Shown here: piece after piece, positions 1 through 33,078 of the stretch
Layout of the letters: the number at the start of each line of letters is the position of its first letter
Numbering within the stretch: the first letter of the stretch is position 1
Source of the DNA: Acetobacterium sp.
GTDB taxonomy: Bacteria > Bacillota > Clostridia > Eubacteriales > Eubacteriaceae
Assembly (NCBI GenBank): GCA_028692885.1
Contig: JAQUWM010000025.1
Coordinates: 1-33,078, forward strand
Direction: 5' to 3'
DNA: 33,078 nt
Notes under the pieces: model-generated
Database searches by the model: none
Seen by the model: the letters and a program-made list of their open reading frames with translations, nothing else
Told to the model about the DNA's origin: nothing
Made by a program: the position numbers and the translations under genes

Positions 1-18
1 CGTAAGGGAGGTTATGTC

Positions 19-207
19 ATGGCTAAAGAATGTTTTGTATGTAAAAAAACCGTTGTTAGTGGCAACCAGGTTAGTCATTCAAATAAACACAATAAACGAG
101 TTTGGAAACCCAATTTACAAAGAGTTAAAGTTGTAATTGAAGGCACACCACAACGAATTAGTGTTTGTACACGTTGTTTGAGATCCGGTAAAGTCGAAAG
201 AGCCTAG
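19..207 (+). CDS. rpmB: 50S ribosomal protein L28
   Basis: L28 is a small structural protein of the large ribosomal subunit. The 62-residue product has the usual length and begins MAKECFVCKK. It carries two CxxC pairs (C5/C8 and C50/C53), so it is the zinc-binding form of L28. The ATG is preceded by a strong GGGAGG ribosome binding site at 6-11. The gene is monocistronic in what can be seen: a hairpin terminator follows about 30 bases after the stop. It faces thiN, as in other Firmicutes where rpmB lies at the end of the thiN-rsgA block. Identification is secure. Confidence 0.97.
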   Translation: MAKECFVCKKTVVSGNQVSHSNKHNKRVWKPNLQRVKVVIEGTPQRISVCTRCLRSGKVERA

Positions 208-234
208 TCTCTTTTATCTGCGGAACCATAGTTG

Positions 235-263
235 AAGAGTCTTTAATCAGACTCTTTTTTCTT
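235..263 (+). terminator. Rho-independent terminator of rpmB
   Basis: A perfect 8-bp stem (AAGAGTCT at 235-242, AGACTCTT at 249-256) with a 6-base loop is followed by a run of T. It sits about 30 bases after the rpmB stop codon, in the right orientation. Confidence 0.92.
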
Positions 264-318
264 GTGTCAAGATAAAGTGCCAGGCGAGTATGCTACTCGT
301 TTGGCAGTTAGCTGACAC
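264..318. repeat. Short nested palindrome with inverted-repeat ends
   Basis: The outer arms GTGTCA (264-269) and TGACAC (313-318) enclose a second hairpin: TGCCAGG-CGAGTA (278-290) against TACTCG-TTTGGCA (294-306), with G-T pairs in the middle. Read inwards, both ends share the order GTGTCA, then TAA, then TGCCA. That is what two insertion-sequence ends brought together would look like. It lies directly after the rpmB terminator. It could be a tiny non-autonomous element, an IS scar, or simply a structured spacer. Confidence 0.5.
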
Positions 319-376
319 CACTCAAAACCCAGACCCTCTGATGCATTTTACTTTCAGCGAACACTTCTTACTTCTT

Positions 377-1012
377 TTAATCTTCGGGAATAACGATCAG
401 TAGCAGCCCCTCTTTAAAAGCAATGCACTGTGTGTTATCATTCGTCACATTGCTAATACCATAAGGCTTGTCGATGGTCATTTGCCCTTCATTAATGGGG
501 TATTCAAATCCGGTAATCGTCAGCCCCTCAACTACTCCACCAATCGGCAATATCGAAACAATCGTACCAGTCGAAAAATAAAATGTTGTCGTTTTTCCGA
601 TCATTCTAATGCGGTTTTTTTCATTGACCATTTCGGCTTCAATGCCAACATCGATAAACCGTTTCAGTAAATAGATATTACCCAGACTATGATCCATCCG
701 GGAGCCCAGACCACCGAGAATGATCACTTTATCAGCACCCATTTTGATGGCATGGGTAATCGCCAGTTCAGTATCTGTTTCATCTTTTTTTGATGGATAA
801 GATTCAAATTTTATCGTTTTAAAAAACGCCCTGGTTTCAGCAGTAATTGAATCCATATCACCAATGATAATATCCGGTTTGAGATTAAGTTCTCTGGCGT
901 AGTTTGCTCCGCCATCGGCACAGATTAGATAGTCGGCCTTAATTTCTTTTAAATACCCTTCATAAAAAACTTTATTGTAATATTCACCATTTGTAAAAAT
1001 GATCACCTTCAT
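377..1012 (-). CDS. thiN: Thiamine pyrophosphokinase
   Basis: ThiN transfers pyrophosphate from ATP to thiamine to make thiamine diphosphate, the active cofactor, in the cytoplasm. The 211-residue product has the family motifs in order: ADGGAN near residue 32, GDMDS at 51-55, the acidic KDETDTE segment at 76-82 and a GGLGSRMDH motif at 100-108. The length is normal. The ATG overlaps the rsgA stop by four bases (ATGA), so the two are translationally coupled. It is the last gene of the rlmN-stp-pknB-rsgA-thiN run. The rpe gene that sits between rsgA and thiN in Bacillus is missing here. Confidence 0.95.
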   Translation of the reverse strand: MKVIIFTNGEYYNKVFYEGYLKEIKADYLICADGGANYARELNLKPDIIIGDMDSITAETRAFFKTIKFESYPSKKDETDTELAITHAIKMGADKVIILGGLGSRMDHSLGNIYLLKRFIDVGIEAEMVNEKNRIRMIGKTTTFYFSTGTIVSILPIGGVVEGLTITGFEYPINEGQMTIDKPYGISNVTNDNTQCIAFKEGLLLIVIPED

Positions 1013-1899
1013 CGATATTGATCCTTTTTTATTTCCTCCAGTAAACTTAAATAATGTTCATATCGAACAGCACTGATTTCGCCATCCGCAACTGATTTTT
1101 TAACGGCACAGCCGGGCTCTTCTTTATGAAGACAGCTTTTAAAGCGGCACTCTCCGCGAGAAAATTCCGGAAAATACTCCCGCAGTTCTTCCGGTTTGAT
1201 CATTTCCGAAATCTGATATGATGAAAAACCCGGGGTATCAAGTAAATAACCACCATTCTTGGTTTCCAGTAATTCGACATGTCGAGTTGTGTGTTTCCCT
1301 CTTTTTAATTTTTGACTTAGTGCCCCGGTCGCCATGGTTTGATCAGCACATAAGTAGTTAGCCATAGTCGATTTTCCAACCCCCGAGGGACCTGCCATAA
1401 AAGCGGTTTTACCCCCTATTTCTCTGATAATCTTATCCATGGTGTCCGTATCCTGCTTACTGAAAAAAAACAGCTTATAGGGGGTTTTTTCGTAGATCTC
1501 TTTAATCGCACTCTCCTCTTCAGTGCTTGTTAAATCGCGCTTAGTAAAACACACAATCGGTTCTACATTTTGGATCTCTGAGCTAATTAAAAGCATATCC
1601 AAAAGCAATAAATTTGGTTTCGGATTTATCATTGAAAAAACAATAAGACCAATATCAACATTGGCCACCGGCGGTCTTAAAAAAATATTTTTTCGGGGCA
1701 AAATTGACTCGATCATCCATTCTCCGGGATTATCGGACTGAATCATCACTTCATCACCAACTGTGGGGATAATTTTCTGGTGCCTTAATACACCTCTTGC
1801 CTTACACTCTAATACATCATTGTCTCGATCAGTTTTTACATAATAAAATCCGCCAATACCCTTAATAATTTTTCCCGGTACTTGTTCGTTTGATATCAA
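1009..1899 (-). CDS. rsgA: Small ribosomal subunit maturation GTPase RsgA
   Basis: RsgA is a circularly permuted GTPase that checks late assembly of the 30S subunit. The 296-residue product has an N-terminal OB-fold region and the permuted GTPase motifs: TKRD (G4) at 119-122, the P-loop GPSGVGKST at 170-178 and DTPG (G3) at 221-224. A C-terminal zinc site uses C251, C256, H258 and C264. The start is a TTG codon, chosen because a perfect AGGAGG lies about eight bases upstream. It is separated from pknB by 187 bases containing a long inverted repeat, and overlaps thiN by four bases. Confidence 0.96.
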   Translation of the reverse strand: MISNEQVPGKIIKGIGGFYYVKTDRDNDVLECKARGVLRHQKIIPTVGDEVMIQSDNPGEWMIESILPRKNIFLRPPVANVDIGLIVFSMINPKPNLLLLDMLLISSEIQNVEPIVCFTKRDLTSTEEESAIKEIYEKTPYKLFFFSKQDTDTMDKIIREIGGKTAFMAGPSGVGKSTMANYLCADQTMATGALSQKLKRGKHTTRHVELLETKNGGYLLDTPGFSSYQISEMIKPEELREYFPEFSRGECRFKSCLHKEEPGCAVKKSVADGEISAVRYEHYLSLLEEIKKDQYR

Positions 1900-1963
1900 T
1901 ATTAATCCTCCTCTTTCAAATTATAAATTCTTTCTGATATCTCAACACTTTTTCTAAATTAAA

Positions 1964-2055
1964 TACGGGCTTCTATAATCAATTGAAACATCGTTCCAGT
2001 CGAACCTTTCAAGGAAATGTACGAATTGAATGCTCAATTGTTATATAAACCCGTA
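1964..2055. repeat. Long imperfect inverted repeat between pknB and rsgA
   Basis: Three stacked arms pair across about 90 bases: TACGGG (1964-1969) with CCCGTA (2050-2055), TATAA (1974-1978) with TTATA (2041-2045), and CAATTG (1980-1985) with CAATTG (2035-2040), the last two separated by one bulged base. Shorter hairpins such as GTTC/GAAC and CCTT/AAGG occur inside. No T-run follows on the minus strand, so it is not a standard terminator. It may be a processing or stability element in the pknB-rsgA message, or a MITE-like insertion. Confidence 0.55.
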
Positions 2056-2086
2056 AATATCATTTAAAATTTTTAATCAACCATTA

Positions 2087-4012
2087 TCAAAAATCAATGT
2101 AACCAGTTCCAACACTTGATCCATCGATAAATACCTCATAGGTTTCGCGGCCAACGCCTTCGACATTAACTGAAAACACATCGTCAGACATATTGGTGCC
2201 CTCATAAATCAACGTCTCTGTTTTATCTGCCGCAATTAAGACAACCTTCACCTTAACTGATTTTGATGGATTTTTTTCAATATACTCACTTAAATCGATC
2301 GTTAATTTCTGCGTTGACTTCTTACCGCCGCTAACCACAATCGACACATCTGAATCTTTAGCAACCTGATTGCCATCGGTGGGAGACTGTTTCATGACCA
2401 TTCCTTTGGAATAGTCAGTACTGGTCTCATAGGTGATTGCGCCGACAGTCAACCCTGCATTTGTGATAGTGTTTTTGGCATCAGCCTCAGTTTGACCAAT
2501 GATACTTGGCACCGTGACGAGATCTTCACCCTTACTGACATAAATAGTTACCTTTGTCCCTTCATTGGCCGTCGCATTCCCATTGGGATTCATTTGAAAG
2601 ACAATATCAGCACTATAGCTGTCGTTGTATTCTCTTTTAATTTCACCAACCACGAAATTAGCAGCTTCAATGACTTTAACTGCTTCTGTTTCACTTAACC
2701 CGATAACTGACGGAATTGTCCCAGTCTTCACACCTTTGCTGACGGTTACCTTGACCGTTTTTCCACTTTCCAATTCTTTCCCACTTTCCGGGTTTTGAGT
2801 CATAATCAGCCCCGCTTCAACGTCTGCGCTATATACTTCTTTTTCAACTTCCAGAACCAGATCTAATTTTTCGAGCGTTGTTTTCGCTTCTGCAGTAGTT
2901 TTACCTTTAATATCCGGTACTTGCACCGTCTTTCCGGAAAAGAAAGCGTAGGCCATAATACCCATAGCTGCGATGGCCAAAAATGCAAAGACCGAAGTAA
3001 GAATGATCTTACGTTTCTTTTTTCTGGCGGCCGTTTCTTTTGGTGTTTCATAATAATACTCGTCATCATCATCATCCTCTTCTTCATCGGGGTGAACAGC
3101 TGCGTGACTGCCAGTATTTTCAACGTGAAAGAGACCTTCCCGAATAATGTGGGTATCATTCCCCAAATGATTGCCATCCCCGGCAGCAAAACTCAGATTT
3201 TCCAATACCGCTTCAAGATCTTCCATTAGTTCGTCAGTATTCTGATACCGCTCGTCCGGTTTTTTCTGCGTCAGTTTAATAACGATCTGATTGACCCGTT
3301 CGGGTATTTTAGGTTCCAATAATTTAGGTGGGACAATCTCTTCTTGGATATGTTTGATGGCGATGGTAACGGTGTTTTCTTCATCAAAGGGGAGCTTTCC
3401 GGTTAATAGCTCATAATATAAAATTCCTAGGGAGTAGAGGTCTGAACGCTCATCAACAAATCCGCCCTTAGCCTGTTCCGGAGAAATATAATGAACCGAA
3501 CCCATGGTTTGATTCGTCATGGTGACAGTTGAACTGGTAATCGCCCGGGCGATTCCAAAATCTGCCACCTTGGGAACCAGATCCCGGGTTAACAGAATAT
3601 TATGGGGTTTAATGTCCCGATGGATTATTTTATTTTCATGGGCACAGCGCAATGCATTGGAGATATCCATCACAAACCGGGTCGCTTCAGTATAATCAAG
3701 ACGTCCTTTTCGCATTAAATATTGTTTCAGAGTAATCCCATCAACAAATTCCATGATGATATAGTAAATATTGTCCTGAACGCCAACATCATAGACGCCG
3801 ACAATATTAGGATGTGATAAACAGGCAACGGCCTGCGATTCCCGATCAAATTTTTTAATAAACTGCTCATTTTCGGTATACTCTTCGCGTAGTACTTTGA
3901 CTGCAACATAACGATTCAGCTTTAAATCACGAGCTTTATAAACATAGGCCATTCCGCCTCGTCCAATCAACTCAACAATTTCATAACGTTTTCCTAATGT
4001 TCTACTGAGCAT
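2087..4012 (-). CDS. prkC: Membrane Ser/Thr protein kinase with PASTA domains (PrkC/PknB/Stk type)
   Basis: This is a eukaryotic-type Ser/Thr kinase that senses peptidoglycan or lipid II fragments outside and phosphorylates cytoplasmic targets. The catalytic domain fills about residues 10-275, with lysine K39, HRD at 131-133 and DFG at 151-153. A very acidic juxtamembrane stretch follows. One membrane helix lies near 336-359. Three PASTA repeats (roughly 362-428, 429-497, 498-564) precede an extra C-terminal beta-rich domain. The start chosen (MLSRTLGKRYEIV) has an AGAGGTG ribosome site and overlaps stp by 11 bases. A longer upstream start at 4045 would add 11 residues of unrelated sequence. 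It is paired with its phosphatase, as in most Firmicutes. Confidence 0.95.
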   Translation of the reverse strand: MLSRTLGKRYEIVELIGRGGMAYVYKARDLKLNRYVAVKVLREEYTENEQFIKKFDRESQAVACLSHPNIVGVYDVGVQDNIYYIIMEFVDGITLKQYLMRKGRLDYTEATRFVMDISNALRCAHENKIIHRDIKPHNILLTRDLVPKVADFGIARAITSSTVTMTNQTMGSVHYISPEQAKGGFVDERSDLYSLGILYYELLTGKLPFDEENTVTIAIKHIQEEIVPPKLLEPKIPERVNQIVIKLTQKKPDERYQNTDELMEDLEAVLENLSFAAGDGNHLGNDTHIIREGLFHVENTGSHAAVHPDEEEDDDDDEYYYETPKETAARKKKRKIILTSVFAFLAIAAMGIMAYAFFSGKTVQVPDIKGKTTAEAKTTLEKLDLVLEVEKEVYSADVEAGLIMTQNPESGKELESGKTVKVTVSKGVKTGTIPSVIGLSETEAVKVIEAANFVVGEIKREYNDSYSADIVFQMNPNGNATANEGTKVTIYVSKGEDLVTVPSIIGQTEADAKNTITNAGLTVGAITYETSTDYSKGMVMKQSPTDGNQVAKDSDVSIVVSGGKKSTQKLTIDLSEYIEKNPSKSVKVKVVLIAADKTETLIYEGTNMSDDVFSVNVEGVGRETYEVFIDGSSVGTGYIDF

Positions 4013-4748
4013 TTGGCACCTCTTCCAGAGGCTTGAATAGGACAACAGTGATATTATCCTTGCCTCCGTTTATGTTTGCCAGATCGATGAGTTTTTTCGC
4101 TGCATCTTCCAGACTGTTTTCTAAGATAATAGTCTTCATATCTTGATCGCAAACCATATTAAAAAGGCCATCTGAACAGATAAGATAGATTGCTTCGGGA
4201 TTGATCTCATAGCGATAAAAGTCAACATTCACTGAATTATCGGTTCCCAGCGCGCGGGTGATCACATTTTTTTGGGGATGTATTTCTGCTTCTTCCTGGG
4301 TTATCTTTCCTTCATCCACCAGGATCTGAACAAGCGAGTGATCTTTCGTCAAGCGGATGATTTCGTCCGCAGTAATGCTGTAGGTGCGACTGTCGCCAAC
4401 ATGGCAAATACATAAATAATTCCCGTCAACGATACACATAGTCAGGGTGGTTGCCATGCCTAAACGTGCGGGTTCATCATCGCCAATTTTTTTGAGTTCT
4501 AAATTAATTGATTTTACAAAAGACATCATCTCTTCTGAATCAAAATAGTTCTGAATCCCTGATAAATTATTTTTGATAAAATCCACCGCTGTTTTACTTG
4601 CTATTTCGCCGCTGCGATGTCCTCCCAGGCCGTCTGCTACTGCAAAAACATAAGAAATACGATCAACGTTTTTTATGGTTGCTGCCAAGTAGGCATCTTG
4701 ATTCACCTTTCTCAGTGATCCAACGTTGGATCCATAGGCACATTTCAT
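4002..4748 (-). CDS. stp: PP2C-family protein phosphatase, partner of the PASTA kinase
   Basis: This metal-dependent phosphatase (Stp/PrpC) removes phosphate from Ser/Thr residues and antagonises the kinase encoded just downstream. The 248-residue product has the PPM motifs: VADGLGGH near residue 37, HVGDSRTY in the middle, CSDGLFNM, and DNITVV near the end. The aspartates that hold the manganese pair are present. It has no membrane segment, so it is cytoplasmic. The ATG overlaps the rlmN stop by four bases (ATGA), and its own end overlaps the pknB start, pointing to tight translational coupling. Bacillus calls this gene prpC. Confidence 0.95.
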   Translation of the reverse strand: MKCAYGSNVGSLRKVNQDAYLAATIKNVDRISYVFAVADGLGGHRSGEIASKTAVDFIKNNLSGIQNYFDSEEMMSFVKSINLELKKIGDDEPARLGMATTLTMCIVDGNYLCICHVGDSRTYSITADEIIRLTKDHSLVQILVDEGKITQEEAEIHPQKNVITRALGTDNSVNVDFYRYEINPEAIYLICSDGLFNMVCDQDMKTIILENSLEDAAKKLIDLANINGGKDNITVVLFKPLEEVPNAQ

Positions 4749-5776
4749 AAACTCACCTTATCCTCATATCTTTTTTTTCGAAGCTGACCACATGCTGCGT
4801 CAATTTCTCGTCCCATTTTGCGTCTCATCGTAACATTTATTCCGTGTTTTTCTAGTTCTCCAAAAAAACAACTCAATCGAGGGCTCTCTTTATAAGCGGT
4901 TTCCTGAACCTCATTCAGCCCAATTAGATTTAAATGGTTTTGACTTCCTTTTAAAAGTTTGATTAATCCGGCGATATCTTCATCACGATCATTGTAACCG
5001 TCAATTAAGGCATATTCATAAGTAATCCGTCTACCCGTCTTTTTGAAATAAGCTTGACAGGCATCCATCAACGGTTCCAAATCATAACGGTTTGCGATCG
5101 GCATTAACAGTTTTCTTCGTTCTGAAAAGACTGAATGAAGCGATATAGCAAGGTTAATCTGGAGATTTTCTTCAGCTAAAGCTTCAATTCCCGGAATGAT
5201 TCCACAGGTGGAAAGACTGATTTTTCGCTGTCCGATTCCAAAGCCCGTATTGGCGATACGAATAAATTTGATTACTTCATCATAATTCTCAAGTGGTTCA
5301 CCGATTCCCATAATCACGACATTCGAAATTCGCAGATTTTCTTCTTTTTCCGCTAAAACTATTTGAGCTAATATTTCTCCAGCGCTTAAATCTCTGATTT
5401 TTCCACCTCTTGTGGAAGCACAGAATTTACACCCCATATTACATCCAACCTGTGTTGACACACACAATGAAGCGCCATGTTCGTAGTGCATTAACACAGC
5501 TTCAATGTACTGACCATCTTTTTGCTCAATTAAATATTTTTTTGTACCATCATGATGATCTTCTTGTTTGGTTTCAATTCTACCATGAAATAATTCATAC
5601 TTGTCAGATAATTTCGCTCTTAAACCACTGGAAAAATTAGTCATCTCATCGAATTTTTCACATCTTTTCTCATACAGCCATTGATATAACTGTTTCCCAC
5701 GATACCTGGCCTCGCCAAGATTTACCATGAGTACTTCACATTCATTGATGTCTTTGCCAAAAATATTTTCCTTCAT
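4745..5776 (-). CDS. rlmN: 23S rRNA/tRNA adenine-C2 methyltransferase RlmN
   Basis: RlmN is a radical-SAM enzyme that methylates C2 of A2503 in 23S rRNA and of A37 in some tRNAs. The iron-sulfur motif CNMGCKFC gives C112, C116 and C119. C329, in the ending REIDAACGQL, is the conserved cysteine that carries the transient methyl group. Length (343) is typical. It is the first gene of the five-gene run down to thiN, with a sigma-A-like promoter at 5840-5868 about 65-90 bases upstream. Confidence 0.97.
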   Translation of the reverse strand: MKENIFGKDINECEVLMVNLGEARYRGKQLYQWLYEKRCEKFDEMTNFSSGLRAKLSDKYELFHGRIETKQEDHHDGTKKYLIEQKDGQYIEAVLMHYEHGASLCVSTQVGCNMGCKFCASTRGGKIRDLSAGEILAQIVLAEKEENLRISNVVIMGIGEPLENYDEVIKFIRIANTGFGIGQRKISLSTCGIIPGIEALAEENLQINLAISLHSVFSERRKLLMPIANRYDLEPLMDACQAYFKKTGRRITYEYALIDGYNDRDEDIAGLIKLLKGSQNHLNLIGLNEVQETAYKESPRLSCFFGELEKHGINVTMRRKMGREIDAACGQLRKKRYEDKVSL

Positions 5777-5839
5777 GTTTTACTCCTATACTATCAGAGA
5801 AGCATTACACTCAACGGGATGCTTTACATAGATTGTTCT

Positions 5840-5868
5840 ATTATATCAAAATAATTGATCGAATTCAA
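5840..5868 (-). promoter_or_regulatory. Sigma-A-type promoter for rlmN-stp-prkC-rsgA-thiN
   Basis: On the minus strand TTGAAT (5868-5863) and a perfect TATAAT (5845-5840) are separated by 17 bases. They lie upstream of rlmN and downstream of rsmB, so they split the long housekeeping gene run into two transcription units. Confidence 0.75.
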
Positions 5869-5915
5869 TTTTTTCAAAATTCTTTTTTCTCTGTTTAAAG
5901 TAGTACCTTTTCTTT

Positions 5916-5956
5916 GGTCAGTATTCATAAAGCCCTTCAATTGCTGACCCGGCTTT
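5916..5956. repeat. Two interlocked inverted repeats after rsmB
   Basis: GGTCAG (5916-5921) can pair with CTGACC (5944-5949), and AAAGCC (5929-5934) with GGCTTT (5951-5956). The arms interleave, so the two hairpins exclude each other unless they form a pseudoknot. They lie directly downstream of the rsmB stop on the minus strand, without a T-run in that direction. Confidence 0.4.
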
Positions 5957-5957
5957 A

Positions 5958-7280
5958 CTATTTTTTTAATAAGCACATAAAAAAACTGTCACAGCCATCG
6001 ATTAAAGGGCTGGTATAGGTGTAGTCATTGCCGTTGTCATCGGAAATGATCTGTAGCTGGGGAAATTTAACCAGTAGTTTATTAATCTGGTTTTCATTTT
6101 CATCTTTATTGATCGTGCAGGTTGAATAAAGCAGTTCACCTCCGGATTTTAAGTACCGGACGGCATTTTCAAGCAGGGTCGCCTGAATTTTCACCAGTTC
6201 TTTACGGCCTTCTTTGGTACTGTGATATTTTATTTCTGGTTTTCGTCTGATCACCCCAAGACCTGTACAGGGGGCATCCAATAGAATTTTGTCGAAAGAG
6301 GCTTCATCGGCCAGTGAAAAATCGCAGCCATCCTGATCTTCCAGACTGATATTCGTACAACCCAGCCGCTGCATGCTTTGTTCAACAAGTTTCAGCCGGC
6401 TGGCATAAACATCGCGAGCAATAATCTGACCATCATTATCCATCATCTGACTAAGATAGGTTGTTTTCCCGCCAGGTGCCGCACACATGTCCAAAACCCG
6501 GTTCCCCGGTTTGGGATTCAACCGTTCAACAGTCAGCATTGCGGCCTGATCCTGGATCAGAAAATGGCCATCACGATACAAATGGGAATTTTCAATATTG
6601 TTTTCAAAAATCCCCAAATTTGTCAGATGAACGGCATTAGGCGACACGTTTCCGGGTTGTGCCTCGACCCCGGCATCCTGCAAATCTTGAATCAATTGAT
6701 CTTTTGACGTTTTTAGGGTATTACAACGCACTGTAAATGGTGGTTTTTCATTCAGCAGCGGAATAATCGCTTCGGCCTTTTCCACCCCATAGACTTCGTA
6801 ATATTTATGGACAATCCAGAGCGGCACCGAATAGCGGATTGATAAAGCTTCCTTTTCATTATCCCAGTTTTCAAACTTGAATTCTTTACCATCTTTTTCG
6901 ATTTTTCGCATAATGTTACGCAACACACCATTGATAAAACCTTTAGCCTGAGGCTGAATTTCGGCAGCCAAATTGACCGATTCATTAACAATGGCATAGT
7001 TGGGAATTTTATCCAAAAAATAGAGTTGATAAATAGCTATCCTTAATATTTCACTGACCTCTTTATGTAATTTATTGACCGGTCGGCTACTTTGCTGTTT
7101 AATCAAATAATCCAGATAGATCTGATTTTGAAGACAGCCATAAACAATATTTAAATAAAGCCGACGGTCATCATCTTTTATGGAAAAATGCTGCAAGGTT
7201 CTCTTGATTTCCAAATTAGAGTAGGCGCCATCATAGTCAATTTTCAGCAGGGTTTCCAGTGCAAGTTTTCGAATATTCAT
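5958..7280 (-). CDS. rsmB: 16S rRNA (cytosine-967 C5) methyltransferase RsmB
   Basis: This enzyme makes m5C967 in 16S rRNA using S-adenosylmethionine. The product of about 440 residues has an N-terminal NusB-like RNA-binding domain (about 1-140) and a C-terminal Rossmann methyltransferase. The SAM motif DMCAAPGGKT, the DAPCTGLG motif and the catalytic STCT motif are all visible; the family uses two cysteines, one in each of the last two. The ATG chosen overlaps the previous stop by one base (TGATG); a TTG one codon upstream is the alternative. It ends the yicC-to-rsmB run. Confidence 0.95.
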   Translation of the reverse strand: MNIRKLALETLLKIDYDGAYSNLEIKRTLQHFSIKDDDRRLYLNIVYGCLQNQIYLDYLIKQQSSRPVNKLHKEVSEILRIAIYQLYFLDKIPNYAIVNESVNLAAEIQPQAKGFINGVLRNIMRKIEKDGKEFKFENWDNEKEALSIRYSVPLWIVHKYYEVYGVEKAEAIIPLLNEKPPFTVRCNTLKTSKDQLIQDLQDAGVEAQPGNVSPNAVHLTNLGIFENNIENSHLYRDGHFLIQDQAAMLTVERLNPKPGNRVLDMCAAPGGKTTYLSQMMDNDGQIIARDVYASRLKLVEQSMQRLGCTNISLEDQDGCDFSLADEASFDKILLDAPCTGLGVIRRKPEIKYHSTKEGRKELVKIQATLLENAVRYLKSGGELLYSTCTINKDENENQINKLLVKFPQLQIISDDNGNDYTYTSPLIDGCDSFFMCLLKK

Positions 7281-7981
7281 CAATCTCTTGACCCTCTTAA
7301 TATAATTAGTCTAATCAACGTTAACAAGGACATCAGCGCTGCCGCAACATAGGTGAGGGCGGCTGCCCTTAAAACCTTTTTCACCCCAACTTCTTCGCCT
7401 GGCTGCAGCAGGTTGTTGTCAACCAGGGCAGTAATGGCCCGCTTGCTGGCATTAAATTCTACCGGTAAAGTAATCACTGTGAAAAACAAACTAAATGAAA
7501 ACAGAATAATCCCCAGATTCATAAACATCGTCCCCCAGCCCGAAGTTTGTCCGAAGAAAAGTCCTATAAAAAATATCGGCCAGGCTAAATTTGAGGCAAA
7601 ACCGGTAACAGGCACAATAAAACCTCTAAACCGCAGTGGCCAGTAGCCTTCCTTGTCCTGAATGGCATGACCGGTTTCATGGGCGGCAATGCCAACTGCT
7701 GCCACGCTGGCTTGTTGTCCAACACCAGAAGATAAACGCATGATTTTATTCCGAGGATCATAGTGATCAGTCAAATTTCCAGCTACATTTTCGATGTCAA
7801 TGGCATTCAATCCATTGGCATTTAATAATCGACGCGCCGTATCCGCCCCGGTCAACCCATTTTTAGTCGGTACCTTACTATATGCTTTGTAGGCGCTGCT
7901 CACCTGATGCTGCGCATAGGCGGCAAAAATGATTCCCGGAACAAGTATCAACATCGTCCAATAATATTCTAAAAAAAACAT
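7280..7981 (-). CDS. YugP-type membrane zinc metallopeptidase
   Basis: This belongs to the neutral zinc metallopeptidase family typified by Bacillus YugP. Its natural substrate is unknown. The 233-residue product has an N-terminal membrane helix, the zinc site HETGH at 101-105 and a likely third ligand E175 in the segment LPVEFNASKRA. Further hydrophobic helices lie around 130-172 and 205-228. A good AAGGGGG ribosome site precedes the ATG. It sits between fmt and rsmB, which are usually adjacent in Firmicutes, so it is an insertion into the conserved order. The family is confident; the role in this operon is not known. Confidence 0.88.
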   Translation of the reverse strand: MFFLEYYWTMLILVPGIIFAAYAQHQVSSAYKAYSKVPTKNGLTGADTARRLLNANGLNAIDIENVAGNLTDHYDPRNKIMRLSSGVGQQASVAAVGIAAHETGHAIQDKEGYWPLRFRGFIVPVTGFASNLAWPIFFIGLFFGQTSGWGTMFMNLGIILFSFSLFFTVITLPVEFNASKRAITALVDNNLLQPGEEVGVKKVLRAAALTYVAAALMSLLTLIRLIILRGSRD

Positions 7982-8038
7982 TGCATTTCCCCCTTAACTT
8001 TCTAAATCTTAGCATAATTACCTAAAGAACTGCTTAGA

Positions 8039-8980
8039 CTAGTTTAAAATAGTTCCAATTTTCAATTTTTTTCCGCGTAAAAAAACGGTGGCATCCATCC
8101 GCTTTTTACCTGGTACTTGAACTGATCCAATTTTTAGGGCGTCGTTTTGTGTTTTAATCACAAGACCGTCCCGATCATTGGCAATAAGAATGGTTCCCGG
8201 TTTTTCCTGGCCTTCCCAGGTTATGATCTCCGGCTGAAAGCACTTTATTTTTTCATCATAATACACTACATAAGCCCCTGGTGCTGGATCCGTTCCATTA
8301 ATCAGATACAGTATCTCCCAGCTGGTTTTGGCCCAGTCGATATGGCCGGTATTTTTAAGAATCTTTGCTGCATAGGTGGCCAACGAATCATTTTGAGGAA
8401 TCGGTTTTAGCGATCCTGCCACTACCTTTTTGATCGTTTCAATTAATAGACCTCCACCTAAAATAGATAAATCCCGGTAAAGACTTTGAAAGGTGGTCGT
8501 CTCGGTAATCGGAAATTCTGCCTTTGACAATATATCTCCGGTGTCCATCCCTTCGCCCATCTGCATAATGGTAACCCCAGTTTTTGCTTTTCCATCAATG
8601 ATGGCTCGTTGAATCGGTGCTGCGCCACGATACTCAGGTAATAGTGAGCCATGAATGTTCAATGCTCCAAAGGTCGGCATTTCTAAAATTTCTTTGGACA
8701 AAATCTGACCATACGCCGCAACGATAAAGATATCTGCTTCGAAACTCTTCAATTGCTCAATAAATTGCGGATCTTTAATTTTTTCAGGCTGTAAAACTGT
8801 GATACCCAACTCAAGTGCTTTAGCTTTTAATGGCAGTATTTCAACCCTATTTCCTCTTTTATTGGGACGATCCGGCTGACAAATTGCTGCGACAACCTGA
8901 TATTCGGCAGACACAAGGCTTTCCAGGGCAGGAATACCGAAATCAGTTGTTCCCATAAAGATTACCTTGATTTTTTTCAT
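8039..8980 (-). CDS. fmt: Methionyl-tRNA formyltransferase
   Basis: Fmt formylates the initiator Met-tRNA with 10-formyl-tetrahydrofolate, allowing efficient initiation. The 313-residue product shows the catalytic triad of the family, N108, H110 and D146, within the motifs NIHGSLLPEYRG and MDTGDI. A C-terminal tRNA-binding domain follows. Its start overlaps the def stop by four bases. It works in one pathway with def next door: one adds the formyl group to the initiator, the other removes it from finished proteins. Confidence 0.97.
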   Translation of the reverse strand: MKKIKVIFMGTTDFGIPALESLVSAEYQVVAAICQPDRPNKRGNRVEILPLKAKALELGITVLQPEKIKDPQFIEQLKSFEADIFIVAAYGQILSKEILEMPTFGALNIHGSLLPEYRGAAPIQRAIIDGKAKTGVTIMQMGEGMDTGDILSKAEFPITETTTFQSLYRDLSILGGGLLIETIKKVVAGSLKPIPQNDSLATYAAKILKNTGHIDWAKTSWEILYLINGTDPAPGAYVVYYDEKIKCFQPEIITWEGQEKPGTILIANDRDGLVIKTQNDALKIGSVQVPGKKRMDATVFLRGKKLKIGTILN

Positions 8981-9417
8981 TTTTCGACGCGATCTATAAA
9001 CAAAATCCCATCCAGGTGGTCAAGTTCATGACAAACAGCTCGCGCCAGCAAATCCGCGCAGAAAAGTTGAAAAACCGTGCCATCCAGATCAGTTGCTTCA
9101 ACCACCAATGATTCCGGTCGTTTAACCAAACCCGCCTGTTCCGGAAGGCTGAGACAGGCTTCTTCATCCTCTTCTTCACCTTCGGTAGAAATGATGGTAG
9201 GGTTAATAAAGGTCATCGGTCCGTCACCAACATCGATAACAAACAAGCGTCTTAAAATACCGACCTGTGGCGCTGCCAAACCAACACCATCGGCTTTTTT
9301 CATGGTTTCTACCATATCATCATTTAATGTTTTTATTTTTTCGTCTATTTCTTCGATAACCCGAGATTTTTTTCTAAGAATTGGGTCTTCCTCAATTCTG
9401 ATTTGTCGAATAGCCAT
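8977..9417 (-). CDS. def: Peptide deformylase
   Basis: This metalloenzyme removes the N-formyl group from new proteins. All three family motifs are present in the 146-residue product: GVGLAAPQ at 44-51, EACLS at 86-90 with metal ligand C88, and HELDH at 130-134 with the two histidine ligands and the catalytic glutamate. The second motif is usually EGCLS, so alanine replaces the glycine next to the metal cysteine, a mild deviation. It is coupled to fmt by a four-base overlap and follows priA at a gap of 36 bases. Confidence 0.96.
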   Translation of the reverse strand: MAIRQIRIEEDPILRKKSRVIEEIDEKIKTLNDDMVETMKKADGVGLAAPQVGILRRLFVIDVGDGPMTFINPTIISTEGEEEDEEACLSLPEQAGLVKRPESLVVEATDLDGTVFQLFCADLLARAVCHELDHLDGILFIDRVEK

Positions 9418-9453
9418 TTTATCCTCCTGATTTATTATTGTTTGTAAATTCTT

Positions 9454-11847
9454 TTATAAATTTATTTGAATCGAAACCTTTGATTTCAATCCTTCTATTA
9501 TACCAAGCCCAATGATTTTTGGCATTAAATTTTGAAAAACACATGGGTCAGACGTCTTTAACACAATTTGATAGGTAATGTTCCCACCCTTAGTCACACC
9601 AATTCGCACCGGTTTGTAAACAACATTTTCGATTCCGTATTCTTTTAATTCTTCTTTCATCGTAACATAAAGCCGAAATGCATCATTTTCCGCTTCCTTT
9701 TCATTCTTTTGAAAAACGCCGAAGCTGACCATCTCAACAATCGGCGGGTATTTCATCAATTCTCGATAGCGAATTTCGCCCCGGTAAAACTCCTCAAAAC
9801 TTTCATTTTTGATCGAATAAATTGTTTCATTTTCTGGTTCGTGGGTTTGAATCAATCCCTTTGTCTTACCATCCATCGCTTTTTCAAAAAAACGGCTGTA
9901 AGTCTGATAGACTGTTTCTGAAGCCTGATAGTTCCCCTGATTAAGATCCCGATCAATCAGAACGGCGGCCGCAACACCAACATTGATCAAATTAAAGTGC
10001 TTGATAATAACCTGAGTTCCGATTAACACATCAATTTCTGCGTTAGCAATAGCCCTGTTTATTTTTTTTATTTCTGTTCGTTTCATATTTCCCTGAACCG
10101 TACCGATTCGGATCCCTGGAAAAACCTTTCCGAGATACTCTTCTAATTGATCAATACCGAAACCCATGTGTCTGATTTTATCGCTACCACAATCTGGGCA
10201 TCGTAGCGGAACCGCCATTTTATATCCGCAATAATGACAATGCAGGGAATGATCATGATTGAAGTATTTTAAAGAAATCCCGCAATGGGGGCATCTTTCG
10301 ATATGACCACAGTTACGACATAACACACTGTTGGCATAACCCTTATTATTAATAAATAGTACACTCATACGTTTTTGCTCAAAGCCGATCTGGATATCTT
10401 TTAGCAAGATCCGGCTTAAAATGCCCATGTTCCCCTGGTGCATTTCTTTTTGCATATCGACGATTTCAATGGTGTGTCGCAGTTTGTGTTCTTCACCAAT
10501 TCGGATCATTGCCAGCGCTTTTTTTTCGATTTGGTACCAGGTGGCAACCCGGGGCGTATCGTCTGCAATGATATAAGCAGCTTCCATTATTTCACTTGCT
10601 TTTTTGGCAATATCGACGATATGAAACCGGGGTGTTGAGATACTTATATGTGACGAATCATGATCATCATCAATGATAATCAGACCCAGACTTTTAAATG
10701 GTAAAAACAGGGCTGATCGCACCCCAATCACTACTTTTAATTCCCCGGTTTGAACCCGCTGATACAATTCTGCTCGTTGTTTTTGGGTGAGTCGTCCGTG
10801 AAAAACACCAACCTGATCACCAAAGTATTTGTAAAACATTTCCATGCGCTGAAACGTCATATTGACTTCTGGAAAGATAATAACGGCTGATTTATTGGAT
10901 TTCAACTGATCTTCGATGGCTTTAAAAAACAACCGATATTTGCTGGCCCCATCAAAAACATGAAAAAAAACACCTGACTTAACTTTCATCAATTCCTGAT
11001 ACCGATTGTAACTTTGCTGTTCTCGGTTTGTTAAAATAACTGACTGGTCTTCTTCTGCTACTCCTACCTGATTAAGTCGCGGCGTCTGTGATAAAGTTTT
11101 ATATTTAATAACGTAGTCTTTTTGAATTAAAGGATTTAAGCTTTTTTCAAATTGTGCCGCTACCATTTTCAGATCTCCTGCTGTCATGTCATGGTGGAGC
11201 AGGCAGTCCATCAGCTCGCGTTGCTTTTTACCGATTTTTTTATCCTTTTCAATGGCTCCCCGCCCTATGTCGGTAAGATGATAGCTTGTTTCGGCCGAAT
11301 CATCCTCCCCGTTTGGATCACTGAGAATTCTCCAACTCTTTTTAGCGTCGACAATTTTTTTCTCAACCAGGCCAATCAGAATAACTCGATCTTCCGGTTT
11401 CACTCTTTTTATTAAAAGCGCACTGCTATCTTCTCTAAAATAATGCTCAAGAAACCAGTTTTCTTTCAAATCCAGATCAAAGCTATCCGGGTTTTTGTAA
11501 TAATAGGTCTCCTGTTTAATTTGAACCGACATCGTAAAATAAGAGAGGGCTTCATAAAATAAAGAACAATAGGTGGTCTTCATCCAAAGACACAATTCTA
11601 TTTGTTCTTTATTTAAAATTGGTTGACTATCAATATTTTCAGTAATTTCTTTGATTCTACCCGAATAATCAGTTGTTTCTTTAATTCGTATAACAAAACC
11701 TTCAACCCGCCGATTTCCGAACCCAAATGAAACAACAACGCGCATCCCCGTTTTAATTACCGCTTCCAGCTGTTGCGGAATTCGATAGTCATAGGCATGA
11801 TCGATACGTTTATTCGTCTGGTTTAAAAAAACTTCGGCAATTTTCAC
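9454..11847 (-). CDS. priA: Primosomal protein PriA with degenerate helicase motifs
   Basis: PriA normally recognises stalled forks and reloads the replicative helicase, and is itself a 3'-5' superfamily 2 helicase. The 797-residue product has the N-terminal DNA-binding region, a helicase core and an intact zinc module with eight cysteines (C510, C513, C519, C522, C537, C540, C550, C553). The ATPase motifs are eroded. The Walker A site, usually GVTGSGKT, reads VFDGASKY (297-304), keeping only one Gly and the Lys. DEEH reads DDDH (393-396), GSATPS reads ADDTPR, and the arginine-finger motif QVAGRAGR is replaced by RFFEKAMD (652-659). The reading frame is intact, so it appears to be maintained as a likely non-helicase PriA. 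Confidence 0.9.
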   Translation of the reverse strand: MKIAEVFLNQTNKRIDHAYDYRIPQQLEAVIKTGMRVVVSFGFGNRRVEGFVIRIKETTDYSGRIKEITENIDSQPILNKEQIELCLWMKTTYCSLFYEALSYFTMSVQIKQETYYYKNPDSFDLDLKENWFLEHYFREDSSALLIKRVKPEDRVILIGLVEKKIVDAKKSWRILSDPNGEDDSAETSYHLTDIGRGAIEKDKKIGKKQRELMDCLLHHDMTAGDLKMVAAQFEKSLNPLIQKDYVIKYKTLSQTPRLNQVGVAEEDQSVILTNREQQSYNRYQELMKVKSGVFFHVFDGASKYRLFFKAIEDQLKSNKSAVIIFPEVNMTFQRMEMFYKYFGDQVGVFHGRLTQKQRAELYQRVQTGELKVVIGVRSALFLPFKSLGLIIIDDDHDSSHISISTPRFHIVDIAKKASEIMEAAYIIADDTPRVATWYQIEKKALAMIRIGEEHKLRHTIEIVDMQKEMHQGNMGILSRILLKDIQIGFEQKRMSVLFINNKGYANSVLCRNCGHIERCPHCGISLKYFNHDHSLHCHYCGYKMAVPLRCPDCGSDKIRHMGFGIDQLEEYLGKVFPGIRIGTVQGNMKRTEIKKINRAIANAEIDVLIGTQVIIKHFNLINVGVAAAVLIDRDLNQGNYQASETVYQTYSRFFEKAMDGKTKGLIQTHEPENETIYSIKNESFEEFYRGEIRYRELMKYPPIVEMVSFGVFQKNEKEAENDAFRLYVTMKEELKEYGIENVVYKPVRIGVTKGGNITYQIVLKTSDPCVFQNLMPKIIGLGIIEGLKSKVSIQINL

Positions 11848-11857
11848 GGTACAAATC

Positions 11858-12151
11858 CTATTCTGTTATCGTTAATGTTTCTTCAGGTTTATCACTACCG
11901 AGTAAAACCAGTTCTGATTCTTTAACAGCTTCGAGATGGTGATCAGCCTCTGGTTCATGGACCTTATGAACGCAATGAATCATATCTTCAGCAATTTCAT
12001 TGGTCGCAATTGTAACCGGATTGTCAATTTTAATTTTCACCAGTGGCTCATCACCATCCACTATTTCTCTTGCCCGCTTTGCTGTTGCCAGGACCAGAGA
12101 ATATTTATTTTCTGCTTTAATAATTAAATCATTTAATGCTGGATATCGCAT
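11858..12151 (-). CDS. rpoZ: RNA polymerase omega subunit
   Basis: Omega is the small accessory subunit that helps assemble the beta-prime subunit into RNA polymerase. The 97-residue product starts MRYPALNDLI and has the family pattern NKYSLVLATAKRAREI around residues 15-30, followed by a variable acidic tail. A GGGAGG ribosome site lies inside the last codons of gmk, and only two bases separate the genes. Its place between gmk and priA is the usual one, except that coaBC, normally between rpoZ and priA, is absent. Confidence 0.95.
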   Translation of the reverse strand: MRYPALNDLIIKAENKYSLVLATAKRAREIVDGDEPLVKIKIDNPVTIATNEIAEDMIHCVHKVHEPEADHHLEAVKESELVLLGSDKPEETLTITE

Positions 12152-12153
12152 TG

Positions 12154-12840
12154 TTACCTCCCAAGTATATCTTCAATTTTATTTTTCAGTCGTTCAGTTC
12201 GGCATTTTTCCGCCGTGATGATACTTTGTACCCGTTGCGCCGCGTCGTCCAGATCATCATTAATGACAATATAACTATAATCATCGGCATTTTTCATTTC
12301 TTCATAGGCGCAATTTAACCGTATTTCCATTTGTTCTTTGCTTTCGGTTCCCCGTTCTTCAATTCGCCGTCGCAGTTCCTGCATGGACGGTGGAACGATA
12401 AAAATATAGATACCTTCTTTGTAATTAGTTCGAACCTTTGCGGCACCCTGAATATCAATTTCCAGAATCACATCAAAGCCTGATTCTAATAAATTTTCCA
12501 CGTAATCTTTAGGGGTTCCATAATAGTTTTCATAAACTGTTGCATATTCCAGGTATTGTCCTTGTTCGATTCTTTCTTCAAAACTTTCTTTGGAAATATA
12601 AAAATATTCCCGTCCATGCTTTTCACTGTTTCTTGGCTGACGTGTTGTTTCTGAAATTGACAATCTAAGATCCGGGTTTTTTCGGCAGATAATCTTACAT
12701 ACACTTCCCTTGCCGGCACAGGATGGGCCTGATATAACAATGAGAATACCTTTTTCACGTTCAAAAAAAGCTTCGGTTAATTGTTCTTCTATTAATTTCT
12801 TGTTTACTACTGGACAATCACTCATAGACTTATTTAACAC
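12154..12840 (-). CDS. gmk: Guanylate kinase
   Basis: Gmk phosphorylates GMP (and dGMP) to GDP with ATP. The P-loop reads GPSCAGKG, slightly different from the common GPSGVGKG but still a valid Walker A. The GMP-binding segment with EYFYIS and GQYLEYATVYENYYGTP is present. The 228-residue length includes an N-terminal extension of about 25 residues. The first possible start is a GTG directly after the yicC stop; an in-frame ATG at 12825 would shorten it by five residues, and neither has a clearly better ribosome site. remA, which lies between yicC and gmk in Bacillus, is missing. Confidence 0.95.
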   Translation of the reverse strand: MLNKSMSDCPVVNKKLIEEQLTEAFFEREKGILIVISGPSCAGKGSVCKIICRKNPDLRLSISETTRQPRNSEKHGREYFYISKESFEERIEQGQYLEYATVYENYYGTPKDYVENLLESGFDVILEIDIQGAAKVRTNYKEGIYIFIVPPSMQELRRRIEERGTESKEQMEIRLNCAYEEMKNADDYSYIVINDDLDDAAQRVQSIITAEKCRTERLKNKIEDILGR

Positions 12841-12842
12841 CC

Positions 12843-13721
12843 CTACTCAATATTTTGTATTTGTTCTCTTATTTTTTCAATCTCACTCTTAACATCAACG
12901 ACAATATTTGCAATGGCTAAATCGCTCGCTTTTGAACCAATGGTATTAATCTCGCGATTCACTTCCTGAATCAGAAAATCCAGTTTTCGACCAACCGGTT
13001 CGGTTTCCGCAGCCATACCTTCCAATCGATCCAAATGGCTTTGAAGCCGGGTTAACTCCTCATCGATGTTTAGTTTATCGGTCATCAGGGCAACCTCAGT
13101 TAATAAACGTTTTTCGTCTATTTCAGCCGACTCGACATAAGAAGATATTTTTTCCCGCAATTCATCTCTGTACCGCTCCAGCATGTCTGGACTTTTTTCT
13201 TTGATCTTTTTAACATGCTCCCGAACTGCGCAGCAACGATTGACCACATCCTTTTTCAATGCACTACCTTCACGCTCGCGACTAGCATCAACTTCTTCAA
13301 GTGTTTTTACTAAAACCGGTTGAATTTTCAACCAGATGCTTTCATAATCATCGATGTCTTCTTCAATCATAATGACATCCGGAAATTTTGAAATCAGAGA
13401 CAAACTCAGATCATCGCCAATCATTGAATCAAGTCGACGAATTTCGTTTAATACTGAAATATAATTTTTGGCTAAATCCCGATTAAAGACAATGCGACGA
13501 TTTTTGGTGCCTAATTCCGAATATTTAATGAATATCTCAACCCGTCCTCGCGCAATACTTTGCGAAACCGTATTTCTGATTTTCTCTTCGATTGGATTAA
13601 GCATTTTGGGAATTTTAACAAAAAAATCTCTAAACCGATGGTTAATTGTTTTAATTTCAATTGAACAATCGATTTCTTCATCACGATAATCTTTCCGCCC
13701 AAAGCCTGTCATACTTTTCAT
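12843..13721 (-). CDS. yicC: YicC/YloC-family endoribonuclease
   Basis: Proteins of this family are RNA-degrading enzymes or adaptors; the YicC fold is an endoribonuclease linked to small-RNA turnover in enterobacteria. The 292-residue product begins MKSMTGFGR, the hallmark N-terminus. It ends with the conserved block GRKLDFLIQEVNREINTIGSKASD near residues 243-266 and has the normal length. It is the first gene of the run yicC-gmk-rpoZ-priA-def-fmt-yugP-rsmB. A promoter at 13890-13918 leaves an untranslated leader of about 160 bases. Confidence 0.93.
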   Translation of the reverse strand: MKSMTGFGRKDYRDEEIDCSIEIKTINHRFRDFFVKIPKMLNPIEEKIRNTVSQSIARGRVEIFIKYSELGTKNRRIVFNRDLAKNYISVLNEIRRLDSMIGDDLSLSLISKFPDVIMIEEDIDDYESIWLKIQPVLVKTLEEVDASREREGSALKKDVVNRCCAVREHVKKIKEKSPDMLERYRDELREKISSYVESAEIDEKRLLTEVALMTDKLNIDEELTRLQSHLDRLEGMAAETEPVGRKLDFLIQEVNREINTIGSKASDLAIANIVVDVKSEIEKIREQIQNIE

Positions 13722-13889
13722 GATGTTTCTCCATTTCCATTTTAATCCACCCGGTTAATTTCAGTTAACGCTATAAGTGAAACCATTACCAGGCCACTGT
13801 TTTTTATAATTGCATCTTTGTCCAAACTGCAAGATTTTTAAGTACTATGGCCTAAAAAACATTATTTTACATAGCTACTTAATCAATAT

Positions 13890-13918
13890 ACTATATCTAA
13901 TTCCCATAAAAAAGTCAA
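13890..13918 (-). promoter_or_regulatory. Sigma-A-type promoter for the yicC-rsmB run
   Basis: Minus-strand TTGACT (13918-13913) and TATAGT (13895-13890) are 17 bases apart. The predicted transcript start near 13883 leaves a leader of about 160 bases before yicC. Confidence 0.72.
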
Positions 13919-14000
13919 CGATTCCCTATTTATTAAACACTAAATAGAATTCATTTTTACTTTCCTTAATTGTTTCTTATGCCTTGTATTTAAAAACCCT

Positions 14001-14028
14001 TTTACATCCGTGAAGAACATGATAAAAT
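14001..14028 (+). promoter_or_regulatory. Probable promoter of rqcH
   Basis: TTTACA (14001-14006) and TAAAAT (14023-14028) are 16 bases apart. The predicted start near 14035 lies after the upstream GTG at 14010, which supports the ATG at 14070 as the real rqcH start. Confidence 0.55.
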
Positions 14029-14069
14029 CATCACATCTCCATCCATCAATTCGAAAGGAGCATTACTAT

Positions 14070-15839
14070 ATGGCTTATGATGGCGTTACCCTGTATCACT
14101 TAATAGAAGAATTTAAACCCCTCTTAATTGGAGGTCGCATACGAAAAATCTATCAACCGGAAATCGACGAAATCCGGCTTTTAGTTAACCTGGGAAATCA
14201 AAAACACCATGTCTTACTTTCGGCTAATGCCAGTAATCCGCGCGCATATATGACCGAAAAGATCAAAGAAAATCCCAGTGCTCCACCCAGTTTTTGTATG
14301 GTATTGAGGAAATATCTTCTCAATGGAACAATTGTTGATCTTACCCAGCATGAAACAGATCGAATTATGGAAATATCTATCTCATCAAAAAATGATTTCA
14401 ATGAAACAGTTATCCGCAAACTGCTGGTCGAAATAATGGGCCGAAACAGCAATATTATCCTGGTTGATGAATCAATGAAAATCCTCGATTCGATGAAAAA
14501 AGTCGGTTCGACTTCCAGCCGTTACCGCCAAATCCTTCCCGGTCGAGATTATATTTATCCTCCGGAAAATAACCGTCATGGATTTTTCAATATTGAAACC
14601 GAACAGTTCAATGCGCTCCTGACGAATTATGGCGAAGCGACGGTGGAAAAATTCTTTATTCAGGCTTTTCTGGGTATCAGCCCCAACATTGGTAAAGAGA
14701 TTGCTTTCCGAAGCGGTATCGACCCCAATTGTTGTATCGCCAGTCTCACCAAAAAGCAAAAACAATATTTAGGCACAGGCTTTATTCAGGTTATTACAGA
14801 AATCGCACAAAAATTTAAACCGATCATTATCTATCTTGGTCGAAAAATGGTGGATTTTTCAACGGTCGACCTCCACTATTTACGAGCCGATCATCGGTAC
14901 GAATCCTACCCGTCCATTTCAGAAATGCTTGAAGCGTATTATTTTAAACGCGATAAAGCCCTGCGCTTCAAAACACGGGCGGCTAATCTTCGTCAGCAGC
15001 TTGATCTTCTAGTCAAAAAAAATATCAAAAAGCTGGATAACCTCCACCAGGATGTCGACGCCTCCCATAAAAGTGAGAAGTTTAAGCTTTACGGCGATTT
15101 GATCACCGCTAATATCTATGCCATTGAAAAAGGTCAGGAAATTGCGACACTGGTTAACTATTACGATCCTGACTGCCAGACCCTCGATATTCCCCTAAAA
15201 GTTAACCGAACCCCAGCTCAGAACGCCCAACACTACTATAAAAAATATAACAAAAGCAAAATAGCCCTGAAACATCTGACCGGTTATATTTTAGAAACCG
15301 AAGAAAAAGTTTATTATCTGGAAAGTCTGGTCAACAGCTTGGATCAGTCCACTGAGTTGGCCGAACTGGATGAAATCCGCCATGAATTTCTCCATTCCGA
15401 ATTTAATAAAAAAGCGCTTTCCAAGGAAGACAAGAAAAAACAGACGCCTTCAAAGCCCTTGCATTTTGTTTCATCCGAAGGATTCCATATTTTTGTTGGT
15501 AAAAACAATTATCAGAATGATTTCATATCGACAAAAATGGGGAAAAGCGAAGACTGCTGGCTTCATGTCAAAGATGCGCCTGGTTCCCATGTACTGATTG
15601 TCGCAGGTGGACGCTTCATTACCGAGAAGACCCTGCTAGAAGCCGGTAATCTGGCCGCCTGGTACAGCAAATCAAGAGGCTCCAGCAATGTTCCAGTTGA
15701 TTATCTTGAGTTTAAATACCTAAAAAAACCCAGCAAAGCAAAACCCGGCATGGTTATCTTTACGAACCAGAACACTATGTACGTAACCCCAACTCAGGAT
15801 GGCGTTGAAGCAATGGAAATGATTACCGATGCTATCTAA
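14070..15839 (+). CDS. rqcH: Ribosome quality control protein RqcH (NFACT family)
   Basis: RqcH binds stalled 50S-peptidyl-tRNA complexes and recruits tRNA-Ala to add alanine tails that mark the peptide for degradation. The 589-residue product has the NFACT-N domain beginning MAYDGVTLYHLIEEF, a PPSFCMVLRKYL motif at 72-83 and the Asp97-Arg98 pair known to be needed for tail synthesis. Coiled-coil helices fill the middle, and the C-terminal NFACT-R domain carries FHIFVGKNN and DCWLHVKDAPGSHV. The ATG at 14070 is chosen for its AAAGGAG site at 14054-14060. Older annotations may call it a fibronectin-binding protein. Confidence 0.95.
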   Translation: MAYDGVTLYHLIEEFKPLLIGGRIRKIYQPEIDEIRLLVNLGNQKHHVLLSANASNPRAYMTEKIKENPSAPPSFCMVLRKYLLNGTIVDLTQHETDRIMEISISSKNDFNETVIRKLLVEIMGRNSNIILVDESMKILDSMKKVGSTSSRYRQILPGRDYIYPPENNRHGFFNIETEQFNALLTNYGEATVEKFFIQAFLGISPNIGKEIAFRSGIDPNCCIASLTKKQKQYLGTGFIQVITEIAQKFKPIIIYLGRKMVDFSTVDLHYLRADHRYESYPSISEMLEAYYFKRDKALRFKTRAANLRQQLDLLVKKNIKKLDNLHQDVDASHKSEKFKLYGDLITANIYAIEKGQEIATLVNYYDPDCQTLDIPLKVNRTPAQNAQHYYKKYNKSKIALKHLTGYILETEEKVYYLESLVNSLDQSTELAELDEIRHEFLHSEFNKKALSKEDKKKQTPSKPLHFVSSEGFHIFVGKNNYQNDFISTKMGKSEDCWLHVKDAPGSHVLIVAGGRFITEKTLLEAGNLAAWYSKSRGSSNVPVDYLEFKYLKKPSKAKPGMVIFTNQNTMYVTPTQDGVEAMEMITDAI

Positions 15840-15840
15840 A

Positions 15841-16758
15841 TTATTTCATATTTTTCAATATTGATTTAAACTCCGGTGGAACCGGAGCTCTGAAAATCAG
15901 ACGTTCCCCAGTTCTGGGATGGGTAAAACCCAGGGTATGGGCGTGGAGACATTGACCCCCTGTTTTAAAGGGGTTGTTCTTGTCTCCTTTGCCATACAAT
16001 GGATCACCGGCCAGCGGATGACCGATTTTTTCCATGTGCACCCGGATTTGGTGGGTTCGACCGGTTTCCAGCTGAAAACGAAGCAGGGTATACTGGGTAT
16101 ACCGCTTAATCACTTCAAAATGAGTAATCGCCGGTTTTGAGTTTTTTTCCACCACTGCCATTTTTATCCTGAGCTGTTCGTGTCTACCAATGGGCATATC
16201 CACCGTACCACGATTGGGTTTGACATTTCCCTTGACCAGACCATAATAGCGTCTGAGGATACTATGCTCCTTTAACTGTTCCGACAAACTTCGATGCGCG
16301 ATGTCATTTTTGGCAATCATCAGTAATCCGGAGGTATCCTTATCAATCCGGTGAATGATGCCTGGGCGCATGACGCCATTAATATTTGATAGATTCTTTG
16401 TATGATAAAGCAATCCATTAACAAGGGTACCGCTGCTGTTGCCAGGAGCAGGGTGGACCACCATTCCCTGGGGCTTATTAACAACAATCACATCCTCATC
16501 TTCATAGATGATAGCAAGCGGAATATTTTCTGCTTCCATATAACAGGCGATCGGTTCAGGAATCATCAAAGTGATCTTTTCTCCTGGTTTAACATGATAA
16601 CTGGCTTTCTTTTTCTGCCCGTTTACCAAAACATCCCCTGAAGTGATTAGTCGTTTAATATATTCTCTCGAATAATCTCCCGGCAAAGCGCAGCAAAAAT
16701 GATCCAGTCGCTGCTCGGTCTCTTCTGTCACAATATAGTCATTACGCTCTTTAGTCAT
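15841..16758 (-). CDS. RluD/YlyB-type pseudouridine synthase
   Basis: This is a large-family pseudouridine synthase acting on rRNA or tRNA; the exact target site cannot be told from sequence. The 305-residue product has an N-terminal S4 RNA-binding domain (about 15-70) and the catalytic motif HRIDKDTSGLLM, with the essential aspartate at D139. LETGRTHQIRVHM is also present. It faces rqcH with a single base between the stop codons and no visible terminator on either side. It is the last gene of the sepF-ylmH set. In Bacillus the similar gene is ylyB, near lspA. Confidence 0.93.
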   Translation of the reverse strand: MTKERNDYIVTEETEQRLDHFCCALPGDYSREYIKRLITSGDVLVNGQKKKASYHVKPGEKITLMIPEPIACYMEAENIPLAIIYEDEDVIVVNKPQGMVVHPAPGNSSGTLVNGLLYHTKNLSNINGVMRPGIIHRIDKDTSGLLMIAKNDIAHRSLSEQLKEHSILRRYYGLVKGNVKPNRGTVDMPIGRHEQLRIKMAVVEKNSKPAITHFEVIKRYTQYTLLRFQLETGRTHQIRVHMEKIGHPLAGDPLYGKGDKNNPFKTGGQCLHAHTLGFTHPRTGERLIFRAPVPPEFKSILKNMK

Positions 16759-16777
16759 AAAGCCCTCCCTTAATCAG

Positions 16778-17515
16778 TTATATATATCGGTCCACTTCTA
16801 AACGAATGTTGCCTTTTTTTGTCCGCTCATCCATGCCAATTATTTTTGCCTTACCTTTTCCTCGCAGTGAAATAATATCGCCAGATTTCAACCGGAAATC
16901 ATTTTTGTTAATCTCCGTATAATTCACCCGCACCTTACCCTGTTTGATTAAAACAAGGCTATTCTGTCTCGAAAACCCCCATATTTTATTGATGATCCCA
17001 TCCAGCCGGTTCGAAGCGACAACCACCGATATCCGTTTGAAATTTTTTTCAAAGCTCTGAATCTGCTGATAGTCTTTGATCGTGGTTTTTATTTCTCGAC
17101 CTTTAACCTGATTCAAATTGATCCATAAAAAGTCCTGCAGTCGCTGATGAGCAATAATCTGTACCTGATCTTCACCCACATCAATATCGCCAATGCTTTC
17201 CCGGGTTATGCCCAGATGCATCAGTTCTCCCAGTACGTTACGATGATCCATCGGAATCATTTTTTCGAATTCGATGGCAAAAATTGGCCATTCCAGATCC
17301 TCCGATGATACATAATCCGGATAAATACATAGCATTTTTCGCTCGGCATCCGGGTGCCCTCCAAAAAATAGATAAGGGACACCACTATGCTTAATGGTGT
17401 CCGCTATTTTTTGTTGAAACACTTCATCATAAAAATCAAAGAATCGGGGTTCAAAATTTTTATCACACGCATCAGCAATACGTGATAATAAAAAAATATC
17501 TTTTTTATCTGTCAT
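16778..17515 (-). CDS. ylmH: YlmH-type S4-domain RNA-binding protein
   Basis: YlmH proteins bind ribosomal RNA through a C-terminal S4 domain, and in Bacillus have been linked to ribosome quality control. The product of about 245 residues has the S4 domain near its C-terminus (NRLDGIINKIW ... VLIKQGKVRVNY) preceded by an RRM-like region. The start (MTDKKD) is chosen because AAGGG lies a few bases upstream. An ATG six codons earlier (17533) has no ribosome site. It follows yggT and precedes the pseudouridine synthase. It is close to rqcH, with which it may cooperate. Confidence 0.9.
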   Translation of the reverse strand: MTDKKDIFLLSRIADACDKNFEPRFFDFYDEVFQQKIADTIKHSGVPYLFFGGHPDAERKMLCIYPDYVSSEDLEWPIFAIEFEKMIPMDHRNVLGELMHLGITRESIGDIDVGEDQVQIIAHQRLQDFLWINLNQVKGREIKTTIKDYQQIQSFEKNFKRISVVVASNRLDGIINKIWGFSRQNSLVLIKQGKVRVNYTEINKNDFRLKSGDIISLRGKGKAKIIGMDERTKKGNIRLEVDRYI

Positions 17516-17553
17516 AAGACATCCCTTCAACATGTTAATGTCTGAATTAATTT

Positions 17554-17823
17554 TTAGAAAATAAACATTACGGCCATTTTATAAAGCGGAAACAGCACAA
17601 TTTGCATTAAAAGGATGGCGGCAAAAGCTGATAAATCCAATGGTCCAATGACTGCAAATCGTCGTAGCGGTGACAAAATCGGTTCGGTTAGGCCATAGAT
17701 CGTCTTAACAAAAATGTTATCTGGATTAGGGCTTATCCAACTAAAAATAATGTTGACAAAGATTAATAGCGTGACCACTTCAAATAATATACTGCCCGCT
17801 TGAATAAGAATTCCCTGGATCAT
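17554..17823 (-). CDS. yggT: YggT/YlmG-family membrane protein
   Basis: This small integral membrane protein family is linked to cell division and membrane or chromosome organisation; the molecular function is not settled. The 89-residue product has two hydrophobic segments (about 8-30 and 60-85) flanking the conserved loop FSWISPNPDN and the PILSPLRRF motif. The start MIQGILIQ is preferred because it lies just past the sepF stop and gives a family-typical length. An ATG eight codons upstream (17847) inside sepF is possible. Position between sepF and ylmH is as in Bacillus. Confidence 0.9.
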   Translation of the reverse strand: MIQGILIQAGSILFEVVTLLIFVNIIFSWISPNPDNIFVKTIYGLTEPILSPLRRFAVIGPLDLSAFAAILLMQIVLFPLYKMAVMFIF

Positions 17824-17830
17824 AAACGAC

Positions 17831-18319
17831 CTATTCCATATCCTCATCCCACTCTAAAATCGGCGCATTGAAATCCAAATCATCTTGCTGAGGGTTGGTT
17901 AAAACAGCAACCGCTTTCGGAGCTAAAATAAATACATTGTCGGCAATCTTATTAATTGATCCATCCAGTGCGAAAAGCGCACCGCTTAAAAAATCAAAAA
18001 TTTTTCGACCATTTTCATAATCAGTATTTTTTAAATTTAGTACGACTGTTTTGTTATTTCGAATTTTATTGCAAATACTGGGGGCATCTTTAAAAACCTC
18101 AGGTTCCAATACTAAAACTTCTGGCCCGTCGTTAAGCGATAAATCATTCCGTCTTGAAGGAGTCGTTTTTTTTGCTTTGGGCGCACTGAAGGCGCTTTTT
18201 GCATCTTCGGCATCATCGTCATAAACATCTTCTTCATAAATTTCGTCGTAACCATCCTCATTATCCACTTCCATACCAAAAACCTTAATAATTTTATCCT
18301 TAAATTTCTCTGCTGCCAT
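17831..18319 (-). CDS. sepF: Cell division protein SepF
   Basis: SepF bundles and tethers FtsZ filaments to the membrane during septum formation. The 162-residue product has a short amphipathic N-terminus (MAAEKFKDKIIKVFG) suited to membrane binding, a very acidic linker (about 18-45) and the SepF domain (about 68-150) with the pattern FKDAPSICNKIRNNKTVVLNL and FLSGALFALDG. Length and order are typical of Gram-positives. It lies between yggS and yggT. Confidence 0.95.
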   Translation of the reverse strand: MAAEKFKDKIIKVFGMEVDNEDGYDEIYEEDVYDDDAEDAKSAFSAPKAKKTTPSRRNDLSLNDGPEVLVLEPEVFKDAPSICNKIRNNKTVVLNLKNTDYENGRKIFDFLSGALFALDGSINKIADNVFILAPKAVAVLTNPQQDDLDFNAPILEWDEDME

Positions 18320-18333
18320 TCTATATCTCCTAA

Positions 18334-18981
18334 CTAACTAAATATTTTGCGCCCAACTCGTATCATATTGGAGCCTTCTTCTATTGCAATGGTATAATCA
18401 TCAGTCATGCCCATGGACAGATAATTCATTTGAATTGTATCATCCACAGATTCCTCTTTTATTCTATCATATATTTTTTTTAATTCCACAAAAATCTCAC
18501 GAATTTTGTCATTATCTTCGATTAATGGTCCCATTGCCATCAGTCCCTTAACCTTGACAAACTGATATCTGGGCAATACTTTCAATACAGCATCCAGATC
18601 TTCAATGACAATCCCTGATTTACTATCTTCCCTGGCCAAATTTAATTGGAGCAATACATTGGTAACAATTCCCTGTTTTTTACTTTCGCGTTCAATCACA
18701 TTGATCAATTCAATTGAATCAACTGAATGAATCAGGAATGTTTTCCCGATAATATACTTGACCTTGTTTTTTTGTAAATGCCCGATAAAATGCCACCGGG
18801 GACGATCGCCCAGAACCTCATACTTTTTGATGAAATCCTGAACCTTACTTTCGCCAAGATCATAGATCCCGGCATCGAGCACTGCTTGAGTATCTTCTAA
18901 ACTTTGATATTTTGAAACTGCGACCAGCGTAACCTGCTCTGGTATTTCTGATTTTATTCGATTAATGTTATCTGAAATCAT
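18334..18981 (-). CDS. yggS: PLP homeostasis protein YggS/PLPBP
   Basis: This alanine-racemase-fold protein binds pyridoxal phosphate and keeps free PLP and amino-acid pools in balance; it has no proven catalytic reaction. The product of about 215 residues contains the PLP lysine K24 in VAVSKYQ, the HFIGHLQKNK segment and the ending SMGMTDDYTIAIEEGSNMIRVG. The start MISDNINRI has an AAGGATGTGAG site. A longer start at 19023 would overlap the upstream gene by 29 bases and add an unrelated hydrophobic stretch. It is the first cytoplasmic gene of the sepF cluster. Bacillus calls it ylmE. Confidence 0.93.
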   Translation of the reverse strand: MISDNINRIKSEIPEQVTLVAVSKYQSLEDTQAVLDAGIYDLGESKVQDFIKKYEVLGDRPRWHFIGHLQKNKVKYIIGKTFLIHSVDSIELINVIERESKKQGIVTNVLLQLNLAREDSKSGIVIEDLDAVLKVLPRYQFVKVKGLMAMGPLIEDNDKIREIFVELKKIYDRIKEESVDDTIQMNYLSMGMTDDYTIAIEEGSNMIRVGRKIFS

Positions 18982-18994
18982 TATTCTCACATCC

Positions 18995-20232
18995 TTAAGG
19001 ATAAATACTAATGCGCATCCCACTGCTTAATTTCGGATTATCCACTGTCCTTAAGACCGCATTGCCGTTATTATATTTTTCGACAACAACTGGCAGTGAA
19101 TCGCTAAAATAACCCTTTGTCACCGTATCGATCATGGTTTCATCATCTTTTTTATAAACGGCACTTTTAGGTATTTCATAGGCACTATAGTCCTGGATAT
19201 AAATATCCGTTTTACCGATTACGACCTTTGCAAAATCATTAACATAATCTTTAAGCATCAATATGATGATTTTCTGATTGCCTTCGTTGACAACATCCAC
19301 AAAATAACCGGAGTAAACTTTATCTTCGTATTCAAAACGAAGCTTTGGGAAATAGTAAAGCTGATCGACCCGTTTGATCAAAAAATCAAAGTAGTCTTGA
19401 TTGATTCCACTATCGGCCGTACCCATTAATTCAGTTTTAAAGGCAATAACCTCTTCTTCTCCCATAACAGTCGTATCACTGGGTAGCGCGAAAGCTACAT
19501 AAATATGATCGTTATTGACAACCTTTAAAAGGGCCTCTGACTCCTGATCAACTTTGCTGGCCGTTTTTAAAAACGTCGTATTAATGTAGGGAAGCATACT
19601 CTCACTCAGCGCTTTTTCTACCGGCTGTATCGATGTGTAAACATAGCCACTTGACAGCAGACCCAATTCATTAAGGGCAATGTTTCTGGGCTCTCCACCA
19701 AGCAGCCCCACAAGGATCTGCCGTTTTTGTTGAAGACCCGCTAAATCAAGTCCCATATATTGAACCGATTCAATCAGGAACTTTTTCCGAGCCCGCTCAG
19801 TTTCGCCAATTTGACTGGTAATACTAGAGATACCCTGATAGTTACTGACAATATCTCCCACAATGCGACTCCAATTATTATAATACTCTTCTTTGATAAT
19901 CGTGTCAATGACTGCGATTTGCTCATTTAAATAGTCACTATTGACAACCTTTGGCGTATTTGTCAGCGGTTTGTAGCCATTGGCTTTTTCGCCTTCCAAA
20001 AGTGAAAGATCACTATCCTGGAAATCATCAATCACCCGATAATCGATATCTTTGAAAAAATACATCTCAGTTTTGTACGATTCGGTATATTCTTTTTTTT
20101 CGAGCAGCATACTCATGTTACCTCGATAACTCGAAATAAAAATTATTGCTACAATAAAAAAAAAACGATGCCAACAACAATTTTTCTCAAAGAATTGACT
20201 CGTCTATTATTTTTTCTTTTAATTTGTCCCAT
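18995..20232 (-). pseudogene. HlyD-like single-span membrane protein, frameshifted at a T10 run
   Basis: The body of this protein resembles the HlyD-type adaptor-like proteins that neighbour yggS/sepF in many Clostridia; its function is unproven. The open frame that can be read from an internal ATG (20116) lacks any membrane anchor. Upstream, an ATG at 20232 with an AAGGTG site encodes a basic N-terminus (MGQIKRKNNRRVNSLRK) running into a hydrophobic helix, but stops at TAG right after a run of ten T (20156-20165). One extra T would join the two frames into a perfect anchor (IVVGIVFFFIVAIIFISS) fused to the body. So it is a real gene with a homopolymer frameshift, a slippage-controlled gene or a sequencing error. 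tRNA-Pro ends 20 bases upstream. Confidence 0.8.
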
Positions 20233-20252
20233 ATTTTCACCTTAATAAAAAA

Positions 20253-20329
20253 TGGTCTGAGTGAGAGGATTTGAACCTCCGGCCTCTTGACCCCCAGTCA
20301 AGCGCGCTACCAAGCTGCGCTACACCCAG
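20253..20329 (-). tRNA. tRNA-Pro (anticodon GGG)
   Basis: A full cloverleaf can be folded on the minus strand. The acceptor stem CTGGGTG pairs with CACTCAG, the D arm has GCGC stems, and the anticodon stem CTTGA/TCAAG holds the loop CTGGGGG. The T arm has a TTCAAAT loop. The CCA end is encoded (TGG at 20253-20255). Anticodon GGG reads proline codons CCC and CCU. A promoter lies just upstream, and six T follow directly before the HlyD-like gene. Confidence 0.95.
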
Positions 20330-20340
20330 ACAGTAAATAT

Positions 20341-20369
20341 ATTATAATGATAAATGAAAGATTAATCAA
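20341..20369 (-). promoter_or_regulatory. Promoter of tRNA-Pro and probably the downstream sepF cluster
   Basis: Minus-strand TTGATT (20369-20364) and perfect TATAAT (20346-20341) are 17 bases apart, with the tRNA starting 12 bases after the -10 box. No strong hairpin terminator separates the tRNA from the following gene, so some transcripts may continue. Confidence 0.8.
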
Positions 20370-20407
20370 GTTTTTTTTTATTTAATTCATTTAAACCCAT
20401 TATAATA

Positions 20408-20450
20408 TATTAAAACTTAAGGGTATCTGCGGTAAAAAACGCAGATACCC
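20408..20450 (-). terminator. Terminator of the aspS-rseC unit
   Basis: A perfect 11-bp stem (GGGTATCTGCG at 20421-20431 and CGCAGATACCC at 20440-20450) with an 8-base loop lies just past the RseC-family stop codon. The downstream T-run is interrupted (TTAAGTTTTAAT), but the stem is strong. Confidence 0.82.
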
Positions 20451-20458
20451 GTCATTAT

Positions 20459-20929
20459 TTAATTTCCCATTCGTTTTTCCATCGGTGTCGAGATCGTTTC
20501 GATTTTCTCAATGACAGCTGTGATTACTGGTTGATATTTACTGTTGAATCGGCCTTGCCGATCAAAATGACGGATCACCAAATAAGTAATGGCTGTCAGG
20601 CTAATCCCTGTTAAAAATGAGGTCAGCACCTGATCCCATCCTAAACTCAAGACGCCAACCAAATAATATGCGACACAGCTTCCTAAAATAAAGGCAATCA
20701 GCGGTATGCCATACATGATAAATGCTGCCACAAAGACATTGGCAAATTGCATCTCGACCTCCACGGTTTCGCCACATTTAGCATTTACCGGGTTTTTAGC
20801 CGTTGTCAACATAACTGATTGGTCTTTGCTGACATGACAGGCGCCACAATCACCGCAAGCTGAATTTCGTTTGATTTCAACTTCCGCATTATTACCCCGA
20901 AGCGCTTTAACCGTTCCGATTTCTTTCAT
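20459..20929 (-). CDS. RseC/MucC-family (SoxR-reducing system-like) membrane protein
   Basis: Members of this family act with Rnf-type electron transport in reducing SoxR, or modulate sigma-E signalling in proteobacteria. The 156-residue product has a cysteine cluster at the start (C25, C28, C31 in ACGDCGACH) that could hold a metal or iron-sulfur centre. Two membrane helices follow (about 68-90 and 98-119) and then a basic tail. The start overlaps the aspS stop by one base (TAATG). SoxR and sigma-E are not expected in this kind of organism, so the redox role is open. Family assignment is good, function is inference. Confidence 0.85.
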   Translation of the reverse strand: MKEIGTVKALRGNNAEVEIKRNSACGDCGACHVSKDQSVMLTTAKNPVNAKCGETVEVEMQFANVFVAAFIMYGIPLIAFILGSCVAYYLVGVLSLGWDQVLTSFLTGISLTAITYLVIRHFDRQGRFNSKYQPVITAVIEKIETISTPMEKRMGN

Positions 20930-22698
20930 TACAATTCATCCACAGAGATACCCAAATCAATGAGTTGATCGAGACTGGCACTGGCTGGTGCATCCATCAT
21001 CAGACAACCATGATTTTGAGTTTTTGGAAAGGCAATAACGTCACGGATATTATCATTATCAGTAAGCAGCATCACCAGACGATCTAAACCAAATGCCAAT
21101 CCGCCATGAGGAGGCGTTCCATATTTAAGGGCTTCAAGCAGAAAACCAAATTGCTCCCAGGCCGATTCCTGGGTAAAGCCTAACGCTTTAAATACTTTTT
21201 CCTGAATATTCTGGTTGTGGATACGAATGCTTCCACCACCGAGTTCGACGCCATTTACGACCATATCATAAGCGTCTGCCCGGACTTTCAACAGATCGGT
21301 TTCTAGATACTGCAGGTCTTCTTCCAGCGGCATCGTAAAGGGATGATGTTTTGCGGTATATCGGCCCGCTTCCGCATCATACTCTAATAAAGGAAAATCG
21401 GTTACCCATAGAAAATTATATTGGTCTTTTAAATCATATTCCAGTTTACGCGCCAGTTCCAGTCGCAATTGACCCAACGCATTACAAACTATTTCATTGG
21501 TATCAGCAATAATGAAGATCAAATCCCCGGGCTGAGCATCGGTTTTTTCAAAAATTGCTGCTTTTTCTTCTTCTGAGATAAATTTAAGGATTGGTGATTT
21601 CATCTCGTCTTCGGAAACATCGATCCAGGCTAAACCTTTGGCTTTATAAATTTTAGCAAAATTTTCCAGCCCTTTGATGCCTTTTTTGCTCAATTTATCC
21701 TGTGCGCCTTTAGCATTAATGGCACGAACACTTCCGCCTTTTTTGACTGCCCCGGAAAAGACTTTGAATTCGGAGTTTTCGACAATCTCAGATAAGTCAA
21801 TCAATCTTAATCCAAATCGGGTATCCGGTTTGTCTGATCCGTATTGATCCATTGCTTCTTGATAAGTCATTCTCATCATTGGCGTTTGAACCTCTACCCC
21901 TTTAACCTCTTTCATGATTTTTGCAATCATGTCTTCGTTGATGGTAATAATATCGTCTTTGTCAATAAAAGACATTTCCATATCAATTTGGGTAAACTCC
22001 GGCTGGCGATCCTGTCTTAAATCTTCATCTCGGAAGCACTTGGCAATCTGATAGTAACGGTCAACTCCTGAAATCATTAAAATCTGTTTATATAACTGGG
22101 GTGACTGAGGCAATCCAAAGAATTTTCCTTTTTGCACCCGCGATGGTACTAGAAAATCTCGGGCTCCCTCTGGGGTTGGCTTGGCTAACATCGGTGTTTC
22201 AACTTCTAAAAAACCTTTTTCATTAAGAAAATTTCTGGCAATGGCAGCGGTCTGATGCCGGGTTCTCAGAATTTTCTGATATTTTGGTTTTCTCAGATCA
22301 AGATACCGATATTTTAGTCGCACGGCTTCATTGGTCTGATCGTTATCTTCAATATAAATCGGTGGTGTTTCCGACGAATCCAGAATTTTTAGTTCGATGA
22401 TCTCGACTTCGATTTCACCGGTAGGGATATTTTTATTGACATTTTCTGGACTTCGCAAAACAACCTTGCCTTTAACCGATAAGACATATTCATTTCTGAC
22501 CTTTTCAGCAATCTCAAAGGCTTCAGGTCGTTCTTCGTTGACAACCAACTGAATTTTTCCGGAACGGTCTCTTAAATCAATAAAAAGCACCCCGCCAAGG
22601 TTTCGACGATTATCCGCCCAACCAGCCAGTTCTACTACCTGACCAACATCATTTGCTGTTAATTCTCCACACATGGTATTTCTATAATAAGTATTCAT
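20929..22698 (-). CDS. aspS: Aspartyl-tRNA synthetase
   Basis: This class II synthetase charges tRNA-Asp. The 589-residue length and layout are those of the bacterial type: an N-terminal OB-fold anticodon domain (about 1-105), the catalytic core with motif 2 ([14 protein letters not shown]), a GAD insertion domain in the middle, and motif 3 ([13 protein letters not shown]) near the C-terminus. A GGAGG site precedes the ATG. Upstream is a near-consensus promoter. hisS, often its neighbour in Firmicutes, is not in this window. Whether it is discriminating or also charges tRNA-Asn cannot be read with certainty. Confidence 0.97.
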
Positions 22699-22745
22699 AC
22701 TACCTCCGATATATATAATGATTTATCTATCTTCTTAACCTTTAT

Positions 22746-22775
22746 ATTATAATGAAGATGTTGGGAGGATGTCAA
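22746..22775 (-). promoter_or_regulatory. Strong sigma-A promoter of aspS
   Basis: Minus-strand TTGACA (22775-22770) and TATAAT (22751-22746) are both perfect consensus, 18 bases apart, upstream of aspS. No T-box element was found in the short leader. Confidence 0.88.
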
Positions 22776-22830
22776 GTGAGAAAACAGATTGTAAAAATAA
22801 TTTCTATAAACAGCTCGACATTAAAAATAT

Positions 22831-24213
22831 CTAATTTCGTCCATAATCATCGTCAAATCTTACAATGTCATCTTCTTCTAAGTAATTACCTATTTGAACT
22901 TCAATAATCTCTAAAGGTATTTCACCAAAATTCTCCACCCTATGTTTTTGGTTTTGGATTATAAAAACGCTTTCACCTGCATTCACTATCTGCTCTCTCC
23001 CATCTATCGTTATTTTTGCAATTCCCCTTATTATTATCCAATGTTCGCTACGATAATTATGCGATTGATAGCTTATCTTTTTTTCTTTATTAAGTGTTAT
23101 TCTTTTTACTTTAAAAGCACCCTTTTCTTCATCAATAATTTTATAATGACCCCAAGGACGATAATCTTTATTATGATATTTTGCTCTATTATCGTTTCTT
23201 GATTTAAGTATTTCTACAATATTTTTTACTTCTTGTGACTGTTTTTTTTTGCATATCATTAATACGTCACGATTATCAATAACAATATAGTCGTTTAAGC
23301 CAATAGTAGAAATTAATTTATTATCCTCCGAATAAATATAATTATTGCTTGAGTTTATCATAATGTTATCCTTATTTCCAATTATATTGTTGTTTTCATC
23401 TTTCTCAAACAATCCATCGAAAGCATCAAATGTGCCTAAGTCATTCCATCCAACATTTAATGGCACAACTGCAACTTTATCGCTTTTTTCCATAATTCCA
23501 TAATCAATTGAAATGCTTTTTTTAATTTTTCCAAAAGCCTCACCAATATTCTTCGAATTTTCAAATGCCAAATAAATATTATTTTCATAAATCATTACTT
23601 CATTAATAAATATTTTTGAATTAAACATAAAAACACCACTATTCCAAAAAAAACCTAAATTAACATATTTTACAGCAGTATCATAATCAGGTTTTTCTAT
23701 AAATTTCTTCACTTTAAACCCGTTTAATTTTATTGTTCCCGGTTCAATATAACCATACCCGATATTCGGTGAATTTGGTACTATTCCAAAGGTTATTAAC
23801 GAATCATTTGCTAGATCTGTTGATTCTTGTATAATAGAAATGAGTTGTTGTTCTTTCTGGATAATGTGATCTGAGGGAAAAACCACGATAATTTCATCCT
23901 TGTTTTTCGCAATCTGATAAACACCTGCATAAATTGCAGGCAGAGTATTTTTTCCCTCAGGTTCAATAATTATGTTATCTTTATTTATTTTGTAGCCCAA
24001 CTCCTCTATTGAATTTTTTACTAAATACATATATTTTTCATTTGTAGCAATGTAAATATTATTGATCTCAGTAAGTAATAGACTTCTACAATACGTTTCT
24101 TGGAACAATGACCTTCTCTTCTCACTTAAACGAATAAATTGTTTCGGAAATCTATCACGACTCAATGGCCAAAGTCTTGTACCACTACCACCGGCTAAAA
24201 TTATTACTTTCAT
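22831..24213 (-). CDS. manC: Mannose-1-phosphate guanylyltransferase / mannose-6-phosphate isomerase
   Basis: This bifunctional enzyme isomerises fructose-6-P to mannose-6-P and joins mannose-1-P with GTP to give GDP-mannose. The roughly 460-residue product has the nucleotidyltransferase signature LAGGSGTRLWPLSRDRFPKQF at the N-terminus, FPSDH, FIEKPD, and a GWNDLGTF segment. A C-terminal cupin of type II isomerase type (RPWGHYKI ... HRSEHW-like block) follows. The start MKVIILAGG is chosen over an ATG eight codons upstream because GAAGGGA lies ahead of it. It is the last gene of the exopolysaccharide module and implies a mannose-containing product. Confidence 0.93.
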   Translation of the reverse strand: MKVIILAGGSGTRLWPLSRDRFPKQFIRLSEKRRSLFQETYCRSLLLTEINNIYIATNEKYMYLVKNSIEELGYKINKDNIIIEPEGKNTLPAIYAGVYQIAKNKDEIIVVFPSDHIIQKEQQLISIIQESTDLANDSLITFGIVPNSPNIGYGYIEPGTIKLNGFKVKKFIEKPDYDTAVKYVNLGFFWNSGVFMFNSKIFINEVMIYENNIYLAFENSKNIGEAFGKIKKSISIDYGIMEKSDKVAVVPLNVGWNDLGTFDAFDGLFEKDENNNIIGNKDNIMINSSNNYIYSEDNKLISTIGLNDYIVIDNRDVLMICKKKQSQEVKNIVEILKSRNDNRAKYHNKDYRPWGHYKIIDEEKGAFKVKRITLNKEKKISYQSHNYRSEHWIIIRGIAKITIDGREQIVNAGESVFIIQNQKHRVENFGEIPLEIIEVQIGNYLEEDDIVRFDDDYGRN

Positions 24214-24269
24214 CTCAATTAGTCCCTTCGTTATCATTACTTTTGTATGACAACAATCAGTATCTAAAG

Positions 24270-26609
24270 CTATCTTTCAAAATCATCCTCCGAATTCTCC
24301 TCTTTTATAGAATTCTTTTCTATGTTACCTTCAACGTAAGACTCACTTATTGAACTCTTAATTATATCACTTTCTAAATATGAATCATTAATTTCCTCAT
24401 TAGTATTTCCCATATCTTTTGCAGCTTTTTCAAATCGACCTTTTTTCTTTAAAACTTTAAATAAAACAAATATATTTACTATGATTAATAATAATGCGAA
24501 AAACAATAGCCAGATTGGTAAACCTACTGATTTTTCTATAGTATATTTTATTCTTTCCCATGTAAGTGGGACTTTGTTATCTTGAGCAGATAAATTATCA
24601 CCAAATGAATAATTTGTAGCTACTCCATTCTGATTGACTATCGAAATTTGGTCACTTAACCTATTCAACTTATTAGTATCGCTGAGAAATTCAGCAACGT
24701 AAGTCTTTATACTCGGGTCATACATTAAAACATATATTTTTTTATTAAAATCCCAGGGGGATCGCATTACTTGAAAAACTAATTTTTTAGATAGTGTTTC
24801 ATTTGTTACTGCTAAATTTTCTTTTATTATAAACCCATCATCTAGTGGCAGTATCCCTAATCTTGCACCCACCTCGTCTGGTAGCCAAAGATCATTAAAA
24901 GACCCAAAGAAAATCATATTGCCCTTTTTTGCATCCTCGGTTAATCCATCCGATTCTGGGCAAACAATAAAATCAGAGGTTACTCCATTTACCTGACCAA
25001 TTTTTGTCGACAAAATATTCATTATATTTAGTGTATCTGCATCATAATCTGTAGGCATTCCTACGGTTATACTATTGTTTTCTGCTGTTATACCAAAATA
25101 TGGAAAACTAGTTAAAGTTGGATAAACGCCTGTATCACTGGGTTCTAAGTATATTTCAGACTGTTTTTCAATTACTGTCCATGCCGTATCGGAGAAATCC
25201 TTTGAACAATCAATTTTCCCAAGATAATTATAAACCTCAACTCTAACCTCTATTGTCTCACTTTCACGGATCTCCTCAGGAATTTTTACCTTTAAACTAC
25301 CTCCATCAGCATTTGAGTTAGAAAGTTTTTCACTTCCAGCCGGAACATTATTTAAATAAACAGTGATAAGCGAATTGTCTGAAAGCAAAGCTTCTGAGTG
25401 ATGATATCTGAGATTTATATAAGAATCATCGCCACTTTCTATACCTCCAGGCTGCTTAAAAATAAAAGTAGCCTTTTGATGAAATGCTCCTGCCAAGTTT
25501 ACATCATCATATTTAAAATCAGAAAAATTGTAATAACCTGTTTCATTCGAGTTAATGTCAATTGCGCTATTTTCAGATACAACCGATGAAACTTTTAATT
25601 GTGCTTCATTAATTTGTTCCAAATACGAAACATTTGAAAAGAAATTTATTGCTTTATCAAGACCAATTTCATCCTTACCAGAAATTAGTGCATTGCCATT
25701 CTGTACCGAAAGAAAGCCTTCCTCCGAATTCAATAAATCTGGAAGTAAAAGGATTGAGGAGTTAGTGAAGTTATCAACAGTCCCTATAAACAACTTATTT
25801 TTTAAAGAAGGCTCCGAAGCTTCTCTAAATGATACTTTATTACTTATCAAGTTTTTATTTCTATTAAAAGCTCCTATTGATGACGAAACTTTAAGCATCC
25901 CTTGCAGAACAGTTTTATCTGGATTCTGTGGCAATACATATTCATTTTGAATCCTATATTTGTCATTAAAGCTATTGTAGAAGAAAGAATACAAATTACC
26001 TAGATAAGGTGTTCCAAATTGAACTATTCCTATTCGAAAATATGAGTCAGGATCGAATCTCACCCAGTTGCTAGGATTATCGATATCAGCACAATCACCT
26101 TCAATAGATCTTTGAGCTGTTGTTATTGACATCTCATTTAATTCACCAATTTTCATTACTTCTGAAGGAATAATCACCTTCCACCAAGATTGATTATTAT
26201 CAGTAATTTCATGAATCCACTTCGTTTCGAGTGTTGTTCCATTCACTGCAAGTGTAATGCTCGAACGATCATTTATAAGCGTGTTAGAAACTGTCATGTC
26301 TAAATTTAAATAGTTCTCACCTCCAATAACTGTACCTTCAGGAATCGAAAACCAAAATGAAGCCGTATTTTTAGGCAAGTCTAATTGCACACTTTCTTGA
26401 AAAAGTTGAATATCGACATATTTACTATTACTCTCCAGTACTTCGTTGATAGATTTTTCTTCAACTACATTGCTTTTTTCAAAACCATCCTCCTCTTCCG
26501 CATAAACATTAAACGTAAATACATCAAATAAACAAAGTAAGCTAAATACAAATAAAAAATGTAATAAAACAAACTTAACAAGAGCTTTCTTTTCCATATG
26601 TTTCACCAA
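24270..26609 (-). CDS. BcsB-like exported subunit of an exopolysaccharide synthase
   Basis: BcsB-type proteins sit outside the membrane, anchored by a C-terminal helix, and guide the polymer leaving the synthase. The 779-residue product has a signal peptide (about 5-37, ending near VYAEE) and a large extracytoplasmic region with the jelly-roll and flavodoxin-like repeats of the family (for example FWFSIPEGTVIGG, SITTAQRSIEGDCADIDNPSNWV). One membrane helix (LPIWLLFFALLLIIVNIFVLF) lies near 694-716. A charged, acidic cytoplasmic tail of about 60 residues is added after it, which typical BcsB lacks. The start is uncertain: TTG (26609) sits eight bases after AAGGAG, with GTG and ATG close by. 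It overlaps the upstream gene. Confidence 0.85.
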   Translation of the reverse strand: MVKHMEKKALVKFVLLHFLFVFSLLCLFDVFTFNVYAEEEDGFEKSNVVEEKSINEVLESNSKYVDIQLFQESVQLDLPKNTASFWFSIPEGTVIGGENYLNLDMTVSNTLINDRSSITLAVNGTTLETKWIHEITDNNQSWWKVIIPSEVMKIGELNEMSITTAQRSIEGDCADIDNPSNWVRFDPDSYFRIGIVQFGTPYLGNLYSFFYNSFNDKYRIQNEYVLPQNPDKTVLQGMLKVSSSIGAFNRNKNLISNKVSFREASEPSLKNKLFIGTVDNFTNSSILLLPDLLNSEEGFLSVQNGNALISGKDEIGLDKAINFFSNVSYLEQINEAQLKVSSVVSENSAIDINSNETGYYNFSDFKYDDVNLAGAFHQKATFIFKQPGGIESGDDSYINLRYHHSEALLSDNSLITVYLNNVPAGSEKLSNSNADGGSLKVKIPEEIRESETIEVRVEVYNYLGKIDCSKDFSDTAWTVIEKQSEIYLEPSDTGVYPTLTSFPYFGITAENNSITVGMPTDYDADTLNIMNILSTKIGQVNGVTSDFIVCPESDGLTEDAKKGNMIFFGSFNDLWLPDEVGARLGILPLDDGFIIKENLAVTNETLSKKLVFQVMRSPWDFNKKIYVLMYDPSIKTYVAEFLSDTNKLNRLSDQISIVNQNGVATNYSFGDNLSAQDNKVPLTWERIKYTIEKSVGLPIWLLFFALLLIIVNIFVLFKVLKKKGRFEKAAKDMGNTNEEINDSYLESDIIKSSISESYVEGNIEKNSIKEENSEDDFER

Positions 26610-27424
26610 TTGAAGTTCTCCTTGCTATTTTTAAATTTTTGAATTTCATTGCTCATTTTTTCTAGCGTCCACGTCTCAACTTTTATATTCTTATTTTTTG
26701 TCATTCTCGGCATCAGATTAAACAATTGTTTTATATATTGCAATGTCACCACGTAAGAAAGTTTTGATTCACCATCATTTCTCTGATCAAACACATATGG
26801 GATCTGAACAATTTTTGAATAGACGCTCACCGCCATAATTTCAACACAAATCTTCCATCCGATAGGGTTCAAAGCACTTTTATTTATGATACTCCGTTTT
26901 ATCATAAATATTCCACTTGTTACATCAGACACATGTCTAAGGTTATATATTGCTATCTTTCCAAGTTGTCTTGCTACAAATGAAACAAATTTTCTCCAAA
27001 AATCAAGTCCTCCATCACCACCACCGGGAATAAATCGGCTAGGTATACACACGTCTGCATTGTTCATCATAGCACAATACATAGGTAGTAAAATCTCCGG
27101 TGGGTGCTGCATGTCAGCATCCATAACCGCAAATATATCGCCACTAGCAATTTCAAAACCTCTTACTACAGCTGTTGCTAAGCCCTTTTTATTTTCTCTA
27201 TGTTCTAATTCTATCTTGACTGTACATTTTTCAGCTGCCTTTCTTATTACCATTGGTGTTTCATCAACACTATCGTCCACAAAAATTACTTCATAAGCAA
27301 CTCCAATTAAAGTTTTCTGTATTTTTTCTAATAGAAGGTTAATATTACCAGCTTCATTGTAAACTGGCACGATAATTGACAAGGTTATATTTGCATTTTT
27401 ACCCACCTTTGTTTGAACCTCCAA
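26603..27424 (-). CDS. DPM1-like polyprenyl-phosphate glycosyltransferase (GT2)
   Basis: Such enzymes move a sugar, often mannose from GDP-mannose, onto a polyprenyl phosphate on the inner membrane face. The 273-residue product is one GT2 domain with VPVYNEAGN at 20-28, FVDDSVDET at 49-57 and the metal-binding DAD at 102-104 in MDADMQHPPE. A DVTSGIFMI segment and the QRNDGESKLS motif of the family are also seen. No membrane helices follow, so it is the soluble or peripheral type. GDP-mannose from the manC product in the same module is a likely donor, an inference from context. Confidence 0.88.
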   Translation of the reverse strand: MEVQTKVGKNANITLSIIVPVYNEAGNINLLLEKIQKTLIGVAYEVIFVDDSVDETPMVIRKAAEKCTVKIELEHRENKKGLATAVVRGFEIASGDIFAVMDADMQHPPEILLPMYCAMMNNADVCIPSRFIPGGGDGGLDFWRKFVSFVARQLGKIAIYNLRHVSDVTSGIFMIKRSIINKSALNPIGWKICVEIMAVSVYSKIVQIPYVFDQRNDGESKLSYVVTLQYIKQLFNLMPRMTKNKNIKVETWTLEKMSNEIQKFKNSKENFNW

Positions 27425-27439
27425 TTCATAATTATCACT

Positions 27440-29665
27440 TTATTCAAAAGCAACGTTGTCTTCTTTTACCGAATCCAATCCATGATGAGTTTTTTCCCAA
27501 TAAAACGGATTTTTCACTAATTGAAAAAGCGCTTTATAAGCCGCAATACTCATTAATATCCAATAAACAGGTGTAAATAAAGCATATTTTATAATTGAGT
27601 AGGAAAATTCTTGTCTTCTTTTTAAAACGCAATCTCGAATTACAGAATACATTCCAATAATATTCGTATATGTAAACATAAAATTACCGACCAGAAATAG
27701 TATTACTGCGCTATAATAAAAGGCTCCTGGAAATAAATTCTGTATCCACCCTGCTTTAGTAAATATCCACATTATCATTAAAAACCAAAATACTGGATTG
27801 ATCAATGGTAAGAGTGGCGTGCCAAGAACCATTGCTTGATAACCAACAAAACCTTTTAGTCCAAGTTCTTTAAATAATTTAAGCGGATGTCGCATGTGAA
27901 CAAGCCATGTTTGCATGTACCCTTTAATCCATCTGGAACGTTGTCTTATCCAGTTTCCAATGTCAGAATTTGCTTCTTCCCAGGTTCGCGAATCCAAAAC
28001 AACAGTTTTATAACGGAACTTGAAGAGTCTTACACCTAAATCTGCATCTTCAGTTACATTAAAAGGATCCCATCCCCCAACCTCTTTAAGAAAATTTATT
28101 TTAAAATGATTGGATGTTCCACCGAGGGGTATAGGTACATTCAATTGCATAATACCTACCAATAAATTTTCAAACCACATGCTATATTCTTGCGTGAATA
28201 ATCGTGTTAATACATTTTGTGTACTGTTAAAATAATTAAGCTTTGCTTGCACACAAACATATTCTTCTGGCAGTGATTTAAACGAAAGATAAACTTTTTT
28301 CAGTTGATCTTTTTCTGGCCGATCCTCTGCATCAAAAATAACAACATAATCGCCTTTAGCTTGAAGCAGACCGTAGTTACATGCTTTTGGTTTTGTCTGG
28401 GGTTTAGAACTTGGCACAATTAAAACGCTAAAGTAATTTTTTAAATTCATACCACGTATGACTTCAATTGTTTCTTTGTCATCCTCTTCTAGAAGAATTT
28501 TTACATCTAATTTATACTGTGGATAATCTAGTTCACTAATATTTCTAATCAACTGTGCCACCACTTCTTTTTCTTTGTATACTGGGATTAATATTGTATA
28601 AATTGGTAATTCTTTTTCATCAATAGCTGTTAGTTCTTCATCACTGAATTTTAGTTGCACATTGTTTTTTTCCCCGAGTATTACAATATATAGTTTAAGT
28701 ACTGTCATAATTGCATAAATAGCTTGAAAAAGTAAATTAACTACTATCAGTGTATTCGACCAATTAAGCATCATACATATTACTAGTAAAACAACCAAAC
28801 AAATAATACTAGTAAGTTGACCTGTGCTAAAAGTGACTATTGCAGAATTTCCCGGTTGCGAGTCATAGAGATCAAATATACTTTTGTGTTTCTCAATATT
28901 CTTAAATCGTGCCTCCCAATACTCTTTCATTTCCTCATCAGTTACAAGAACTTCTTCTACGGGTTTACCAAGAATAACTTCAATTTCATTAATAACCGAA
29001 GGCTTTAAACGATCATTTACTGCGAGAATAAAACAATCTTCTCTTTCGGAAATGACAATCGCACTATATTTTTTTGCAAGCTGATATGGCAGATTTTTTG
29101 TTTTCCAGTAATCTGATTCTACTCCCGGTCTACCGATTTCAAACTGTATTGATAATTCTCGATATAGAGTTTCCTGATCAACATAACCCAAAAATACTAA
29201 AATATCTCCTATTTTCCCCCCCGATTTATTTTGCATATCAATTGCTTCGTCCATTTGAGCTTGACTTATTATACTTTTCTCTACGAGAACCTCCCCAATT
29301 TTCCCTTTTCTGTTTATACTGTTTTTTAGCACTTTCTCAATTTGCTCGTTTGTTACAAAACCCATGCTAATACAAATATTGCCAAATCGACCGCCATATT
29401 TCTTCTGAAAATCTATCACTAATTCCAGTTGTTCTCTCGTTATTAACTTTTTCTCTAATAACAACTCACCTAACTTCGTAAATTTATTTTCAAATATAAA
29501 ATTAGATAAATCACTTGAAGTTATATAACCATACTGAACTAGAACATCTCCAATTAACCCACCTTTTTCATTTTGGATTCTAATTGCCTCTACAAGATTC
29601 TCCTCAGTAAGATAACCTGCTTTAATTAATCTATCTCCAAGTCTTTCTTCCACTACTCTCACCAC
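27440..29665 (-). CDS. BcsA/NfrB-like GT2 synthase with three N-terminal MshEN-like repeats
   Basis: This is a processive-type membrane GT2 enzyme. The core shows DAED at 445-448, TED at 538-540 and QRSRW at 575-579, the signature of cellulose- and hyaluronan-type synthases. Hydrophobic helices lie at about 280-330 and after residue 605. The N-terminus (about 8-168) holds three copies of a pattern LG-x-x-L ... ITxEQL ... AIxxQ ... GGxIGDxLVxxGYI, matching the MshEN fold that binds c-di-GMP in MshE and NfrB. A T2SSE_N-like segment follows (about 169-255). There is no C-terminal PilZ domain. The first start is GTG directly after the previous stop; GTG at 29653 has a better-placed AGGTGG. NfrB carries MshEN at the other end, so this layout is distinctive. 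Confidence 0.88.
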   Translation of the reverse strand: MVRVVEERLGDRLIKAGYLTEENLVEAIRIQNEKGGLIGDVLVQYGYITSSDLSNFIFENKFTKLGELLLEKKLITREQLELVIDFQKKYGGRFGNICISMGFVTNEQIEKVLKNSINRKGKIGEVLVEKSIISQAQMDEAIDMQNKSGGKIGDILVFLGYVDQETLYRELSIQFEIGRPGVESDYWKTKNLPYQLAKKYSAIVISEREDCFILAVNDRLKPSVINEIEVILGKPVEEVLVTDEEMKEYWEARFKNIEKHKSIFDLYDSQPGNSAIVTFSTGQLTSIICLVVLLVICMMLNWSNTLIVVNLLFQAIYAIMTVLKLYIVILGEKNNVQLKFSDEELTAIDEKELPIYTILIPVYKEKEVVAQLIRNISELDYPQYKLDVKILLEEDDKETIEVIRGMNLKNYFSVLIVPSSKPQTKPKACNYGLLQAKGDYVVIFDAEDRPEKDQLKKVYLSFKSLPEEYVCVQAKLNYFNSTQNVLTRLFTQEYSMWFENLLVGIMQLNVPIPLGGTSNHFKINFLKEVGGWDPFNVTEDADLGVRLFKFRYKTVVLDSRTWEEANSDIGNWIRQRSRWIKGYMQTWLVHMRHPLKLFKELGLKGFVGYQAMVLGTPLLPLINPVFWFLMIMWIFTKAGWIQNLFPGAFYYSAVILFLVGNFMFTYTNIIGMYSVIRDCVLKRRQEFSYSIIKYALFTPVYWILMSIAAYKALFQLVKNPFYWEKTHHGLDSVKEDNVAFE

Positions 29666-32353
29666 CTAATTAATTACACGAAATAATTTAAATCCATCAA
29701 ATTTCATTTCTTCCACGCACCATTCAGTTCCATTTTCATACAAATTTCTGTATCTAGAATTAATAGCATCTAGTGCACCAACACCACTTGGATCTGGTAC
29801 AATTAAATAGTCAATACCATGGTGTAAAGGATCTTCAACTGAATCATAAAAATTGGGACTACTGCTTATAACTAAGTTATCAATGTTTTCCGTATTTAAA
29901 ACAACGCCACTCAAAGTAAATGCATCCATAAGTATTTTTTTATCTGGTATTTTAGTATTTAAATAATCTGCTACAGTATAGGACTCTTTATTTACACTCC
30001 CTTCAAAAGATCCTATTTCTTCTTTGGCCAACTCTTTATTATTAGCAAAAACATTCATATACATAAATGAAGAAATTATCAGACTACACACAATTACTAG
30101 CTTCGCAAGTTTTAAATTTTTAGATGAGCAAATTGAAATTTCATATGGAATCCAAGCAATACAAATCGGTAAACTATATGAGAAAAAGCGCAGCCATCCA
30201 TAGGAATCACCTTTTAAAAGCATTATATAATGAAATGCTAACATAGCTATAACAAAAGTACTCAAAGAAATAAAATCAAAATTATGAAATCTCTTCTCTT
30301 TTATACGAATTAATACAATCGCGAAATACAAGGGTAAAAAAAGTATTGCCCGTTCCATTACATATAGAACAATCTCAAAATATGTTCCATTAACAGTTGC
30401 AAATGTACTCTGTGATACATTTGAATAGACAGAGTTTAAAAAGTAAAACGGATTGCCAGTAATCACAAAATTAAACAATATCCAAAGAAAAACGGTGTAA
30501 CCCATAGGTAAGAAAACTAAAATTAATGTTCCCTCTATATAATAGAATCGCTCATTTTTATTTTTCAACAAAACATATTTCTTTTCTTCAGGATTTAACA
30601 ATATATTGAGAATGACGCAAATAGCAATGGCTATAGCAAAAGGAATTGCTTCATATCGGGTTAAAAACAATCCCGCCAAGGCAAATCCAAGATGTATCAT
30701 GTACTTACTCGTTCCAAACTTTATCCATTGTGTTATACTGCATACACTGTAAATCATAAAAAAATATGAAATAGTTTCACTCATCCCGTTAGCACCATAG
30801 AAAAATATAAATGGGTTCAATGTATATAACAGGGTTACCAATAACGCATAGCCATTTGGCACCTTAAATTTATGAAACGTTTTTAAAATCATGCCGGCTG
30901 AAAGTGCCGCAAAAAAAGCCGTTGTAATTGTTCCAGAAATTCCTTTTGAAGCGATCGGCCTCCAGAATTCAGCTAAATACATAAATGGAATCTGGACGGT
31001 GCTTGGCAACGGATTCCAGACAAGACCAATAGATGCGTATCTCTGCGGTTTTATAAAAACAACATAAAAAGCATTTGCTGTTCGACTATATGCATCACCA
31101 AATAAAACTCCCATTCCATACCCTAAATATATTCCATAGGCGGCCTCGAGTAAAAAAACAATTCCAATAATAAGCCAAAAGAACTTCTTATTGTGATTTC
31201 CATTTATGATTCTTAGTGAAGATTTTACGCTTTCCCGACTTTTTGAGTTGAATTTTAGGCTACTCTGTTTTTTTTGGGAATTCTTATTTATTACTTCGAT
31301 TCTATCTTGATAAGAAAGATCTTTTTTTTTCTGTTGACCGAATCTAGTCGTAATGCTACCAGCAATTCTATTTCCCTTGTTGTTGATTTCGTCGCTTTTT
31401 GCATCAATTGCATCAATTGCATTAACACCTATTTTTATTGAAGACAAAACGTTATTACTCTTATAGTCTTTATTTATATTCTTTACATCTTGATTAAATT
31501 TAGTAATTCGAACCGATTTGTTCTCTCTATGACTATTATTGGCATTAATTTCGTCAGCTGTTTTTTTATCGTTCATCCATTCTAGCTGTTCCGTCAGCAT
31601 GCAGCAAAGTTGATGGAATTCAAGATCTTCAACTCTTCTTTCACTAATCTGTTCAAGAAAAGTATTTGCTTCATTACATATTTGCTGTAGACTTATTTTA
31701 ATATTGTCACTTTTCAAGTGGTTTATTGTTAGAATATAGTCTTCCGTACTCAAATAGTGCAAAAAAATATTCGAGACAAATGTTTCATCTATATTATAAA
31801 TGCGTTTTACTAGATCAGACATACAATTATGAATCACTTCAAGTTGCGATATCAATCTACAGTTTAGGGCAATATTTACACTTTTTCCCCGATACAAATC
31901 GGGTTGAATGCTCAAAAATTCAACCAATGCCATGTCCATGGATTCCATTTCTTCAAAAAGTAAATCTCTTCCTGTTTTGATACTATAAGCATAAACCTTT
32001 TTCCGGCACTGACTTAAAGTCTGTTCATTAAACGATTGTTTATTGAGATTCGTCAACTGAAGGGCATATTGGAAGCGAGAGTCACTAATCAAAAACTTCA
32101 ATAACTCATCATCCGTTAAATTAAACACTTCCTTTAAAATCAATGCACCAACAACTGAACTGATCGGAATATTTGTATCTGAATCCTGCCCGTCCTTAAA
32201 TAAAACTGCAAAACGGTGTTCATTAATTGATGATAAAATGATCTCAAAAAAACGTTTATCCCATGATCCCAACATAGATTCCAGAGATCGACCATAGTTT
32301 TTTAAAATATAATTATCTAAATCTAGTTGATTCAATTTATTTGTCAAAGACAT
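29666..32353 (-). CDS. Fusion of transposase N-terminal region to GT-C membrane glycosyltransferase
   Basis: One unbroken frame of 895 residues has three parts. Residues 1 to about 260 closely resemble the N-terminal half of IS1182/DUF772-type transposases: DNYILKNYG, SSVVGALILKEVFNLTDDELL, DSRFQYALQLT, FNEQTLSQCRKK. Where such transposases carry RMDS with the first catalytic Asp, this one reads GKSV, and the DDE core is absent. Residues 261-388 are a hydrophilic, Asn/Lys/Ser-rich linker without methionine. From about 390 there are many membrane helices, with a first-loop motif FGDAYSRTANAFY and LVWNPLP like PMT/GT39-type enzymes that use lipid-linked sugars. GAGGAAG lies nine bases before the ATG. 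The job of the N-terminal part is unknown. Confidence 0.82.
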   Translation of the reverse strand: MSLTNKLNQLDLDNYILKNYGRSLESMLGSWDKRFFEIILSSINEHRFAVLFKDGQDSDTNIPISSVVGALILKEVFNLTDDELLKFLISDSRFQYALQLTNLNKQSFNEQTLSQCRKKVYAYSIKTGRDLLFEEMESMDMALVEFLSIQPDLYRGKSVNIALNCRLISQLEVIHNCMSDLVKRIYNIDETFVSNIFLHYLSTEDYILTINHLKSDNIKISLQQICNEANTFLEQISERRVEDLEFHQLCCMLTEQLEWMNDKKTADEINANNSHRENKSVRITKFNQDVKNINKDYKSNNVLSSIKIGVNAIDAIDAKSDEINNKGNRIAGSITTRFGQQKKKDLSYQDRIEVINKNSQKKQSSLKFNSKSRESVKSSLRIINGNHNKKFFWLIIGIVFLLEAAYGIYLGYGMGVLFGDAYSRTANAFYVVFIKPQRYASIGLVWNPLPSTVQIPFMYLAEFWRPIASKGISGTITTAFFAALSAGMILKTFHKFKVPNGYALLVTLLYTLNPFIFFYGANGMSETISYFFMIYSVCSITQWIKFGTSKYMIHLGFALAGLFLTRYEAIPFAIAIAICVILNILLNPEEKKYVLLKNKNERFYYIEGTLILVFLPMGYTVFLWILFNFVITGNPFYFLNSVYSNVSQSTFATVNGTYFEIVLYVMERAILFLPLYFAIVLIRIKEKRFHNFDFISLSTFVIAMLAFHYIMLLKGDSYGWLRFFSYSLPICIAWIPYEISICSSKNLKLAKLVIVCSLIISSFMYMNVFANNKELAKEEIGSFEGSVNKESYTVADYLNTKIPDKKILMDAFTLSGVVLNTENIDNLVISSSPNFYDSVEDPLHHGIDYLIVPDPSGVGALDAINSRYRNLYENGTEWCVEEMKFDGFKLFRVIN

Positions 32354-32646
32354 CGCTTATTACTTCCTCATGATATAATATAAATATTAAACTGTTTTGA
32401 ATATACTTAATACTCCTAGTTGCTTCGTTATTCATGAAATTAACAATATTCTTCATACCGATATTCGAAAAACTCAAAAATCCAGTCAGAATTTTCAACT
32501 TGCTCTGATATCTAACCAAGTAAAACAGAACATTCTTTCGATCAAGATGTGTTTTAGACCATTACTTACCTGACGTTTATACTTTCTGATTAAAACAATT
32601 GGTATAACAACATCCAACTTCAGTTAATACTGGTATATTTTTCCCA
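32354..32646 (-). other. Leader segment before the glycosyltransferase fusion gene
   Basis: About 290 AT-rich bases lie between the structured RNA element and the start codon of the fusion gene. Short frames here (one overlaps the gene start) have no ribosome site or recognisable product. A TATATT/TATTAT-like box near 32365-32385 is too degenerate to call. Nothing else was recognised. Confidence 0.5.
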
Positions 32647-32820
32647 ATCCTGAAATCCGGCATTTTTATATCCAGGTACTGAAAGCCATGGAATAAGCGG
32701 GTTTCAGAAATCACGCATAGATGTAAAATTTATCTATGCTCGCATGGCCTATAAGCTACATCTGCCTATTAATGGAGGTTTCGGCGCATCATAGATATAA
32801 TTTTCCAGGATTTCAGGATC
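32647..32820 (-). ncRNA. Candidate structured RNA of unknown class
   Basis: About 174 bases fold into nested helices on the minus strand. The closing stem is a perfect 12 bp (32808-32819 with 32647-32658). It is followed by a 7-bp helix (32794-32800 with 32666-32672), a 6-bp helix GCCATG/CATGGC (32685-32690 with 32743-32748) and an 8-bp hairpin (32715-32722 with 32732-32739, 9-base loop). Unpaired, GC-richer blocks such as CGCCGAAACCTCC and AATAGGCAG look conserved. A minus-strand TATACT box ends four bases before the element, placing its transcript start at the closing stem. It matches no class I can name with certainty; raiA-type RNA is one candidate from size and general look. No T-run follows. 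Confidence 0.6.
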
Positions 32821-32823
32821 CAT

Positions 32824-32829
32824 AGTATA
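32824..32829 (-). promoter_or_regulatory. -10 box of the structured RNA
   Basis: TATACT on the minus strand lies the right distance upstream of the 12-bp closing stem to start transcription at 32818-32820. No clear -35 hexamer is seen 16-18 bases further up (ACTTTT at best). Confidence 0.5.
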
Positions 32830-32956
32830 TTGGAAATCAACTCACTAAAAGTTCTCGAATTTTAGGCAATCCACTTGTCGACTATTTATTTTCCTAATTA
32901 GTCAGGTGATAGATCTTCTTTCAGACTATAAACCTCACCTACTTTTGCCTCGCAAA

Positions 32957-32986
32957 TCAAAAAAAGCTACCAAAAACTGGTAGCTT
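32957..32986 (-). terminator. Rho-independent terminator overlapping the riboswitch
   Basis: A 9-bp perfect stem (minus strand AAGCTACCA, 32986-32978, pairing with TGGTAGCTT, 32972-32964) with a 5-base loop is followed by seven T (32965-32959). Its first arm is shared with the last helix of the c-di-GMP riboswitch, so the two structures compete. Confidence 0.9.
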
Positions 32987-33062
32987 GACTATCATAGCAA
33001 ATTTCATGCCTTAGATTCGATGCTTTGCGTCTTTAACTTTCGCTAAATTTGCCATTTCATAT
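32979..33062 (-). promoter_or_regulatory. Cyclic di-GMP-I (GEMM) riboswitch
   Basis: Reading the minus strand, the GEMM-I landmarks appear in order: GGCAAA (33053-33048), a short stem TTTAGC/GTTAAA capped by a GAAA tetraloop (33041-33038), the near-invariant GACGCAAAGC (33031-33022), CTAAGG (33014-33009) and the 3' helix ATGATAG-TCAAG-CTACC. These correspond to GGCAAAC..GAAA..GGGACGCAAAGCC..CCTAA..GGTAGC..TTACC of the Vibrio Vc2 aptamer. A TATAGA box at 33071-33066 may be the -10; the -35 would lie outside the window. The 3' strand of the last helix is also the first arm of the terminator, so binding of c-di-GMP should oppose termination (predicted ON switch). It points to the exopolysaccharide genes. 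Confidence 0.88.
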
Positions 33063-33078
33063 CATTCTATATTGAGAT

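Follow-up and report, generated by a model that had tools for sequence, protein, structure and literature searches.

The analysed window is a 33,078-nt stretch of Acetobacterium sp. (assembly GCA_028692885.1, contig JAQUWM010000025.1). Its right-hand part carries a c-di-GMP-I riboswitch, a 600-nt leader, one fused gene and further exopolysaccharide genes, which lie next to aspS (Table 1). The fused gene is the first of an exopolysaccharide cassette with the order GT-C, MshEN-GT2, GT2, BcsB and ManC. The contig belongs to the genus: its AspRS is 97% identical to those of two genus members (G001 and G002), and a contaminant contig was rejected on this ground.

Table 1. Positions of the features in the window, all read on the reverse strand.
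Feature	Position	Strand	Basis
aspS, core gene of the genus, flanking the cassette	20929..22698	-	
ManC-type mannose-1-P guanylyltransferase/isomerase	22831..24237	-	
BcsB-like protein	24270..26609	-	
GT2 glycosyltransferase	26603..27424	-	
MshEN (c-di-GMP-binding motif) + GT2 glycosyltransferase	27440..29665	-	
Fused gene, 895 codons: transposase N-terminus, polar linker and GT-C glycosyltransferase	29666..32353	-	
Residues 385–895, intact GT-C glycosyltransferase	29666..31201	-	
Residues 263–384, A-rich polar linker without stop	31202..31567	-	
Residues 1–262, from IS1182-like transposase N-terminus	31568..32353	-	
Codon 157 (Lys), aligned with the Asp of the RMDS motif in transposases	31883..31885	-	alignments
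DUF772 match (PF05598), residues 62–121, above gathering score	31991..32170	-	
Ribosome-binding site GAGGAAG ahead of ATG1	32363..32369	-	
Imperfect hairpin of 173 nt in the leader	32647..32819	-	
Relic of group IIC-type intron 5′ end, directly after the terminator	32865..32956	-	
Intrinsic terminator, 5′ arm overlapping the aptamer 3′ end	32964..32986	-	
c-di-GMP-I riboswitch aptamer (RF01051, 72.5 bits)	32976..33063	-	

The open reading frame of the fused gene is free of stops over its whole length. When codons 1–384 were shuffled with dinucleotides kept, the shuffles contained 29 stops on average and none of the 2000 was open. Codon usage is coding-like in all three parts of the gene, and not so in the leader. 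The linker is 122 residues in length; it is in frame with both the transposase and GT-C halves, and it is polar in nature, since it has 29 hydrophobic residues where its dinucleotide shuffles have 36.8 ± 3.6. One 9-nt tandem repeat (31399–31422, 2.7 copies) encodes IDAIDA within the linker. We also considered whether the linker is a frameshifted transposase core and rejected it: when six transposases were compared by tblastn with 29001–33078 in six frames, no match of their later parts had an E-value below 0.13.

Whole transposases from other genomes align with the fused protein from about residue 2 to residue 262 and not beyond (tblastn); the similarity stops ahead of the DDE_Tnp_1 region. 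The DUF772 score of the fused protein, 27.6 bits against the Pfam cut-off of 23.1, is at the low end of the range of five relatives (27.2, 31.6, 37.4, 40.1 and 45.9 bits). In the alignments, Lys157 stands where the RMDS motif of the transposases has Asp, which we take to be the first residue of the DDE triad. With this Asp replaced and the remaining DDE core missing, the N-terminus is, as judged from its sequence, catalytically dead and should be unable to transpose. Among 38 positions invariant in the relatives, 20 are kept and 18 are changed, whereas the other sequences, left out one by one, keep 62–100% (L006 being the lowest); the distant transposases L132 and L009 were aligned but uncounted, and only columns holding at least five letters entered the count. 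The loss is similar for hydrophobic and polar invariants (8/15 and 12/23 kept, respectively). Of the transposases found, the nearest shares 43% identity with the fused N-terminus.

With the full-length query, matches to the transposase half were found in 8/101 relatives, own genome included, and the other seven end by residue 258; in the class, 16/391 genomes matched, again including the own genome. Twelve matching loci were read, and by length and alignment all of them are IS-type transposases, whole or broken; further matches are known from match-table rows alone. The broken ones are L124 (frame change), L004 and L006 (stop) and L007 (fragment). The intact relatives L005, L125, L126 and L127 contain DUF772, DDE_Tnp_1 and DDE_Tnp_1_6; for the three tested, the best NCBIfam match was the IS1182 model, with scores of 129–144 bits that are below the cut-off of 270. 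Against NF033551 (cut-off 270), the fused protein scored 11.5 bits. Like these IS1182-like transposases, the fused protein possesses the N-terminal ~260 residues with DUF772 and its own start codon. Different from them, it has Lys for the first catalytic Asp, lacks the rest of the DDE core and is joined to a membrane enzyme, and no inverted repeats were found at its gene. The ends of the related elements were defined from six copies in G305 and from other elements; at the borders of the fused gene, their consensus repeats matched no better than shuffles, and the best matches of the G305 repeats had 5–6 mismatches of 17 and were scattered. IS1182 ends around the gene, which the preliminary description had suggested looking for, were therefore not found above chance. 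One recent, intact IS insertion was rejected, owing to the missing IS ends, the replaced catalytic Asp and the 43% identity of the nearest relative.

Residues 385–895 are of GT-C fold. The Pfam PMT_2 match at residues 459–583 scored 21.8 bits, below the cut-off of 26.1. Compared with 79 relatives (from the best 80 of 216 confirmed relatives), the GT-C part keeps 22/22 fully conserved columns and 38/38 columns conserved to at least 95%; the count is confined to columns filled in at least 80% of rows. In the fragment that begins at residue 385, five sequences share one invariant acidic residue near the first loop (GDAxSRTANA), the D at position 36; presumably, it has a catalytic role in GT-C. 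The GT-Cs of Bacillota exopolysaccharide operons (L044, 53%; L045, L046, L047 and L048 of Desulforamulus) share the conserved GT-C core, and GT-C, MshEN-GT2 and BcsB follow in this order on one strand in 6/9 orthologous loci read. However, these relatives have no N-terminal transposase part; the ten GT-C ORFs listed are 509–555 aa in length and begin at about residues 357–384 of the fused protein. Among 101 relatives the GT-C was found in the own genome only (E 0.01), and in 391 class genomes it had three more matches, all of them weak (E 1.5e-4 to 0.004). Two neighbouring GT-C gene copies are present in G586 (L041, 9338–10930 and 11446–13038). In Paenibacillus sp. RC67 (L098, around 6001), one GT-C frame runs for 865 codons from stop to stop and is extended at its C-terminus; possibly, it is another fusion.

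Of the four starts tested, only ATG1 of the transposase has a good ribosome site. The duplex energy at its GAGGAAG is −7.0 kcal/mol, compared to 0.4, −3.5 and −2.4 kcal/mol at in-frame starts 252, 260 and 303, respectively. These three are the only in-frame ATG, GTG or TTG codons between residues 226 and 413; the next, 414, lies inside the membrane part. No in-frame start codon exists between residues 304 and 413, where the GT-C genes of the relatives begin; one ATG lies near those gene starts, out of frame. We infer that ATG1 is used as the start.

Separate analysis of the two halves, as advised in the preliminary description, identified one IS1182-like transposase for residues 1–262 and one GT-C for residues 385–895. 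Its account of the gene, an IS1182/DUF772-type N-terminus of ~260 residues without DDE core, fused in frame to one complete GT-C through one polar linker and preceded by one good ribosome site, is borne out by the DUF772 match, the end of similarity at residue 262, the stop-free 895 codons, the polar residues 263–384, the 38/38 conserved columns and the GAGGAAG sequence.

In the sets searched, the fusion was seen in the own genome only. This is 1/40 genomes of the family and 1/7 of the phylum genomes having this GT-C (398 searched), and the fusion was absent from the 79 GT-C loci (best 80 of 216 relatives); the recurrence in other genomes that the preliminary description had advised looking for was not found in any of these sets. 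Upstream of the GT-C, L122 has one frame running off its contig and L082 has one of 145 codons; neither matches the fused N-terminus at E 0.01. One fusion family spread over many genomes was rejected. The preliminary description had held that uniqueness to one assembly together with IS ends at the borders would speak against its reading; the former was observed, whereas the latter was not.

To place the cassette, we read the stretch upstream of aspS in 16/18 other genomes of the genus (G015 and G018 left out) and in G022. The gene hemZ, named by NCBIfam, is absent from the stretch fetched for G002 and G010, and both genes are in view in 14/16. In 10/14 genomes the hemZ and aspS matches are 116–288 bp apart, and in 4/14 there is one insert between them. 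The G001 insert encodes BcsA-like GT2-PilZ, MBOAT, GH5 and CotH, and the G007 and G011 inserts encode UDP-glucose dehydrogenase, polysaccharide deacetylase and chitin-synthase-like GT2; all three have one homologous riboswitch. The G004 insert has other cargo and no riboswitch match, and G022, of the same family and another genus, has ~7 kb between hemZ and aspS, also with no riboswitch match. Side by side, L156, L157 and L162, and apparently also 22788–33078 of the window, present different polysaccharide cassettes behind one homologous c-di-GMP-I riboswitch in the hemZ-aspS gap. In the window, DNA identity to the genus on the aspS side ends at ~22782–22788. The window ends at 33078, and hemZ is beyond view on this contig; apparently, the own cassette occupies the hemZ-aspS gap, as in the three related genomes. 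At E 1e-30, MshEN-GT2 was found in the own genome only among 61. Since GT-C and MshEN-GT2 are found, among the relatives searched, in the own genome only, and the relatives have other cassettes at the locus, the cassette is, on these sequence comparisons, most likely one horizontal arrival behind the resident riboswitch. As described in the excerpt of PMC8669469 considered here, the MshEN of the E. coli polysaccharide synthase NfrB is C-terminal; here it is N-terminal and accompanied by BcsB and GT-C partners.

The riboswitch scored 72.5 bits with the Rfam covariance model RF01051, against the cut-off of 35. Because the terminator overlaps the aptamer 3′ end, the arrangement suggests one ON switch. 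No c-di-GMP-I match was found at orthologous GT-C operons in the loci searched (three, and eight), therefore the riboswitch would not be part of the incoming operon. One of the eight loci, in Clostridium algifaecis (L046, 4695–4777), has one related operon behind one c-di-GMP-II riboswitch (54.6 bits, cut-off 53.5). The intron relic scored 75, compared to the shuffle maximum of 30. One such relic also follows the riboswitch of G001 (L156, 2604–2665; score 44, shuffle maximum 30), and none was found after the riboswitches of G007 and G011. Eight copies of the intron 5′ end occur elsewhere in the genus (L143–L148, L150 and L151); RF02001 is next in four, and all eight, by eye, stand directly after one hairpin and T-run. 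Group IIC introns prefer sites after intrinsic terminators, as stated in the portion of PMC4424553 consulted. No match to the group IIC catalytic domains (RF02001) was found in the leader of the window. The leader hairpin has 26-nt arms and a z of −3.36. The 600-nt leader thus has the look of debris from mobile elements, which agrees with the origin proposed for the fusion.

The transposase/GT-C chimera is real and unusual, and it has one good historical explanation. In our opinion it is fairly probable that the junction of one cassette swap fell in one transposase relic, and that the incoming gene received one borrowed start. The hemZ-aspS gap of the genus would hold exchangeable exopolysaccharide cassettes behind one common c-di-GMP-I riboswitch. 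One IS1182-like transposase would have lain downstream of the riboswitch and the group IIC intron relic, and the incoming cassette (GT-C, MshEN-GT2, GT2, BcsB and ManC) would have been joined, directly or via one later deletion, to its 5′ 262 codons. Having lost its own start, the GT-C would be read from the transposase start and ribosome site through the polar linker. c-di-GMP would then act twice, on the riboswitch, putatively turning the operon ON, and on the MshEN of the next enzyme. The order of events, the use of ATG1, the ON logic and the passenger role of the N-terminus are our deductions. Several observations count against this explanation: hemZ is beyond the contig view, no intron relic follows the riboswitch at 2/3 of the other riboswitch loci, and residues 31–150 are slightly better kept than one passenger predicts. 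No IS ends were found that would show the insertion itself, and either the swap or the fusion may have been the earlier event. Between the two readings of the preliminary description, replacement of the 5′ end of the gene through one IS insertion fits best; its recency does not hold, considering the absence of IS ends, the 43% identity of the nearest transposase, the replaced catalytic Asp and the 18/38 changed invariants.

The other reading was that the DUF772 fold (residues 31–150) is domesticated, kept as one DNA- or protein-binding module and tethered through the linker to the membrane glycosyltransferase. We consider it possible, but unlikely. The frame has been kept in the transposase part: in simulated neutral decay, 1.4% of 260-codon frames were open at 20% amino-acid change and 0/1500 at each of 30, 40 and 47%. 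The maintained N-terminal frame would be accounted for by the requirement that the GT-C be translated. The DUF772 score within the range of the relatives and the polar linker are in favor of domestication, and so is the retention of conserved positions, 28/45 in residues 31–150 (L005 40/58, L127 41/51, L124 44/49 and L128 20/27) against 11/24 in residues 151–262 (L005 22/31, L127 21/31, L124 19/23 and L128 23/25). Residues 31–150 are nearly as well kept as in the intact L005, and other relatives keep more; the retention suggests one level a little above the pure-passenger prediction, although the numbers are small. In the full-length AF2 model, block pLDDT is 74–89 in residues 31–150 except for two blocks (58 and 67), and it is mostly below 50 in residues 152–350. 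When the N-terminus was modelled alone, this contrast was gone (50–87 for residues 31–150 and 62–88 for residues 161–262), and the AF2 alignments include transposases, which favour the transposase fold; no convincing solved structural relative of the N-terminus model was found. The equal loss of hydrophobic and polar invariants, and the presence of the fusion in one single genome among those searched, also argue against domestication. That DUF772 is kept as one folded cytoplasmic module that binds DNA or recruits one partner such as the MshEN-GT2 synthase, while tethered to the membrane GT-C, seems rather doubtful to us. The cytoplasmic N-terminus is probably one tolerated, catalytically dead extension, retained because it is the source of the start.

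It is improbable that one false join or small indel in the sequence or assembly makes two frames look like one. The fusion comes from one single assembly of 202 contigs, which is 87% complete with 4.65% contamination, and the out-of-frame ATG near the starts of the relatives could hint at two separate frames; this hint is weak, as such ATG are common in AT-rich DNA. On the other hand, a search of the own genome, 87% complete as assembled, gave no second copy of either half that could drive one misjoin; the linker has coding character and shares its frame with both halves, and riboswitch, leader and gene are co-oriented. Even less credible is translation that begins within the linker or shortly ahead of it (ATG252, ATG260 or TTG303), with the transposase part as one untranslated leader: in-frame starts are present there, but their ribosome sites are weak compared to that of ATG1, and the 262 codons are still open, with coding-like usage, despite the lost transposase constraint.

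Vertebrates have host-transposase fusion genes, in which the transposase part was captured in frame by one host gene. The fusion reported here has this capture in common with them; it differs in being bacterial, of DUF772 type, with one membrane glycosyltransferase as partner, in one single genome and with one putative function. If domestication were true, it would represent bacterial transposase capture in one c-di-GMP-controlled exopolysaccharide operon. Under the cassette swap that we prefer, the hemZ-aspS gap is one c-di-GMP-riboswitch slot that holds different polysaccharide cassettes in related species, and the fused gene suggests that, when one operon is swapped behind one resident riboswitch, its first gene can end up with one start borrowed from mobile-element debris. 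Such a borrowed start is one plausible first step to a new domain combination.
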